A DNA stretch of 64,000 nucleotides, taken from the NCBI RefSeq assembly GCF_007748115.1, contig NZ_CP036289.1:620001-684000 (forward strand), written 5' to 3'. Below, one piece after another: positions 1 through 64,000 of the stretch (the first letter of the stretch is position 1; the number at the start of each line of letters is the position of its first letter). The notes beneath the pieces were generated by a model. The model was not told where the DNA came from, did not search any database, and saw only the letters and a list, made by a program, of their open reading frames with translations. Source of the stretch: Bremerella volcania. Lineage in GTDB: Bacteria > Planctomycetota > Planctomycetia > Pirellulales > Pirellulaceae. Made by a program: the position numbers and the translations under genes.

Positions 1-2
1 GG

Positions 3-557
3 ATGAACCCCATCGAGCTGCCAGGAGACAACGTGAAGCCCGAGCCCGCACAACTGCTGCAGCAGCATGAGCGATGGCTGAGAACTGCGCTGTACGCACG
101 GCTTCGCAGCCCGGTGGAGGTGGACGATGTGATGCAGGAAACGGTTACCGCAGCGCTGGAAAATTGGCAGCAGATAAGGGACCCCAGCGCTGTGGGACCG
201 TGGCTCTACAAGATAGCCATTCGTAAGGCGCTCTTGTATCGCCGCAAGCAAGGACGGATTCGCAAGCTGCACGATGCCGTCGAGCAGAACTTGCCACCCA
301 AAACAAATGCCGAATCCAACCCGTTGGATTGGCTGTTGGCCGAAGAACGCAACGAACTCGTTCGTCAGGCCTTGAACGAACTACCAAGACGCGATGCCGA
401 GATCCTCTTGCTCAAGTACACCGAGCAGTGGAGCTATCGCGAAATCAGCGAGCGACTGGGCGTAAGCACCAGCGCCGTGGAAGCCAGACTTCATCGTGCT
501 CGTCAACGATTACGAGAGCGATTGGTGGCCCGCGAGATCTTCTCGACGGCGACCTGA
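3..557 (+). CDS. ECF-type RNA polymerase sigma factor
   Basis: Sigma-70 family factor of ECF size (184 aa). Region 2 lies at about residues 25-85 and includes the acidic VDDVMQETV stretch and the WLYKIAIRKAL helix; region 4 at about 120-175 has the LPRRDAEILLLKY and YREISERLG helix-turn-helix. It should direct core polymerase to a small regulon. The next gene, 18 bases downstream on the same strand, encodes a single-span membrane protein and is the natural candidate for its anti-sigma or signalling partner (inference). The ATG lies two bases from the window edge, so a longer N-terminus cannot be excluded and the promoter is not visible. Confidence 0.9.
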   Translation: MNPIELPGDNVKPEPAQLLQQHERWLRTALYARLRSPVEVDDVMQETVTAALENWQQIRDPSAVGPWLYKIAIRKALLYRRKQGRIRKLHDAVEQNLPPKTNAESNPLDWLLAEERNELVRQALNELPRRDAEILLLKYTEQWSYREISERLGVSTSAVEARLHRARQRLRERLVAREIFSTAT

Positions 558-575
558 ACTTAAGTGAAACATGCC

Positions 576-1280
576 ATGAACGATTCATCGAACAATATTG
601 ACGACCGTCAGCTCGATCGCCTGGTCGATGGAGAGCTTTCGCCGGAAGAATATCGCGAGGTTCTTTCCCAGTTAGATCAAATGCCAAATGGTTGGCGACG
701 ATGTGCCCATGCGTTCCTCGAGTCACAGGCGCTGGGGCAATCTCTGCCGTTGGTGATGCAGACCACTCCGTCATGCCCCCAGACTGAGTTGGCACCAGCG
801 GCAGAGAAGTCGTCCACTTCGGGCAATGCCTCGTTTCGTCGTATGGAAACATTGGCGGCGATGGCGGCTTCGGTAATGGTTGCGTTTGGCCTGGGATGGT
901 ACGTCTCCGGGATCGATAGTACCACGGTCGACGGACCTGTCCCTGGCCTGGCGACTAACGTGACCGATCCGCAGTTGCCGCCTGATGCACCGGTACACAC
1001 CGTGCAGAAGCCGCAGTTCGTGTACGTCAACCAATGGGACGGCCAGCAAGGAGGCGGCATGCCGATCGCCATCGATCCGAACAAACAATACGATCCCAAC
1101 GCCAAGTGGGATACCTCTTGGGGCATGAGCCCCGAGCAGCTCCAGAAGCTGAAAGATTCCGGGCAACCGTTTCAAACCCAGAACCGCTTGATCCCGGTTT
1201 CGCTGGAAAACGGCGACCGCGTCGTGGTTCCGGTGCAAGACGTGATCGTCTACGAAAAGCCGGATCTGCCGTACCACTAA
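576..1280 (+). CDS. single-pass membrane protein, putative anti-sigma partner
   Basis: 234 aa from the ATG at 576; an in-frame GTG at 564 would add four residues and neither has a clear ribosome site. The N-terminal ~55 residues (DRQLDRLVDGELSPEEYREVL) resemble the short helical N-terminus that precedes anti-sigma domains in planctomycete ECF neighbours. One membrane span lies near residues 90-108 (LAAMAASVMVAFGLGWYVSG). The C-terminal ~125 residues are predicted outside the cytoplasm, rich in Pro, Gln and Asn. No zinc-binding HxxxCxxC anti-sigma motif is visible, so the anti-sigma role rests on position directly after the sigma gene and topology only. Confidence 0.7.
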   Translation: MNDSSNNIDDRQLDRLVDGELSPEEYREVLSQLDQMPNGWRRCAHAFLESQALGQSLPLVMQTTPSCPQTELAPAAEKSSTSGNASFRRMETLAAMAASVMVAFGLGWYVSGIDSTTVDGPVPGLATNVTDPQLPPDAPVHTVQKPQFVYVNQWDGQQGGGMPIAIDPNKQYDPNAKWDTSWGMSPEQLQKLKDSGQPFQTQNRLIPVSLENGDRVVVPVQDVIVYEKPDLPYH

Positions 1281-1365
1281 ATCACTGACAGCCCCATGGG
1301 CACCAGCACACGTTATTCCCGAACTCTATCACACTTGATCCCCACACAGTAAAAGGAGTGAAAGC

Positions 1366-2325
1366 ATGAAGGTCAGACATTGGTTCATGGCCGCCATACT
1401 GGCGACCGGCGTCGTCGCCATTCCGATGATGCAGGTCGTCACCGCCGACGAAGCGGCCAAGGAAGAAACGAAGGTCGAAGCCAAGCAGGAAGAACCAGCC
1501 GCCAAAAAGTATTGGCTTGGCGTTCAATTGGCACCGACGCCTGAGATCTTGAAGAAGCACGTCGAACGTCTGAAGGATGGCGGCGCGATGGTCGCGGGAG
1601 TCGCCCCCGAGAGCCCTGCCGAAAAGGCCGGCCTGAAAGCAGGCGATCACGTTTTGAAGGTGAATGACGTGACGATCACTTCGCCAGAACAGATGGTGGA
1701 CGTCGTTCGCGATAGCGATGGCAAGGCGATGACCGTGCGTGTTCTCCGCGGCTTAGAGATCGAGTCGGTGACCGTGCAGCCGGAAGAAGCCCCTGAGAAC
1801 ATGTGGTCAGCCAGTCCGCAGTTCGGCGCCGTTCCTGGAATCGAAATGCAACCAGCTCACCCAGGTGCCCGTCTGCGTTTCTTTGGCCCGGGTCAAATGG
1901 TGCCCCCTCAAGTGCGTCTGCAGGCCCTCGATAAAGACATGCCGCAGAACATGATGATCCGAGTTGAAAAGAAGGGCGATGCCCCCACCACGCTGCACAT
2001 CGAACGTGACGGCCAGAAGTGGAGCGTGACCGAAGATCAAATCGATCAACTACCCGAAGATCTGCAGCCAGTTGCCAAGAAGTACCTGACGTTCGGCAAC
2101 ACCGGCAACATCATCATTGGTGGTCAAGATGTTCCATTCATCGAACTACAGGAAATGTTGAAGGACATGGGCCCGCAAGGACTGCCTGGCAACGCCGACT
2201 TCCAGCAGCGGATGCAGGAAGAAATGAAGCAGATGCACGAGATGATCCGCAAGATGCACGAGCGGATGGAACGCATTCAAGTCGCCCCACCTGCCGCTGA
2301 GAAGCCTGCCGAGAACGAAGTTTAG
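1366..2325 (+). CDS. exported PDZ-domain protein
   Basis: 319 aa with a signal peptide (about residues 1-28, cut near VTADEA) and a Lys/Glu-rich linker. A PDZ domain covers roughly residues 45-135, with the typical VAPESPAEKAGLKAGDHVLKV segment. No serine-protease domain precedes it, so this is a stand-alone PDZ protein, not a complete DegP/HtrA. The C-terminal ~45 residues are Met-rich amphipathic helix (MQEEMKQMHEMIRKMHERM), likely coiled coil. The AAGGAG site at 1351-1356 fixes the start. It follows the sigma/anti-sigma-like pair on the same strand and may be an envelope-stress component; substrate unknown. Confidence 0.85.
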   Translation: MKVRHWFMAAILATGVVAIPMMQVVTADEAAKEETKVEAKQEEPAAKKYWLGVQLAPTPEILKKHVERLKDGGAMVAGVAPESPAEKAGLKAGDHVLKVNDVTITSPEQMVDVVRDSDGKAMTVRVLRGLEIESVTVQPEEAPENMWSASPQFGAVPGIEMQPAHPGARLRFFGPGQMVPPQVRLQALDKDMPQNMMIRVEKKGDAPTTLHIERDGQKWSVTEDQIDQLPEDLQPVAKKYLTFGNTGNIIIGGQDVPFIELQEMLKDMGPQGLPGNADFQQRMQEEMKQMHEMIRKMHERMERIQVAPPAAEKPAENEV

Positions 2326-2383
2326 TTCCGCACGTAGAACTGCTGATGATCCTGGCCCTGCCTTTTTAGCCAGGAGACGACGG

Positions 2384-2421
2384 AGCCGCCGGCCCACAAT
2401 CGTGGACTGGCGGCTTTTTTT
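2384..2421 (+). terminator. intrinsic terminator after the PDZ gene
   Basis: Seven-bp stem AGCCGCC (2384-2390) / GGCGGCT (2409-2415) with an 18-base loop, followed by a T run to 2421. It lies inside the longest reading frame of the next gene, which argues for a later start of that gene. Confidence 0.8.
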
Positions 2422-2479
2422 GTATAACGAAGGCGAAGTCCGTACTACGTTCTCATTCGTCGAGCTGCCGCTGCTAGTT

Positions 2480-4408
2480 ATGAACCCTACCGATCACGAT
2501 CCGTTTCAACTGCTCGGCGAGGCCATCCAAGAGAACCCCCGACTGGCCACCATGCTGACGCAGCTCTGGCGACAGCTCGACACGGCTCAGGATCTGACGC
2601 AGTTGTTCGACGGCATCTGCCAGGCACTAGCCAAGTCGTTCCCAAGTTCCGCGGCGCAGCTTCTGCGGCAGCAATCGACCGGCGACTGGAAGCAGGTCGC
2701 CTCGGCCGGTAAGGCGGCCCCTGTCTCGTCCAATCAGACGCAAGCATGGATGCAGGCCGACATCACTCCCGGCGATCCAGCCGCTTTCTCTATCGCGTTG
2801 GAAAACGAACCGCATCGCCTGCTGGTTCTCGCAGGCGTGCAAGGTTTGCCGACGCGCTCGCTCCAGGCGATCGCCCAGGTAACCCGCTTCGCCGTCAAAC
2901 GCTTTATTGAGAATCAGAACAAGAACGATCGATCGCGGCGGCTGAAGGCCATGCTCACCATGGTGCAGCGCTGGCAGCAGAGCGACGATCTGGTTTCGCT
3001 GCTCAACGAAATGGCCGAGTCGTCGACCGAGTTCTTCGGTGCCGAGCGGGCCAGTATCTTTTTGTGGGACAAGCCCAAGCACCAACTGATCGGCCGGCCG
3101 GCACTGGGCGTAGAAGGGGGCAAGCTGGTCGTGCCGGACGATAAAGGAGTCGTCGGGGCGGTCGTGCAAACCGGGCAGCCGCGGCGCGTCGACGATATGC
3201 TGGGGCACGAAGTCAATCGCGACATCGACAAGAAGCTCGAGTTCCATACCCGCAGCTTGTTGTGCGTGCCGCTGTTGGATCGCAAAGGAAAAGTGTTCGG
3301 CGCGTTCGAGCTGATCAACAAGCTCGACGGCAACTTCACCACCAAAGACGAACAAGGGCTCATGGAAGTCGCCGTACACGCGGCCGCCGTGTTGGAAAGC
3401 TCGCAGCAGATTGCCCAGCTGGTCGAAAGCCGCGACCGTATCGCCCAGGCCCAGGCCGCCGAGATCCAGCTGATCGGCGAGTCGCCGGCGATGATGCAGC
3501 TGCGCAAGAACATCGACCGCATCGCCGCCACCAAACTGCCGGTGCTGGTGTTGGGGGAGAACGGCAGCGGCAAGGAAGTGGTCAGCCGCTTGATTCATTA
3601 TCAAAGCGATCGCCGCAACCAACCGCTGGTCGCCGTGAACTGCGCGGCGCTGCCGGACACGCTACTGGAGAGCGAACTGTTTGGTCACGAGAAAGGAGCG
3701 TTCACCGGAGCTCACGAAACGAAGGCCGGCAAGTTCGAACTGGCCTCCGGCGGAACGCTGTTCCTCGACGAGATCGGCGATATGAGCCTGCCAGGCCAGG
3801 CCAAGCTGCTGCGGGTACTCGAAAACCACGTCGTCACGCGGCTGGGCGGCCAGACCGATATCGAGATCGACGTCCGCGTGATCGCGGCCACCAACCAGGA
3901 TCTGCCCAAGCTGGTCAACGAGAAGAAGTTTCGCCAAGACCTGTTCTACCGGTTGGATGTCGTCTCGGTGAACCTGCCTCCGCTGCGAGACCGCGGAAAC
4001 GACATTTTGATTCTCGCCCAGCAGTTTCTCGAGCAGTTTTCCCGCAAGGCTCACCGCGAGATCCCCATGCTGTCGACCGACGCCAAAGATCGCCTGTTGG
4101 CACACCCTTGGCCCGGCAACATCCGCGAACTGCGAAACACGATGGAACGCATCGCGTTTCTCTGCGATCGCGAAATCATCACCTCGGAACTGCTGCCGCT
4201 GGAAACCAGCACCGGCCCGCAGGTTCACCAGGTTTCCGCCCAGTTGGACCTGGCCGCCGCGACCGACCGCTTCCAGGCCGACTTCATCAGCTATCACCTT
4301 GAACGAACCGGCGGCAACATGGCTCAAGCCGCCAAAAACATGGGAGTCCACCGCTCGAACCTGCACCGCAAAATGAAGCAGCTAGGGCTGTTAGACGAAA
4401 AAGAATAA
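2480..4408 (+). CDS. GAF-domain sigma-54-dependent transcriptional activator
   Basis: 642 aa from the ATG at 2480. The frame is open back to 2402, but that stretch overlaps a terminator hairpin. A poorly conserved N-terminal region (1-150) is followed by a GAF sensor domain (about 150-310) and a sigma-54 AAA+ domain (about 335-560). Walker A is GENGSGKE (359-366), the sigma-54-contacting GAFTGA loop is at 406-411, and Walker B is GTLFLDEIGD. The C-terminus has a Fis-type helix-turn-helix (AAKNMGVHRSNLHRKMKQLG). It should open sigma-54 promoters in response to a small ligand bound by GAF. No receiver domain is present, so it is not a classical response regulator. Ligand and targets are unknown. 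Confidence 0.9.
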   Translation: MNPTDHDPFQLLGEAIQENPRLATMLTQLWRQLDTAQDLTQLFDGICQALAKSFPSSAAQLLRQQSTGDWKQVASAGKAAPVSSNQTQAWMQADITPGDPAAFSIALENEPHRLLVLAGVQGLPTRSLQAIAQVTRFAVKRFIENQNKNDRSRRLKAMLTMVQRWQQSDDLVSLLNEMAESSTEFFGAERASIFLWDKPKHQLIGRPALGVEGGKLVVPDDKGVVGAVVQTGQPRRVDDMLGHEVNRDIDKKLEFHTRSLLCVPLLDRKGKVFGAFELINKLDGNFTTKDEQGLMEVAVHAAAVLESSQQIAQLVESRDRIAQAQAAEIQLIGESPAMMQLRKNIDRIAATKLPVLVLGENGSGKEVVSRLIHYQSDRRNQPLVAVNCAALPDTLLESELFGHEKGAFTGAHETKAGKFELASGGTLFLDEIGDMSLPGQAKLLRVLENHVVTRLGGQTDIEIDVRVIAATNQDLPKLVNEKKFRQDLFYRLDVVSVNLPPLRDRGNDILILAQQFLEQFSRKAHREIPMLSTDAKDRLLAHPWPGNIRELRNTMERIAFLCDREIITSELLPLETSTGPQVHQVSAQLDLAAATDRFQADFISYHLERTGGNMAQAAKNMGVHRSNLHRKMKQLGLLDEKE

Positions 4409-4606
4409 CGAGCGATCGCTGCCAATTCCCCCAGTTTTCGCCGCCGCGATGCCAGCCCCCGCGATTTTCTTCAAGCGTCCCCTTCACCCCAGCCGAGAAA
4501 AGCGGTAAAGTATGCGTTTCGCCCACGGCCCCCTTGGCCGGCATGGCGAAACCAAGAAGACCAAGCGAACCTAAAGCCCGCAAACGTCTCCTTCCAACAG
4601 ATCAAA

Positions 4607-4735
<129 letters not shown>

Positions 4736-4845
4736 GGTGAACTTCGGGGATTATCACCGGAATTGTCACTTCAAACAAGGGTGTTTTCTCTTCTTCACCA
4801 ACGGCGCCACATAAGGTTTCTATGTTTTCAAGTAGCCCTATTGCT

Positions 4846-6807
4846 TCATCCTTTTGTAAGTCGAAGCGGTTTCGCTTTCAGTACGGATGAATTGTTAAGT
4901 CGTCGATCAGCCTTCCTGTCTGTCAAAATACCGCATTTTGCTGGACCTAGAGCAACGGAATATTCCATCCGCCCAATTTCAATGCTTTGAACTTCGTGTG
5001 TTTCTAGATATCCCTTCTTCGATCGAAGGAGTAGAAGATCTCCTTTCTCGATTGTTGCACCTTTGGTGATTTCAATGCATACGACAGATTTATCAGTCAA
5101 GACTCGGTATACGTGTCCCACGACTTCGACCTCCGGGGAGCACCAGGCTTCATCGGTGTCTATAGATAAAAAGGACTCTCGATCTTTTATGGTCTGAGAG
5201 TCCAAGAAGCACGCGGTCATACCTCGAATCACAAGATCGTCGATTGATCGAGCTACGATATTGGAGAGTTTGCCAGGCCGGTTGCCGGCCTGTGTTTTAT
5301 AAAGGACCAGAGCTTTACTTGAAGAATCTTGTTCACGTAATGTTCGTGTCCTTGCACTGATCTCGCCGACAGCGGACGGGTCTAAGTTCGTTAAAATGAA
5401 GACATACCATTTGTTACCACTATGTCTGAATTCGTATCGTTCACGAGCTTGCCCGACACCAAGCAGGTCTATGGGAGCCTCTTCTACGTCGAATCCCATC
5501 CAGGCAAGAGCCGCAAAAGACGCATACTCAAAATCATTTTCATCGCATGCGACTTTCAGCATTTTTGCAAGGATGTTCTGTAGAATCTGGTCACGAAATG
5601 GGCCTACATTACTTTCCCTCAACTTAAGTGCAATCTCTTCTTGTTTCTCAAACTCCTCTCGTTCTTCGTCGGGAACTTCTGGAAACGTAGGGAAGTACAT
5701 TTTCATTCTGTACGCCTGCATCAATATGTATTGTCGATTGAGGGTGTTGTCGAGTCGCGGATCTCTTGAAATGCACCTGGCAAGCCATGACATAGTCTCC
5801 GCAATCTTCAATGCGTACCCTTCGTGAACAACCGGTGGCTTCGCCTCATGTAAGAGCTTGTTTCTCAGATTCCGAATCTTGTTTAATTCATCAGCAAGAC
5901 GAACGCGGTTCACCTCAGGTGATTGAGGATCAATAATCGGGCCTGGAATACGTTCTTTTGAGAGTAACTGATAGGCCTTCAATTTTGAGTGGAAGCTGTC
6001 CGTGCCGATTCGCCTTTCAATTTCTGGTCTATCATAGCCCGCTAGGTGAAGCTCTTTCTCCAGGCGGCGATCGAGAATAACCTCAATTGCCGTAACGAAA
6101 TTTACGAGCATTTGGTCATATTGTCCTCTGTAGTATGACCCCCATGCGTTGGAAAGTGTCCTTCGTTCAGGCGCAATCTCTGGAGCACTTCCGTCAAATT
6201 CCAGGTGTTTGCACGTATAGTTTGGGACGGCCATCGAGCCCGTTGCACCTAGTCTAGGCAGTTGATCTTGTAGCAAGTAATGCTGAAGCTCAACTTCGTG
6301 ATACAACCCGTCGGGAGTTCGTGCTATCCAAAGTGGGCAGTCCCATTCTGATATCGCGTATACAAACGGGTCATCTGCTTCCGCTTGATATGTGAGAATT
6401 AATCTATTCGCGAGTGGGATTAGATCGGCCGCAAAGCATCTTAGTAACTGGACCGCATGATTCCTCGTTGGCCCATCTTCCTTTAGAGCAATGGCCACAT
6501 CCATTGGAAGCGGTATTCCGAATTCCAATACGGTACGAAGTTGCCGATGGTGATAGTTCCGTTTGCTGTCCTGCCGTGCGTTCCACCCAATAAAATAAGG
6601 GTGGGCAACGATCATGGCAAGATTTTGCCAATCGCGTTCACTCGATGTTGTCCGAAATACAGCAGTTAGATCGTTGTGCAATGTCACGGGCAACGTTATG
6701 CCACGGAATTCTGCCGTATGCCGTCCCGATGGCGTCGCAAGCCAAAACGGCAACTCAACAAGAAACGCGAAAGGAACTCTTTGAGGCTGACGTCCATCAG
6801 AGGCCAT
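4846..6807 (-). CDS. large HEPN-domain protein, candidate defence effector
   Basis: 653 aa, no assigned family. Residues 1-200 are of unknown fold. Residues ~222-345 look like a HEPN helical bundle: long helices around 228-250, then IRNLRNKLLH with the R-x4-H ribonuclease motif at R315-H320, as in ApeA/DUF4145-like HEPN proteins. Residues ~402-540 have a helix-strand order reminiscent of Mrr/PD-(D/E)XK folds (FAALAWMGFDVEE, then KWYVFILTNL), but the usual E-x-K catalytic pair is not evident. Residues ~558-632 read like an EF-Tu domain-2 beta-barrel (VVGHVYRVL, IEKGDLLLL, VQSIEIG). It is AT-rich, alone in a tRNA island beside an integrase remnant, with no MNT-type antitoxin gene. HEPN RNases act in abortive infection; that role here is inference. 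Confidence 0.75.
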   Translation of the reverse strand: MASDGRQPQRVPFAFLVELPFWLATPSGRHTAEFRGITLPVTLHNDLTAVFRTTSSERDWQNLAMIVAHPYFIGWNARQDSKRNYHHRQLRTVLEFGIPLPMDVAIALKEDGPTRNHAVQLLRCFAADLIPLANRLILTYQAEADDPFVYAISEWDCPLWIARTPDGLYHEVELQHYLLQDQLPRLGATGSMAVPNYTCKHLEFDGSAPEIAPERRTLSNAWGSYYRGQYDQMLVNFVTAIEVILDRRLEKELHLAGYDRPEIERRIGTDSFHSKLKAYQLLSKERIPGPIIDPQSPEVNRVRLADELNKIRNLRNKLLHEAKPPVVHEGYALKIAETMSWLARCISRDPRLDNTLNRQYILMQAYRMKMYFPTFPEVPDEEREEFEKQEEIALKLRESNVGPFRDQILQNILAKMLKVACDENDFEYASFAALAWMGFDVEEAPIDLLGVGQARERYEFRHSGNKWYVFILTNLDPSAVGEISARTRTLREQDSSSKALVLYKTQAGNRPGKLSNIVARSIDDLVIRGMTACFLDSQTIKDRESFLSIDTDEAWCSPEVEVVGHVYRVLTDKSVVCIEITKGATIEKGDLLLLRSKKGYLETHEVQSIEIGRMEYSVALGPAKCGILTDRKADRRLNNSSVLKAKPLRLTKG

Positions 6808-6969
6808 AAATCACTCACGTGTCGCACAGATGAATTAGTTCCAAGGTGGTAGGGGCCGGTGTGTTGCACGACACATCGTAATATCCCCTATTGGAGAAGT
6901 GTACCCGTAGTTTCTTTGCTTATACCACATTCGAGAAATGATCTTGCCGTGTTTCCTTGATTTGATCCT

Positions 6970-7215
6970 CTATACTTGTATTGAGTTCTTGCTAGTTTGC
7001 CATAGCAATTCCGCTGTGCGCTCAGCATCCTGACCGACGTAGAACTTCAGCGTCGTCTCAATAGATTCATGTCGCATCAGTTCCCGCAACTGCTGTGGGA
7101 GTAGCCTTCTTGACCAGCGTTCCCCGAATGCCCGACGTACGTCGTGGATACTTGCGAATTTCTCCTTTTCGGTGCGTCTGTCGACGTTCACCACGATGCC
7201 AGCGGTCTGGCGACC
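6970..7215 (-). pseudogene. tyrosine integrase, C-terminal remnant
   Basis: Only the last ~80 residues of a phage-type tyrosine recombinase survive. They contain the catalytic box HDVRRAFGERW (H-x-x-R) and LMRHESIETTLKFYV, which carries the second His/Arg region and the nucleophilic Tyr. The homologous-looking frame continues upstream of the GTG at 7194 (GIVV) until a TGA at 7216-7218, beyond which the rest of the catalytic and DNA-binding domains is missing. It cannot be an active recombinase. It lies inside the tRNA-Lys-bounded segment and probably descends from the enzyme that inserted it. Confidence 0.8.
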
Positions 7216-7330
7216 TCAACGACGCCATCCCGCGCCGAGATATTAATATCCGATCGAATCAAGCTTTGGGGAGAGAAAAGCGGACTTGGGGCTACTCGAA
7301 GCCTGTTATAGTGGGCTAGGAGGAAGTGCC

Positions 7331-7981
7331 TTGGATAGTAGCCCAACAAGACGATACCAGGACCGCTGGCTGACGGCTCCCAACTTGATCACGAGCCTTC
7401 GCATTATCGGTTCACCCGCGATGATCGTTCTGGCCTACCATCAGTACCCGATGGCCGTTGCCGCCTGGGTTGCGTTTCTGGTCTTTACCGAGTGGCTTGA
7501 CGGAGTGGTGGCCCGTACTCTTCACCAGCAGTCGGAACTTGGGGCTCGCCTGGATACGATCGCAGACGCAGCGTTCTACACGTCTCTTTTAATTGCCCTG
7601 GGGCTGATGTTTCCTGAGGCGACGATCCGCGAGGCGTGGTGGACAACCGCGGCGATCGTCAGCTACGCGATTAGCTGGCTCGTCGCACTGATCAAGTTCC
7701 GCACTCTTCCGAGCTACCACACCTGGATGGCGAAGGGAGCCTGGCTGGTCGTGGGTATCGGCATTGTGTCGCTCGTGGCCGATTGGAGTAGTTGGCCATT
7801 TCGCGCGGCGATGTTTTGCGTTGTCCTTGCCAACCTCGAATCACTTTTAATTACGCTTGTGATTTCTGAGCAACAAGTGGACATACCCTCGATTTGGCAT
7901 GCCCGCCGGAGGCAATTGAATGTCGCGTCAAACACGCCCGATACGGCATCAGAATCGAATAAGACAACTCCCAATCAGTAG
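7331..7981 (+). CDS. CDP-alcohol phosphatidyltransferase family protein
   Basis: 216 aa integral membrane enzyme with about five or six hydrophobic spans. The full family signature is present: DGVVAR, eight residues, G, three, D, three, D (DG..AR........G...D...D), so it should transfer a phosphatidyl group from a CDP-linked lipid to an alcohol, as in PgsA or PssA; the acceptor cannot be told. The start is a TTG at 7331 preceded by AGGAGGA (7318-7324) with six bases of spacing; the longer frame from TTG 7286 lacks such a site. The final codons (PNQ-stop) and the following terminator fall in the tRNA-derived repeat, so its 3' end was shaped by the integration event. Confidence 0.85.
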   Translation: MDSSPTRRYQDRWLTAPNLITSLRIIGSPAMIVLAYHQYPMAVAAWVAFLVFTEWLDGVVARTLHQQSELGARLDTIADAAFYTSLLIALGLMFPEATIREAWWTTAAIVSYAISWLVALIKFRTLPSYHTWMAKGAWLVVGIGIVSLVADWSSWPFRAAMFCVVLANLESLLITLVISEQQVDIPSIWHARRRQLNVASNTPDTASESNKTTPNQ

Positions 7982-8062
7982 ATGGTTGGTTCGATTTCAA
8001 TGGGGAACCTCAAAGCCTCGTGGGTGTCAACACTTGCGAGGTTTTCTTTTGCGTTGATAATC
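7973..8062 (+). repeat. right direct repeat (attR-like), diverged tRNA-Lys 3' end
   Basis: Repeats AATCAGTAG, then TGGTTGGTTCGATTTCAA, a changed acceptor strand, and the tRNA terminator. It lacks the 5' half and the pairing needed for a tRNA. Substitutions and small indels against 4643-4735 show age. Confidence 0.7.
8016..8050 (+). terminator. terminator, copy of the tRNA-Lys terminator
   Basis: Stem CCTCG (8016-8020) / CGAGG (8037-8041) followed by TTTTCTTTT. It now serves the phosphatidyltransferase gene. Confidence 0.65.
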
Positions 8063-8215
8063 TGCGGACCGCGCGGATCCGTACTGCTGACGTCCCACTC
8101 CGCAGTAACAAGAGTCAGGCTTTGACGCGGCTAACAACAACAGATCGCGACAGGGTAGCAAACAGTCCAGATCCCAGCAGGAAAAGAGACTTCTCCCGTG
8201 ATGAAGGAGGATTTA
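8051..8215. other. gene-free stretch right of the island
   Basis: With the repeat and short reading frame on either side, the interval 7982-8299 holds no full gene. A 76-residue frame from 8020 starts inside the terminator and has no site or recognisable content. This stretch probably holds the promoter for the next genes; no convincing boxes were identified. Confidence 0.4.
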
Positions 8216-8293
8216 ATGCTTTTCCTGCGCTGGGAAACATGCGAACCTGAAAGGGTCTCACGAGTTATCTTTGCCTGTCACGATATCGAGTAA
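8216..8293 (+). CDS. 25-residue upstream reading frame, possible leader peptide
   Basis: ATG at 8216 is preceded by AAGGAGG (8204-8210), the strongest ribosome site nearby. It ends in TAA at 8291-8293, six bases before the ATG of the next gene, which has no ribosome site of its own (TAACCCACC precedes it). The two are in the same frame, separated only by that stop. This suggests translation of the downstream gene by coupling or reinitiation. The peptide has no recognisable motif. It could instead be an original N-terminus cut off by a nonsense change, though the downstream signal peptide looks complete. Confidence 0.45.
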   Translation: MLFLRWETCEPERVSRVIFACHDIE

Positions 8294-8299
8294 CCCACC

Positions 8300-9034
8300 A
8301 TGCTGCGCCCTCTGCTGTCTCTCTCGTTGTTCTTGATCACCGCGTTTTCTTTCGCCGCGGCTTTCGCAAACGACAAGGATTCCTCTCCACTGGGTGAGCT
8401 ACAGTTCTCCGATCAGTTCGAGCGAGACGAATCGGTTCCTGGCAAGGAAGAGGTGGGCGAAGGCTGGACGACCAATAGTCCCTGGCGTGCCCATGGCAAC
8501 CAGCAGGTCGACTTGGTGGACGGAGCGATTCATATTACGCGGTATCCAACTGCCGACCATGGCGTGGCCGTTTTTCATCCGGTTGATTTCGAGGATGGAG
8601 CAGTCCAGCTCCGATTCCACCTGCGTAAAAGAGATCAACTGGGAGTCGACTTCGCCGACAAGGAATTGAAGACGGTCCATGCGGGGCATCTTTTCATTGT
8701 CAGAGTGACGCTGGCCAATCTGACTCTCCAAGATTCCAAAACAGGCCGTATGAATTTGGAAAACCGCAAACGCATTGCTTCAGGCGATAAGTCGCCGGAG
8801 TTGAGGAAGTTGCTGGACGCGAAGAAGTTCACCGCCCCTCTCAACCTTACGCCTGACAAGTGGTATACGCTGTTGATTCAAGTTCAAGGAGACGTGCTGA
8901 CGGTTTCCATCGATGGCAAGGAGGTCGGCCAGCTGAAGTCCGAAGGCATCGCCCATCCCACCAAACGCCACATCTCGCTGGCTGTTGAAAAAGAAGCCTG
9001 GGTGGACGATGTGAAGATCTGGAAGGCGAAGTAG
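8300..9034 (+). CDS. exported LamG/DUF1080-like protein
   Basis: 244 aa with a clear signal peptide (1-23, cut after AFA). The mature part has the features of a concanavalin-like jelly roll as in planctomycete 3-keto-disaccharide hydrolase (DUF1080) and LamG proteins: FSDQFERDE near the start, GDVLTVSIDGKEVGQL in the middle, and a closing VEKEAWVDDVKIWKAK strand. It probably binds or processes a carbohydrate in the periplasm. Catalytic residues cannot be pointed to. It appears to rely on the small upstream frame for ribosome loading. Confidence 0.7.
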   Translation: MLRPLLSLSLFLITAFSFAAAFANDKDSSPLGELQFSDQFERDESVPGKEEVGEGWTTNSPWRAHGNQQVDLVDGAIHITRYPTADHGVAVFHPVDFEDGAVQLRFHLRKRDQLGVDFADKELKTVHAGHLFIVRVTLANLTLQDSKTGRMNLENRKRIASGDKSPELRKLLDAKKFTAPLNLTPDKWYTLLIQVQGDVLTVSIDGKEVGQLKSEGIAHPTKRHISLAVEKEAWVDDVKIWKAK

Positions 9035-9076
9035 CTAACGCGGTGCCTGCTTGCCAACGGCGCGCATGATCTTCGT

Positions 9077-9346
9077 CTAGGTCTTGCCGTAGAACCCTTG
9101 TTGGCCCTGCGGTTGGTCTATTGCGCCTGCCGGTTGGGAAAGAGTCGCGGTCGGGCCAGGGGTTGGTGGGGAGATGATCTGTTCCAGTTCGCTGACGCGC
9201 TGTTCGAGCGACATGATCCGTGCTTTGGTTTCTGGATGATCGCCTGTGCAGGTCTTGCTACCCAGGCTCAAACTGAAGCAGCCTGGCATGATCAGAAGGG
9301 AGCAAGCTGCCAGGATCAGGCGCGACGGCACCGGTAAAGTTTGCAT
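9077..9346 (-). CDS. small lipoprotein
   Basis: 89 aa with a lipobox at LIMPGC, so acylated at Cys about residue 23 and anchored in a membrane. A short heptad-like helix follows (IMSLEQRVSELEQII), then a Pro/Gln-rich tail. No known family. It stands alone between a convergent plus-strand gene and the leucine-rich-repeat locus. Confidence 0.6.
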   Translation of the reverse strand: MQTLPVPSRLILAACSLLIMPGCFSLSLGSKTCTGDHPETKARIMSLEQRVSELEQIISPPTPGPTATLSQPAGAIDQPQGQQGFYGKT

Positions 9347-9563
9347 GGATAAGTGGCCCTGTTCTTACAATGGGGTTCGCCAGTTCACGGGAGCCCGGTG
9401 ATAATCCCGGAGTCCCTGAAACGGTGCAAGAGGAATTCGGTAGGTCGAGGGGAGGGCGAACGAGAAATCGCCGTGAAACCGTATCGGCCGGCGATGCCAG
9501 CGTTGCTGTTATGCAAGCTGCATCGGATTACTCGGGATTCCAATTTCAGCGAGGGATAAACGG

Positions 9564-10136
9564 TCACTCGCCGCGGCTTTGCCACCAGCTTTGGGGTCCC
9601 TGGGCCAGTATCGCGTGAAGCGACTGGTCGGAGGTGGCGAGCGTGACCTCTGGCCAGTCGGCATCAAGCTTCTGAGCGACTTCGGTATTGGTTGCGATCG
9701 CCATGGGAAACAAGAGGAAGTCGCACTTGTCCATCACTTGATAGACCAGCCGGGTAACTTCCGGCGTCAATGCGTCGACTAGGAAGTTCAGCGAGTCGAA
9801 GTCATCCGCTTCGGACAGGTACTTGGTGAAGACCGAGACTTTTCCTCCATCCGGTGTGGCGATCATCTGCCAGCCAGGGTTCGCTTCCGCCGCACTGGCT
9901 TCGTCGAGGATCGTTTGAACCGTCTCGCGCTGCGACTTGGTAAACGCAACTCGGTCGATGCGATGGCCATCTTTCCAGCGAAAGATCTTGGGGGCGGCGA
10001 GCTGAAGAAAGCGAGTCGGGGTGGCTACCTGCGGATCTGCCATCGTGAGAGACCAGTCTTCCCGCTCGGTGTCGCCGGACATGACGGTCCACCGCTCGCC
10101 AGGCGCGCCGATCCACCACATCGCCTCGCGAATCAA
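9564..10136 (-). CDS. C-terminal part of the LRR gene, split by an apparent frameshift
   Basis: 190 aa as an independent frame starting at the ATG at 10136, but the same frame stays open and protein-like upstream to about 10297 (GSYVPFDISFHVSIKGD is read before that ATG), overlapping the end of the preceding gene in another frame. No ribosome site marks the ATG. A one-base change near 10291-10297 would join it to the upstream LRR protein. The domain itself (FLQLAAPKIFRWKDGHRIDR; SVFTKYLSEADDFDSLNF) is not recognised. Two explanations remain: a real or sequencing frameshift, or a separate overlapping gene. Confidence 0.6.
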   Translation of the reverse strand: MIREAMWWIGAPGERWTVMSGDTEREDWSLTMADPQVATPTRFLQLAAPKIFRWKDGHRIDRVAFTKSQRETVQTILDEASAAEANPGWQMIATPDGGKVSVFTKYLSEADDFDSLNFLVDALTPEVTRLVYQVMDKCDFLLFPMAIATNTEVAQKLDADWPEVTLATSDQSLHAILAQGPQSWWQSRGE

Positions 10137-10138
10137 CT

Positions 10139-12577
10139 TTAGCGGCGCGGCGAGATCTCCCTTGATGCTGACATGGAACGATATGTCGAAGGGAACGTAG
10201 CTCCCGTCTTCCGCTTGTCGAGAACTGCCGCCACCTGACTCAAATTTGCCCAGTGAAGACGCACGGAAGATGCTTCCCAGCGTATCACTGAGAGAACTTT
10301 GCCAACCTCGTTGGGAAGGGGACGGTCTTCGTCTTCCAGCGAAAGCCTCATCATGGCGAAGTGATCTGTGACGGGAATCGGATCACGAAGACCCAACCCT
10401 TCGATCTCCTCGTCGTCCTCCGCGATCTGAGGCAAGGGACTAATCTTGGGGGAGCCGAGTTTGTCGATGGGACGGTCGGGTTGACGTGGCGCGTTGAGTT
10501 GCCGCATGCGACCATCGGCATGATCCGCTTCTCGCTCGTTCAACGTAAACGGATGGCCTCGAAAGTCATGTTCGTCCAGTTTACGGTTTTCGTCAAATTC
10601 GCCTTGCTCGTAATATTCATCGATCTCCGAGTAATCGCTGAGCGAGGCCTTAAGGGACGGACGCATCCATTCCGACCGGCGTAATCTCTCGAGAGCGTCC
10701 TTACTGAATCCCGGAGAATAGGCTGCACCGTGATACTCGTCGACGCAACCGCTGAAGATCGCTTCAAGCCGTGCAAGCGAGGTGGAATCGGCGAGCGCCT
10801 GGGCTGCCTGGTCGCTAAACGTGAATGTTCGACTGTTCCAGCAGTCCTGTTCGAGGTCCAGTTCGAGCAGGCGCGTGAGATTGTGCGACTGCGCCAGAGC
10901 AATCAGACCTTCGTCTCCGATAAGATTGTCGTGGAGATCGAGTTCCCAGACGCTTTCCAAAAGTCGCCAACTCGCCAGCGCTGCCGCTCCACGCGGGCCA
11001 ATGCTGTTGTAGGCCAGTTGAATCGCCCGCAGAGCCGGTGCTTCCGGCACACGGGCCAACGATTCGATCGCGTCGTTTTCGAGCCGGCAATTGTTGAGGC
11101 TTAGTCGATGGAGCGTCTGCCAGATCGGGGAGCTAGCCAGCTGAGAGAACCCATCTGCGGTAAACGAGTTGTGCGATAAGTCGAGTTCGGTGAGTTGCCG
11201 TAGCTGCGACGAATCGAAAATTGCCGCCAGCGACGTATCGGTCAGATGGCAATTGCTCAGCCGAAGCCGCTTCAAGTTTTGGACGCTCTTACTGTTGGCC
11301 CAGGCCGTTGCTCCGGTATCCAAGATCGGTTGGACGCCCACATTCCAGTAGTAGGGATTGATGTCGGGTCCGCTCAAATCGAGCGACTCCAGATACGGCA
11401 TGTCCACGGTGGCCAGCCTTGCGATCTGGTCGGCGTCGATTCGATTGCCCGACAAATCAAGCTTCCGCAGCGAGGCCATACCAGGCGAGCCCGCCAGCGC
11501 CGCGGCACCTTCCCCTTTGCAGTAGATATCGATCAGTTCGAGTGACTCGAGCTGCGTCCCAAGTGCCGGCGCGAGAGTCATGACGCCGCGATCTCCCAGT
11601 GGAAGACGCTCGAGTCGCAAATGGGTCAGCCGCTTGAGCAGGCCCGATTGGATCAATCTCTCCAGTCCGAGTTCGCCTAACCCTTCGCGTCCCCAATAGC
11701 CCATCGAATAACCGGAGATAGTGAGTTTTTCCAGCTGGTCTAGTTGGGCTTGGCTGAAGAATGCGTCTGCGGCTGCCTCGTCGGCTTCGATGATCGTTCC
11801 GAGAAAGGGTTCGAACGGTGAGTTTCCTGAAAACCCGCAGCGAAAAGCAATCGATAGAGATTGGAGCTGAGACAACTCCCGGCGAGCACCGAGCGCCTTG
11901 GCTTCGTCAATCGAGCGAATGAAAACACATACCGACTGAAGCTTCGGTAGTTCGCTGGCGTCCCATGCAGCCATCAGGTCGATTGCCCTTAAGGACAGAT
12001 GCGAAATAGGGCTAGTGCTATCGAGCCGCGGAACAATGCGACTCGGTTCACCATGGGCAAAGGACTCGATCGCTGATTCGGTATCGAACCGTTCCAGCGT
12101 CTGCCAGAGGGGCGATTCCGCGATGGCTCGCACATCGGCGTCGTTGTACTTGTCTGCCGCGCAAAGACGTTTCAGTTTGGGGAACCGTTCCGCGCGATGG
12201 TAGAGAAACGAAAGTTCGTGGAAGCTCGAATATCTCGGCAGATTAAGCTCCGTGATGTGTTCTAGGCTCGCGTGGTGTGCCAGTTGTGCCAGGTCGACGG
12301 TTCCCTTGGTGAGATGATTGCTGCTGAGTCTTAGTGTCCGGACGAGTTGCCAGGTCGGTAGCACGGTGCCGCGAGAAGCTGCCTTGCACAACGACCACGG
12401 CGCGGCACGCACGGCATCCGGCCACTGGCTCAGGAACTTATCGGCATAAGCGAGGGGCTCGGCCTGGTCATCCGGTGGCCACGTATCGAGCAGTGCCAGC
12501 AACGCGCGAAAGGCAAGTTCGCTGGGTGGACCGTGATTGAGCTGCTTGAGCTCTTGCCACCGCTGATCGTTGTTCAT
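10139..12577 (-). CDS. leucine-rich-repeat protein (ribonuclease-inhibitor type)
   Basis: 812 aa as read. Residues ~100-620 carry many 24-30 residue leucine-rich repeats of the ribonuclease-inhibitor type (LRELTELDLSHNSFTADG, LESLDLSG, LRRLSLNNCRLENDA). The N-terminal ~70 residues (RALLALLDTWPPDDQAEPLAYADKF) resemble a helical cap seen in planctomycete LRR proteins. No signal peptide, so cytoplasmic; a protein-protein interaction role is likely. The last ~50 residues (DKRKTGATFPSTYRSMSAS) look like out-of-frame translation, while a better coding frame continues in the next feature, so the true product is probably about 1000 aa. Confidence 0.75.
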   Translation of the reverse strand: MNNDQRWQELKQLNHGPPSELAFRALLALLDTWPPDDQAEPLAYADKFLSQWPDAVRAAPWSLCKAASRGTVLPTWQLVRTLRLSSNHLTKGTVDLAQLAHHASLEHITELNLPRYSSFHELSFLYHRAERFPKLKRLCAADKYNDADVRAIAESPLWQTLERFDTESAIESFAHGEPSRIVPRLDSTSPISHLSLRAIDLMAAWDASELPKLQSVCVFIRSIDEAKALGARRELSQLQSLSIAFRCGFSGNSPFEPFLGTIIEADEAAADAFFSQAQLDQLEKLTISGYSMGYWGREGLGELGLERLIQSGLLKRLTHLRLERLPLGDRGVMTLAPALGTQLESLELIDIYCKGEGAAALAGSPGMASLRKLDLSGNRIDADQIARLATVDMPYLESLDLSGPDINPYYWNVGVQPILDTGATAWANSKSVQNLKRLRLSNCHLTDTSLAAIFDSSQLRQLTELDLSHNSFTADGFSQLASSPIWQTLHRLSLNNCRLENDAIESLARVPEAPALRAIQLAYNSIGPRGAAALASWRLLESVWELDLHDNLIGDEGLIALAQSHNLTRLLELDLEQDCWNSRTFTFSDQAAQALADSTSLARLEAIFSGCVDEYHGAAYSPGFSKDALERLRRSEWMRPSLKASLSDYSEIDEYYEQGEFDENRKLDEHDFRGHPFTLNEREADHADGRMRQLNAPRQPDRPIDKLGSPKISPLPQIAEDDEEIEGLGLRDPIPVTDHFAMMRLSLEDEDRPLPNEVGKVLSVIRWEASSVRLHWANLSQVAAVLDKRKTGATFPSTYRSMSASREISPRR

Positions 12578-12663
12578 GTTCAGGATTCCGATGTCGAAGC
12601 GTCTGCAGTAGTGATGCTGGCTTGCGGCAAAAAATGCCCAGTGAGGGAATGGATGAGAAGTGT

Positions 12664-14325
12664 TTAAGGCATTTTCACGTCGACTCGTCGATTGACAGGC
12701 AGTTCGGTTCCCGTGGTTCGTCCCTGATCGTGCGGGTAGATGAACTCCAGGTCGACTTTTTCGATTTCACCTAGGCCGAAGTGCACCACGGCTTCCTGCC
12801 CCGAGCAATACCCGTAGCCGATGGCGATCTCGCGCGAGCCGATTAAATGGTCTGGCTGGCCGAGCTTGCCGGCGGGGTAGACGTTCACGCGGGTACCGAC
12901 GCCCATGCGATTGACTTGGTCGCTGCCTTGAACGGTGACCTGTAGCCAGTTGCCGCCGGGGGTTTCGTTTTTCAGAAGGAGCGAAGGGGACTCGATCCAC
13001 CAGTTGGGCAGGAACATGTCGAGCTTGCCGTCGCGGTCGAAGTCGGCGGTGGGACCGGGTGCCATGTAGATGATCTGGTGATCGGCGATCAGTTTGTCGA
13101 AGAATGCTCCGGTTCGTTTGACGGCCAGATCTTCCTGGGTGGGGAAGTCGTTGACGTTCCAGCCGGTGACTTCGAATTGGGGTGTGCCGCTTGGCTTACC
13201 CAGGTTTCGATAGATGATCGGGCAGGGGCGGTCGTCTTGAAACTTGACGATGCTGACGTAGATGTCAGGCCAGCCGTCGTTATCGAAGTCTTGGATTTCG
13301 ACGTGCGGGGCTTTCATGTGCAGCGGCTTGAGGCCTGCGGCAGCGGTGATCTCTTCGAACTTGGGCACGCCATCAGTGACGCCACGGTTCAGGTACAGCC
13401 GAATCGGTGCCGGAGACTTCCAAGGGGAACTGAAGTGATGGCCGATGACGATGTCAGGAAGTTGGTCGCGATTGATATCGGCAATGGCGACGCCGGCCGG
13501 GACGTCTTCCGGATTGTCCATCGTCCAACGAAAGACTTCCCGTGCGCCAGGTGCTTCGCGGAAGATCCCTTCTTTCGAGCCGAGAAGCAGGCGATGTTCC
13601 CCCTGGCCGTGCGTCAGAAAGATATCGGGGATCGTGTCGCCATTCACATCGGCTGCGCAGACGCCTAGCCCACCCAGGCCAATCGGTAGGCCTGCTTGTT
13701 TCGAGACATCCTTGAATCGCATGTCTCCCAGGTTGCGGTATAGGACCGGGCCGCGCTGGACGTTGGATGAATAGTACTGCTCGCAGGTCAACAGATCCAA
13801 GAGACCGTCGCCGTCGTAATCGAGCGATGCGGCGCCTCTTCCGGCATAGCCAAGGGGACAGGTGCCGCTTTGCTCGGAGACGTCGGTGAACTTGCCTCCG
13901 CCGTCGCCCCGAAACAGGCGACTCGGATTGGCCCGGACTCCATCCTTGCGATTCACACAGTTGGCGACGAACAGATCGAGATTGCCGTCGCCGGTGAAAT
14001 CGGCCATCAGCGCGCCACTGCCGCTGCCGGAGGTTTGCACGACTTGCTGCGGATCGAGCGTGAACTTGCCCTGATCGTTCCTTAGCAGCATGCTCGGTTT
14101 CGAGCCGGAGTCGTGAAACGTGCCGACGAAAAGATCAGGGTAGCCGTTATTGTCGACATCACCCCAGGCAGCCGCGTGCCCTCGAATGCCGGCGACCGTT
14201 GGCAGTACGCCGCTCTCGCTGCCAACGTCGCGGAAGACGAACGGCGAGTCTTGAGCGAAGGTGAAGGACGTCAGCAGGCAGACCAGCATTAGCGAAGCCA
14301 TGCCGCAAGGTAGGTTGATTCTCAT
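12664..14325 (-). CDS. exported FG-GAP repeat / ASPIC-UnbV protein (CRTAC1 family)
   Basis: 553 aa with a signal peptide ending near FTFAQ. Residues 30-440 hold at least six FG-GAP (VCBS) repeats with Ca-binding DxDxDG-type loops: GDVDNNGYPDLF, ADFTGDGNLDLF, LDYDGDGLLDLL, ADVNGDTIPDIF, QDFDNDGWPDIY, ADFDRDGKLDMF. They form an integrin-alpha-like beta-propeller. The C-terminal ~100 residues (GVGTRVNVYPAGK, VHFGLGEIEKVDLEF) match the ASPIC/UnbV domain. Secreted or outer-membrane protein, common in planctomycetes; ligand unknown. The propeller gene lies immediately upstream on the same strand with 39 bases between, so the two may be co-transcribed. Confidence 0.9.
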   Translation of the reverse strand: MRINLPCGMASLMLVCLLTSFTFAQDSPFVFRDVGSESGVLPTVAGIRGHAAAWGDVDNNGYPDLFVGTFHDSGSKPSMLLRNDQGKFTLDPQQVVQTSGSGSGALMADFTGDGNLDLFVANCVNRKDGVRANPSRLFRGDGGGKFTDVSEQSGTCPLGYAGRGAASLDYDGDGLLDLLTCEQYYSSNVQRGPVLYRNLGDMRFKDVSKQAGLPIGLGGLGVCAADVNGDTIPDIFLTHGQGEHRLLLGSKEGIFREAPGAREVFRWTMDNPEDVPAGVAIADINRDQLPDIVIGHHFSSPWKSPAPIRLYLNRGVTDGVPKFEEITAAAGLKPLHMKAPHVEIQDFDNDGWPDIYVSIVKFQDDRPCPIIYRNLGKPSGTPQFEVTGWNVNDFPTQEDLAVKRTGAFFDKLIADHQIIYMAPGPTADFDRDGKLDMFLPNWWIESPSLLLKNETPGGNWLQVTVQGSDQVNRMGVGTRVNVYPAGKLGQPDHLIGSREIAIGYGYCSGQEAVVHFGLGEIEKVDLEFIYPHDQGRTTGTELPVNRRVDVKMP

Positions 14326-14364
14326 CGGTAAGACTCCCGCCGCGCTCTTTCGCAGCGTTAATAT

Positions 14365-15717
14365 TTATCGCTCGGATGCAGGGATTTCGATCTCGACCAC
14401 GGCCAGTTCCCCCCAGGCCTTCTTCAGGGAATCGACTTTACCATTGAAGCCGATCATCGCCTTCGATCCATCTTCGCTCAGTTGCAGGCAATAGGTTCCG
14501 CCGAGGTTGAAGTTGGTTTGCTTCCAAACGGCATCGTGCAGGAAGGCAATCACCTTTTGCGAACCATCCTGTACGTTGACCTGAATTAGAGGCGTCCCTG
14601 ACGAGGGGCCATGCCCGCCGGGAATCGTGTAGAGGAACTTGCCGTCGCGAGTCACATCCATCGCGGGACTATCGGCCCACGCCTTGCAGATCGTGCGGAC
14701 CTTGTCACGTTTAGGATCGAACTGAAAGATCTCGTGCGTGTCGTTGGTTACCCCGTACAGCATGCCGTTCTCGTCCGGGCCGACCGTTCGACGGATCTTG
14801 GAGCCTGGCATCTTGGCCTGGGACTTCGTGACCTGGTTCGTTTCGGGATCGTACTTCTGCAGCGAGCCGTCGCCGTTGTTCCAGTAGGCGTTGCCGTCGG
14901 CATCGACGAAGAAGTCTCGCCCGTAGCTCAGACCTTGGTGTTCGCCATGGAAGACGACCTTGCGTGTCGCCGTGTCGTACACCAGGAACTCGACGTGGTA
15001 AGGATCTTTATAGCTCTTGTAGTCGGCAGCGACGTAATCGTTTTTCGGATCCCCTTTCGAGTTGCCTTTGCGCTGATGGGCTTCGGCGTACAGCAGGTTG
15101 TGCTTCGCGCTATAGTGTGTCGATGGATAGCCCCAGCCATACTTGGGCATGCCCAAGTCGGTCATTTCACCGGTTTGGGGGTTAAATCGAAAAACGCGAT
15201 CTCCCTCGTAACGATCGCTCTCGTTACGCCACTGCCCCCAGTAGGTTGCCATGTAGATGTTGCCGTCGGCTCCTTCATTCAAGCGGCCATGGATTTTGCC
15301 GAAACCAAAGTTGCCTGACTTGAAAGACGCGACCGCGGATTGAAGGTCGGCAACCTGGCGAATGGAGTGAGTCGACGGATCGTACTGGTACAGGTACGAG
15401 TTGGCATCGATCCCCAGGTGATCGCCCAGCGGGACGTAGAACTTGCCACTAGAATGCAACAGGCCATATCCCCAAATCGACCACGGATCGGCCGGCGTGT
15501 TGGGAAGTGGGATTTGTACGAATCGCACCGTGGGCTTAGTCTTGGCGATCGTGTAATCGGTTGTCGTTGATGGCTTCTGCGGGGCCTTTAGGAAATTGCC
15601 TTCGACGGTGATAGCTTGGGCCGAAAGAGGTTCTTCGGCAAAGGAGTCGGCTTGATAGCAGAGCACGAGCAAAGCGACGAACCAGCTCGCAAAAAGCCAT
15701 GAGTGAGGAGTGGGCAT
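14365..15717 (-). CDS. exported beta-propeller protein
   Basis: 450 aa with a signal peptide (1-27). The mature chain has repeated blade-like units such as SSGKFYVPLGDHLGI, GADGNIYMATYWGQW, ENGMLYGVTNDTHEIFQF and DGKFLYTIPGG, as in SMP-30/YncE/Vgb-like propellers. No catalytic signature could be assigned. Likely periplasmic, perhaps a binding or lactonase-type protein. It is followed by the FG-GAP gene on the same strand. Confidence 0.7.
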   Translation of the reverse strand: MPTPHSWLFASWFVALLVLCYQADSFAEEPLSAQAITVEGNFLKAPQKPSTTTDYTIAKTKPTVRFVQIPLPNTPADPWSIWGYGLLHSSGKFYVPLGDHLGIDANSYLYQYDPSTHSIRQVADLQSAVASFKSGNFGFGKIHGRLNEGADGNIYMATYWGQWRNESDRYEGDRVFRFNPQTGEMTDLGMPKYGWGYPSTHYSAKHNLLYAEAHQRKGNSKGDPKNDYVAADYKSYKDPYHVEFLVYDTATRKVVFHGEHQGLSYGRDFFVDADGNAYWNNGDGSLQKYDPETNQVTKSQAKMPGSKIRRTVGPDENGMLYGVTNDTHEIFQFDPKRDKVRTICKAWADSPAMDVTRDGKFLYTIPGGHGPSSGTPLIQVNVQDGSQKVIAFLHDAVWKQTNFNLGGTYCLQLSEDGSKAMIGFNGKVDSLKKAWGELAVVEIEIPASER

Positions 15718-15913
15718 GCGTTGAATCCTACGATGGGAGGGGCGATAAGAAGGAAGGCGTTAAGAGCAGGCTGCGTAGATTCTAAAGAAGTCGTTCGGCG
15801 AAAACAAAGTTTTTTGCCAAGCCGGGAACTTCGCATCGTGTAATCTTGGACCGCCGCAAAACAGACAACTATAATCAGGCTGCCTACCACCCAATTCTCA
15901 TCTCGGAGGAATC

Positions 15914-17359
15914 ATGCCTGCGACTCGCTTTCCATCGCTCGTCTTCAGTTTGCTTCTGGTCTTCACGTTGCTCAGTCAGTTTGCGCGGGCCGAGAAGCCC
16001 AACGTGCTGTTCATCATTTCCGATGACCTCGGCAGTCAGTCGCTGGGGTGTTATGGAAACCAGCAGTGTCATTCGCCCAATATCGATGCGTTGGCTTCGC
16101 GGGGGATGAAGTTCGGGCGAACCTTTACGCAGTATCCGGTGTGTGGTCCCTCGCGGGCCTCGCTGATGTCAGGCATGTATGCCCAAGTAATTGGGGTGAC
16201 CTCGAATGGGGCTTCCGATAAGTTCACTAAGAACTTAGGGGATCGGCCGACGTTGGCTCAGCATTTCAGAGACAACGGCTACTACACGGCTCGCGTGAGC
16301 AAGATCTATCACATGCGTGTGCCCGGTGATATTACCGCTGGCGTCGATGGCCCCGATCATGCCGCGTCGTGGACCGAGCGGTTTAACTGCCAGGCCCCGG
16401 AGCAGTGGAGCGAGGGAGAGCACGCGCACCTGGACAAAGGACGGTTGAAGCCAGATCCCAACCGCGACATTCACTATGGGCTGGGCTATGGGGGGGCGTT
16501 CTATGTCGTCAAAACGCCGGGCGATGGTGCCGAGCAGGCCGACATGAAGGCCTCGGCCAAGGCGATCGAGATTCTGGAAGCACGGGCCAAGGACAAGCAG
16601 CCGTTCTTTCTGGCGGTCGGCCTGGTGCGTCCGCATGTTCCGCTGGTTGCCCCGGCCTCGTTCTTTGAAGACTACCCGGCCGAAAAGATGAACTTGCCGA
16701 AGCAACTCGACGGCGACTGGGACGATATCCCCAGGGCCGGCATCGTAAAGAACAGCGCCGGCAGTGGTCTCGATACGCAGCTCAAAAAGCAGAAGGTGCT
16801 GGAAGCTTACTACGCTGCGGTCACGTTCATGGATGCTCAGGTTGGCAAGATGGTTGCCGCGCTCGATCGGTTGGGCCTGGATAAGAATACGATCGTCGTC
16901 TTCACCGCCGACCATGGGTATCATCTGGGCGAGCATGAGTTCTGGCAGAAGATGAGCCTGCACGAGGAGTCGACGCGCATCCCGCTGATCGTTCGCGTGC
17001 CTGGCAAGGACGCGGCGACGACGGCAGCGTTGAGCCAGCAGATCGACATCTATCCGACTCTTGCCGAGCTATGCGGCCTCAGCATTCCCGCGCATGTGCA
17101 GGGGAAGAGTTTGGCCTCGGTTTGGAGCGATCCTACGTCAACGATTCACGACGAGGTTTACACGCTGCGAAATCGAGACGATCACCTGCTGCGAACCGAT
17201 CGCTGGGCGCTGATTCGCTATGGCAACGATAGCGTCGAGCTATACGACATGCAGAACGATCCGCAGCAGTTTCATAACCTGGCAAAGGATTCTCAGCACG
17301 CCCAGACGCTGGCGGAACTGCAGTCGCGATTGGACAAGAAGCTGAAGTCAATCGAGTAG
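15914..17359 (+). CDS. exported sulfatase, iduronate-2-sulfatase-like
   Basis: 481 aa with a signal peptide ending near QFARA. S1 sulfatase: metal-binding SDDLG near residue 35, and the formylglycine-generating C-x-P-S-R motif as CGPSRASLMSG at about residues 76-86, where the Cys is oxidised to formylglycine. Further metal/active-site elements are TADHGYHLGEH and the PLIVRVPGK stretch. The sequence pattern and length suit the iduronate-2-sulfatase branch. It removes sulfate esters from polysaccharides in the periplasm. AGGAGG-type site GGAGGA just before the ATG. The 3' end overlaps the convergent LOG-family gene by 12 bases. Confidence 0.92.
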   Translation: MPATRFPSLVFSLLLVFTLLSQFARAEKPNVLFIISDDLGSQSLGCYGNQQCHSPNIDALASRGMKFGRTFTQYPVCGPSRASLMSGMYAQVIGVTSNGASDKFTKNLGDRPTLAQHFRDNGYYTARVSKIYHMRVPGDITAGVDGPDHAASWTERFNCQAPEQWSEGEHAHLDKGRLKPDPNRDIHYGLGYGGAFYVVKTPGDGAEQADMKASAKAIEILEARAKDKQPFFLAVGLVRPHVPLVAPASFFEDYPAEKMNLPKQLDGDWDDIPRAGIVKNSAGSGLDTQLKKQKVLEAYYAAVTFMDAQVGKMVAALDRLGLDKNTIVVFTADHGYHLGEHEFWQKMSLHEESTRIPLIVRVPGKDAATTAALSQQIDIYPTLAELCGLSIPAHVQGKSLASVWSDPTSTIHDEVYTLRNRDDHLLRTDRWALIRYGNDSVELYDMQNDPQQFHNLAKDSQHAQTLAELQSRLDKKLKSIE

Positions 17360-17878
17360 AACTGATCGCAGGAAGGCTTCAACCTGATCGATGGTGGTCG
17401 CGACGGCAACATCTTGGGGCAAGTCTGGGATGCCGCCCGTCGTGCCTAGATAGGCGATGATCGGTTTGCCGTAGCGTATGGCCAGTTGCACTTCGGTGGA
17501 GGTGCCTGGCCCGCCGGGCAAGGCAACGATGGCATCGGACGTCAGGATATTGATGTGGTTGCGGGATGTTGACTCGGTTCCGCGCTCGCCGCTGTGGGGC
17601 AAGTGCGTGACGATCGGAATCTCGACCCAATCGTTGGGATAATCTGCCTTGGGCTTCGTGCGGGAATGGTCGGACGGAAGGATTCCCAATACCATGCCGC
17701 GGCGGTCATGCGTTCGCGCGAAGGCCTCGCTGACGGCGGCCATGGTACCGCGGCCTCCGCCGGTGAGCAGATGGACGCCTAGCGTTCCCAGCAGCCAGCC
17801 CAACTCCAGGGAGAGTTCAAGATGGTCGTCCTTTCCAGAGCCCATCACACCGACGATGGGCAGTCTCTGTACCTTCAT
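17348..17878 (-). CDS. LOG-family / Rossmann nucleotide-binding protein
   Basis: 176 aa, cytosolic. It has the LOG-family motif PGGPGTSTE (about residues 118-126) and the N-terminal glycine-rich stretch LLTGGGRGTMAAV. LOG proteins hydrolyse nucleoside monophosphates such as cytokinin ribotides at the N-glycosidic bond. The companion Arg/Lys pair normally before the PGG motif is represented by SRNHIN, so activity is plausible but not certain. Its 3' end overlaps the sulfatase end on the other strand. Confidence 0.8.
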   Translation of the reverse strand: MKVQRLPIVGVMGSGKDDHLELSLELGWLLGTLGVHLLTGGGRGTMAAVSEAFARTHDRRGMVLGILPSDHSRTKPKADYPNDWVEIPIVTHLPHSGERGTESTSRNHINILTSDAIVALPGGPGTSTEVQLAIRYGKPIIAYLGTTGGIPDLPQDVAVATTIDQVEAFLRSVLLD

Positions 17879-17952
17879 CTTCGCTTCGCTCCCAAAAGAA
17901 AAGCCGCCGAGGTCATAGCCATCGGCGGCCTGAAAGTTGTCAGCCGGAAGCG

Positions 17953-18798
17953 TTACGATGCAGCCGTCTTACAGGCATCGGAAGCGATGGTCAGGCACTG
18001 GCGAATGTCTTCGACCGGATCCTTGGGGTTCTCTTCGTATTCCAACGACAAGCAGCCGTCGGCTGGGAATTCGACCTGCTTCAAGGCGCGGAAGACACCC
18101 ACGACGTCGAGATGCCCTTCGCCCAGGATGACCCCCTTGGTACGTTCCTTCTGTTCGGCGAAATCCTTCAGGTGGATACCGAACAAGCGACCTTTCAAAA
18201 GGCGAATCACTTCCACGGGGTCTTCGCCGCTACGAATGTAGTGGCCCAGATCGGCACACGCGCCAATGCGGGGATCGTGATCTTTGACCGCGTTGAGAAC
18301 GTCGAGGGCCGTGTTGTAGCGATGCGACGGACCATGGTTGTGAATGGCGATGCGGATGTCGTACTGATCGACCAGCTTGTTCAAGCTCTCGAACGAGTCA
18401 GGCGATGGATCGGCCGACAGGTTCTTGATGCCGGCGGCTTTGGCGAACTTGAAGAGGGCTTCGTTCTTGGCGTGATCCTTGCTGAAGCCGTGGACGCCAT
18501 GCCCCAGCATGATCATGCCATGGTCGGCCATCTTTTTCTTCATGGCCGCGATGTCGTCAGCCGAAGAGCCAGGCGAGAAGTGACCGCCGTAGAACTCGAG
18601 GTGAGCACAACCGAGTTCACCGGCCGTGTTGATGGCTTTGTCGACGTCGAATCCACGCAGCGAATAGCTTTGCAGCCCGACCTTGAAACCAGGGAAGCGA
18701 TCGGGATCGTACTTGGCCCACGCGCTTCGGCCGGGGATGGCAGTCGCGGCGATGGCTGCGGAAGCAGTGGCCAGGAATTGACGACGAGAGAGCACCAT
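17953..18798 (-). CDS. exported sugar-phosphate isomerase/epimerase-like TIM-barrel protein
   Basis: 281 aa from the ATG at 18798, preceded by AAAGGA. The open frame continues 267 bases further upstream without signal, so those codons were left out. N-terminal Tat-type signal: SRRQFLATASAAIAA, cut after AWA. The rest is an AP-endonuclease-2/xylose-isomerase-like barrel with metal-site strands: LEFYGGHF, IAIHNHG, GACADLGHYIRSG, GIHLKD and SLEYEEN. Family members isomerise or epimerise sugars; export of a folded metal enzyme through Tat fits. Substrate unknown. A second paralogue of the type lies at 34436. Confidence 0.85.
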   Translation of the reverse strand: MVLSRRQFLATASAAIAATAIPGRSAWAKYDPDRFPGFKVGLQSYSLRGFDVDKAINTAGELGCAHLEFYGGHFSPGSSADDIAAMKKKMADHGMIMLGHGVHGFSKDHAKNEALFKFAKAAGIKNLSADPSPDSFESLNKLVDQYDIRIAIHNHGPSHRYNTALDVLNAVKDHDPRIGACADLGHYIRSGEDPVEVIRLLKGRLFGIHLKDFAEQKERTKGVILGEGHLDVVGVFRALKQVEFPADGCLSLEYEENPKDPVEDIRQCLTIASDACKTAAS

Positions 18799-19233
18799 GA
18801 TGGTTGATCCTTTGCGGAAAGGGAGGAGGGTTTTCGATGGACGGCTCATTATAACTGCCCATCTTGGCGGTTTCATCCTAATAGGGAGGTTGAGTTCTCT
18901 TGGGCAATTTGCCCAGTTTCGCGCGACGAACATCGGGGAATCGCGCGTTGTTTTTTCGCAACGCATCCCGTCGAGACGCGATAACCTGATTGCCTCTTGT
19001 AGCGCTGCGGCGAATGGGTGTGCTACGAGTCCAGCATGCAGGTGTGAATTTGCAAGTTCATGCATCTTCCCCCAGCGTGCGGTATTTCCCCCTTACAAGC
19101 GGAAAAACCGGGGCATATTCAGTGTCTTTCGTACAAAGAGCAAGTTGCATACTTGGTGTAAAAGTGCGAAAGCGAAGTCGTTTACAGAAATATTACCGCC
19201 GAAGTGCAAAAGGGCCTTAACTTGGAGACGCAG
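18799..19233. promoter_or_regulatory. divergent intergenic region with a palindrome
   Basis: About 435 bases between divergent genes and without a supported gene. A perfect inverted repeat TGGGCAA-t-TTGCCCA lies at 18901-18915, about 100 bases upstream of the isomerase-like gene, and could be a repressor site. No promoter boxes are convincing. Confidence 0.35.
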
Positions 19234-19476
19234 ATGCCTATAGTGGAGTTGGCTATCAGCAACCCACCTTTCGCCATGTCGCAGGACGCGATTCCTACCC
19301 CTCAGGAAGCGATTTCAAGGAAACGGCTTCCCTCGGATTTTCTCTTGGATAAGGAGAACACATTGCGTCCTGTTACTCAGCTTGCTCAAAAGCCGGAAGT
19401 TCGCCAATACGCAACGTTTCTCGTGATTCACGCGTTGGTTTACGGGATTGGTTTTACGATTGCCTTATTGCCTTAG
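19234..19476 (+). CDS. small single-span membrane protein
   Basis: 80 aa starting at the ATG at 19234, with GGAG eight bases upstream; the frame also opens at 19204 without a site. The N-terminus is polar, and the C-terminal ~25 residues form one hydrophobic helix (FLVIHALVYGIGFTIALLP), so a tail-anchored topology. No family recognised. Confidence 0.5.
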   Translation: MPIVELAISNPPFAMSQDAIPTPQEAISRKRLPSDFLLDKENTLRPVTQLAQKPEVRQYATFLVIHALVYGIGFTIALLP

Positions 19477-19495
19477 AGCAGAAGCTCCTTCTTCA

Positions 19496-20806
19496 TCAGG
19501 CCGACGCCCTCTCCAAGATGGCCTGAACTGCTTCCTCTGCCGCCGGAAGATCTTCCTGAATGAGAACTCGCACCGGAAGCGGCATATCATCCATGCGAGA
19601 CATCGTTCCGCCATCGCTGTAGCCTGGTCTTTTAATGGGAATGAACACGCTCGGCGTGAAGTCGGTTCCCAGCAGGCGATGTCCCAAGACCACCGTTGGT
19701 ATCTTCGCCAGCGCCAGGCGTGCGGCCTCTGGCAGATCGGCCAGCCAAGGACCTTCCCAGAGCACCGCCGCATCGACGCGGTTTTGCGTGAGTAGCCTGG
19801 TGGCCGAAAGGTTGTCGGGATCGAACTGGGGAATGCCTTGCGTCAGCGCGGCACCGCCAGGGTAGCCGGTTCGTGAAGCAACCACGCCGCCCGCACCAAC
19901 CCAGTTGGGGCCTGGCCGCAAGATGGAGATCGCACCTCGCGTTTGTTCATGCATGGGGCGCACGAACTGGGCAAGCAGTTCCAACGGAATCCGGCCTGCT
20001 TCTTTGCGGAGGAACGCTTCACCCAGCACGAAAACAAAATACTTCGCGCTGCGGAGTTGCTCGTAGAGCTGTCCAAAAGGCTCGGCTGCGTCTCCCAACT
20101 TCGCATCAACGATGCTCTGGTTCTCAGGCTTCCCTTGAGCGAGCGATATCAAATGATGCAGCGCCGCGATTTGCTGCGACGGTTCAAGCGGGATGAACGC
20201 GTCGCAGGCGTCGGTTGTTTTGTTCCGACTGCCGATACCAATCAGCGTGCGATCGCTTCTTCCGCCAGGCACGAAGCGTCCGGTTGCTTCAGCGCTGTAC
20301 CGCTCCCAGTGACGCAGGTGAGTGGTCAGCGGATCGCATCCCCAGAAGACCACCAGGTCGGCGCGCTGACGGATTTCACCCAGCGAACAGGTCACCAGTC
20401 CCGTCGTTTGAATCGTGCGTCCGGTCGGATCGTAGAAGGTCGGGTGCGAAGCATCGACGATCCCGCCGGTGAGGTCGGCCAGGTCGATCGCTTTGCGAAC
20501 GGCTTCGCTCGACGTTTCACCAAGCCCGAAGAAGAGGGGAGCTTTGGCAGCTTGCAGGATTTCGGCCGCGCGCTGGTAGGCTTCCATGATCGTGGCCATG
20601 TTGCCGTCGATGCGGCAGTCGTCTGACGAAACGTGCTTCTGCCGGTAGTATGCCGTCGCCATCGCGCAGGCAGGCTCGATTGATTTCACCGCGCCGGCAG
20701 CCAGACCGATCGTCAGGTCATCGCATAAGCATCCACAGCCAGGGCAGGGGACGTCGTGATGAAGCTCAAGCTTTGCAGTTTCCGTTTCGGTCATCCGATT
20801 GGGCAT
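19496..20806 (-). CDS. fhcB: formylmethanofuran dehydrogenase subunit B homologue
   Basis: 436 aa, molybdopterin-oxidoreductase-like subunit B of formylmethanofuran dehydrogenase (Fwd/Fmd), which in C1-oxidising bacteria is part of the formyltransferase/hydrolase complex (Fhc) of the tetrahydromethanopterin pathway. The N-terminus has the cysteine cluster CPGCGCLCDDL (an Fe-S-type arrangement) and a following EPACAMAT Cys. The mid-region GCDPLTTHLRHWERYSAE and the tail VLGHRLLGTDFTPSVFIPIKRPGYSDGGTMSRMD match the family. Planctomycetes encode this pathway; partner subunits A, C and D are not nearby. The ATG at 20806 is preferred over the upstream TTG at 20830. Confidence 0.88.
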   Translation of the reverse strand: MPNRMTETETAKLELHHDVPCPGCGCLCDDLTIGLAAGAVKSIEPACAMATAYYRQKHVSSDDCRIDGNMATIMEAYQRAAEILQAAKAPLFFGLGETSSEAVRKAIDLADLTGGIVDASHPTFYDPTGRTIQTTGLVTCSLGEIRQRADLVVFWGCDPLTTHLRHWERYSAEATGRFVPGGRSDRTLIGIGSRNKTTDACDAFIPLEPSQQIAALHHLISLAQGKPENQSIVDAKLGDAAEPFGQLYEQLRSAKYFVFVLGEAFLRKEAGRIPLELLAQFVRPMHEQTRGAISILRPGPNWVGAGGVVASRTGYPGGAALTQGIPQFDPDNLSATRLLTQNRVDAAVLWEGPWLADLPEAARLALAKIPTVVLGHRLLGTDFTPSVFIPIKRPGYSDGGTMSRMDDMPLPVRVLIQEDLPAAEEAVQAILERASA

Positions 20807-20971
20807 GTTTGGGGGGTGAAGCAGATGCAATTTGTTTTTGCCAGTATAACCGGGCGTTCCTAAAAATCGGGGCCTGTCATCGAATTGAACGTCAATATTC
20901 GCTAACTTGAAACGAATACCCGCTTGCCCAGCATCCTACTTGTCGTATGCCGATCAGGAGCCATCACCCCC

Positions 20972-21616
20972 ATGAAGTGCCCAAGTTGTGGAGCCAGTTT
21001 GCCGGAAGACTCACTCACTTGTGAGTATTGCGGTTCACGCACGACCCCACCCAGCCAGCAGCACGATCAGGACATTTTCCGGCGCGTCAAGCAGTCACCT
21101 CTGTATGCCGATCGTCTCTCGGCGCAGCGCATCGAGAAACTGCCTAAGCCTGGCATCTTTCCGCTGATCTTCATCGGCGTATTTTTCACCTTGTTCTGCG
21201 GTGGTGCGCTCTTTATGTCGATCATGGTGATCGGCGTGGGGGGGATGTTCAGCCTGAGTGAACAATCCTTTCCCTTCGCGCTCTTTCCGTTTTGCATGGG
21301 ACTCGTGCCGCTGGGCATGTGCGCATTTGGCGTGTTCATGGCGGTGACGATGTTCAAGCGATTCAAATCGATGAGCAGCGGGAAAGTGGAAGCCGTTCCG
21401 GCGATTATCGTTGGCAAACGCACCCAGGTTTCCGGCGGAAGCGGAGATAGTTCCGCCAGCACGGCCTACTTCGCAACGGTTGAGTTTGAAGATGGCGAGC
21501 GCAAGGAATTTATGATTTACGACGGAAGTCTGTACGGCCGCATTTCGGAAGATGACGCGGGAATTCTTTTTTCTCGCGAACAGTTCGCCGTGGATTTCGA
21601 CCGCGTGCGGATCTAG
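20972..21616 (+). CDS. zinc-ribbon membrane protein
   Basis: 214 aa from the ATG at 20972, with AGGAG at 20956-20960. The N-terminus is a zinc ribbon (CPSCGASLPEDSLTCEYCG, two CxxC pairs). Two hydrophobic spans follow at about residues 55-85 and 95-120 (FPLIFIGVFFTLFCGGALF; FPFCMGLVPLGMCAFGVFM). The C-terminal ~75 residues form a beta-rich soluble domain (YFATVEFEDGERKEFMIYDGS) resembling DUF2500-like domains. Function unknown. Confidence 0.75.
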   Translation: MKCPSCGASLPEDSLTCEYCGSRTTPPSQQHDQDIFRRVKQSPLYADRLSAQRIEKLPKPGIFPLIFIGVFFTLFCGGALFMSIMVIGVGGMFSLSEQSFPFALFPFCMGLVPLGMCAFGVFMAVTMFKRFKSMSSGKVEAVPAIIVGKRTQVSGGSGDSSASTAYFATVEFEDGERKEFMIYDGSLYGRISEDDAGILFSREQFAVDFDRVRI

Positions 21617-21644
21617 CCACGGAGAGAAGAAGGAAAAAGACGGG

Positions 21645-21723
21645 CCACGGATTACACCGATGGGCACGGATAAAACTAGAAGTTTATTGACTTTTCATCC
21701 GTGCCCATCGGTGTAATCCGTGG
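21645..21723. repeat. perfect 27-bp palindromic pair
   Basis: Left arm 21645-21671 (starts CCACGGATTACACC) and right arm 21697-21723 (ends GTGTAATCCGTGG) are exact reverse complements around a 25-base loop. It sits 29 bases after a stop codon. It could fold into a long RNA hairpin and act as a transcription terminator; the form also fits dispersed REP/MITE-like palindromes. Confidence 0.85.
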
Positions 21724-21850
21724 TTGAAATCTCTTACTTTTTTCCTTCATCCCCTCCAGAACATGCCGGGACTTGTCGCTCGAAGGGAACGTGGCATAAT
21801 CGGAGGCTACGTTTGCCCATCTATCGAATCTAAAACGGGAACGCCCGCAC

Positions 21851-22681
21851 ATGCTCGATCTGTACGACAAAATCCAGGATGCGCTGAAAGTTATCCAAGC
21901 GAAATGGAACAAGACCCCCAAGGCTGGCATCATCCTGGGCACCGGGTTGGGCGGCTTGGTCGAAGAGATCGATGAAGAAGCCTCGTTTGAATACACCGAC
22001 ATCCCGCACTTTGCGGCTTCCACGGCCACCAGCCATCGCGGCCGTTTGGTTTGCGGCACCCTCTGTGGTGTTCCCGTCGTGGCGATGGAAGGTCGATTCC
22101 ACATGTACGAAGGGTACTCGTTGAAGCAGATAACCCTGCCGGTACGCGTGATGAAGGCCCTGGGCGCCGAACTGCTGTTGTGCTCGAACGCGGCGGGCGG
22201 CATGAACCCGTTTTACAACTGCGGCGACATCGTTCTGATCGACGACCACATCAACTTGATGGGGGATAACCCGCTGATCGGGATCAACGACGATCGGCTC
22301 GGGCCACGCTTCCCTGACATGTGTGCCCCTTACGATCACGAGTTGATCGACAAAGCCTTGGGGATTGCTCGCAAGGAAGACATCGTCGCGCATCGTGGTG
22401 TTTTCGTCGCGGTTGCCGGGCCAAACCTCGAAACGCGAGCTGAGTATCGTTTTCTGCGGGGGATCGGGGCGGACCTGGTCGGCATGAGTACCGTTCCGGA
22501 AGTGATCGTCGCGGTTCACTGCGGGCTGAAGACGGTTGGCTTTTCGATCGTTACCGACTTGTGCCTGCCGGATGCTTTGAAGCCAGCTGACGTGGCCGAA
22601 ATCATTGCAATCGCCAACAAAGCAGAACCGAAGCTGCGAACGCTGGTCAAAGGTGTGCTGACGGAGTATGCCGGGAAGTAA
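21851..22681 (+). CDS. purine nucleoside phosphorylase family, 6-aminopurine/MTA-type residues
   Basis: 276 aa, trimeric PNP/MTAP family: GTGLGG phosphate loop, EGRFHMYEGYS (80-90), SNAAGGMNP, DDHINLM, GPNLE (Glu194, base/ribose contact) and GADLVGMSTVPE. It phosphorolyses purine nucleosides to base and ribose-1-phosphate. At the position where human PNP has Asn243 (6-oxopurine recognition) this copy has Asp236, and where PNP has His257 it has Val248. Human MTAP has Asp220 and Val233 at those places. Specificity for adenosine or 5'-methylthioadenosine is therefore suggested (inference from alignment by eye). A tandem paralogue follows 81 bases downstream. Confidence 0.88.
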   Translation: MLDLYDKIQDALKVIQAKWNKTPKAGIILGTGLGGLVEEIDEEASFEYTDIPHFAASTATSHRGRLVCGTLCGVPVVAMEGRFHMYEGYSLKQITLPVRVMKALGAELLLCSNAAGGMNPFYNCGDIVLIDDHINLMGDNPLIGINDDRLGPRFPDMCAPYDHELIDKALGIARKEDIVAHRGVFVAVAGPNLETRAEYRFLRGIGADLVGMSTVPEVIVAVHCGLKTVGFSIVTDLCLPDALKPADVAEIIAIANKAEPKLRTLVKGVLTEYAGK

Positions 22682-22762
22682 CTTGGCCGCAAGCGTTCCG
22701 CTCCTCTGGTCCCCTCGCTGCGTCGGGAAGAGGGCCAGGTGAGGGGGGACAGGAGTTGATGT

Positions 22763-23605
22763 TTGTTCAAGCTTAGAGCCCAGGTCGAGGATTTGGCGGC
22801 TGCCATCCGGCGTCGATGGAACGAACGTCCTTTGGCTGGAATCATTTTAGGGACAGGGCTCGGTACGTTGACCGACGGCGTCGATGTTGAAGTAACGATC
22901 GACTACGAAGACCTACCGCACATTCCATCTTCTACCGCCCTGAGCCACAAAGGGCGACTCGTATGTGGACGACTGGGCACGGTCCCAGTGTTGGTCATGG
23001 AGGGCCGTTTTCATGTTTACGAAGGGTACTCGTTGGAAATGATTACCCTGCCGGTTCGCGTGATGAAGGCGCTGGGGGCCAGTATCCTGGTGGTCAGCAA
23101 CGCCAGCGGCGGCATGAACCCGACGTATCAAAGCGGCGACATCATGCTGATGGAAGACCACATCAACTTCATGTGGCGCAATCCGCTTATCGGGCACGGC
23201 GATCCGAATCTCGGCAAACGATTCCCTGACATGTCGAGCCCGTACGATAAAGAGCTTCTCGACGCGGCCGCTCGCATTGCCCGGCGTGAAGGGATCAAGC
23301 ATCATCGCGGGGTCTACGCGGCCATGACTGGTCCGAACTACGAAACGCGGAGCGAGTATCGTTTTTTGAAGAAGATCGGGGCCGATGTGGTCGGCATGAG
23401 CACCGTGCCGGAGGCGATCGTCGCGGCCCAGGTTGGTTTGCGCGTGCTGGCCCTTTCGACGGTGACCAACATCTGCCTGCCAGATAATCTGGGTTGTGTC
23501 GGCAAGTACGACGTTATCCGAGCCGCCCAGGCCGCGGAGCCTCGTCTGCGTTACATCGTGAAAGAAGTTCTCTGGGAACAGCAAGACCAACTGGCGGCCG
23601 TTTAA
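22763..23605 (+). CDS. purine nucleoside phosphorylase (6-oxopurine-type residues)
   Basis: 280 aa, aligns without gaps to the upstream paralogue over ~270 residues. It has GTGLGT, EGRFHVYEGYS, SNASGGMNP, EDHINFM, GPNYE (Glu194) and GADVVGMSTVPE. Asn236 is at the base-recognition position, as in classical inosine/guanosine PNPs, so the two neighbours may split 6-oxo and 6-amino purines. Lys248 stands where human PNP has His257, which is unusual. The start is TTG at 22763, eight bases after AGGAG (22751-22755); an ATG at 22759 opens only a five-codon frame. The stop overlaps the convergent membrane-protein gene by four bases. Confidence 0.9.
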   Translation: MFKLRAQVEDLAAAIRRRWNERPLAGIILGTGLGTLTDGVDVEVTIDYEDLPHIPSSTALSHKGRLVCGRLGTVPVLVMEGRFHVYEGYSLEMITLPVRVMKALGASILVVSNASGGMNPTYQSGDIMLMEDHINFMWRNPLIGHGDPNLGKRFPDMSSPYDKELLDAAARIARREGIKHHRGVYAAMTGPNYETRSEYRFLKKIGADVVGMSTVPEAIVAAQVGLRVLALSTVTNICLPDNLGCVGKYDVIRAAQAAEPRLRYIVKEVLWEQQDQLAAV

Positions 23606-25065
23606 GGCGTGGCATTCTTTCGCCACAGCTGAAACTCGGCATTCGACCAGTCGACGTGGAAGCCACGCTGCGTGAGAAGCGGCTCGAGTTCTACTAGCTG
23701 CTCGCTCTTGGTGATGACGACGTCGACCGGCCCTGTCTCCAGCGTCCGATCGAGTGACTCGGGGCTTAATTGAATGGGATACCCGATCGAACTGCGACGC
23801 GTGTAAAAGGCCAGAACGCGTGGTTTGAAGAACAGGCACACCTCTTCCGGCTTGACGCTGGTCGTGACTTCGGCGAACAGCTGTTGCGCGGCAGGGATCT
23901 CTGGCCCTTCCAAGAGTCCGAATTCGGAAGCGCTGTACTGACCGGCATAGCAGGCCAGCGTGAAGATAACGAAAACAGTCAGGCAGATCTTTCGCCACTG
24001 GGTTGATGTCGGAACATTCTCGAGCGCGTAAAGAACCCAAAACAAGAAGCCTGGAAGCAGGGGCCAGATCATGCGAATGCCATTGGCACCAGGCCAAACC
24101 ACGATCAGCAGAAAATAGAACACGCTGGCAATCGCCAGCAGCTGCGGCCTGGGCCAGCTTTCTTTGCAGAAGCCAATGAGGCCGACAACGGTAAGGACCA
24201 GGCCGGTTGCCGCGGTGAGCCACTTGGCGAAGCCGTTCTTCCAGAAGAAAACAAAGGAGACCGAGTCAGAAAATAGATTCGAAGCAAGGGAGCGGAGATT
24301 GATTTCGGAAAGCTGATCGAGATACCCGGAGCCGCCGACCGGCAGCAGAAACTTATGGATCGCATAAAAGACAATCGCAGCCGTGATGCTAATCACGGCG
24401 AAGCGAGTCAGCCGACGATAGAGGATGGCCTCGGTCACGAGCAGGGCAGGGGGCAGAACAATCCCGACGGTCCGTGTGCCGATGGCAAGATAGATCAGCA
24501 GGCCTGTGAGGATCGCCGGACCTAAGTGCTGGGAAGGTTGATCCGTGTTTCCGCGGTAGCGCTGGTAGACGTAAAAGGTCAGCATCCACCACAGCACGAA
24601 CAGATGCTCGGAAAGGATGGAGAGATGAAAGTCCCAGAAGATCGGACAAAAACCGATCAAGCCGGTAAAGCAAAGGGACGCCGTCGCCGACAGTCGCCGC
24701 GCAAACAGAATCGTCGAGACGCCCACCATCGGAACGAAGAGCAAGATCATCGCGACGCGAAACGCGGTGTAGTTGACGCCAAAGATCGCGTAGATCGGCG
24801 CTAGGAACAGCGGAAAGATCGGCGGGTAGGCGCGCGGTCCGATAACGGCGGCATCGGGATTGTAGACGTACCCGGTATCGGCGTAGTCGTGATAGGTAGC
24901 CAGATTCCGAGCGTGGCTCAAGTACTGGGCGAAGTCACCACCCCAGTCGTGCCCCTCGCGCATCAAGGTAATTTGAAAGAGAAACGCAGCGACCAGCAGG
25001 GCCGCGAAGAGACCTTTCTGCAGGGATGTCCATCCGTGAACACTTTGGCAATCCGTTGCTTCCAC
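23602..25065 (-). CDS. multi-pass membrane protein, GT-C glycosyltransferase-like
   Basis: 487 aa with about ten hydrophobic spans and a soluble C-terminus. The first loop after span 1 contains GHDWGGDFAQYLSHARNL and later GPRAYPPIFPLFLAPIYAIFG, the arrangement of acidic loop and Pro-rich YPP segment seen in GT39/ArnT-like mannosyl- or glycosyltransferases that use polyprenyl-phosphate sugars. The acceptor is unknown. It begins 15 bases after the VOC gene on the same strand and may be the third gene of that operon. Confidence 0.75.
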   Translation of the reverse strand: MEATDCQSVHGWTSLQKGLFAALLVAAFLFQITLMREGHDWGGDFAQYLSHARNLATYHDYADTGYVYNPDAAVIGPRAYPPIFPLFLAPIYAIFGVNYTAFRVAMILLFVPMVGVSTILFARRLSATASLCFTGLIGFCPIFWDFHLSILSEHLFVLWWMLTFYVYQRYRGNTDQPSQHLGPAILTGLLIYLAIGTRTVGIVLPPALLVTEAILYRRLTRFAVISITAAIVFYAIHKFLLPVGGSGYLDQLSEINLRSLASNLFSDSVSFVFFWKNGFAKWLTAATGLVLTVVGLIGFCKESWPRPQLLAIASVFYFLLIVVWPGANGIRMIWPLLPGFLFWVLYALENVPTSTQWRKICLTVFVIFTLACYAGQYSASEFGLLEGPEIPAAQQLFAEVTTSVKPEEVCLFFKPRVLAFYTRRSSIGYPIQLSPESLDRTLETGPVDVVITKSEQLVELEPLLTQRGFHVDWSNAEFQLWRKNATP

Positions 25066-25080
25066 TGCAGTACCGCGATG

Positions 25081-25467
25081 TTACTTTTCCGGGACGAACT
25101 TATCCTGATCGATCACTTCAAACATGTACCCATTGGGGTCTTGAAAGAAGAACCGCTCAAACGGCGTGGGGCGAATCGGTGGAATGACCTCGACGTTTCT
25201 TGCCGCGAGCCGCTCGCGTATGGTCGCAAGTTTCGCGGCAGGAAAGAGGAAGGCAAAGTGACGGCCGAATTCTTTTTCGAATGGGGACGCCTCGAAGCCG
25301 TCGACCTGGAGCACGTGAACTTGTTGTCCCTTTCCGATGTCGAGCCAGTAGGTCGTCAGGTCGACATTGGCTGGACGACGCACTTCGCCCCAGTCGAAGA
25401 TCTCTTGAAAGAACTTAGCCGTCGCGGCCGAGTCTTGCGTGGCGATGGTCAGGTGAGCGAGCGTCAT
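25081..25467 (-). CDS. VOC-family (glyoxalase/bleomycin-resistance-like) protein
   Basis: 128 aa, two beta-alpha-beta-beta-beta modules. It opens with LAHLTIATQDSAATAKFFQEIFDW and closes with PFERFFFQDPNGYMFEVIDQD, which carries the typical metal-ligand Glu. Small cytosolic metalloenzyme or binding protein; substrate cannot be deduced. Its ATG overlaps the stop of the DJ-1/PfpI gene (ATGA), implying coupled translation and a shared role, perhaps in dealing with reactive carbonyls (inference). Confidence 0.85.
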   Translation of the reverse strand: MTLAHLTIATQDSAATAKFFQEIFDWGEVRRPANVDLTTYWLDIGKGQQVHVLQVDGFEASPFEKEFGRHFAFLFPAAKLATIRERLAARNVEVIPPIRPTPFERFFFQDPNGYMFEVIDQDKFVPEK

Positions 25468-26006
25468 GAGGCTTGTTTCTCCAGCACGTCGACCAGCGCT
25501 CGGCAGAACGCCGGCAGATCGTCGGGGCGTCGGCTGGTGACGATGTTACCATCGACGACGACTTCGGCATCTTCCCAGGTCACGCCGGCATGGATCATGT
25601 CGTCTTTGATGCCTGGCGAGCCTGTTTGACGGGTTCCGCGACAGATGCCGGCCGAAGCCAACAACCAGCCCCCGTGACAAATGGCGGCCACTAACTGGCC
25701 TTTGTCGTGAAAGTGCCGGATGAGCGTTTTCACTTTGTCTTCGCGGCGAAGCTTGTCAGGCATGAAGCCGCCGGGGCAGATCACGCCATCGAAGTTATTC
25801 GGATCGACATCCTCGATCGCGATATCCGCTTTCGCCGGATAGGTGTGCTTGCCAGCGTACGTTTCTCCTGCGGTAAGACCTGCCAGCACCGACTGGGCAC
25901 CGGCCTCTTTCAAGCGAAGGTGGGGATACCACAGTTCAAGATCTTCGTAGATGTCACCTACGAAGATGAGAATTCGTTTTCCGGAGAGGGTTTGCTCAGA
26001 GGGCAT
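25464..26006 (-). CDS. DJ-1/PfpI family protein
   Basis: 180 aa, class-I-glutamine-amidotransferase-like fold. The nucleophile elbow is AAICHGGWLLASAG (Cys at about residue 109), preceded by DGVICPGGFMPDKLR. These are the features of PfpI/YhbO/DJ-1 proteins described as deglycases, glyoxalases or chaperones. First gene of a minus-strand run with the VOC gene (four-base overlap). Confidence 0.88.
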   Translation of the reverse strand: MPSEQTLSGKRILIFVGDIYEDLELWYPHLRLKEAGAQSVLAGLTAGETYAGKHTYPAKADIAIEDVDPNNFDGVICPGGFMPDKLRREDKVKTLIRHFHDKGQLVAAICHGGWLLASAGICRGTRQTGSPGIKDDMIHAGVTWEDAEVVVDGNIVTSRRPDDLPAFCRALVDVLEKQAS

Positions 26007-26205
26007 GAAAAATCCTTATTCGTACTGGGTGCCGCTTATTGTTTCGAATATTGGTCTCGATTGCCAGTCCCTAGAGAATCAGCGCTGTGGTGGGGGATGC
26101 TGGCACCGGGAATCTTGGACATCGACTCGACCCGACTGAAATGAGGGGTAGAATAAAAGTCGGTTCGTCCTGCCGTATTTCTCTTCCCTGGGAGCCCCTA
26201 CTGAC

Positions 26206-27852
26206 ATGCCTCGCCGAAAAACAACTTGGAATAACGCCGCAATGAGATGGATCTCCGCGACGCTCATGGGCGTGGTGATGTTGGCTGGTTGTGGAGAAAA
26301 CGTCAAGTTTCGTAATCCACTGGCCAAGAATCAGCCGAAGCAGCAGGCAGCACCTGCCCAGACGGCCGCCAAGCCGAAAGCGGATCCCAAGCCGGTTCAA
26401 ACCAAGGAAGCCCAGGCACGCAATACGATGATTCGCACGACTTCGCTACGAGGTGGCGGTGCCAGCCGATTCGGTAACGGTAAAACGGTCGGGGCGAATT
26501 CCAGCGTCGAGGAAAACGTCGAACGCCTACGTACCGAAATCGCCGGCAGCATCGACTTTGCACCCACGATGATCGTTTGGATCGTGGACTCGACGTTGAG
26601 TGCTTCCGAACTGCGAAGCTCTTGGGCCAATGGGGCGAAGAAGCTTTATACCGACTTTCAGACCAATGGCCTGCCTGGCGGCAAGCCGGCCGATAACCTC
26701 TCGACGGCGATCGTCAGCTTCGGTGAAAAGACCGACTTCGTGATCGAGCAGCCGACGACTAACTTTGGCGAAGTGATCGGCAAGCTTGCGGCGATTCAGA
26801 CCGACAACTCCGGCAAGGAATCGACGTTCGCGACGATCGGTCAGGTTTTCGACAAGTATGGCCCGATCAAGCAGCAGCAAGGTCGCGAACTGATGGTCGT
26901 GGTCGTTACCGACGAGGCAGGCGACGACTGGAAGCAAGTCGACTCGATCGTCGAAAAGGCGAACTCGACCGGCGTGCGCGTTTATGCGATTGGCGTGCCG
27001 GCCCCGATGGGACGCATGATGGCGGAAGTCGCTCCGCAGGAATCGCGTTCCGACGGCATGCCTGCGATGCTGCAAGGACCGGAAACGCGTTACTCGCAGC
27101 GTGTTGATATGAAGTTTAACAGTGGCGGATTTGGTGGCGACGACGTCGACAGCGGGTATGGTCCGTTCGGCTTGACGTACCTGGCGTATCAAACGCGCGG
27201 ATCGTTTCTTGTGTCGCGGCTTCGCTCGGCTCCCTGGCCTGGCAGTGCGATGCGGTTTGATGACGAGGTGATGCGAAAGTATCCTCCGCAGTACCTGACC
27301 GAAGCCCAGTATCAAGCCAAGCTTTCCGAGAACAAGGCACTCGCCGCGCTGCATCAAGCGGCTTCGCAAGGTCAAGTTGAAGCGATGACCTATCCGGCTT
27401 CTCAGTTCGTGGTGGAAGATGAAGCGCGGCTGAAGAATGCACTGGATGGTGCCCAGCGAATTGCGGCTCGCTTGGAACCCATGATCAATGCCGTCTACGA
27501 TCCGCTGGCCGAAGGGGAGAAGGATCGCGACAAGATTACCGACAAACGCTGGCAGGCCAGCTACGACCTGGCCCTGGGGCGAGCCGCCGCCGTCAAGGCA
27601 CGCGTCGATGGTTACAACCAGATGCTGGCGATCTTGAAGGGGGGCCGAAAGTTCGAGGATCCTTCGCACGATACGTGGAACCTCGAGCCAGCCGATACGC
27701 TGGAAGAAGCCGGTAGCCGACTGGAAAAGACACGTCTGCAGGCCAAAGAATATCTGGAGCGTATCATCAAGGAGCACCCTGACACGCCGTGGGCCTACTT
27801 CGCCGAAAAAGAGTTGGAAACGCCCATCGGTTGGAAGTGGGTCGAGTACTAA
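26206..27852 (+). CDS. VWA-domain lipoprotein
   Basis: 548 aa. The lipobox VVMLAGC gives an acylated Cys near residue 27. A Lys/Gln/Ala/Pro-rich linker leads to a von Willebrand A-type domain (about 110-290): TMIVWIVDSTLSASELR, a MIDAS-like segment in which the usual DxSxS reads DSTLS, then FGEKTDFVI and ELMVVVVTDEAGDD. The C-terminal ~250 residues are mostly helical and unassigned, ending in a TPR-like stretch. Periplasmic adhesion or scaffold role is likely. GGGAG upstream supports the first ATG at 26206; an internal ATG at 26242 also keeps the lipobox. Confidence 0.8.
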   Translation: MPRRKTTWNNAAMRWISATLMGVVMLAGCGENVKFRNPLAKNQPKQQAAPAQTAAKPKADPKPVQTKEAQARNTMIRTTSLRGGGASRFGNGKTVGANSSVEENVERLRTEIAGSIDFAPTMIVWIVDSTLSASELRSSWANGAKKLYTDFQTNGLPGGKPADNLSTAIVSFGEKTDFVIEQPTTNFGEVIGKLAAIQTDNSGKESTFATIGQVFDKYGPIKQQQGRELMVVVVTDEAGDDWKQVDSIVEKANSTGVRVYAIGVPAPMGRMMAEVAPQESRSDGMPAMLQGPETRYSQRVDMKFNSGGFGGDDVDSGYGPFGLTYLAYQTRGSFLVSRLRSAPWPGSAMRFDDEVMRKYPPQYLTEAQYQAKLSENKALAALHQAASQGQVEAMTYPASQFVVEDEARLKNALDGAQRIAARLEPMINAVYDPLAEGEKDRDKITDKRWQASYDLALGRAAAVKARVDGYNQMLAILKGGRKFEDPSHDTWNLEPADTLEEAGSRLEKTRLQAKEYLERIIKEHPDTPWAYFAEKELETPIGWKWVEY

Positions 27853-28325
27853 TCGGCTTCGGCCCAAACGAACCTGCGGTGGCTGCCAGCGCATAAACAA
27901 AGGCCGACACCGCAAACAACGGTGCCGACCCAAGCGGAACGCTTCACAGCGAGAACCATTCTCAATCAGTGTCTCGCTTTAGGCAATCGTTGCAGCGATG
28001 CATGCTGGCTGATTCGTCAAAACTAAAACCCACCTTCAAGCGAAGTTAACGCGCAACTGGGGTCTTGCCACCTTTGGTAGGGTGTCAAAAGGGGTGGGTT
28101 TCTACGATCGCGCAAGATTGCGTCCGCTTCACGGGCTCTAAGCCCTCAAGACAACGCGAATCGTGGCCTCCGTGTTGAGACTGGGCACGATTGAGAAGGG
28201 CCGATGAATCTCAAGTGGTCAAGGTGAAGCCACATCGGCTTGGGGCATGCCTGAACCACTATTGGGTGCTTATATCATGCCTATGCGTGGCGGTTTTCCA
28301 CAGCGGGGTAAATGCAGTGCCCCGT
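27853..28325. other. gene-free region with several inverted repeats
   Basis: About 470 bases between two 3' ends, with no supported reading frame. Hairpin-capable repeats: CACCG/CGGTG at 27908-27924; AGCGAGA (27948-27954) / TCTCGCT (27972-27978); AAACCCACC (28026-28034) / GGTGGGTTT (28093-28101); GGGCT-cta-AGCCC (28133-28145). Some may be terminators of the flanking convergent genes. The cluster could also be a structured non-coding RNA; no known RNA family was recognised. Confidence 0.4.
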
Positions 28326-29105
28326 TCAGGTCATGCTCGACCAGAGGTCTTCGACGTCCTTCTTGATTCGCTCGAGTTCCGCTTTCAGGGCAGCGACTTC
28401 CGCCCGAAGCTCGGCGATCGCGGCGCTATCGGAGGAAGAAGATGTCGAGGACGCGACTGCCGGCGGAGGGGCGGTTGGCTCGGGGTTCACCGGGCGCTGG
28501 ACAGGCTCGGCGATCGAAGTTGCGTCCGGTGGTTCTACGTTGGCTTCGACGACACGGACGCCACCATGCTGATTACGCTGCTCGGCCAGTTCCTTCTCGG
28601 AAAACAGGCCGTGCGTGACGACTTGCCCGCGCCCCTTGGGAGTGAGAGGAACGACCAGCTTCTTCCGCTGCAGATCGTCCAGGATTGGTTGCAAAGAGCC
28701 CATGTCCGGAATCTTGCCCATGCGCGCCGCGCGGCCGCGCAGCTCACCCACGGTTTGAGTGCCGCGCAGAAGCAGTTCGGCCATTACGGCGAGTTCATTT
28801 CCATCGCAGCCCAGCCAATCCTTGGCGTAGTGCCGAAACTTGACGACTCGCCCGTCTCCATGGACTTCGGCCACGGCCCCCATGTCGCGAAGCTGCTCCA
28901 GGGCTTCTTCGATTTCCCAGCTTTCCAGGTTCAGCTGAGGATCGCGATTGCTCTTCTGATTGCTGCCGGTCGTCAGGCCATTGAGCGACATCGGGTAGGC
29001 ATCCGGCGTCGTCTTGGCTTTCTCGATCAGCACGCCGAGCACGCGGCGCTGGATTTTGGAAAGGGGACGCCAGGCAGGCTCAGGGGTTTGCATATCTTCG
29101 GACAT
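28326..29105 (-). CDS. yceH: YceH/UPF0502 (DUF480) family protein
   Basis: 259 aa from the ATG at 29105, with GGAAAG upstream. The frame is open further to 29261 but without signal. Two winged-helix-like repeats as in YceH: LSKIQRRVLGVLIEKAKTTPDAYPMSLNGL and the characteristic NQKSNRDPQLNL, then LAVMAELLLRGTQTVGELRGRAARM. The C-terminus adds a Pro/Ser linker and a heptad helix (AELRAEVAALKAELERIKKDVEDLW), likely a coiled-coil oligomerisation tail. Cellular role unknown in the family. Confidence 0.9.
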   Translation of the reverse strand: MSEDMQTPEPAWRPLSKIQRRVLGVLIEKAKTTPDAYPMSLNGLTTGSNQKSNRDPQLNLESWEIEEALEQLRDMGAVAEVHGDGRVVKFRHYAKDWLGCDGNELAVMAELLLRGTQTVGELRGRAARMGKIPDMGSLQPILDDLQRKKLVVPLTPKGRGQVVTHGLFSEKELAEQRNQHGGVRVVEANVEPPDATSIAEPVQRPVNPEPTAPPPAVASSTSSSSDSAAIAELRAEVAALKAELERIKKDVEDLWSSMT

Positions 29106-29280
29106 GAGTGGGGTCTTTCCGGAAACGACAGAACAAGGTTTGTCGCGCAGGATACGACGCTCCTTGCCAAATGGCAAGGTCCGAAGGGGGATCAACCTGA
29201 ATAACGGCACAACGAATAGCGCGCGATTCGTTGTGCCGCGCATGTTGGTCAATCGAGTCAAATCAAAACGTCCGGTCCGC

Positions 29281-29787
29281 CTAGGCGGAGGAGTCTTTGG
29301 CGGCTGGAATAAGAAATTCCAGGTGGTGCTGACAGTGCCACAGGTGAACCTTGCGCCACTCTTCGACTGTCAAATTGCCAAAAAGTGGTGACGGTAAAAA
29401 CTGGGCGCTAGGGTCCGTGATGCGGGCGATTGCGGCTTCAAGTTGAGCAATCGCCTTTTGATCCTCGGACCACTCCCCAGGCGTAAATTCCCGGAGTGTT
29501 GGCATCTTAGCCGGCAAATGCTCGTTCCGCAGGATCTTGCCAAGATACATCATGCGGGCAAACGGACGAATGATCGCAGCATAGAAAGGTGCCGGCGGAA
29601 ATCCGTCGAGCGACGCATCCATGAATCGCGATAGGTGGTCGCAGATTTGCCCAAGCGACCACTTGGAAACCCGGTGGTACCCGACACGAGAAAGACTTCT
29701 GGTTTCACCAAGAACGTCTTCGAAGTTCTCGAAATGAAGTTCGCGCCGCGACAACTTGTCGCTTGCGCCATTGCGATGAAAGCTCAT
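29281..29787 (-). CDS. DUF1569 (DinB-like) protein
   Basis: 168 aa, four-helix DinB-like fold family DUF1569. The pattern is SLGQICDHLSRFMDASLDGFP near the start and VEEWRKVHLWHCQHHLEFL at the end, giving His residues that could form a metal site. Cytosolic; no biochemical role known for the family. A second member of the family is at 45600 in this window. Confidence 0.8.
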   Translation of the reverse strand: MSFHRNGASDKLSRRELHFENFEDVLGETRSLSRVGYHRVSKWSLGQICDHLSRFMDASLDGFPPAPFYAAIIRPFARMMYLGKILRNEHLPAKMPTLREFTPGEWSEDQKAIAQLEAAIARITDPSAQFLPSPLFGNLTVEEWRKVHLWHCQHHLEFLIPAAKDSSA

Positions 29788-29982
29788 AACACACCGTAAG
29801 TAAGCTGGTCCAGTCGTGGGGTCGCAAACGTTGCGATCCCCTAGGCAAAGTGCTGGGTGCCTCTGGATAGCGAAAGCGGGCGCGGTTCCGAACGCGCTTG
29901 CTTTACTTTGGTGCCTGGCGTCTCTGTTCTGCTGGTTCCCTTGTAGGAAACCGTTCCTCTTGAAGCTAAAAGACGTATGAGC

Positions 29983-30894
29983 TTATTGAATGATACGATC
30001 GTCTTCTGGCTTATCGACTCGAGGAGTCTGGCCACCCCGCAGAACGCTATTCCCTTCGAACAACGTACGTTGATCGATGGGCTCTGGGTTTAACCAATCC
30101 GATTCCTCGAACTGACCGCTCTGACCATAAGCAGCCAAAGCGTTCTTGTAACAGGTTAACTCAACGTGCTCTTCAGGGACACCCCGCTCTAGCATCAAAT
30201 TGCCAGTTTTGGGGACGGCTAACGGATCCGAAACACCCCAATCGGCGGATGAATCGACAATGATTCTCTCCGGACCATATTTCTTTACGATCTCTACCAT
30301 GCGTTCGTTCCCCATTTTCGTCTTGGGGTAGATGGTGAATGCAGCCCAGTAGCCACGCCGCAGAACCTCTTCGCAGGTTTCCTCATTGTTGTGGTCGATT
30401 ACCACTAAATGAGGTGGGATCTCGTGCTCTTCGATGATGTCCATGCTGCGGTAGGTGCCCTGCTTTTTGTTGCGGTGGGGCGTGTGGATCAGCACCGGCA
30501 GATCGACTTCTTTGGCCATCTCCAGCTGCAGACGCAGATACTTCTCTTCCAGGGCGGTCATGTCGTCGAAGCCGATTTCACCCACGGCCACGACGTTCTC
30601 TTTGGCCAGAAACAGCGGCATGATCTCCATGACCTGTTCGGCCAGGGCTTCGTTGTTGGCTTCTTTCGAGTTCAGCCCGATCGTGCAGTAGTGACGAATG
30701 CCAAACTGGGCCGCGCGGAACTTCTCGAAGCCCACCAGGCTGCTGAAGTAATCCTGGAAAGAGCCCACGTTGGTTCGCGGCTGGCCCAGCCAGAAAGCCG
30801 GCTCAATAATCGCCGCCACGCCAGCTTTGGCCATCGCTTCGTAGTCGTCGGTCGTACGCGAGGTAACGTGAATGTGGGGGTCGATGAATTTCAT
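29983..30894 (-). CDS. eboB: EboB-like TatD-family metal-dependent hydrolase
   Basis: 303 aa amidohydrolase-like protein. It starts MKFIDPHIHVTSR with the D-x-H-x-H metal motif. Further ligands: VGEIGFDDM (Glu), LIHTPHRNK (His), VVIDHNNEE (His) and IIVDSSADW (Asp). It lies 69 bases downstream of eboA on the same strand, which identifies it as the ebo-cluster TatD-family member. In cyanobacteria the ebo cluster is needed to move a scytonemin precursor to the periplasm. Neither the substrate here nor the rest of the cluster is visible. Confidence 0.8.
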   Translation of the reverse strand: MKFIDPHIHVTSRTTDDYEAMAKAGVAAIIEPAFWLGQPRTNVGSFQDYFSSLVGFEKFRAAQFGIRHYCTIGLNSKEANNEALAEQVMEIMPLFLAKENVVAVGEIGFDDMTALEEKYLRLQLEMAKEVDLPVLIHTPHRNKKQGTYRSMDIIEEHEIPPHLVVIDHNNEETCEEVLRRGYWAAFTIYPKTKMGNERMVEIVKKYGPERIIVDSSADWGVSDPLAVPKTGNLMLERGVPEEHVELTCYKNALAAYGQSGQFEESDWLNPEPIDQRTLFEGNSVLRGGQTPRVDKPEDDRIIQ

Positions 30895-30900
30895 GGTTGA

Positions 30901-30928
30901 TTTTCAGTTGTCAGTGTTCAGTTTTCAG
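30901..30928. repeat. four tandem heptamers
   Basis: TTTTCAG, TTGTCAG, TGTTCAG, TTTTCAG in direct succession, between eboA and eboB. A short tandem repeat of a kind scattered in many bacterial genomes; far too short for CRISPR. Confidence 0.7.
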
Positions 30929-30937
30929 CAAGAAAAT

Positions 30938-30964
30938 GCATTGGCAGTGGTTGCCTGCCAATGC
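30938..30964 (-). terminator. 10-bp hairpin between eboA and eboB
   Basis: GCATTGGCAG / CTGCCAATGC around a seven-base loop, reaching the eboA stop codon. On the minus strand it is followed by ATTTTCTTG, a weak T-rich tail, so it may partly end or attenuate transcription into eboB. Confidence 0.6.
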
Positions 30965-31833
30965 TAGTACGCTTGCTGGGCAATCTCGCGCCAGGTGATC
31001 TCGCCACTTTCAGCACGCTTGGCAATCTCGGGATTCGTTTTCAGGATGACGTCGGCTTCGTCGCATGCCGTTGAAACCAGGGCCAACGCAATGGCCGATT
31101 GTTCAAGCTGCTCGCCGGAGGCGAACAACGCTCTCATGTCTTCTAATGCTACTTCATCGGCAAACGGAGCGGCCACTCGCCACAACTCTACGGGAATCGG
31201 ACGTTTGGCGGCGCGGCGCTCGTGGGCGAAATCGATCAGCATGCGGGCCAGGTCCGGATTCACGCGACGATCGAGCCCTTCGATCGGATCGAGCGCCGCC
31301 CCAATGAACAGTGCCTTGAGAACCATCTGATTCCAGGCCTGTTCCGACATCAGTTCCATCGGCAACGGGTTGTTGTGGGCGATCGACTCGAAGATCGACT
31401 TGATGTTGGTGCGGATGCCTTCGGACAAGCGATCGTCAAACAGCTCTTGGTGGGGCAATAGCTGCAAGGCCTGGTACAGGCAAATCTGTTCGCGAATCTC
31501 AGCCGTTTGAAACAGCTTCTCCAGCGTGGCATGAAATGCCGCGTCATCTTCGGATGGAAGCGACATCAGCAGCAGAACGCGGGCCGCCTGGTCGATCGTC
31601 CATGCATGCGGCATCCAGCCTGGGCGAGCTTCGGCAGCATCGTTCAAGTCGCGCTCGGTCAACTGAAGATCGGCCTTGCCAACCTTCCGCGGAGCGAAAC
31701 CAAAGGCCATGTACAACGATTTGAGATCGCTAGTGGCGACCGCTTCGCGCTGCGTATCGAGCCAAGCTTGGCCCGCATCAGAAGCCTGACGCAGAATCCA
31801 ATTCTCTAACAATTGAACTGGGGTGTAAGACAT
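30964..31833 (-). CDS. eboA: EboA-domain protein
   Basis: 289 aa helical cytosolic protein with the EboA pattern: LKSLYMAFGFAPRKVGKADL, LTERDLNDAAEARPGWMPHAWTIDQAARVLLLMSLP, and HNNPLPMELMSEQAWNQMVLKALFIG with GLDRRVNPDLARML. EboA is the first protein of the ebo cluster, implicated in delivery of metabolites to the periplasm in cyanobacteria; its molecular role is not established. Here only eboB follows; eboC to eboF are not adjacent. Confidence 0.85.
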   Translation of the reverse strand: MSYTPVQLLENWILRQASDAGQAWLDTQREAVATSDLKSLYMAFGFAPRKVGKADLQLTERDLNDAAEARPGWMPHAWTIDQAARVLLLMSLPSEDDAAFHATLEKLFQTAEIREQICLYQALQLLPHQELFDDRLSEGIRTNIKSIFESIAHNNPLPMELMSEQAWNQMVLKALFIGAALDPIEGLDRRVNPDLARMLIDFAHERRAAKRPIPVELWRVAAPFADEVALEDMRALFASGEQLEQSAIALALVSTACDEADVILKTNPEIAKRAESGEITWREIAQQAY

Positions 31834-31976
31834 AGGGTTGCCCTGATCGTCATATGATGATTCCCTTGCCGCTACGGTCAGCGTCGGGGCATCTCATTTA
31901 GCCTAAATCTTGAAACTCCACAAAGCAAGGTCGTAAGCGGATGCTGCGTGAGTTCCCATTGCCGGATGTGAAATGC

Positions 31977-33388
<1,412 letters not shown>

Positions 33389-34399
33389 ATGTCCACCGAC
33401 TCGCCCATGCCTTCGCAATCGCCTTCGGCCACCCCACTGGCTACCGAAGGGACCAGGCCACTGGCTATGAATACTTCCCCGAGACTACTGCCGGATGTCG
33501 CCAACGACACCGCTCCGCAGTTTCAATCGTCGATCGATCGCGTGGGAATGTCCGGCATCGAGGTCGCCATTCTGATTCGCGGAGAAGATGACGTGCTGAT
33601 GCGCACCCCGGCCAAGGTCGATGCGTACGTGAGTCTCGACGACCCACAAACCAAAGGCATCCACATGTCTCGGCTCTACTTGAGCCTGCAGAATGAACTG
33701 CACACGGAATTCTCTCGCAAGCAGCTCGAACGCATCCTGGGACGCTTCCTGGAAACGCACAGCGAGATGAGCCAGTCGGCTTACTTGCAGTTCTCGTTCG
33801 AGCACATGATCCAGCGGGCCTCGCTCCTTTCGGAAAACACCGCGTGGCGAAGCTATCCGGTTCAGGTCGAGGCGCTGAGGCAGGGTAACACGGTCAAGTA
33901 TCGCGTTCACGTGCGTTTGACTTATTCGAGTGCCTGTCCGTGCTCCGCGGCGCTTTCGCGACAACTGCTGCAACAGCAGTTTGAAGAGCAGTTCTACGGG
34001 CACAACTGGATGAGTGCCGCGACCGTGCTCAACTGGCTGGGCTCGAACAGTACGTTGATCGCGGTTCCTCACAGCCAGCGCAGCCACGCCGATATTACGG
34101 TCGACCTGGACGACACGCGTGAAGACTTGCCGATCGACGAGATCATCCAGCGCGTCGAAGGCGTCCTGAATACGGCCGTCCAAGCCGCCGTGAAGCGAGC
34201 CGACGAGCAAGAGTTTGCCCGGCTCAATGGCGAGAATCTCATGTTTTGCGAAGACGCGGCCCGACGCATGAAGTCCGCTATCGACCCCATGCCCGGCGTC
34301 GTCGACTACCGCATTCAGGCCAGCCACTTTGAAAGTCTTCACCCTCACGACGCGGTTGCGATCGTCGTCAAAGGGATTCCTGGCGGTATGGTTCCTTAG
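33389..34399 (+). CDS. folE2: GTP cyclohydrolase I type B (FolE2)
   Basis: 336 aa, FolE2/GCYH-IB family, which converts GTP to 7,8-dihydroneopterin triphosphate for folate or queuosine synthesis. Key elements: RLTYSSACPCSAALSR with the metal-binding Cys, VPHSQRSHADI, and the middle HSEMSQSAYLQFSFE. The N-terminal ~30 residues are Ser/Thr/Pro-rich and probably disordered. AAGG at 33377-33380 supports the ATG at 33389; an internal ATG at 33467 would drop the tail. FolE2 enzymes work without strict zinc need, useful in metal-poor water. Confidence 0.92.
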   Translation: MSTDSPMPSQSPSATPLATEGTRPLAMNTSPRLLPDVANDTAPQFQSSIDRVGMSGIEVAILIRGEDDVLMRTPAKVDAYVSLDDPQTKGIHMSRLYLSLQNELHTEFSRKQLERILGRFLETHSEMSQSAYLQFSFEHMIQRASLLSENTAWRSYPVQVEALRQGNTVKYRVHVRLTYSSACPCSAALSRQLLQQQFEEQFYGHNWMSAATVLNWLGSNSTLIAVPHSQRSHADITVDLDDTREDLPIDEIIQRVEGVLNTAVQAAVKRADEQEFARLNGENLMFCEDAARRMKSAIDPMPGVVDYRIQASHFESLHPHDAVAIVVKGIPGGMVP

Positions 34400-34435
34400 G
34401 CGTCTTGCTCACCTCTCACCAAGATTGAGAAGCCC

Positions 34436-35374
34436 ATGCTCAGTCGTCGTGCATTCACCAGGCAAGCTGCCGCCCTGGCAGCTTGTTCTCCGTTTCTTGC
34501 CACGAGTTCTTTGCTGCAGGCAGCCAAAGCGGCTAATGTGCCTATCATTACGCAGCAATATCCTTGGGGCACGTTTTATCGTCGCAGCAATCGGGACGCT
34601 GGCGATCTGGACGCGTTGCTGGGCGAAGTGAAATCGTGCGGGCTGGTCGGTTACGAACCGATCGCTGGTTCACCTCAGCAGATCAAAACGATCGCGGACT
34701 CAGCGAAGAAGCATGACCTGCAAATCAAGTCGCTGTACGTCAACAGTACGCTTCACGACCCAGCCCAAGCAGCGGCGAGCATTCGAGCGGTTCTCGATAT
34801 CGCCGCCGCCGCGAACGAGGCCTGTGGGACGCGGATCATCGTGACCAACCCGAGTCCTATTCAATGGGGCGGCAGCCAAAACAAGTCGGACGAGCAGTTG
34901 CGAACCCAGGCCAAAGCACTTGACTTGCTGGGGGCTCAACTGCGGAAGCAGGGACAGCAATTGGCATATCACAACCACGATATTGAACTGCGTGAGGGTG
35001 CCCGGGAACTGCATCACATGCTGGCATCGACCGACCCGAACAACGTGAAGTTCTGCCTGGATGCCCACTGGGTCTTTCGAGGCTGCGGCAACTCCGAAGT
35101 GGCCGTGTTTGACGTGGCTCGGCTTTACAAGGACCGCATCGTCGAACTGCATCTGCGGCAATCGCACGACGGCATATGGGACGAAGCATTCGGCGCTGGC
35201 GACATTGACTACGATCAACTGGCCGAGATGCTATTGGACCTGGAGACTCCACCACTGCTGGTGTTGGAACAAGCCGTCGAAGGGAAATCGCCTAATACCA
35301 TGGATGCGGTCGAGGCCCACACGGTCGGCCGGGAATATGCTCAGAAAACCTTTGCGAAACTGATTGCCCAGTGA
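34436..35374 (+). CDS. exported sugar-phosphate isomerase/epimerase-like TIM-barrel protein
   Basis: 312 aa with a Tat-type signal (LSRRAFTRQAAALAAC) and mature start near QAAKA. Xylose-isomerase-like barrel: strands LVGYEPIAG, IIVTNPSP, LAYHNHDIEL, VKFCLDAHWVFRG (metal Asp/His), IVELHLRQS and LLVLEQAVE. Likely a periplasmic sugar isomerase or epimerase, substrate unknown. The next gene starts inside its stop codon (GTGA), so the two are translationally coupled. Confidence 0.82.
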   Translation: MLSRRAFTRQAAALAACSPFLATSSLLQAAKAANVPIITQQYPWGTFYRRSNRDAGDLDALLGEVKSCGLVGYEPIAGSPQQIKTIADSAKKHDLQIKSLYVNSTLHDPAQAAASIRAVLDIAAAANEACGTRIIVTNPSPIQWGGSQNKSDEQLRTQAKALDLLGAQLRKQGQQLAYHNHDIELREGARELHHMLASTDPNNVKFCLDAHWVFRGCGNSEVAVFDVARLYKDRIVELHLRQSHDGIWDEAFGAGDIDYDQLAEMLLDLETPPLLVLEQAVEGKSPNTMDAVEAHTVGREYAQKTFAKLIAQ

Positions 35375-35718
35375 CACAGACGGAAAACTCTTTAACGCTT
35401 CGCCAGGCCCAGGAAGACGTCGATCAGTGGATTCAGACGATCGGCGTACGGTATTTTTCAGAGCTGACGAACCTGGCCCAGTTGATGGAGGAAGTGGGGG
35501 AGGTGGCCCGCGTCATTTCGCGGACCTATGGCGAGCAAAGCTTCAAAGCATCGGACAAGAAGGTCGAACTGTCCGACGAACTTGCCGACGTGTTATTCGT
35601 GGTGATCTGCCTGGCTAATCAAACAGGTGTCGATCTGACCGAAGCGCTTCGTCGAAACCTCGAAAAAAAAACGCACCGCGACGCGACGCGGCACCAGGAA
35701 AACGAGAAACTCAAGTAG
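35371..35718 (+). CDS. MazG-like nucleotide pyrophosphohydrolase
   Basis: 115 aa all-alpha NTP pyrophosphatase of the MazG/RS21-C6 type. The metal motifs E-x-x-E (MEEVGEVARVI) and E-x-x-D (SDELADVLFVVICLAN) are intact. It should hydrolyse a (deoxy)nucleoside triphosphate to the monophosphate, a house-cleaning role. The start is a GTG at 35371 overlapping the previous stop. Its coupling to an isomerase-like gene has no obvious metabolic sense. Confidence 0.9.
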   Translation: MTQTENSLTLRQAQEDVDQWIQTIGVRYFSELTNLAQLMEEVGEVARVISRTYGEQSFKASDKKVELSDELADVLFVVICLANQTGVDLTEALRRNLEKKTHRDATRHQENEKLK

Positions 35719-36001
35719 CTTTCTCGTGGCCAGATTGCCCTGGATTGAGGTCTTCACCCTTTCGGGGTACTGGCGTTTGCCTGTGAAAAATGGTACGATA
35801 CAAGTTGCTGTGGAAAAACTGGCGCTTTCCTACCAAAGGCACGAAGCTAACTTGGGGGTGCGGCGTTCTTTGGGTCCTGCTTGCAGTCGCTTGATGCTTC
35901 TTGTTGATTGCTTGGCAGCAGCAACCTCGACTTTACGGAGAAAGTCGCCAATTTAATAGCAGGAGGCTGAGCTCTTCGAATCCTTCTCATAGGAGCTTCC
36001 C

Positions 36002-36214
36002 ATGCTGACCGAAGGCGAAAAGAAAGTCCTCAGAACATTCCGCCAGTATTTGATGGATCCAGGCCGAATGCTCTGCTTCACCGGGCCCATGCTGGCCACT
36101 CACAAGAATTCACTTACCAAGCTGGTCAAACGGGAATACTTGGTTCCTGAATCTTTCAAGGGCGCTTACAGCCTGACGCAGTCCGGCTTCGAAGCCATGC
36201 GAACTTGCAAGTAA
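36002..36214 (+). CDS. small winged-helix-like protein
   Basis: 70 aa with AGGAG five to ten bases before the ATG. The pattern (LTEGEKKVLRTFRQYLM, then LTKLVKREYLVPESFKGAYSLTQSGFEAM) resembles a short winged helix in which a strand-turn-strand wing follows the recognition helix. It could bind DNA, or be a planctomycete-specific small protein. A strong terminator follows. Confidence 0.65.
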   Translation: MLTEGEKKVLRTFRQYLMDPGRMLCFTGPMLATHKNSLTKLVKREYLVPESFKGAYSLTQSGFEAMRTCK

Positions 36215-36244
36215 CGACCCACGCAAAGGTCGATTTACCATATC

Positions 36245-36291
36245 CGGGTGTCGGGATGACTGTCAAAAAAGTCGACCCGGCACCCGTTTTT
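36245..36291 (+). terminator. intrinsic terminator
   Basis: Eleven-bp stem CGGGTGTCGGG (36245-36255) / CCCGGCACCCG (36276-36286), one G-T pair, followed by TTTTTCG. Confidence 0.85.
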
Positions 36292-36419
36292 CGTAATGAT
36301 AGAAGTAACCTCGCTGCCACCGATCTGCCTGCATACCTGGATCAAGTGGCAAGGAAGCCACTTGCTCTTTTTGGGGATGTTTCTTTTCTTCTTAGGCGAA
36401 AGAAGTGCTAATCCTTTGC

Positions 36420-36977
36420 TTATCTTGCAGCGTACTCATTCCACATCGCAAGATACTTAAGCGCGGCATGGCTTTGCGACGTCTTCGCGATGCGTTCCAT
36501 CTGATGCAGCAGGGCTCGCTCAATTCGTTTTAGCGAAAGGGATTCTGGGTTGCTGAAAGTGAACTCGGCCTGGAAGTCGTTGTTCGTAACTGCGAGGTGG
36601 TAACTGATGCCGTCGAGTGAATAGGTACCGGTGTTCTCGGTCAGGTCCATCTGATTGAGTTCCGCCCAGAGCGAATCATTCGGGATGGTGGCCACGGCAA
36701 TTTCTTCAAGCTCTTGTCGTTGGCTGTTGGGTATGGCAAACAAACCTTTCCATTTGCCTCGCCCCAGTTCGCCGGAGTCATCGAATCGCTGAGTATGAAT
36801 GACCGTCAAGATTCCCATGCCGTGAAAGGTCGGCCTGATCGCCGCTTGCCAGAAGTACATCAGCCAGTGGTGGTCAGAGTTCGGGACTTTCCAGCGCCCG
36901 AGACGCAGCTCGGAAAGCCCGAGGGCTTCCGTGATTTGCGCGTTGTAGGGCTGGAAGACTTCTTCAGATATCGACAT
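36420..36977 (-). CDS. hypothetical protein
   Basis: 185 aa, soluble, no signal peptide or membrane span. Notable stretches are SDHHWLMYFWQAAIRPTFHG, GRGKWKGLFAIPNSQRQELEE and SYHLAVTNNDFQAEFTFSNPES. The alternation suggests an alpha/beta fold. I do not recognise the family. It stands alone, divergent from the sulfatase gene. Confidence 0.6.
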   Translation of the reverse strand: MSISEEVFQPYNAQITEALGLSELRLGRWKVPNSDHHWLMYFWQAAIRPTFHGMGILTVIHTQRFDDSGELGRGKWKGLFAIPNSQRQELEEIAVATIPNDSLWAELNQMDLTENTGTYSLDGISYHLAVTNNDFQAEFTFSNPESLSLKRIERALLHQMERIAKTSQSHAALKYLAMWNEYAAR

Positions 36978-37304
36978 GTGCGTCTGTTGCTCTCGCGATT
37001 GGCATAACGTTGGCTGCGATCGCAGGAAAGGTTTATTCTAAGGGGCGTCCACTGCGCGTGTCTCTCATTTTGCTCTTTGATTCAAACAGGACATTCTATT
37101 GTCGGTGTTTCATGTGGTAAGTGAGATCTCGCGAGACACGCAATTGCGTTGAAAGTAAATTGCTGGGAAAGGGAATAACGGAAGTATGCTCTTCATCGCT
37201 GAATCTCCATTTTTCGGGCTGAATTATGTCCAATTCGGCGAATTCACGCTCTAGAACTACAATGCCCCTAAGTTCTCTTCGCACCTCCGTTTCCCAGCCT
37301 TGCC
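36978..37304. promoter_or_regulatory. divergent intergenic region
   Basis: 327 bases between divergent genes; short frames here have no ribosome site or recognisable content. It is AT-richer than the flanks and should contain both promoters. No clear boxes or repeats were seen. Confidence 0.3.
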
Positions 37305-38696
37305 ATGTTCTACTTTTCCAACGCATTCCGTTTGTCCATTCTTGTTCTCTGTCTGTTGATCACAGGCTCTTTGCGTGCCGAGAATGCCAAGCCCAACGTC
37401 GTTTTCATCCTCACCGACGACCATCGCTGGGACGGGCTTTCTACGGCCGGGAACGAGAAGATCAAGACACCCAATCTCGACAAGCTGTGCGAGGCGGGGA
37501 CTCGCTTTGAAAACGCTTTTGTCACGCTGGCCATTTGCTCGCCGAGTCGGGCTGCTTGTTTGACAGGGCGTTATGGGAGCCAGAATGGAGTAACCGCCGT
37601 GGGGCATGCCTCTTTGAAGAAGGGGGAACCGACATTCGCACGGGCTCTCAATGAGGCAGGCTACGCGACCGGTGTGACTGGGAAGTGGCATTTGGGGAAT
37701 TCGCCCAAATCGTGCGGCTTCGACTTTGCTTCTACCTGTTGGTCGAACGGCACCTGGTACGACCGCGAGTTCACGATCGACGGTAAGAAGCGTAAGATGC
37801 CGGGCTTTGTCGATGACGTCACGGTCGATGAGTCGTTGCGATTTCTAGATCAAGCTGCCCAGTCCAATCAGCCGTTTGCCCTTTGGCTGTGTACTCAGGT
37901 TCCGCATATGGATCACAAGCATACCTGGCCGGCGAAACAGGAGTATCTGGATCAATACGACGCAGAAGCCATGCCGCTGGCGGAAACCTGGAATGATGAT
38001 CTGTCGGGCAAGCCGCAGTACCTGGCGACCTCGCGCAGCCGTACTCAGGCACTGAGCTACGGCTACGACGACCCTGAGAATATTCGGAAGCATACCCGAG
38101 ACTACTACGCGAGCGTCCAGCAAATGGATGCCGCCGTGGGGAAGTTCTTGGATGAACTCGATCGACGTGGTCTGCGCGAGAACACGTGGATCATTCTGAT
38201 GGGAGACAACGGCTGGATGCTGGGGGAACACGGCTTCACGAGCAAGGTGCTCGCCTACGAAGAATCGATGCGCGTCCCCATGGCGGTCGTCGGGCCGGGA
38301 CTTCCGGCCCAGGTTCGCGACGAACTGGTGCTGAACATCGACCTGACCGCGATGATCTACGAGCTTGCTGGCCTGGAAGTGCCGGGGTCTTTGCATGGCC
38401 GCAGCATGTTGCCGATCGTGCAAGGGAAGTCCCCCAGCGACTGGCGAACCAGTTTTCTCTACGAAGCCCCCACGCCGCAATTGGGGAGCAAGCCGCTGTG
38501 GGCGGTGCGCGACAGGCAGTGGAAATACATCGAAACCGATTTGGGCGGCGGTGACGTTTTTCGCGAACTCTACGATCTGAATTCTGACTCGATCGAAGCG
38601 AAGAACCTGGCGGATGAAGCGGCGCACGCCGACCGTGTCGCTGAATTCAGTCGGCAGCTTCATGCCTATCTGAAGGGGCTGACGCACGAAAACTGA
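37305..38696 (+). CDS. exported sulfatase
   Basis: 463 aa with a signal peptide (1-25, cut after LRA). S1 sulfatase: [10 protein letters not shown] metal Asp pair, formylglycine motif [12 protein letters not shown] at about residues 79-90, TGKWHLG, and [11 protein letters not shown]. Desulfates polysaccharide in the periplasm; the subfamily differs from the iduronate-2-sulfatase-like copy at 15914. No sulfatase-maturating enzyme gene is in the window, so that must be encoded elsewhere. Confidence 0.92.
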
Positions 38697-38929
38697 CCAG
38701 CAGAGCTACTGCTGTGCAAAAGCGATCAAATATCGGTGTCGCTTGCTGCGGTTTCTGTTGGGGTTAGTGAGCACCGGATCACGCTCTAGCGATCTTACAA
38801 GAAACGGATCGCTCTGATAGCATGTTTCCGGGCATTGCCGACCTCGCCGCAGGTCCTGCTTCAAGCGAAGTATTGTATGGCCAATGGATGATTGCCTGTT
38901 CACGCCCCTTGCTTTCTCAATTCCCGAAG

Positions 38930-39580
38930 ATGGAACGACCTATGGAACCTGAGACCATCCGCAAGCAAAGCCTGTCCAAGGCAAAGAAACTGGGCTATCC
39001 GATCAACCCGGAGTTGCCGCTGTTAGGCGATATCGAAATCCGTCGATCTCAAGAGGAACTGCTCGATCGGATGCTGTGCTTGTTTACCTGCGTGGCGTGT
39101 TCGTTTGGGTTTCCCAAACAGTTGGGATGGTCGTGGCTGGCCCAGGAAGGGCTGCTCGAGAGGGTCACGCCAGACGAATCGCTGTACTTGCGAAACAAGG
39201 ATAACAGTGACCTTGATAAGTACGCACCGCACGTCGAGACGGTTTGGACGCTGGCCTGGATCGGAAAAGTTCACGACACCTTGGAGTTCAATCAGACGTG
39301 CACCAACGATATGGTGAACCTGTTTCCCAATTTGAAGGCGTCGGCATCGAGTGAACGGTTTCGCCATCAATGTCAGATGCGATCGGTGGAAGAGATCGCA
39401 CCGAAGCTTGACCTGGCTTACTGCATCCACTGGGCAATTCAGCACGAGACCGAAAACAAGCTGGAACTGCCCAAGAAGCCCAAGCGACTGCGTCCGTACA
39501 TCCTCATCAACCGGAGGCATGCGCTGGAATGGCTTTTCTGTGAGGAACCGTGGGACGAGGTGCCCATGGATATAGACTAG
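38930..39580 (+). CDS. DUF4272-domain protein
   Basis: 216 aa from the ATG at 38930 (another ATG at 38942). The frame is open upstream to 38822 without a site. It has the DUF4272 pattern: IRKQSLSKAKKLGYPINPELP, LLDRMLCLFTCVACSFG, ETVWTLAWIGKVHDTLEF, and the ending INRRHALEWLFCEEPWDEVPMD, where Arg-x-x-Ala-x-x-W-L is typical. Cytosolic, function unknown in the family. The next gene starts 24 bases later on the same strand. Confidence 0.75.
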   Translation: MERPMEPETIRKQSLSKAKKLGYPINPELPLLGDIEIRRSQEELLDRMLCLFTCVACSFGFPKQLGWSWLAQEGLLERVTPDESLYLRNKDNSDLDKYAPHVETVWTLAWIGKVHDTLEFNQTCTNDMVNLFPNLKASASSERFRHQCQMRSVEEIAPKLDLAYCIHWAIQHETENKLELPKKPKRLRPYILINRRHALEWLFCEEPWDEVPMDID

Positions 39581-39604
39581 CAGTTTGTTAAGGATTCAAA
39601 GCCA

Positions 39605-40006
39605 GTGGAGCACCTGTCCCACGAACCAGCATTCAAGATCACGTTTACCCCCTCGCGAGTCGATGGGATGACGGAAGTGAGTTCCGTGACCGTATGGCCA
39701 AATAAGTTGGAGGTGGAAACGGCTGATGGAACGCAAGAGTTCCGTTTCGAGGAAATCGGCAAAATCCAAGAGTCTGAGATCATGCGTTTCATGAGGCGGC
39801 TCGGCGGAGCAAAGCCGTTTGGCATGCTGGTAGCCGATCGCGATTGGTTTCATCCGCCGAAAGATCGCTACTTCCGCTTCTATACCGATCCGCCGATGAC
39901 GGTGTATATGCCGACAAACGACTCCGAAGACTACGAAGAAAGTGTCTTCTTTCGTGTCCAGGCTGTGATTCGATGCGGCGGGTACGAGACCTACGACATG
40001 GGTTGA
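39605..40006 (+). CDS. hypothetical protein
   Basis: 133 aa starting at GTG 39605 with AAGGA about 12 bases before. It is beta-rich (FKITFTPSRVDGMTEVSSVTVWPNKLEVETADG; YFRFYTDPPMTVYMP), with no signal peptide or membrane segment. No family recognised. It probably shares a transcript with the DUF4272 gene. Confidence 0.6.
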   Translation: MEHLSHEPAFKITFTPSRVDGMTEVSSVTVWPNKLEVETADGTQEFRFEEIGKIQESEIMRFMRRLGGAKPFGMLVADRDWFHPPKDRYFRFYTDPPMTVYMPTNDSEDYEESVFFRVQAVIRCGGYETYDMG

Positions 40007-40072
40007 TTCGTCATCCGCAAAGTCCATTATTCTGAAAATAGCTCACGATCCCGAAGCAAGGAAATGTTGGCA

Positions 40073-40813
40073 ATGCGCAAGTTGGAGAACAAAACGGCAA
40101 TCGTCACCGGTGGTTCACGTGGGATCGGAGCGAATTTGTGCACGAGCCTGGCGGCCGCGGGCGCAAGTGTGGTAGTTAACTACGCCAGCAACGCGAGCGC
40201 AGCTGCGGAAGTAGTCTCGCAGATCGAATCGGCTGGCGGCAAGGCCTTGGCTGTTCAAGCAGACGTCGCGGAGTCTGCGGACGTGAGGAAGTTGTTTGAC
40301 GTTGCCGAAGAGACGTTCGGGAAAGTCGACATTCTGGTCAACAATGCTGGCGTCGTGCATTACAAGACCATCGAGGACACCACTGATGACGAGTTTGCTC
40401 GAATCATGCGGATCAACGTCAACGGCGTTTTCTATGGCATGCGAGAAGCCTCCCAGCGTCTGGCGGATGGGGGAAGGGTGATCTCCATTTCGACCTCCGC
40501 CGCACTCATGTTTCTGCCGACGTATGGTCCCTACTGTGCATCGAAGGGAGCAATCGAACAGCTCTCACGAAGCTTGGCCAAGGAGTTGGGGCCACGCCGG
40601 ATCACTTCGAATATCGTTTCGCCAGGGCCGACCGAGACGGAAATGTTTCTTGGCAACAATAAGGAGGAAAAGATCGATCGCATGCGAAAGCTGGCCGCGC
40701 TCGGTCGACTTGGAAAGCCGGAAGACATGGGACCGGTCATCGTTTTCCTGGCCAGTGAAGATAGTGGTTGGATCACGGGGCAGGTCATTCCGGTCAACGG
40801 TGGTACTGCGTAA
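40073..40813 (+). CDS. SDR-family oxidoreductase (FabG-like)
   Basis: 246 aa classical short-chain dehydrogenase. NAD(P) motif TGGSRGIG near residue 13, NNAG at about 88-91, catalytic Ser in SISTSAA, and YGPYCASK (Y-x-x-x-K). It ends with the standard DSGWITGQVIPVNGG. Reduces or oxidises a carbonyl/alcohol; the substrate cannot be inferred from context. The start was set at the ATG at 40073, ten bases after AAGGA; the ATG at 40064 is too close to that site. Confidence 0.92.
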   Translation: MRKLENKTAIVTGGSRGIGANLCTSLAAAGASVVVNYASNASAAAEVVSQIESAGGKALAVQADVAESADVRKLFDVAEETFGKVDILVNNAGVVHYKTIEDTTDDEFARIMRINVNGVFYGMREASQRLADGGRVISISTSAALMFLPTYGPYCASKGAIEQLSRSLAKELGPRRITSNIVSPGPTETEMFLGNNKEEKIDRMRKLAALGRLGKPEDMGPVIVFLASEDSGWITGQVIPVNGGTA

Positions 40814-41301
40814 GCACGCGCATAAGATCCGTTCACTTACCGATCCGTGTGATTCTCCAGAGGGTACAGACCTTCCATGGCCCCTCCTTTGGAAAATACG
40901 TCTCGCAACCTCGGTTTATGAGGCTGCGGATGGGCCTGTCCCCCGCTTAGGAACTGTTTTTCCCTCGATGATATCTCGGGGAAGCATTGTTTTTGGGCAG
41001 TCGTCTACGGTTGGTGCTTTTGTCCTATGCATGCCTCGCGCTGGCAAGTGTTGTTATTAAGAGTTCTTTGGGAAATTTGTTGTGATTTGTGTAACAGTAA
41101 TGGAGTCTTGGCGTCCTCTAATGGTGCTTTAGGGACAGCCTTTTGCTCTTTGGCGAGTTGTCTCTGCGGGATTCCTCAAGTTGTAAGGATGTTTTTTCTC
41201 TAAGGTACGAGATTTGAATACTGAGAAAACAGCTGATCCCCTCTTGGGATCCGCGTCCGCCATTGAGTTCTCGCCATTATTCCTACATCCGGAGAAGAGA
41301 C
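40814..41301. promoter_or_regulatory. long leader region before DUF1559 gene
   Basis: Nearly 490 bases without a supported gene, AT-richer than its surroundings. A 178-residue frame crossing it is a shadow of the SDR gene's end. Likely holds a promoter and long 5' leader. No clear structure found. Confidence 0.3.
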
Positions 41302-42285
41302 ATGTCCCACTTCAAGCGAAGCCGCAAAGGCTTCACGCTCGTTGAACTGTTGGTGGTGATCGCCATCATCGGCGTTTTGATTGCGTTGCTGTTGCCAGCC
41401 GTTCAGCAAGCTCGCGAAGCAGCCCGCCGCATTCAATGCACCAATCATCAGAAGCAGCTTGGTTTGGCGCTGCACAACTATCACGACACGTACGGCAAGC
41501 TGCCGTACAACGCTATCCCGCAATCGGGAAGCGTGGGTGATCGTCAACGTGGACCTTCTTGGTTGACTCGATTGCTACCGTTCATGGAGCAGAATGCAGC
41601 CTACGATCAGTTCGAGTTCACCGGCGACTGGACCATGCAAGACGGACCGAGTCCCAATGCGGCGATTCTCGGACAACTGCGCGTGCCGGGGTATAACTGT
41701 CCTTCCAGTCCTCTACCGACCGTGGAAACGCAGTCCACCAATGCGAATGGAAGCGTGGAACTGCAGTTGACCAACTATGTTGGCATCACAGGTTCCTACT
41801 ACCAGGGCGGAACGACGACAACCGTTTCTACCTCTCCACAAGACAGCAGCTATGGCGATTCGGTCTACAACGGGATGATCGTTCCGCTCAACAGCAAAAG
41901 CAACGCGATCGGTCTTGAATCAGTAACGGACGGGACCAGCAACACCATGATGGTGAGCGAACAGAGCGACTATTTCTACAACTCCTCAGGCAGCCAGGTC
42001 TATCGCCGCAGTTCGGGGCATGCGGGACGCACGTGGGCCAACGGTGGCGGTGCGGGAACCTGGACTTCGAACGTCACGACCATTCGTTATCCAATTGCAA
42101 CCGAAGGCGGTACCGGTAACGCGGCAAACTACAATGTGAACGTCGCCCTAGTCTCGGCTCATCCCGGGGGCGTCCTAATGACGCTGGGTGATGCCTCGGT
42201 CAGTTTTCTCGCAGAAACTGTTGATTTTGCAGTTTTGACGGGCCTGGCAGATCGCCAGGATGGAAACGTTCTGGGCGAGTATTAA
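41302..42285 (+). CDS. DUF1559 protein with pilin-like N-terminus
   Basis: 327 aa. The N-terminus is a type-IV pilin/pseudopilin signal: positively charged leader, then GFTLVELLVVIAIIGVLIAL with the prepilin-peptidase cut after Gly and Glu at +5. The DUF1559 body follows: QAREAARRIQC, LGLALHNYHDTYGKLP, the SPLPT loop, NTMMVSEQSDYFY, and the C-terminal SAHPGGVLMTLGDASVSFLAETVD (H-x9-D-G-type motif). Very large family in planctomycetes, thought to form surface or periplasmic fibres. GGAGAAGAG precedes the ATG at 41302. A small lipoprotein follows. Confidence 0.92.
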   Translation: MSHFKRSRKGFTLVELLVVIAIIGVLIALLLPAVQQAREAARRIQCTNHQKQLGLALHNYHDTYGKLPYNAIPQSGSVGDRQRGPSWLTRLLPFMEQNAAYDQFEFTGDWTMQDGPSPNAAILGQLRVPGYNCPSSPLPTVETQSTNANGSVELQLTNYVGITGSYYQGGTTTTVSTSPQDSSYGDSVYNGMIVPLNSKSNAIGLESVTDGTSNTMMVSEQSDYFYNSSGSQVYRRSSGHAGRTWANGGGAGTWTSNVTTIRYPIATEGGTGNAANYNVNVALVSAHPGGVLMTLGDASVSFLAETVDFAVLTGLADRQDGNVLGEY

Positions 42286-42317
42286 AGCTGAGGTTGCGAG
42301 GGAGTCAATTGAACAAC

Positions 42318-42734
42318 ATGCAATTTTCGTTTAGTCGATTCGGATTATGTGCGGCGTTGGCGATGGTCTCATTCGTTGCGGGATGCAGCCAAGAAGACTA
42401 CGGAGATCTTGGTAAGGTCACCGGCACAGTGACTTTGGATGGCGAACCATACGCGAATGCCATTGTTACGTTCTCGCCACAGAAAGGACGTCCTTCGACC
42501 GCGCTAACCGATGAAATGGGAAATTATGAACTCGTTTACATCCGTACCACAAAAGGAGCGGAGCCTGGCGAGCATCAGGTTACCATTTCGACGCAACCAC
42601 CGACGGTTGATGATAGCTATCAAGGTCCCAAGTTCAAGGATCCAATTCCGGTGCGGTACAACCGCCGTAGCGAGTTGAGTCGGACTGTGCAGTTGGGAGT
42701 CAACGAGTTTGACTTTGAACTGACCTCCAAATAA
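42318..42734 (+). CDS. carboxypeptidase-regulatory-like lipoprotein
   Basis: 138 aa. Lipobox SFVAGC gives acylated Cys near residue 22. The mature part is one transthyretin-like beta-sandwich: VTGTVTLDGEPYANAIVTFSP, DEMGNYEL, GEHQVTIST. This small partner commonly follows DUF1559 genes in planctomycetes, suggesting joint action at the cell surface. GAGGGAG at 42298-42304 is 13 bases before the ATG; the in-frame TTG at 42309 is closer and may be the real start. Confidence 0.8.
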   Translation: MQFSFSRFGLCAALAMVSFVAGCSQEDYGDLGKVTGTVTLDGEPYANAIVTFSPQKGRPSTALTDEMGNYELVYIRTTKGAEPGEHQVTISTQPPTVDDSYQGPKFKDPIPVRYNRRSELSRTVQLGVNEFDFELTSK

Positions 42735-42764
42735 AAAGCCTGCAATGATGGGCGTCCACTAACG

Positions 42765-42804
42765 AAGACGTCTTGGCCTTTGTTGCCAAGGCGTCTTTCT
42801 CTTT
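42765..42804 (+). terminator. intrinsic terminator
   Basis: Thirteen-bp stem AAGACGTCTTGGC (42765-42777) / GCCAAGGCGTCTT (42785-42797), one G-T pair, followed by a T-rich tail. Confidence 0.8.
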
Positions 42805-42860
42805 CTTGCCCATGGGTATTAGGATGGAGCGAACTCGTAAAGCCGTTGCATGGATTGCCA

Positions 42861-43268
42861 ATGATTGAAGAACAAGAGCCTCTTCCGGATGTCCCTGAGC
42901 CGGACGAGCCGTATCGCCGGCCGGTCGATATGATGAACCTGCCCCAGGTAGAAGCCGAACTGCGAGACCTGTTTGGCGGGGCCGTGATGTACCTGTTGAT
43001 CCCGATCTTTCTGTTGGCACTGAGTACGACGACGATCGTCGCGACCCCATTCTTTGTGCGCGTGCTTCCGGCGGCGGCGATTGTCTTCATAGGGTATTGG
43101 GTTCTGCAGAAAGCTTATCTGCCGATGTTCCATGAGGCGCCAGAGACCGCCTTGCAGTACCTCCGGGTGGTGTCTTGGTTGGGGGGCGGCATTATGAGTA
43201 CACCTCATGAAAGAGTGCTCTCCCTGTGTGCTCGACGCGCTCGATTTAAGGAGTGTGACGCCCCGTGA
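42861..43268 (+). CDS. small two-span membrane protein
   Basis: 135 aa from the ATG at 42861; the open frame extends back to 42780 but overlaps the terminator. The acidic Pro-rich N-terminus (EEQEPLPDVPEPDEP) is followed by two adjacent hydrophobic spans (MYLLIPIFLLALSTTTIV; VLPAAAIVFIGYWVL) and a short basic tail. No family recognised. No strong ribosome site, so the start is uncertain. Confidence 0.55.
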   Translation: MIEEQEPLPDVPEPDEPYRRPVDMMNLPQVEAELRDLFGGAVMYLLIPIFLLALSTTTIVATPFFVRVLPAAAIVFIGYWVLQKAYLPMFHEAPETALQYLRVVSWLGGGIMSTPHERVLSLCARRARFKECDAP

Positions 43269-43869
43269 TCGCAAAGGATCGAAGGGTGCGTGATTGGTCA
43301 TTAAGCAGGTCGTCGACTAAAGGCTCTTCCCAATGCTTGTTTCGACGTGTTTCGGCGTCGGGAGAAGCTCGCTGTCGCAGATGCGCAATGTTGTCAATGA
43401 GGTATTCTGCTTCCTTAATTGCTGTCATTCCATAGATAGTGGGATATCATGAAGAATAGTCCAAAAAGCGGCTTTGCTGGTGTAAGGTGAAAATCGTAAC
43501 GATTAGCAAGAAAGCCGTCGCAAGAATTCACAACCATCTTAGGAAACGCCAAGGATCGCATTTAAGAGGGCAACTTCTCCATTAGGCGGTTAGTCGGAGT
43601 GTTAGGGAAAATAGTTTTTTATAGTTGGCTGATTGCTACTCGATAAGATAAGAAACTCGAGTATAAAGAATCACGCAGCGCTTTTCATGCAGTAAGATTC
43701 CTTATCAATCTAGCTGCTTTTCGCTGGGTTGACCGGCCAATAGAGGCACGAAAGTTTTTTGACTTTCGTGGTCGGAACGCCGGTTCTCGCACATGTTTTC
43801 GCGAGGACTCATTTCCACATCTCAGTCCTATTTTCTTGTATCTCTCTGGGAACAGAGAAGGAGACGTAC
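43269..43869. promoter_or_regulatory. long AT-rich leader with nested hairpin before DUF1559 gene
   Basis: 600 bases with no supported gene, distinctly AT-rich. At 43469-43517 lies a nested fold: outer arms CGGCTTT+GCT (43469-43478) and AGC+AAAGCCG (43505-43517, three-base bulge), with inner hairpin AATCG-taa-CGATT (43492-43504). It could be a structured leader RNA or a regulator site for the downstream gene. Confidence 0.4.
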
Positions 43870-44892
43870 GTGACTCATTCTTGGAATGCCCGCCGGGGTT
43901 TTACCCTGGTGGAACTACTCGTTGTGATCGCCATTATTGGCGTGCTGATCGCTTTGCTTCTGCCGGCGGTTCAGCAGGCTCGTGAAGCCGCTCGTCGTAT
44001 CCAGTGCAACAACCAGCTGAAGCAACTTGGCTTGGCAATGCACAACTACCACGACACCTACTTGAAGATGCCGTTCAATGCTTGTGCTACCGGCTCGGGC
44101 AGCACGTCCCCATCGTTCTTCGTCCGCCTTCTGCCGTTCATCGAACAGGGCGCTGCTTACGATCAACTCGATTGGAGCGGCTTCAACAACGGTACCTTCA
44201 TCGCTGACAACGCAGGCACGAACGAAGTGCTGGTCACGTTGCGTGTTGATGGTCTGTACTGTCCTTCCAGCCCACTGCCGGAACTGGACAACAACTTCCA
44301 GCTGACCAGCTACACCGGTATCGGTGGTACGGCTCAGAAGTGGAACGGTACGGCCGTCGTCAACATCGACTCGACCAAGAAGGCACAGTACTACAACGGT
44401 ATGGTTGTCGCCCGCGGTGACGGCTCGAACCCGATCAACATGGCTGCCGCTACCGATGGTACGAGCAACACCATGATGATCAGCGAATGCAGCAACTACT
44501 TCTACGACAATGCCCGTGTTAAGCAGTCCGCAAACATCCGTACCAGCTACGGTGCCGGCGGCGCGTCCGGTGGTGGTGCCTGGAACGGTGTTGCCTGGCA
44601 AGACAACTCGACCGCTGGTGACTTTGGAACCGCCCAGAACGTGACCACGATCGATGTCGATCCGAGCTTTACCACGCCCTATACCGGTGGGATCAACTCG
44701 GCCAACAACGGCACCGCTCCAGCAAATGGTGCCGCTACCGAAGTTTCCATTCCATTGACCTCCGCTCACCCAGGCGGCGTGCTGACCGTTCTAACCGACG
44801 GTTCGTGTCAGTTCATCTCGGAAACGGTTGCTAACCAGGTCCTCGTCAGCCTGGCCAACCGCCAAGACGGCACCGTCATTCCAGAGTATTAA
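43870..44892 (+). CDS. DUF1559 protein with pilin-like N-terminus
   Basis: 340 aa from GTG 43870, with AGGAGA at 43859-43864; upstream codons of the open frame have no signal. The same architecture as the copy at 41302: RRGFTLVELLVVIAIIGVLIAL, NNQLKQLGLAMHNYHDTYLKMP, SNTMMISECSNYFYD, SAHPGGVLTVLTDGSCQFISETV. The codon use (many GGT, ACC, AAC, GTC) suggests higher expression than its neighbours. A strong terminator follows, so it is transcribed alone. Confidence 0.93.
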   Translation: MTHSWNARRGFTLVELLVVIAIIGVLIALLLPAVQQAREAARRIQCNNQLKQLGLAMHNYHDTYLKMPFNACATGSGSTSPSFFVRLLPFIEQGAAYDQLDWSGFNNGTFIADNAGTNEVLVTLRVDGLYCPSSPLPELDNNFQLTSYTGIGGTAQKWNGTAVVNIDSTKKAQYYNGMVVARGDGSNPINMAAATDGTSNTMMISECSNYFYDNARVKQSANIRTSYGAGGASGGGAWNGVAWQDNSTAGDFGTAQNVTTIDVDPSFTTPYTGGINSANNGTAPANGAATEVSIPLTSAHPGGVLTVLTDGSCQFISETVANQVLVSLANRQDGTVIPEY

Positions 44893-44925
44893 TGATCGCC
44901 CGATCATTGGTTGGATAAACAACGA

Positions 44926-44958
44926 AGCGAGGTTGCCACTGGCATCCTCGCTTTTTTT
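44926..44958 (+). terminator. intrinsic terminator
   Basis: Stem AGCGAGG (44926-44932) / CCTCGCT (44946-44952), then a run of seven T. Confidence 0.88.
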
Positions 44959-45066
44959 ATGCGCCCCCGTCCATTGCCGACAATTGATTTGAATGGGGCA
45001 GTGACGAAGAATTCCTAGGTAAGGGGGAAAATTCAACAGACACGCTCATCTTCGTGAGGCTCTGTC

Positions 45067-45480
45067 ATGGTTCCCCTGTTTTTAGTTTGTGCCTGGTTGG
45101 GTGTCGTTCCCACCGATCCTGCTCTGTTGGACCAGGTCGATCTTGTCGAAGTGAATCATGTTTATGACCGTTCGGGGCGTCCCGTTTTGGATCAGGTCAT
45201 CTTTTATCAGTGGAGTCGCGCCGATGCCCGTTACCAGGTGATTGCCTGGCGTCTGTTGCGATCGCCTGGTCAGTTTCCTTGGTATGATTGGAATCGAAGA
45301 GTCTACGTGTCTCGCTGGTTCGACGCAGAATTGCTGCGCAAAGTGGTTGCCGCTCAGCGCCGCGAAACGTGGACAGCTTACGATCCAGAAATGGCCGAAC
45401 GAGCTATTTACCCAATCGAATATCGTCGCGAACTAGCGACAAGAATGGTGTGGGATGCCCAGACAATTTCACCACGATAG
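45067..45480 (+). CDS. hypothetical exported protein
   Basis: 137 aa. The N-terminus MVPLFLVCAWLGVVPTDP reads as a short signal peptide. The mature part is rich in aromatic and charged residues (QVIFYQWSRADARYQVIAWRLL, WYDWNRRVYVSRWFDAELLRKV), suggesting a small alpha/beta domain. No family recognised. No recognisable partner next to it. Confidence 0.6.
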   Translation: MVPLFLVCAWLGVVPTDPALLDQVDLVEVNHVYDRSGRPVLDQVIFYQWSRADARYQVIAWRLLRSPGQFPWYDWNRRVYVSRWFDAELLRKVVAAQRRETWTAYDPEMAERAIYPIEYRRELATRMVWDAQTISPR

Positions 45481-45599
45481 ACGGCTCTCGCCCCGCTTAG
45501 TTCGTCGAGAAATGTATCTTGGGTAACAGACGATTGGGCGACTCCTGGCGATCCTGAAATCAATGGGCAAGGCGTTTCTTGGTTCGGGGAAGAAAAGTT

Positions 45600-46091
45600 A
45601 TGGCAATCAATACGAAGTCCGTGGTAGGACGTCGAGAGATGCGATACTCGACGCTTCAGGAGGTTCTGAAAGACGCACAGGAACTTGCCGCGGCTGACTC
45701 GGTTCAATCGCTGGGAAACTGGACGCCAGGGCAGGTTTTCGAACACTTGGCCAAAACGGTGGAGATGTCGCTTGATGGAGCCACGTTTCAGGCACCCTTT
45801 CCGCTGCGATGGGTTGCCCAGACGTTTCTAAAGAAGAGCCTGCTGAACAAAGGTGTCCCTACAGGCTTCAAGGCCAACGGCCATGTCATGCCGGGTGAAG
45901 TAGCAGTTGAGGACGGACTAACGCACTTCGAGGATGCCGTTGGGCGGTATCTTGTCGAGCCGCAGCGAGCGAAACATCCGCTTCTGGGCAATCTCACACA
46001 AGATGAGTGGACGCAATTCCATTTGCGACACTGCGAGATGCATATGAGCTTCTTGAAGATCGACGTGAAAGAGCCTTCGCAAGTCTCTTGA
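45600..46091 (+). CDS. DUF1569 (DinB-like) protein
   Basis: 163 aa from the ATG at 45600, with a purine-rich GGGGAAGAAAAG just before. The same family as the gene at 29281: WTPGQVFEHLAKTVEMSLDG near the start and LTQDEWTQFHLRHCEMHMSFL at the end, with matching His positions. Paralogues are clearly diverged, so not a recent duplication. Function unknown. Convergent with the M48 peptidase, with six bases between. Confidence 0.8.
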   Translation: MAINTKSVVGRREMRYSTLQEVLKDAQELAAADSVQSLGNWTPGQVFEHLAKTVEMSLDGATFQAPFPLRWVAQTFLKKSLLNKGVPTGFKANGHVMPGEVAVEDGLTHFEDAVGRYLVEPQRAKHPLLGNLTQDEWTQFHLRHCEMHMSFLKIDVKEPSQVS

Positions 46092-46097
46092 TACCCC

Positions 46098-48011
46098 TCA
46101 CTCCATGGAAAAGGTTTCGTTGCTCAGTGGTTCCTCAGGCAAAGGATTGTCCTGTTGTTGCAGGCTTGCCTGGTAGGCGATCGCCGTGGCCGCGCGACCA
46201 TAATACTGCTCCATGGTCCCAATTAATTCATTCATCTCGATTTGCTTTTTGCTGACGGGCAGCTTGATCGTCTTACTTTTTCCGTCCCGCTTCACCGTAA
46301 TATCAAGGCGCGTTCCCCATTCCGTTTCCAGGGTAATTCCTTCGATCTCTCGGTAGAACAGAGGTTGGTCCCAGTCCTCGTAGACGACCTTCTCGAAGTC
46401 AAAGCGGACCGGGCGGTCTTTCGCGGCGGTCCGCTCGACAGGCGGGAAGAACTTCTCCACGAGTTCCTGTTCCGATTCGTTCGAGGGAATGTAGCGGTAG
46501 GCCAGGACCTGTTCGTGGAACTGACGGAAGCGTTCTTCGTAATGGTCCCACTGGGCACGCTCAAGTGCGTCGGCTCCGTCAATCTTCTCGAACCAAGGGC
46601 CTGGTGAATCGTCGTACAGGACGTCACGCATCGCATCAGGAGATGCTCGGAATCCAAGAGCTTCCAGGCGTTGTTGAAGTGGTGGATGCGAGTCGAAGGG
46701 ATGCGCGGTGGCCAACTGTCCCACGTCTCGCTTGTCGACGAAGGCTGTGGTAAAGCTCTGGAAGCCGCCATCAATTCGCTGCGACAGATTCACTTGCTCG
46801 TGGGCCTCTTCGGCCTCGAAGAACTCCTGTTCGAGTTCGTTACGATACTGAGAGTACGCCGTAATGCGGAGCAACGCATGCGCCATCGACTCAGGCGAAG
46901 TCTTTTCCGACGCGAGGTGGTCGGCCCTGAACTCACGTTGGCGGCTCAGCTTGCCCAGCGACAACTCGTACAAAGCCCGGAACATGACGGCGAAGTAGAA
47001 GATCGGTCGCGAAATGCCTCCTTCGTAAAGTCCTTGAAGGTAATGGCCATATCTTGACAAGAGTGGAGCGATCTTTTGCGTGTAGGTAGTGTCGTTTCCA
47101 CTGAAATGGGCCAACTCGTGCAGGAGTACCGCATCCGCTTCCTGGTGGGGTAGTTTCTTGAGAAGAGAAAGACTGACGAACAGGGTCCGGCCGGTCACCG
47201 TACGTGGCTGGTGATCTTCATGGCCGGTAACTTGAACCGGCATCTGGGTGACGAAGAAGTTGTCATCGATTCCCGCGATCACATGATCTGGCGGAGCGGT
47301 TCCCATCGAGTCACTCAGCCGCTCCAAATCATGCCACAAGGCTGGCGCCATCTCCCGCGTGATTTCTTCTCCTTCGATCACGAAATCATCGTCGACCTTC
47401 TTAAAAATGGCTGCGATCACGGCACCCACGGCACACAGACCAATGAGACCAATGATAAACAGCAATTTTACGATGAAGATGTTGAAGAAGAATGCAGGTA
47501 TCCAGAAGGAAAGGGAAAACACAAGCAGTGCCTGAGCGATGACCTCCAGCGTGCAGAAGATACGCAACGTATGCCAACCAATCAACAGGCTGTAGTACTG
47601 CATCCACTGAGATTTGAGTGACAGGAGGACGGTCAGCCCCGTCAGCACGAATGCGCCAATGCCGGCGAGAATACAGAACCAAGAGATACGAATCGCCCAG
47701 ATAAGCGACAGGTTGTAGTAGAGGTATTCTGTGGGAAGCTGGTTTCGCCAGGCGGCTACTTCTGGGTCGTCGTTGACCAGTAGCCATGATAACGGCATGT
47801 TTCGAGCCCCCTCGATGCTTTGCGCTTTCTCCTCGGGGGTCATTTGCGCGTTCGCATTGATTTCAGCGATCGCCGCATCAAGAAACTCTTGATCATAGCT
47901 CGACTGGACGTATTCGTAGAAGAAGAGGCAAGCGACCGGAATCAGGAAAAGGGCCAGTGCCGGATAGACATACGTTTTGACGAACCCGAGGCTAGAAACG
48001 TCATGTTGCAT
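46098..48011 (-). CDS. membrane M48-family metallopeptidase
   Basis: 637 aa from the ATG at 48011; the TTG at 48053 would add 14 residues. Four hydrophobic spans in the first ~230 residues, then a peptidase domain with the zinc motif HELAHFSGND (H-E-x-x-H) and the downstream REFRADHLASE ligand region, as in HtpX/Ste24-type M48 enzymes. The long C-terminal part (~200 residues after the catalytic core) is not typical of HtpX and has no assignment. Likely degrades membrane or periplasmic proteins. Confidence 0.88.
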   Translation of the reverse strand: MQHDVSSLGFVKTYVYPALALFLIPVACLFFYEYVQSSYDQEFLDAAIAEINANAQMTPEEKAQSIEGARNMPLSWLLVNDDPEVAAWRNQLPTEYLYYNLSLIWAIRISWFCILAGIGAFVLTGLTVLLSLKSQWMQYYSLLIGWHTLRIFCTLEVIAQALLVFSLSFWIPAFFFNIFIVKLLFIIGLIGLCAVGAVIAAIFKKVDDDFVIEGEEITREMAPALWHDLERLSDSMGTAPPDHVIAGIDDNFFVTQMPVQVTGHEDHQPRTVTGRTLFVSLSLLKKLPHQEADAVLLHELAHFSGNDTTYTQKIAPLLSRYGHYLQGLYEGGISRPIFYFAVMFRALYELSLGKLSRQREFRADHLASEKTSPESMAHALLRITAYSQYRNELEQEFFEAEEAHEQVNLSQRIDGGFQSFTTAFVDKRDVGQLATAHPFDSHPPLQQRLEALGFRASPDAMRDVLYDDSPGPWFEKIDGADALERAQWDHYEERFRQFHEQVLAYRYIPSNESEQELVEKFFPPVERTAAKDRPVRFDFEKVVYEDWDQPLFYREIEGITLETEWGTRLDITVKRDGKSKTIKLPVSKKQIEMNELIGTMEQYYGRAATAIAYQASLQQQDNPLPEEPLSNETFSME

Positions 48012-48234
48012 GATACGAGCCTGATGATGAGGAGGAGAACTGCACGAAGCCAATAAAGGTGCAGTATAGGAAACCCTCCGTCAACGACAAGCAAAAGTCG
48101 TCATTCGCTCGATCAGCCCCTTCGTCGCGATCGAGTTTTCCAGCGATTTGTCGTTTTCCAGTCACTGGAATTTGATGGAAACGACGACCCTCGGGTTATT
48201 CAGAGCCGACCGACAGCCCACCTTCCCTAAAGAC

Positions 48235-48271
48235 AAAAAAAGCGGGCCAAGATGTAAAGTCTTGGTCCGCT
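48235..48271 (-). terminator. terminator of the glutamine synthetase gene
   Basis: Stem AGCGGGCCAAGA (48241-48252) / TCTTGGTCCGCT (48260-48271), with a run of A on the plus strand at 48235-48241, which gives T on the minus strand. Confidence 0.88.
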
Positions 48272-48310
48272 CTCTAGGGAAAGTTTGAATCAGCGAATGC
48301 TGTCAACCGC

Positions 48311-50563
48311 TTAGCGGATGAAGAGCATTTCCTGGTAGGTTGGCAATGGCCACAGGTCATCAGCCACGTAATCTTCCAGTTCGTCGGCGTACTTGCGAAC
48401 TTCGTTCATCGCTGGCAAAACTTCCTTGCAGCAGCATTCGGACTTCTTGTGCCAGCATTCAATTTCTTCGGCTTTGACGGCGAGGGATGCGAGGGTCGCG
48501 ATGCTGTCCTGGAGCGACTTGACCAGCGAGGTCACCTTGTCCAGGGTGTCCTTGTCGAATTCGTAGCCGAGGGCCTGCAGGTTCGCACAAGTCGAAGCGA
48601 GTTCATTCTGATAGCGGACCGCAGCTGGGAAGATCATCGTGCGAGCCATTTCGATGGTGAGATTGGTCTCGACCGCGATCGACTTGCAGTACTGTTCCAG
48701 GTAAGTTTCCAGGCGGCTTTCCAACTCGCGTTCGGAAAGCACGTTGTACTTCGTGAACAGTTCTTTGACTTCTGGCTTCTCCAAAAATGGTAGAGCATCC
48801 GCGGTGGTCTTCAGGTTCAGAAGGCCACGCTTTTCAGCTTCCTGGTGCCATTCTTCCGAGTAACCGTCGCCATTGAAGATGATCGCGCCGTGCTCGTTGA
48901 TGATGTCGGTCATGAGCTTGGTCAGGGCAGCGTTCAGCTTCGAGGGGTCACCGCCGGTGGCTTCTTCCAGCTTGGTCGCACAGTAGTCCAGCGATTCGGC
49001 AACGATGGTGTTCATCGCAACGAGCGGACCAGCGATCGACTGGTTAGAACCAACAGCGCGGAATTCGAAGCGGTTACCCGTAAACGCGAACGGGCTGGTT
49101 CGGTTACGGTCGCCAGCATCCTTTGGCAAAGGTGGGAGAACGTCGGCGCCGATTTCCAGGGTGCCCTTAGGAATCGAGCTACTGGCACCGCCACCCTTGA
49201 TCTGCTCGAAGACGTCCGTCAACTGGTCGCCCAGGAAGATCGAGATAATCGCCGGAGGAGCTTCGTTGGCACCCAAACGGTGATCGTTGGAGGCCGAAGC
49301 AACCACAGCACGCAGCAGGCCTTGGAACTTGTGTACGGCACGAATAACGGCGGCACAGAAGACCAGGAACTGAGCGTTTTCGTGTGGCGTGTCGCCTGGA
49401 TCCAGCAGATTGCCCTGCGAGGAGCTACCCATCGACCAGTTGACGTGCTTACCGCTACCGTTGACGCCAGCGAATGGCTTTTCGTGGGTCAAGCAGGCCA
49501 TGCCGTACTTCTCGGCGACTCGCTTCAGCGTGATCATGATCATCTGCTGATGGTCGGTCGCAACGTTGGCGAACTCGAACATCGGGGCGATTTCGTACTG
49601 GCCTGGAGCCACTTCGTTGTGACGTGTCTTGACTGGGATGCCCAGCTTGAACAGTTCACGTTCGGTTTCCAGCATGAATGCCAGGACGCGATCTGGGATC
49701 GCACCGAAGTAGTGATCGTCAAATTCCTGCCCCTTTGGTGGCTTGGCACCAAACAAGGTGCGACCGGCGTTCAAAAGGTCAGGACGAGCGAAGAAGAAAT
49801 TGCGATCGACCAGGAAGTATTCCTGTTCAGGACCGGCGGTCGAGCTGACCATTGCGCCGTCGGTGTGACCGAAGAGGGCCAGGATACGTTGAGCTTGCTT
49901 GTTTAAAGCCTGCATCGAACGCAGAACCGGGGTCTTCTTATCGAGAGCTTCGCCAGTCCACGAGACGAACGCAGTGGGAATGCACAGCGTAGTTCCGTTC
50001 GGGTTTTCCATAATGTAGGCAGGGCTGGTAACGTCCCAAGCGGTGTAACCGCGAGCTTCAAACGTCTGGCGAATACCGCCCGATGGGAAGCTGGAACCGT
50101 CTGGTTCGCCCTGAATCAGCTGCGAGCCGCTGAATTCAGCAACCGCGCTACCGCTGCCATCTGGGCTTAGGAAGCTATCGTGCTTTTCCGCGGTGAAGCC
50201 GGTCAGCGGATAGAAGACGTGGGCATAGTGGGTAGCACCCTTTTCGATGGCCCAATCCTTCATTGCGGAAGCAACGTAGTCGGCGACGGTCGTGTCGAGC
50301 TTTTCGCCCGTTTCGATCGTCTTCATCAGCGTCTTGAAGATTGGCTTAGGAAGACGGTCCTTCATGACCGATTTGCTGAAGACGTTCGCGCTGAAAAGCT
50401 CTTGGGTTGGCGTCTCCAAGAAGTTCATGGCAGGGGCGGAGGGCTTGTAGTTGGTAACCGCCGCGATGGCTGCCATTCGCGCCGATCCGCCAGCGTACCC
50501 GCTACCGTTGCCTGTGGTAGTTGTTCCGTTGGAACCCGCCTTACCTTTCGATACCGTACTCAC
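48311..50563 (-). CDS. glnN: glutamine synthetase type III
   Basis: 750 aa. GSIII makes glutamine from glutamate, ammonia and ATP. Family elements: [39 protein letters not shown] (metal/Glu site), [31 protein letters not shown] and [23 protein letters not shown] (ATP/Arg region). The length agrees with GSIII (about 700-730) and not with GSI (about 470). Start is GTG 50563 with GGAGG about ten bases upstream. A long divergent region precedes it and a strong terminator follows, so it is a single-gene unit. The N-terminal 30 Gly/Ser/Thr residues are probably disordered. Confidence 0.96.
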
Positions 50564-51065
50564 TAGTGTGTGACCTCCAAAGCCTAGCGCGAACGGCGAG
50601 CCCCATCAGGGATCCGCTTCACGCTTTTCGTTGTTGAAATTCCCTTACGATCTTTCGCTTCGCGATCCCTGCGAAAGCATGGTGCGGACTGATAGCAATT
50701 ACCGTGCCGCGTCACTATAAGACGTAAAATCCCTAGAAAATGACCCCATTGGGGGCATCGTCTGCGCGCAAAAGCAGCGTGACCTGCATAGAAATGTAGC
50801 AAAAAAGACTTGCCGAGGCCTGTTTTTTAAACTTTGCAAATAAGGTGCCGATAGCACTAGCGAGGGAGATCATTTTTTGCCCACTTTCCGTAAGCGATAG
50901 ACCTACATCTCTGCAAAGTCATAATTCAGACCGAACATTCCCGCCGCTGAAAACTCTATATTCAACGGCCACGTTCGCTAAACTTAAAGCGCCTACCACC
51001 AACTGTGAAGTAGGCAAATCAGCCAAATGGCTTAAGGGGCTAAACTATCTCGGGGGATCAAATCG
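50564..51065. promoter_or_regulatory. divergent region between GSIII and TPR genes
   Basis: About 500 bases, no supported gene. Probably holds the nitrogen-responsive glnN promoter and the promoter of the TPR gene. No sigma-54 -24/-12 pair or NtrC-like site was identified with confidence. Confidence 0.3.
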
Positions 51066-52730
51066 ATGAAAGTTTGCTATTCACCGCCCACCACTTTGGG
51101 CCTGGCTCTGGCGATGTCGTTGACCGTCTGCTTTTGCGCCCTGGCCGCCAAGCCAAGTTCCGAAGTCCCACTGTTTTCCGGTTTGGGAGAACATCGCTGG
51201 GAGATTTCCAGCGACAGCCCTCAGGCCCAAGCGTACTTCAATCAGGGGCTGGCGTTCATGTACGGCTTTAACCATGACGAAGCGATCCGGAGCTTTCACG
51301 AGGCCGCCAGGCTCGATCCGAGTTGTCCTGCGCCTTGGTGGGCCATCGCGCTGGCCAACGGACCCAACATCAACTATCCGTTGCTTGACGAAAAGCACGC
51401 CCCACTGGCCTGGGAAGCGTTGCAGAAGGCGAAACAACTCTCCAGCAATGGATCGCCCCTTGAGCAGGATCTGATCGCGGCACTCGAAAAACGCTATGCC
51501 CAGCCACCGCCAGAGGATCGTAAGCCCTTGGATCAGGCCTATGCCGATGCGATGCGAAAGCTTTGGGAGAAATACCCGGACGAGCCTGACGTAGGGGCCA
51601 TGTTTGCCGAAAGTTTAATGGATCTTTGGCCCTGGGACCTCTGGCAGAAAGCAGGGACGGCCAACCCAGATACCCGAGAGGTCATGGAGACGCTCGAAGC
51701 CGTCCTCAAGAAGTCGCCTAACCATCCATTGGCATTGCATCTGTACATCCACACGCTTGAGGCCTCAGGCGAGGTCGCGAAAGCTGCCGACGAAGCCGAT
51801 CGTCTCCGCAATTTGCAGCCTGGGCTAGGGCACATGGTTCACATGCCCAGCCACATCGATGTTCGTTTGGGGGCTTGGCGCAAAGCAATTGCAGCCAATG
51901 AAAAGGCTATTAATGCCGACACTGCCTATAAGCAGCAATCACCGGAGCAGGACTTCTTCCGAATCTACATGGCCCACAATCGTCATATGCTGGCATTCGC
52001 CGCGATGATGATCGGGCAGGAGAAAGTCGCCACTGAGCAAATCAACCTGATGCTTGCGGAAATGCCTGAGAACTGGGTGGTCGCGAATGCTCCGTTCGTC
52101 GATGGAATGCATAGCATGCCCTACGAGATGCATATTCGCTTTGGGCGTTGGGACGCGATCCTCGAGGAACCGGAACCGGCCGAGCAATTTCCCATCTGTC
52201 GGGCAATGCGGCATTTTGCTCGTGGGATAGCTTATGCTGCCAAGAAAAAGCCCGCGAAAGCGCGTGAAGAGCAAGCAACTTTTCGCGAGCTGAAAGCGGC
52301 GATTCCGGAAGAGGCGTTCTTCGCTCAGAACCCGGCATCGGTGGTGCTGGACATTGCCGACAATATGCTCGAAGGGGAGATCCTTTATCGGGAGGGGAAG
52401 ACCAACGAAGCGATTGCCAGTTTGGAGAAAGCCGTCGAACTGGAAGACTCGCTGCGTTATACGGAGCCACCCGATTGGATTCAGCCGGTGCGCCATGCGC
52501 TGGCAGCCACCTTGATGGATGCAAAACGCTACGAAGCGGCAGAAACGGTCCTGCGAAGCGACTTGCAAGTCCATCCACACAATGGCTGGGCATTGTACGA
52601 CCTGGCACGTAGCCTGCGGATGCAAGGCAAGTTCGATGAAGCCGAGAAAGTTCAAGCGAAATTCGAGCTTGCCTGGAAAGACGCCGATGTGAAGATGAGC
52701 TCGGCGTGTATGTGCTTGCCGGCCGAGTAG
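51066..52730 (+). CDS. exported TPR-repeat protein
   Basis: 554 aa with a signal peptide (1-28, cut after LAA). The mature chain has TPR units: QAQAYFNQGLAFMYGFNHDEAIRSFHEAARLDPS at about 53-85, then others around 205-245, 430-470 and 510-545 (YDLARSLRMQGKFDEAEKV). A His/Met-rich middle (GHMVHMPSHIDVR, MHSMPYEMHIRFGRW) and the terminal CMCLPAE could bind metal (inference). Likely a periplasmic scaffold; partners unknown. Confidence 0.85.
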   Translation: MKVCYSPPTTLGLALAMSLTVCFCALAAKPSSEVPLFSGLGEHRWEISSDSPQAQAYFNQGLAFMYGFNHDEAIRSFHEAARLDPSCPAPWWAIALANGPNINYPLLDEKHAPLAWEALQKAKQLSSNGSPLEQDLIAALEKRYAQPPPEDRKPLDQAYADAMRKLWEKYPDEPDVGAMFAESLMDLWPWDLWQKAGTANPDTREVMETLEAVLKKSPNHPLALHLYIHTLEASGEVAKAADEADRLRNLQPGLGHMVHMPSHIDVRLGAWRKAIAANEKAINADTAYKQQSPEQDFFRIYMAHNRHMLAFAAMMIGQEKVATEQINLMLAEMPENWVVANAPFVDGMHSMPYEMHIRFGRWDAILEEPEPAEQFPICRAMRHFARGIAYAAKKKPAKAREEQATFRELKAAIPEEAFFAQNPASVVLDIADNMLEGEILYREGKTNEAIASLEKAVELEDSLRYTEPPDWIQPVRHALAATLMDAKRYEAAETVLRSDLQVHPHNGWALYDLARSLRMQGKFDEAEKVQAKFELAWKDADVKMSSACMCLPAE

Positions 52731-52752
52731 ATACCGACAAGTGGCCAAGGTA

Positions 52753-53940
52753 TTAGTTTCGTTCCCGCCGTCTCGAGCGTGGTCGCTCTTCGGCGGGTGG
52801 CCCTGTGGGCTCGGAGTGGAACAGCGGAAGGGGGTGGTCGAGTCCGCTAACGGTCTTAAGCATCGTTTCCCGTACCCCTTTCCAGTGGAGCATCTTGGGC
52901 GCGAGAAAGTTTCGAAGTTTTCGTTTGACAAATGACTCGGCCTTGACGAAACCGGTGATCGTGCGGATGCGCTGCACGATCGAATGATCGACCGGCCATC
53001 GTTGTTGATGGTAGAGGGAAAGCTCGTCCCGTTTGGCCAATTCCGCGAATACCCAGGCATCTTCAATTCCAAGATTCATCCCACGCGCGCCCACCGGCGA
53101 GTGAAGATGAGCGGCATCTCCGGCGAAGTAAACCTTGCCCACGTTCATGGCTTCCACCAACCGATGGGCAATATGAAAGGAAGAGTTCCATAGCGATTCG
53201 CCAATCGGATTGGATTCGCTCAACTGGGCGAGGGGTTCGGGGTAGTTGCCCATGACCCGCCAAACGGTTGGCTCGCCCGGTTTTTCTTCCCCTGTATAGA
53301 TGGGCATCAAGAAAAGAAAGCCATCGTCCTGCAGCTTGATATGGGCTCGGTCGGGGGCGAAGTCGGTCGCCAGCGGAATGTCGTCAAGTACCCACGCGCG
53401 ATCGTAGGTGTCTCCTGGAAAGGGAACATGAACCGACTTGCGGGCCATGCTGTGTGCCCCGTCCGTCGCCAAAATCCAGGGAGCCGTTACCGACTCGTTG
53501 GCCTGCGTTTCGACATGGACCAGTTCTGCTTTTCCTTCGGTCAGATTCGGGGAGTCGACCAATTCGATTTGACGCTCGATCTCGATCCCCCGCTCAGCAA
53601 GATCTTCGCGCAAGACACGTTCGGTTGCTGCCTGGGATAGGGCGAGCATAAAAGGGAAGCGGTGCTCAAGATCCTCGAAATCGACTTCCGCGACGATACG
53701 GCCATTACGATGAATGGTGGTTCCGTGAATCTTGCGCCCCAACGCCAAAAGCTTGTCCGTTATTCCGGAGGCCTCGAGCAGTTCCAGCGTGCGTGGGTTG
53801 ACGGCGAGCGCCTTCGAATATTTCGACGGTTCGGCACGCTTGTCCACAATCCTCGGTACGATATCGTGCCGTGACAAAAAAGAGGCGGCAGCCATGCCGA
53901 CCGGGCCTGCGCCAATGATTAAGGGGGGTGAATGCGTCAT
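52753..53940 (-). CDS. FAD-dependent aromatic monooxygenase-like protein
   Basis: 395 aa from the ATG at 53940. Flavoprotein monooxygenase of the PheA/TfdB/MhpA group: N-terminal IIGAGPVGMAAASFLSRHD (FAD dinucleotide fold, G-x-G-x-x-G), WILATDGAHSMARKSV (the DG motif), and FAGDAAHLHSPVGARGMNLGIEDAWVFA (G-D-A-A-H). It should hydroxylate an aromatic or polyketide-like substrate with NAD(P)H and O2. Slightly shorter than phenol hydroxylases because it lacks the C-terminal thioredoxin-like domain. The upstream 28 codons of the open frame have no start signal. Confidence 0.88.
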   Translation of the reverse strand: MTHSPPLIIGAGPVGMAAASFLSRHDIVPRIVDKRAEPSKYSKALAVNPRTLELLEASGITDKLLALGRKIHGTTIHRNGRIVAEVDFEDLEHRFPFMLALSQAATERVLREDLAERGIEIERQIELVDSPNLTEGKAELVHVETQANESVTAPWILATDGAHSMARKSVHVPFPGDTYDRAWVLDDIPLATDFAPDRAHIKLQDDGFLFLMPIYTGEEKPGEPTVWRVMGNYPEPLAQLSESNPIGESLWNSSFHIAHRLVEAMNVGKVYFAGDAAHLHSPVGARGMNLGIEDAWVFAELAKRDELSLYHQQRWPVDHSIVQRIRTITGFVKAESFVKRKLRNFLAPKMLHWKGVRETMLKTVSGLDHPLPLFHSEPTGPPAEERPRSRRRERN

Positions 53941-54125
53941 GCAAAAGTTGTGGGAAAGGCAGGTTTCGTCGAAACGGCGAAAGCAACTAACCATCACCCT
54001 AGGTTGCCAAGCGGTCCTCTGCAACTAAGGGAAGCCTGGCAAAGTTTGAGAATCCCATCGTCAGGCCGTTAGAATGAGTTCTGAGCAGCGTATCCTCGCA
54101 ATTTCTTAATCAGGGAAAGCATCCG

Positions 54126-55370
54126 ATGTCCGCTTCATATCGATTTTTGCTTTGCACTACCATGTTGGCAATCTCCTGCACCGGTCTTCATGCCGAAGAC
54201 TGGCCGCAATGGCAAGGTCCAAACCGCGACAGCGTGTCCAACGAGACTCAGTTAAAGGCTACATGGCCAGAAGAAGGTCCACACCTTGCATGGCAAGTGA
54301 ATGACTTAGGGGATGGGTATGGTGCAGTCTCGGTTGCCGATGGCGTGATTTTTCTGGTGGTGAACGAGGGACTGGATGACGAGTCCGTGAAGGCGCTCGA
54401 CGCGACCAACGGGCAGGTGCTTTGGGCGACCCGAATCGGAAAAGTGGGTAATCCCAATCAAAAGCCCAGCTACCCAGCCGCTCGCAGCACTCCGACAGTC
54501 GATGGCGAGATGGTGTACGTACTCGGCTCGGACGGCGACTTGGTTTGCCTAAAGGCGAAAAGTGGTGAAGTCGTTTGGCAAAAGAACGTTCGCCAAGACT
54601 ACGATGGCAAGCCTGGCACATGGGCCTATTCGGAGTCGCCCCTGGTCGATGGGAGCAAGGTAATCGTGACCCCAGGTGGCCCCGAGGTAGGAATCGTGGC
54701 CGTCGATAAGTCGAACGGCAAGACGATCTGGGAAGCGAAGACGCCAGAGATGGGGGCTGCCGCCTATGCCTCGATCCAGAAGGTGACTGCCGCCGGCAAA
54801 AAGCAGTATGTCGCGTTCATGGCAAATGGTCTCGCTGGCGTCGACGCTGAAGATGGGACGTTTCTCTGGTCTTATAAGCGTACTAAAGGAATTGCGAATA
54901 TGCCCACGCCGGTGATCGCTGGCGATATCGTCTACAGCGGCGGTTCACGGACAGGCGGAGGTGCCGTCCGTCTGATTGCTAAACAACTGGGCGTTTTACC
55001 GGAAGAACTATACTTCAATCCCAAGCTGCCCAATGCGATTGGCGGATCGGTCAAGGTCGACGACTATCTCTATGGCTGCAGTGGTTCAACTCTTTTATGT
55101 GTTAACTTTTTGACCGGTGAGATCGAGTGGCAGGAACGTATCAGCGCGGCTGCTTCCATCCTTTACGCAGATGGGAGGCTCTATCTGCATACGGAAGATG
55201 GCAAAGTGATGATGGTTGCTGCAACGCCAGAGAAGATGGAGATCGTCAGCGAGTTCACTTTGCCCGACCAACCCGAAGGAACCGGCAAAGAGTGGGCGTA
55301 TCCGGTGCTGGCCAATGGTAAGCTCTATCTACGTCAGCATGGGACGCTCTGGTGTTATGACGTGAAGTAG
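54126..55370 (+). CDS. exported PQQ-type beta-propeller protein
   Basis: 414 aa with a signal peptide (1-23). The mature part opens DWPQWQGPNRDSVS, the hallmark of planctomycete PQQ_2/BamB-like propellers, then has blades LDATNGQVLWATRIG, LKAKSGEVVWQKNV, VDKSNGKTIWEAKT, VDAEDGTFLWSYKR, NFLTGEIEWQERIS. No PQQ dehydrogenase active-site residues are seen, so it is more likely a binding or scaffold propeller. It stands alone. Confidence 0.88.
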   Translation: MSASYRFLLCTTMLAISCTGLHAEDWPQWQGPNRDSVSNETQLKATWPEEGPHLAWQVNDLGDGYGAVSVADGVIFLVVNEGLDDESVKALDATNGQVLWATRIGKVGNPNQKPSYPAARSTPTVDGEMVYVLGSDGDLVCLKAKSGEVVWQKNVRQDYDGKPGTWAYSESPLVDGSKVIVTPGGPEVGIVAVDKSNGKTIWEAKTPEMGAAAYASIQKVTAAGKKQYVAFMANGLAGVDAEDGTFLWSYKRTKGIANMPTPVIAGDIVYSGGSRTGGGAVRLIAKQLGVLPEELYFNPKLPNAIGGSVKVDDYLYGCSGSTLLCVNFLTGEIEWQERISAAASILYADGRLYLHTEDGKVMMVAATPEKMEIVSEFTLPDQPEGTGKEWAYPVLANGKLYLRQHGTLWCYDVK

Positions 55371-55463
55371 CGTGAAGGGAGGGAAGGGCAGCGAAACAGG
55401 ACGAGTGAGCGATGGGTGGTATTGCTCATAACGTTTGCTGCTCCGCTGCCCCCTAGCTGAACG

Positions 55464-56006
55464 CTACTTCGAACAACTCGGACCTTGGTTCCAAGGCATC
55501 TTGGCCAACAGCATCGCCATTCCGCAGGTGTCGGTGATGCCTGCGAACATTAGTCCTGCACCAACAAACGCCGAGAGTCCGGCGAAGTAAGGGTGGACGA
55601 ACATACCGAGCAGTGCGCCCACCAGTACGAGGAAGCCTGCCGTAATTCGTACTTGGCGTTCCAGAGAGATCGTCTTCTTACCGCGAACGACCGGGAGCCC
55701 TGCCGAGGCCCAGGCATCGGTTCCTCCTTCGACGTTGACGACGTTCTCGTACCCGGCAGCAATGAACTTTTCGCAGGCCTTTCCGGCGCGATTACCGGAC
55801 TTGCAGATCACGTACAATGGCTGGTCTGCCGAACCGTTGCGGGCATCCATAATCTCTTTGGGAGCGAGACGATCAAGCGGTTCATTCACGGCCTTGGTTG
55901 CGTGTACTTCCTCATATTCTGCCGGGGTACGTACATCGATCAAGTCGCAGTTGCCCGACTCACAGAGTTTGTTTAGTTCTTGGGGAGAAATCTTATTAAC
56001 GCTCAT
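55464..56006 (-). CDS. rhodanese domain fused to DUF2892 membrane domain
   Basis: 180 aa from the ATG at 56006; AAAGGAGG is well placed for this start and too close for the ATG at 56009. Rhodanese domain (about 5-108): CDLIDVRTPAEYEEVHA and active-site loop ICKSGNRAGKA with Cys68, the persulfide-carrying residue. Residues ~115-180 are a DUF2892 unit with two membrane spans (ITAGFLVLVGALLGMFVHPYFAGLSAFVGAGLMFAGI), tethering sulfurtransfer to the inner membrane. It lies downstream of an ArsR-type regulator with its own operator-like site in between, fitting sulfide/persulfide handling. Confidence 0.9.
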   Translation of the reverse strand: MSVNKISPQELNKLCESGNCDLIDVRTPAEYEEVHATKAVNEPLDRLAPKEIMDARNGSADQPLYVICKSGNRAGKACEKFIAAGYENVVNVEGGTDAWASAGLPVVRGKKTISLERQVRITAGFLVLVGALLGMFVHPYFAGLSAFVGAGLMFAGITDTCGMAMLLAKMPWNQGPSCSK

Positions 56007-56035
56007 CATTCCCTCCTTTAATATTTTGTTTGTAT

Positions 56036-56053
56036 TATCGTGATGTGACGATA
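56036..56053. promoter_or_regulatory. operator-like palindrome upstream of rhodanese gene
   Basis: TATCG-N8-CGATA at 56036-56053, in the 69-base gap between arsR and the rhodanese gene. Same half-sites and same spacing as the site before arsR at 56422-56441. Confidence 0.6.
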
Positions 56054-56075
56054 TGTTTGGGTAAAAAAAGGCGAG

Positions 56076-56399
56076 CTACTTGCCAGCCTCTGTCAGAAAT
56101 CGACTTTCGATACAATTCATAATGTCTTCCAAGTGGGGTTCAGCGACCGAGTAGTAAACTCGTCGACCATCTCTTTCACTTGTGAAGAAACCGCATCGTT
56201 GCATCAATCGAAGATGCTCGGACGCCAGGTTCTCGGCGATGCCACAATCCTCGGCAATCTCGCCGACGGTATACCTACCATGAAGCAAAAGCTGGACCAT
56301 TCTCAGGCGTACCGGATGCGCCAATGCTTTTAAGCACTCGGCCGCTTGGCCCAGGGCATCCATTTCCAGAGGGGGTTTATTGGTGGTTTTCTTTGCCAT
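56076..56399 (-). CDS. ArsR-family transcriptional regulator
   Basis: 107 aa winged helix: ECLKALAHPVRLRMVQLLLHG, then VGEIAEDCGIAENLASEHLRLMQRCGFF (recognition helix) and RDGRRVYYSVAEPH (wing). The classical ELCVCD metal motif is absent. Cysteines at about residues 23, 53, 69 and 97 could give thiol or persulfide sensing as in SqrR/BigR relatives (inference). AGGAG precedes the ATG, and a palindrome lies 22 bases upstream, so it probably represses its own transcript and the rhodanese gene. Confidence 0.9.
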   Translation of the reverse strand: MAKKTTNKPPLEMDALGQAAECLKALAHPVRLRMVQLLLHGRYTVGEIAEDCGIAENLASEHLRLMQRCGFFTSERDGRRVYYSVAEPHLEDIMNCIESRFLTEAGK

Positions 56400-56421
56400 A
56401 TTCGAGACTCCTGTCTTAAAT

Positions 56422-56441
56422 ATATCGTCAGTTCGCGATAT
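56422..56441. promoter_or_regulatory. operator-like palindrome upstream of arsR
   Basis: ATATCG-N8-CGATAT, 22 bases upstream of the regulator start on the minus strand. Good candidate for the autoregulatory operator. Confidence 0.65.
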
Positions 56442-56517
56442 GTCAATGAGTTAAAGGCTGGGAGAATCGCAAGTTTTTCGTTTTTTGCTTTGCAAGCTAA
56501 GGAAGTGACCGAATCGC

Positions 56518-57909
56518 CTAGAAGTCTCGAAATGGCCGACGAGGCTCGGCGGCTTCCATTTCCTGCTGCCACTCGGTTAGCCGCCGCTTCAGCGTCAGGA
56601 CTTTGTCGGGATGCTTTTCAGACAGATCGTTCTCTTCCCCGATGTCGTCCGGCAAGTAGTACAGGCCTTTGGCTTTCTTGCTGTCGATCCATTTCCAGTC
56701 GCCTAAGCGAACGGCAACCTCGTCTCGCCGTTGCCAGAACATTTCCTTTCGAGGCGAATCGACTTTGCCTTGAAGCACCGGCAGCATGTCAAAGCCATCG
56801 AGGGTCACTCCACTGGGAAGAGATGTACCAGTGGCCGCGCAGGCGGTAGGGAAGACTTCCAGGGACGTAAGAAAGGCATCGCTCGTCTTTCCCGCGGGAA
56901 CTTGCCCTGGCCAACGGACAAGGCAGGGAACCCGGTTGCCCCCTTCCCACATGGTCGACTTGCGACCTTGCAAGGGTTGATTGTCGGCCGTGCCGCTTCC
57001 GCCGTTATCGGAAAAGAAGATCACCAAAGTGTTGTCGGAGATTTCATAGCGGTCGAGTCGTTCGAAGATCGCGCCGATGGCCGCGTCCATTTCGGTGACG
57101 GCGGCCATGTACCCGCGTCTCCGCTTCTCGGATCGACTCTTGCCTTCGGGATACATGGCCAGATACTCAGGAGAAGCCTGCACGCTGCCGCGAATCTCAG
57201 GATCAAGATTGGAAGCACTATGAGGGGCATTGAACGGCACGTAGAGAAAAAACGGTCGCTCGTAATTCTGATCGATAAACTTGAGCGCATGGTCTCGAAA
57301 CAGAGTCGTGCAGTAAGTCCCTTTGTCTTTGGTCGTGGGCTCATTCCCCGCGAACATCGAAGGCACACCATATCGCTCGTGGGTGAAGTAGTCGATGCCG
57401 GTATTACAGAAGCCATAGAAGTCGTCGAACCCGCGCTGCAGCGGCAGGAACCGCTTCAATTGGCCGCCATCCCATTTGCCATAACACCCACATGCGTAGC
57501 CGGCATCGCTTAGTACGTTCGATAAAAAGACCTCCCGCTCGTCCATCCCCAGGATGTGCTCCGGCGACACGGCATATTCTTCGGGCGAGTAAAGATACCC
57601 GTCATCGACGCGATCGTTGCGGATCATGTCGTAGGTGCCATTGCGCTGGGGATAGCGTCCCGTCAGGAAAGCGGCCCGCGATGGCGTACAGGCATTCCAA
57701 GCGACATAGAAGCTGGTAAGCCGTGTTCCCTGCTGGGCGAGTCGATCCAAGTGGGGCGTGCGGACATCGGTCGCTCCGAACGATCCCAAGTCGTGGTAGC
57801 CTTGGTCGTCGGAGACGATCAACACGACATTGGCCGGACGCTCGGCAGCCAGCAAAACGTTAGGCAGAAGTAGCAGAACAATTCCCATCAACGCACGCAT
57901 GGAAGCCAT
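56518..57909 (-). CDS. exported sulfatase
   Basis: 463 aa with a signal peptide (1-21, cut after LLA). S1 sulfatase: IVSDDQGYHDLGSFG metal site, formylglycine motif CTPSRAAFLTGRYPQRNG at about residues 74-91, KWDGGQLKRFLPLQRGFD, and FFSDNGGSGTADNQPLQGRKSTMWEGGNRVP, which resembles arylsulfatase A/GalNAc-sulfatase branches. Third sulfatase of the window and a separate subgroup. Periplasmic desulfation of polysaccharides. Confidence 0.92.
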   Translation of the reverse strand: MASMRALMGIVLLLLPNVLLAAERPANVVLIVSDDQGYHDLGSFGATDVRTPHLDRLAQQGTRLTSFYVAWNACTPSRAAFLTGRYPQRNGTYDMIRNDRVDDGYLYSPEEYAVSPEHILGMDEREVFLSNVLSDAGYACGCYGKWDGGQLKRFLPLQRGFDDFYGFCNTGIDYFTHERYGVPSMFAGNEPTTKDKGTYCTTLFRDHALKFIDQNYERPFFLYVPFNAPHSASNLDPEIRGSVQASPEYLAMYPEGKSRSEKRRRGYMAAVTEMDAAIGAIFERLDRYEISDNTLVIFFSDNGGSGTADNQPLQGRKSTMWEGGNRVPCLVRWPGQVPAGKTSDAFLTSLEVFPTACAATGTSLPSGVTLDGFDMLPVLQGKVDSPRKEMFWQRRDEVAVRLGDWKWIDSKKAKGLYYLPDDIGEENDLSEKHPDKVLTLKRRLTEWQQEMEAAEPRRPFRDF

Positions 57910-57984
57910 CTCGGAAAAGGGGAGGATGAATTCAGGTAGGTGCGTTTCAGAATAGCGGTTCTGGTGGACGAAACAAGCTTTCGT

Positions 57985-58797
57985 TTAGGCCGCGGCCAGG
58001 ATCTCGTTTTTCAAATGTGAAAAATGTCCGATGGAGTCGGCAAAGAATTCCTCGGGAAGGATCGCATAGCGGTCAAGAGTTGCCTCAGTGTGTTTCCAGC
58101 CCATGCCGGCGGCAATATCGAACGCCTTGAGCCCTCGATCGATGCGTTCCCCTTTTCGGTCAAACTTCCAGAATTGAAGCCAGTAGCCAGGCGGAAAGTA
58201 GGCAAAGCGAACCGCCGGCATCAAGGCTAGTGATTTCATCAGAGGCCAGTCGAATTGATCGACCGCCTTTTCGATTCGCGGCCCGACCACGGTGTCCTGT
58301 TCGTCCAGAAAGTGCGTTTCAAAAATGTTTCGCTTCGCCTGATCGGAGAGTTGCTCGCCGTTGCGGTTGGCTTCGTGGACTCGATTTAATGAGGCAAGTA
58401 AGTGGGGAGCTACCAGCTTTTCCGCATCCGGATGATCGCCGTGAAGCTTCGTGAAGTGGTAGGTCGTGTAGATCTGCACGCATACTAGGCGGTTGACCTC
58501 GCGAAATGCTTCGGCGAATGCTTCTAGTGCGTCGAGCTTTTGCTTTCGTCGTGATGGTGTGAGACAGTATTGTAGGGAGAGCATGCCACCAAGTCGCATG
58601 CCGAAGGCGAAATAACCTCTTGCCCACAAGGCACCATGGGCGGCGATCAAGGGAAAGATGTGATTGCGACCGGAGTCTTCGTAAACGTGATGATAGGTGG
58701 CGGCACGTTGTGATAGCTGCCGTGTCGTACCAGCAAGACGGACGGCTTCGGCGTGAAACGCGTCATAGGTGCGCTTCAGTTGGGCAAGCGTTTCCAT
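57985..58797 (-). CDS. hypothetical helical protein
   Basis: 270 aa from the ATG at 58797 with GAGG upstream; the 65 further codons of the open frame look non-coding. Largely helical with His-rich patches (YHHVYEDSGRNHIFPLIAAHGALWARGYF; TTYHFTKLHGDHPDAEKL), which could bind metal or haem. No signal peptide. Family not recognised. Divergent from the aldehyde dehydrogenase gene. Confidence 0.65.
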   Translation of the reverse strand: METLAQLKRTYDAFHAEAVRLAGTTRQLSQRAATYHHVYEDSGRNHIFPLIAAHGALWARGYFAFGMRLGGMLSLQYCLTPSRRKQKLDALEAFAEAFREVNRLVCVQIYTTYHFTKLHGDHPDAEKLVAPHLLASLNRVHEANRNGEQLSDQAKRNIFETHFLDEQDTVVGPRIEKAVDQFDWPLMKSLALMPAVRFAYFPPGYWLQFWKFDRKGERIDRGLKAFDIAAGMGWKHTEATLDRYAILPEEFFADSIGHFSHLKNEILAAA

Positions 58798-59023
58798 AGC
58801 CCTGAACCTCGTTCTTCGAGAAATGCGTGGGATGTTTCTTAGCTCACAAGAGGTAGACCGACTGGCAGAGATCGTCCACAACCTGGAAAAGCAAATATTT
58901 CTGGCGTTTGCCATAAACGCGTAGAATGAGATGAGGCTTGCGTGCCTGGTGCAGCGAGTCAATAAAAAGAATTTCAAGCAAGCACTACCCAAGCTGCTTC
59001 CCCCATCGACTAAGGAGAGATCT

Positions 59024-60535
59024 ATGATTTTGACGACGACTGCCCCGGTCGCGCGTCCTGAAACGCAAGCATTTATCGACCAGGACCATCAACTGCTCAT
59101 CGACGGACAGTGGGTACCTGCGGTAAACGGAAAGAAGTTTGATGTCGTGAACCCGGCTGATGGCAAGGTGATTGCCCAGGTAGCCGAAGGTGGCCAGCAA
59201 GACGTCAACAACGCTGTGGCCGCCGCTCGTAAGGCATTCGAGAGCGGACCTTGGCCAGCGATGACCGCCTCCGAGCGAGGTAAAATGCTGTGGCGTCTGG
59301 CCGACCTGATGGAGCAGCACATCGAAGAGTTCGCAGAGATCGAATCGCTCGACAATGGAAAACCGAAAGCAGTTGCCGCTGCGGCGGACGTTCCTCTGGC
59401 AATCGATCTGTTTCGATACATGGCCGGCTGGGCCACCAAGATCGAAGGAACGACCATTCCAATCTCGGTCCCGTATCTCGACGGGGCAGAGTTCCACAGC
59501 TACACCCTTCGGGAACCGGTTGGCGTGGTCGGACAGATCATCCCTTGGAACTTCCCCTTGTTGATGGCGGCCTGGAAACTGGGGCCAGCACTGGCCGCGG
59601 GATGCACCGTCGTGCTTAAGGTGGCGGAAGAAACGCCGCTCAGCGCCCTGCGTCTCGCTCACTTGGTCCAAGAGGCTGGCTTCCCACCAGGCGTCGTGAA
59701 CGTGATTACAGGCTTTGGCGAAACCGCCGGGGCTGCCCTCTCGGCCCATCCCGACGTCGACAAGGTGGCGTTCACCGGCTCGACCGAAGTCGGCAAGCTG
59801 ATCGTCAAAGCGGCGGGCGAAACCAACTTGAAAAAGATCTCGCTTGAACTGGGTGGTAAGAGTCCCAACATCATCATGCCGGATGCCGACATTCCGGCCG
59901 CGATTGCTGGGGCGGCTAACGCGATCTTCTTTAACCATGGCCAGTGCTGCTGTGCCGGTTCCCGCTTGTTCGTTCACCGCCAGCACTTCGATCAAGTCGT
60001 CGAAGGGGTGGCCGAAGAAGCGAAGAAGATCAAGCTCGGCCCCGGTATGCATCCCGATTCGAACATGGGGCCGATGGTATCTCAGATTCAGCAAGATCGA
60101 GTTTGCAGCTATCTCGACATTGGAGCAAAGGAAGGAGCGACAGCCGTCTGCGGTGGTAAGCGGGCCGAAAGCGAAGGCTACTTCGTCGAGCCAACCGTTC
60201 TGATCGATACCCATCCCAACATGAAAGTAATTCAGGAGGAGATCTTCGGTCCGGTAGTTGCCGCGGTGGCATTTGACGACATCGAGGAAGTCATCGCCAC
60301 CGCTAACGACAGCATCTATGGGCTGGCTGCGGCCGTTTGGACCAAGGATATCAGTCTGGGACACCGGATCGCCAAACGGATCAAGGCAGGCACCGTCTGG
60401 ATGAACTGCTACAACGTGTTCGATGCCTCGCTTCCCTTCGGTGGCTACAAGCAATCAGGCTGGGGCCGCGAGATGGGGCACGAAGCGATTCAGCTGTACA
60501 CACAGACGAAAGCGGTCACGCTGCAATTGAAATAA
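59024..60535 (+). CDS. NAD(P)-dependent aldehyde dehydrogenase
   Basis: 503 aa, ALDH1/2-like. Elements in order: PWNFPLLMAAWKLGPALAAG, FTGSTEVGKLI (coenzyme fold), catalytic Glu in SLELGGKSPNII, catalytic Cys in NHGQCCCAGSRLFVH, and EEIFGPVVAAVAFDDIEE. Oxidises an aldehyde to its acid; length and motifs match betaine/retinal-type ALDHs. AAGGAGAG (59012-59019) fixes the ATG at 59024; the upstream open codons are discarded. A hairpin lies after the stop. Confidence 0.94.
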   Translation: MILTTTAPVARPETQAFIDQDHQLLIDGQWVPAVNGKKFDVVNPADGKVIAQVAEGGQQDVNNAVAAARKAFESGPWPAMTASERGKMLWRLADLMEQHIEEFAEIESLDNGKPKAVAAAADVPLAIDLFRYMAGWATKIEGTTIPISVPYLDGAEFHSYTLREPVGVVGQIIPWNFPLLMAAWKLGPALAAGCTVVLKVAEETPLSALRLAHLVQEAGFPPGVVNVITGFGETAGAALSAHPDVDKVAFTGSTEVGKLIVKAAGETNLKKISLELGGKSPNIIMPDADIPAAIAGAANAIFFNHGQCCCAGSRLFVHRQHFDQVVEGVAEEAKKIKLGPGMHPDSNMGPMVSQIQQDRVCSYLDIGAKEGATAVCGGKRAESEGYFVEPTVLIDTHPNMKVIQEEIFGPVVAAVAFDDIEEVIATANDSIYGLAAAVWTKDISLGHRIAKRIKAGTVWMNCYNVFDASLPFGGYKQSGWGREMGHEAIQLYTQTKAVTLQLK

Positions 60536-60555
60536 GCATTTGCGGATGCAAACCC

Positions 60556-60585
60556 GACTCCCACGACGGCATCGTCCTGGGAGTC
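60556..60585 (+). terminator. hairpin after aldehyde dehydrogenase
   Basis: GACTCCCA/TGGGAGTC plus GACG/CGTC around a four-base loop, with one C-C mismatch. No T run directly follows, so strength is uncertain. Confidence 0.5.
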
Positions 60586-60679
60586 ACGTCACTGAATTCG
60601 TTTTGTTTTCGAATCGTGGCGCGATACAAAGATAAGTGCGCGGATGCCCCACCCGTCCTCAGTTTCCGGAGGAAACGTC

Positions 60680-62215
60680 ATGTCCCTATCTCGTCGCCAG
60701 ATGCTTCAGTCAACGGCAGTTGCCGGTGGTTTGCTTTCGCTGGGAGACCTCGGTCTCCTCTCGCAACTTCGTCCGGTATCGGCCGAGGAAGCGAAGTTGG
60801 ATCCCAAGGTTGTGCGGCTTGACTCGAGTATTGAGCCCCTGGTCCGGCTGATTGAAGAGACGCCGCGGGAAGCCTTGCTGGAAGAGATCGCGTCGAAGGT
60901 GAAGAAGGGGACCAGCTACCGTGAAGTGATGGCGGCGTTGCTGCTGGTGGGGGTGAAGAACGTCGAACCGCGACCAAGCGTCGGGCACAAATTCCACGCG
61001 GTGTTGGTCGTCAACTCAGCTCACCTCGCGAGCATGTCCTCGCCGGATGAACACCGCTGGTTGCCGATCTTCTGGGCGCTGGATCACTACAAGTCGGCCG
61101 CGCAGCGCGACGTCGAAGAGCGGGGTGACTGGACGATGTCGGCCATGGACGACAGCAAGATCCTTCCGCACGGCAAGGCCAGGGCTCAGTTCATCGAAGC
61201 AATGGACGACTGGGATGAAGAGAAAGCGGACGTTGCCGCTGCCAGCCTGGCACGTACTGGAGGCGCGAACGAGATCTACCGATTGCTGTTTCGCTATGGA
61301 TCGCGCGACTATCGCAGCATCGGTCACAAGGCAATCTACGTAGCCAACAGCTATCGCACATTGGGTTGTATCGGCTGGCAACATGCCGAGCCGGTCCTTC
61401 GCAGTTTGACCTATGCACTTTTGATGCACGAAGGAAGTAACCCGGCTAAGCGAGACGATGAAGCCGATCGCCCATTCCGGCGCAACGAAGAGATCGCCGC
61501 GAAGATGCGGGACGATTGGACCACCGGGAAGCTCGACGCGGACGCGACGCAGACGATGATCGAGACGCTACGTAGCGGGTCCAACGACGATGCCTGCGAT
61601 CAGGTCGTTCAGCTGATCAATGGAGGAGCCCATCCTCAATCGATCTGGGATGCCTTGCATGTGGTGGCAGGCGAGATGGTCATGCAGCAGCCGGCAATTG
61701 TTCCTTTGCACAGCGTCACCACGACCAATGCCCTGCGTTATGCCTACGAGACATGCGGCGATGATGAGACGCGTCGACTATTGCTGCTGCAAAACGCCGC
61801 GTTCCTGCCGATGTTCCGTGGTGGCATGCGGGGGCGAGGTGGCGTCCAAGATGTCAGCATCGCGACGCTTGATCCGCAGCAGCCAGAAGGAGATGCGGCC
61901 GAGGCAGTCGAAAACATTTTCGCGGAACTCGGGAGCAACCCATTTAACGCGGCGAAAATGACGCTGGGGTATCTCCAAGACAAGGAAAACCACGCGGCCA
62001 AGGCCAAGCAACTGATCGATGCGGCCCGGGTGCTCGTTTTCCGCAAGGGAGACAATGCCCACGATTACAAGTTCAGTTCCGCGATCTTAGAGGACTACTA
62101 TCACGTGTCACCTCAATGGCGCGATACGTACCTCGCCTCGAATATCTTCCTGCTGCGGGACTCGCAGCGGGCCGATAACCGGCTTGTCCAGAGGATCCAA
62201 GCAGCATTGAGCTGA
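60680..62215 (+). CDS. Tat-exported protein of unknown function
   Basis: 511 aa from the ATG at 60680, with GGAGG about 10 bases upstream. Twin-arginine signal SRRQMLQSTAVAGGLLSLG, cleavage near VSAEE. The body is helical with conserved-looking stretches PRPSVGHKFHAVLVVNSAHLAS, PIFWALDHYKSAAQRDVEER, YRSIGHKAIYVANSYRTLGCIGWQHAEPVLRS and HSVTTTNALRYAYETCGDDETRRLLLLQ. Export via Tat implies folding, possibly with a cofactor, before transport. Family not recognised; the role is unknown. Confidence 0.75.
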   Translation: MSLSRRQMLQSTAVAGGLLSLGDLGLLSQLRPVSAEEAKLDPKVVRLDSSIEPLVRLIEETPREALLEEIASKVKKGTSYREVMAALLLVGVKNVEPRPSVGHKFHAVLVVNSAHLASMSSPDEHRWLPIFWALDHYKSAAQRDVEERGDWTMSAMDDSKILPHGKARAQFIEAMDDWDEEKADVAAASLARTGGANEIYRLLFRYGSRDYRSIGHKAIYVANSYRTLGCIGWQHAEPVLRSLTYALLMHEGSNPAKRDDEADRPFRRNEEIAAKMRDDWTTGKLDADATQTMIETLRSGSNDDACDQVVQLINGGAHPQSIWDALHVVAGEMVMQQPAIVPLHSVTTTNALRYAYETCGDDETRRLLLLQNAAFLPMFRGGMRGRGGVQDVSIATLDPQQPEGDAAEAVENIFAELGSNPFNAAKMTLGYLQDKENHAAKAKQLIDAARVLVFRKGDNAHDYKFSSAILEDYYHVSPQWRDTYLASNIFLLRDSQRADNRLVQRIQAALS

Positions 62216-62336
62216 CCGGTACTCGCGGCGATGTTCTTGGAAAAAGTGCCCGAGGGAGAGTGGGCAAGACATCCCCCACGTGGCATGATAGGGGAGTCTT
62301 ACGGAACTGACTTTTCGCTGCAGATGATGGGTGTCT

Positions 62337-63683
62337 ATGAGTTCTTCTGAAGAATCGCTCCGCGCGCTGGAAGAGGCGTTGCGTTTTAGCCCGGATAACA
62401 TCCCTTTGCGGTCTCACCTGGCCGACACGCTTTACCGCTTGGGGAAATTTGAGTCGGCGATTGACCATTTCAAAGAGTTGTCGCGGATCGAGCCCCACAA
62501 TCGCGACTGGCCGCTTCGTCTGGCTGACTCTTTCCTGCAAAACAATCAAATCGGTGAAGCCGCCGTCGTCATCGAACGCGTAGTTCATGGAAAAGACGCG
62601 TCAGCAGCGGCACATCTGTTGGCATCGCGAATAGCGATGGCGGAAGGCAACACATCTTCGGCCGTATATCACTATAAAACGGCGATCGATCTCGATCCGG
62701 AACTTGAGGATGAGGAACTCAGCGAACGCCTGGGCGTGGGGGCTCAGTTCGAGGAGAGCGAAGTCGTCGACGGGCGAATTCGTGTCGGATCGGGTGACGC
62801 CCAGGGGGATGTCGGTGCCTCGGTAGAGCGTCCCAAGATCAAGTTCGCCGATGTCGGCGGCATGGAGGATCTCAAGGAAGAGATCCGCATGAAGATCATT
62901 TACCCGATGCAGAACCCCGAGATCTACAAGGCCTACGGGAAGACGATCGGAGGCGGCATCATGATGTATGGTCCGCCAGGCTGTGGCAAGACGCACTTGG
63001 CTCGGGCCACCGCTGGCGAGATCAACGCGAACTTCATCAGCATCGGCATCAATGATGTCTTGGATATGTGGATGGGAAACAGCGAGCGCAACTTGCATCA
63101 GCTGTTTCAGCTTGCCCGTAATAGCAGCCCCTGCGTGATCTTCTTTGACGAGGTCGACGCACTGGGGGGGCGTCGTAGCGATATGAACGGAGGCAGTGCC
63201 CGGCAACTGATCAATCAGTTTCTGGCCGAGATGGATGGCGCCGAGCATTCCAACGAAGGGGTGCTGATTCTGGCTGCCACGAACGCTCCGTGGCACGTCG
63301 ATTCCGCGTTTCGCCGACCAGGACGTTTCGATCGCGTGATCTTCGTCCCACCGCCTGACCAGCCATCGAGGACTGAGATCTTGCAGGTTCTTTGCCAGGG
63401 CAAACCGACCAAGGATGTCGACTACGCCTACCTGGCCAAGAAGACCGATCAGTTTTCTGGGGCCGATATGAAGGCGGTCGTCGACCTGGCCGTGGAATCG
63501 AAATTGAGCGAAGCGCTCAAGACCGGTAAGCCGGTGCCCGTGTCTGGCAAGGATTTGCTCGCGGCGGCCAAACGGCATAGACCAACCACCAAGGAGTGGT
63601 TTGCGACGGCGAGAAACTATGCCCTGTATGCCAACGAAGGCGGGCTGTACGACGACATCCTTAGCTACATGAAATTGAAATGA
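62337..63683 (+). CDS. TPR-AAA+ ATPase (Cdc48/Vps4-like AAA domain)
   Basis: 448 aa from the ATG at 62337 (GTG at 62331 possible). N-terminal TPR repeats (about 5-120), an acidic linker, then one AAA module (about 165-400): Walker A GPPGCGKT (212-219), Walker B VIFFDEVDALGG, sensor-1 AATN, and arginine-finger-type FRRPGRFDR. The AAA sequence is closest to classical AAA (Cdc48/Vps4/FtsH) ATPases. No protease domain and no membrane span. It should unfold or remodel protein clients chosen by its TPR part. The next gene overlaps by four bases and is another TPR protein. Confidence 0.9.
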   Translation: MSSSEESLRALEEALRFSPDNIPLRSHLADTLYRLGKFESAIDHFKELSRIEPHNRDWPLRLADSFLQNNQIGEAAVVIERVVHGKDASAAAHLLASRIAMAEGNTSSAVYHYKTAIDLDPELEDEELSERLGVGAQFEESEVVDGRIRVGSGDAQGDVGASVERPKIKFADVGGMEDLKEEIRMKIIYPMQNPEIYKAYGKTIGGGIMMYGPPGCGKTHLARATAGEINANFISIGINDVLDMWMGNSERNLHQLFQLARNSSPCVIFFDEVDALGGRRSDMNGGSARQLINQFLAEMDGAEHSNEGVLILAATNAPWHVDSAFRRPGRFDRVIFVPPPDQPSRTEILQVLCQGKPTKDVDYAYLAKKTDQFSGADMKAVVDLAVESKLSEALKTGKPVPVSGKDLLAAAKRHRPTTKEWFATARNYALYANEGGLYDDILSYMKLK

Positions 63684-64000
63684 GCCAACGACTCCAGCGT
63701 GCTACCATGCTGATCCAGATGCGTCGCTACGATGAAGCGAAGCGCGAACTTACCCTGAGCATGGCGGAAGACCCCGAGAATCCCAGCAACCACATGCTGA
63801 TGGGGCTTTGCCATAGTGAGCTTAAGGAGAACGAACCAGCGATCGAGCATGGCGAGTTAGCCGTACGAATGGCTCCGGACTGGGCGAAGAGCCACTCGAT
63901 GCTCGCTTGGATCTACATGAAGGCGCACAAGTACAAAGATGCCAGACTCGGCGCCGAGCACGCGCTGCAGTTAGACCCGGCCGACACGATGGCATCCAAC
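63680..64000 (+). CDS. TPR-repeat protein, 3' end beyond window
   Basis: At least 107 residues, open to the window end. The ATG overlaps the TGA of the AAA+ gene (ATGA), a sign of coupled translation. Visible TPR units: LQRATMLIQMRRYDEAKRELT, NHMLMGLCHSELKENEPAIEHG, SHSMLAWIYMKAHKYKDARL. No signal peptide, so cytosolic. A partner or adaptor for the AAA+ ATPase is the obvious hypothesis. Confidence 0.85.
   Translation, partial: MSQRLQRATMLIQMRRYDEAKRELTLSMAEDPENPSNHMLMGLCHSELKENEPAIEHGELAVRMAPDWAKSHSMLAWIYMKAHKYKDARLGAEHALQLDPADTMASN

Follow-up and report, generated by a model that had tools for sequence, protein, structure and literature searches.

A gene in Bremerella volcania that encodes a 653-aa protein is, judging from its flanking sequence, the cargo of a decayed tRNA-Lys integrative element. 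Its product is on balance likely to be a single-gene anti-phage protein, a HEPN RNase whose inactivated nuclease fold and translation-factor-like barrel would sense or bind nucleic acid, and which probably cuts RNA during phage attack. This reading starts from the gene itself and its family, a conserved HEPN motif, the loss of nuclease residues and the barrel's homology. It draws further on the mobile site and on a defence candidate that a sister species carries there.

The gene lies in a 64,000-nucleotide stretch of DNA (the window), and the features discussed here are listed in Table 1. The open frame of the original prediction was confirmed and placed on the minus strand, which had been left unstated; the plus strand over the same interval is full of stops. 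The predicted order of HEPN, nuclease-like and barrel domains was also borne out. The protein has no match at E ≤ 1 in Pfam, PADLOC, NCBIfam or PHROGs, a profile of the whole protein found nothing credible among solved structures, and a single-sequence structure prediction of the whole chain was unusable (mean pLDDT 34.3). For the N-terminal part, residues 1–210 found no match in Pfam or among solved structures, and seven members keep the VELPFW block, an arginine about 70 residues on, and the W-D-x-P-x-W block (D-C-P in the 653-aa protein).

Table 1. Coordinates of the gene, its parts and the surrounding element in the window.
Feature	Positions	Strand	Remark
tRNA-Lys (CTT), integration site	4607..4680	+	
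Direct repeat copy 1: 3' part of tRNA-Lys and the bases after it	4637..4751	+	
Full gene: HEPN, inactive nuclease fold, EF-Tu-like barrel	4846..6807	-	653 aa, stop included
EF-Tu domain-2-like barrel, residues 557-653	4849..5139	-	
PD-(D/E)xK-type fold without the (D/E)xK residues, residues 400-556	5140..5610	-	
HEPN-like helical part, residues 213-349	5761..6171	-	
R315-N-K-L-L-H320, predicted RNase motif	5848..5865	-	R-[N/H]-x3-H in 8/8 members
N-terminal part, residues 12-205, with conserved VELPFW and W-D-x-P-x-W blocks	6193..6774	-	no family match
Integrase remnant, last 81 codons	6970..7215	-	nearly identical to the end of the intact 381-aa tyrosine integrase of congener G001
Direct repeat copy 2, decayed, old attachment site	7967..8078	+	92/112 aligned bases identical

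Searches with the 653-aa protein, and then with small alignments, identified seven homologues, one in each of seven other genera of the class (genomes G332, G529, G627, G706, G785, G821 and G831). Members that align along the full length are 21–26% identical to the 653-aa protein, with 27–40% in the HEPN part and 23–28% in the N-terminal part. Because the seven homologues keep the order of the blocks, the frame is not a product of chance, and by sequence these HEPN/dead-nuclease/barrel proteins are a real, rare family. Four relatives are full-length and uninterrupted (G332, G529, G706 and G831). The G785 member has a late frame change and ends at the contig end, and the G627 member has an in-frame stop and is without the C-terminal half. 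The coding sequence of the G821 member (L043, 2126–4314) is divided at a run of A into two frames that overlap, through a misassembly, a frameshift or a split that is natural.

The original prediction would have been undermined by homologues found only as core housekeeping genes, and the distribution is of another kind. The gene occurs in one of 98 relatives, in six of 397 genomes of the class, in three of 392 of the phylum at E ≤ 0.01 (one of these doubtful) and in three of 197 relatives of G332. A small-alignment query matched five of the 392 phylum genomes, three of them in the C-terminal module only, and four of 147 relatives of G706 matched, one in the barrel only; these sets of genomes overlap. 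Within the genus, the gene is present in one genome of nine and missing from all eight congeners. A match in L003 (G298, E = 0.003) was doubtful and was dropped as a family member. With two members as tblastn queries, no match was found on plasmids or phages, and none was found in viral contigs; a further search of genome contigs returned one relative, which is the G529 gene. No neighbour is shared by the eight family loci (69 frames of at least 80 aa compared at E ≤ 1e-4; two contigs are shorter than 5 kb), which suggests a stand-alone gene, in agreement with the single-gene nature first proposed. At none of the seven other family loci does a tRNA adjoin the gene (several of these contigs are short), the sole tRNA lying about 5 kb off in L009.

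The HEPN assignment is carried mainly by the motif, which was found at R315 and H320 as originally read, and R-[N/H]-x3-H is kept in all eight members that cover this region. In HEPN superfamily members with the conserved motif, the position after R is most often taken by N, D or H, and R-[N/H]-x3-H is the form described for active HEPN RNases (PMC3710099). Against Pfam, the G627 member matched HEPN_RiboL-PSP at E = 1.3e-5, its 25.6 bits falling short of the curated 28.4, and it also hit HEPN and DUF4145 at E ∼0.02, again below the curated cut-offs. For the G821 member the E value with HEPN_RiboL-PSP was 0.068, or 0.018 when a fragment was searched, and none of the remaining members matched this family at E ≤ 1. 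Modelled from a two-row alignment of the 653-aa protein and one relative from L015, residues 209–349 form an all-helix bundle with a mean pLDDT of 56.5 and a pTM of 0.52. Searching the PDB with this model using Foldseek placed the HEPN protein 2hsb as the top natural chain (E = 0.72), followed by 2q00 (HEPN), with 1o3u (HEPN) and Csm6 at lower ranks; no match reached E ≤ 0.001. Around residues 228–345, where a HEPN bundle was expected, this two-row model of low pLDDT is a helical bundle with HEPN chains as its best natural matches, but at E values of at least 0.7, a weak test of the expectation.

Comparisons of profiles added little to the HEPN assignment. The HEPN profile reached no solved HEPN chain, and its top matches among solved structures, designed PPR repeats, were rejected as an artefact, with no single stretch passing. 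Profile against profile, the HEPN part scored 15.1 with RiboL-PSP (covering the motif only), 0.3 with DUF4145 and 0.2 with ApeA. This is a poor test, because the control between two known HEPN families, RiboL-PSP and DUF4145, also scored 0.1. The RiboL-PSP alignment drew on 16 of 24 loci and the DUF4145 alignment on 11 of 15, with apparent wrong-strand translations in at least one of the 16 rows (L072) and two of the 11 (L087 and L088). Taken together, the motif, the one Pfam match and the weak two-row model lend moderate support, and residues 213–349 are likely a HEPN domain.

The C-terminal half can be placed more firmly. A profile of residues 400–653 matched the C-terminal part of three proteins from outside the family (L024, L025 and L057) with a probability of 99.1. 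The nuclease-like part alone scored 95.7, where 15 shuffles gave at most 0.6, and the barrel alone 96.9; in each of the three comparisons the highest-scoring of 15 column shuffles stayed below 1. All three proteins carry the usual nuclease residues in the form ED-(x)-(D/E)-V-K-G, and (D/E)xK is absent from all seven family members in which this part can be read, so we interpret the middle of the chain as an inactivated nuclease fold. The restriction-enzyme-like middle of the original prediction thus held as a fold and failed in its catalytic residues. In this part the 653-aa protein is shorter than its relatives. The three outside proteins (L024, 1874–3835; L025, 6246–8378; L057, 6055–7815) are unnamed and have an intact PD-(D/E)xK domain, and tblastn located relatives of them on seven plasmids, including those of Klebsiella, Serratia, Pantoea and Synechocystis.

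The barrel scored 97.3 against two small stand-alone proteins, L026 and L052 (best of 15 shuffles, 1.4), which supports the EF-Tu-like reading. Family profiles also found these two proteins, one at 1.5e-4 and the other at 1.7e-4; the former contains GTP_EFTU_D2 at 1.5e-8 and matches EF-1A and EF-Tu chains. Among solved structures, the barrel profile matched EF-1A (0.0026), eIF5B (0.048) and the unrelated Urm1 (0.08), and the EF-1A and eIF5B matches are not independent evidence, since the alignment included the stand-alone EF-Tu-like rows. The L025 barrel has a weak match to the U32 peptidase C-terminal domain (0.13). Matches of the barrel of the G706 member (L016, 6233–6529) to DARPin ankyrin repeats were set aside as chance, the best E of 2.3e-5 being summed over repeats. 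An EF-Tu-like barrel also sits behind the intact PD-(D/E)xK domain in L024 and L025, and because these nuclease-active proteins carry it, the barrel does not have to mean a link to the ribosome.

The genomic setting supports and refines the 'island' of the original prediction, through low GC, a repeat of the tRNA-Lys 3' end and an integrase stub. The GC content of the gene is 0.474, as against 0.562 in the rest of the window. Elsewhere in the window, positions 24001–25000 show a marked AT skew of 0.332, with neighbours near zero. The two repeat copies align with a score of 65, whereas 200 shuffles reached at most 17, and the core pattern of the repeat occurs exactly twice in the 64 kb (none of 100 shuffles). 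Copy 2 was missed by a substitutions-only scan because of small indels, and was found by gapped alignment. Between the repeats, the gene is accompanied by nothing but the integrase stub and a 231-aa frame, the 81-codon remnant standing in place of an intact integrase. The 231-aa frame (7286–7981) occurs in two of the nine genus genomes and reads, by its motif, like a CDP-alcohol phosphatidyltransferase.

The same site was examined in the congeners, where tRNA-Lys is present in all eight stretches and the gene upstream of it is common to all nine genomes of the genus. In G001, the site (L044, 3964–9415) holds an att-flanked insert of ∼5.4 kb with an intact 381-aa tyrosine integrase (Phage_int_SAM_5 at 6.3e-9; Phage_integrase at 7.5e-6, just below the cut-off) and a G2P-like replication protein (7.1e-8), and is likely the intact form of the element. 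In G008 the cargo is different and comes with a 394-aa integrase and a second att copy. Integrase stubs, 115 aa long in G005 and 92 aa in G006, stand there with one or two cargo genes, and the insert of G002 is att-flanked and includes a 352-aa frame. No integrase was found among frames of at least 90 aa in G003, G004 and G007. An integrase or its stub thus accompanies other cargo in four of the eight congeners. The order tRNA, cargo, integrase stub is common to the window and G006, and G005 has it with the cargo inverted. In these three genomes, the last 81–115 integrase codons alone are left beside the cargo (6970–7215 in the window; L046, 11561–11908; L048, 5018–5296); the front part has thus been lost repeatedly, perhaps by chance decay, perhaps for a reason.

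Ten cargo proteins from five congeners were searched against PADLOC. The G005 pair (L046, 11997–13704), beside tRNA-Lys and the 115-aa stub, matched PDC-M02A (2.6e-54) and PDC-M02B (3.2e-157) strongly, the G002 frame gave a weak AgaR match (0.0044), and seven of the ten gave nothing. We found no paper under the name PDC-M02. The L048 cargo was considered as a known abortive-infection family, and no such match was obtained in Pfam or PADLOC. Since cargo is swapped between sister species at this site, and in one of them includes a defence candidate, we regard the 653-aa gene as the cargo of a changing site. Because the site exchanges cargo next to the same integrase in nine genomes, the unnamed genes carried there can serve as a shortlist of defence candidates, which is useful in a poorly surveyed bacterial group.

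From these observations we infer the following working model. The HEPN domain would be the effector, an endoribonuclease acting as a dimer through R315 and H320, and the remainder of the chain would restrain it. The C-terminal half, comprising the dead nuclease fold and the barrel, would bind nucleic acid as a sensor or docking part, and the N-terminal part may be a second sensor. Infection would release the HEPN domain, which would then cut RNA, most likely that of the translation machinery, so that translation and the phage would be stopped. Docking of the barrel on tRNA or the ribosome is attractive as a conjecture. The adjoining tRNA-Lys gene says nothing about the target, because it is the site of integration. 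Many HEPN RNases act in phage defence, but what leads them to their RNA is often unclear; a HEPN domain, a translation-factor-like barrel and a dead nuclease in one chain offer a compact and testable model of aiming and triggering.

The closest competitor to this model is a variant of it that differs in trigger and target alone, in which the C-terminal half recognises foreign DNA, the HEPN domain kills and the barrel is unrelated to translation. It is a real possibility that we still rate below even chance: the nuclease-plus-barrel module occurs with an intact (D/E)xK in the HEPN-less L024 and L025, and no translation target was detected, but the nearest curated relatives of the barrel are translation-factor domains, and recognition of DNA by the nuclease-active relatives is itself a presumption. 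A more distant reading makes the protein a HEPN RNase toxin serving stress or maintenance of the element, which would protect the cell or addict it to the element and not act primarily against phage. Being the cargo of a mobile element would suit such a toxin, and HEPN domains are common in toxin–antitoxin pairs (PMC2701414, PMC3710099). We think it unlikely, because no partner gene accompanies it, either between the repeats or as a common neighbour at the eight loci.

Two further readings question whether the protein is an RNase, or works, at all. The helical part might not be HEPN and the R-x4-H coincidental, leaving a nucleic-acid-binding regulator; the profile and fold scores are weak enough to allow this, yet the motif is invariant across eight divergent members and one member reaches a Pfam HEPN family at 1.3e-5, which makes this reading a poor bet. 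Poorer still is the proposal that the protein is decayed cargo, non-working in the B. volcania genome. The reduction of the integrase to 81 codons, the decayed repeat and the shortened nuclease-like part agree with it, but the 653 codons are open, the motif residues are intact, and low GC argues for a late arrival. We retain the anti-phage HEPN RNase as the preferred reading.

The closest known systems include the CoCoNuTs, which combine HEPN RNases, inactivated PD-(D/E)xK folds and EF-Tu-domain-II-like OB-folds, with RNA as the predicted target (PMC11090510). In Types II and III (PMC11090510), these parts are spread over the proteins of an operon with a McrB-type GTPase and coiled-coils, whereas here they form one chain. 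By reading, no McrB-type GTPase or coiled-coil was found among frames of at least 80 aa between the repeats. The 653-aa protein might condense such an operon into a one-chain RNA-targeting immune protein, with a dead-nuclease sensor, a barrel docking on the ribosome or tRNA and a HEPN RNase cutting there, a specific proposal that we put forward with little confidence. If it were true, the family would be a defence family new to the literature searched, with a translation-factor domain aiming a HEPN RNase. ApeA, a tested single-gene defence, was considered because of its two-part layout. Like ApeA and the single-protein HEPN abortive systems, the protein is one chain with ∼200–300 aa before an R-x4-H HEPN domain, and, going by the listed architectures, ApeA is without the nuclease-plus-barrel tail (PMC3710099). 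Membership of ApeA was rejected: the N-terminal part has no Pfam match to ApeA_NTD1 and scored 0.1 against three of four ApeA proteins retrieved from the class, the fourth being left out because of a wrong frame. The HEPN part scored 0.2 in a comparison that also fails between known HEPN families.

PrrC and RloC are HEPN RNases that cut tRNA-Lys in phage defence and stop translation, and a target of this kind is what the model proposes, but they carry an ABC ATPase (PMC3710099); the 653-aa protein has no Pfam match to one, and no NTPase was seen in it. L024 and L025 (and L057, on Synechocystis plasmid pSYLB, for the nuclease part) share a homologous C-terminal half with the family and differ in keeping their catalytic residues, in their other N-terminal parts and in having no recognised HEPN domain. 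L026, L052 and the U32 peptidase C-terminal domain resemble the barrel, and are single small domains without a nuclease. PDC-M02, a candidate listed in PADLOC, occupies the tRNA-Lys site in G005 as a two-gene cargo unrelated to the 653-aa protein. HEPN domains fused to REase domains are already known (PMC3710099). In line with the original prediction, no description of this domain order was found in the open-licence literature searched, and what is new here is the set of parts attached to a HEPN effector protein.
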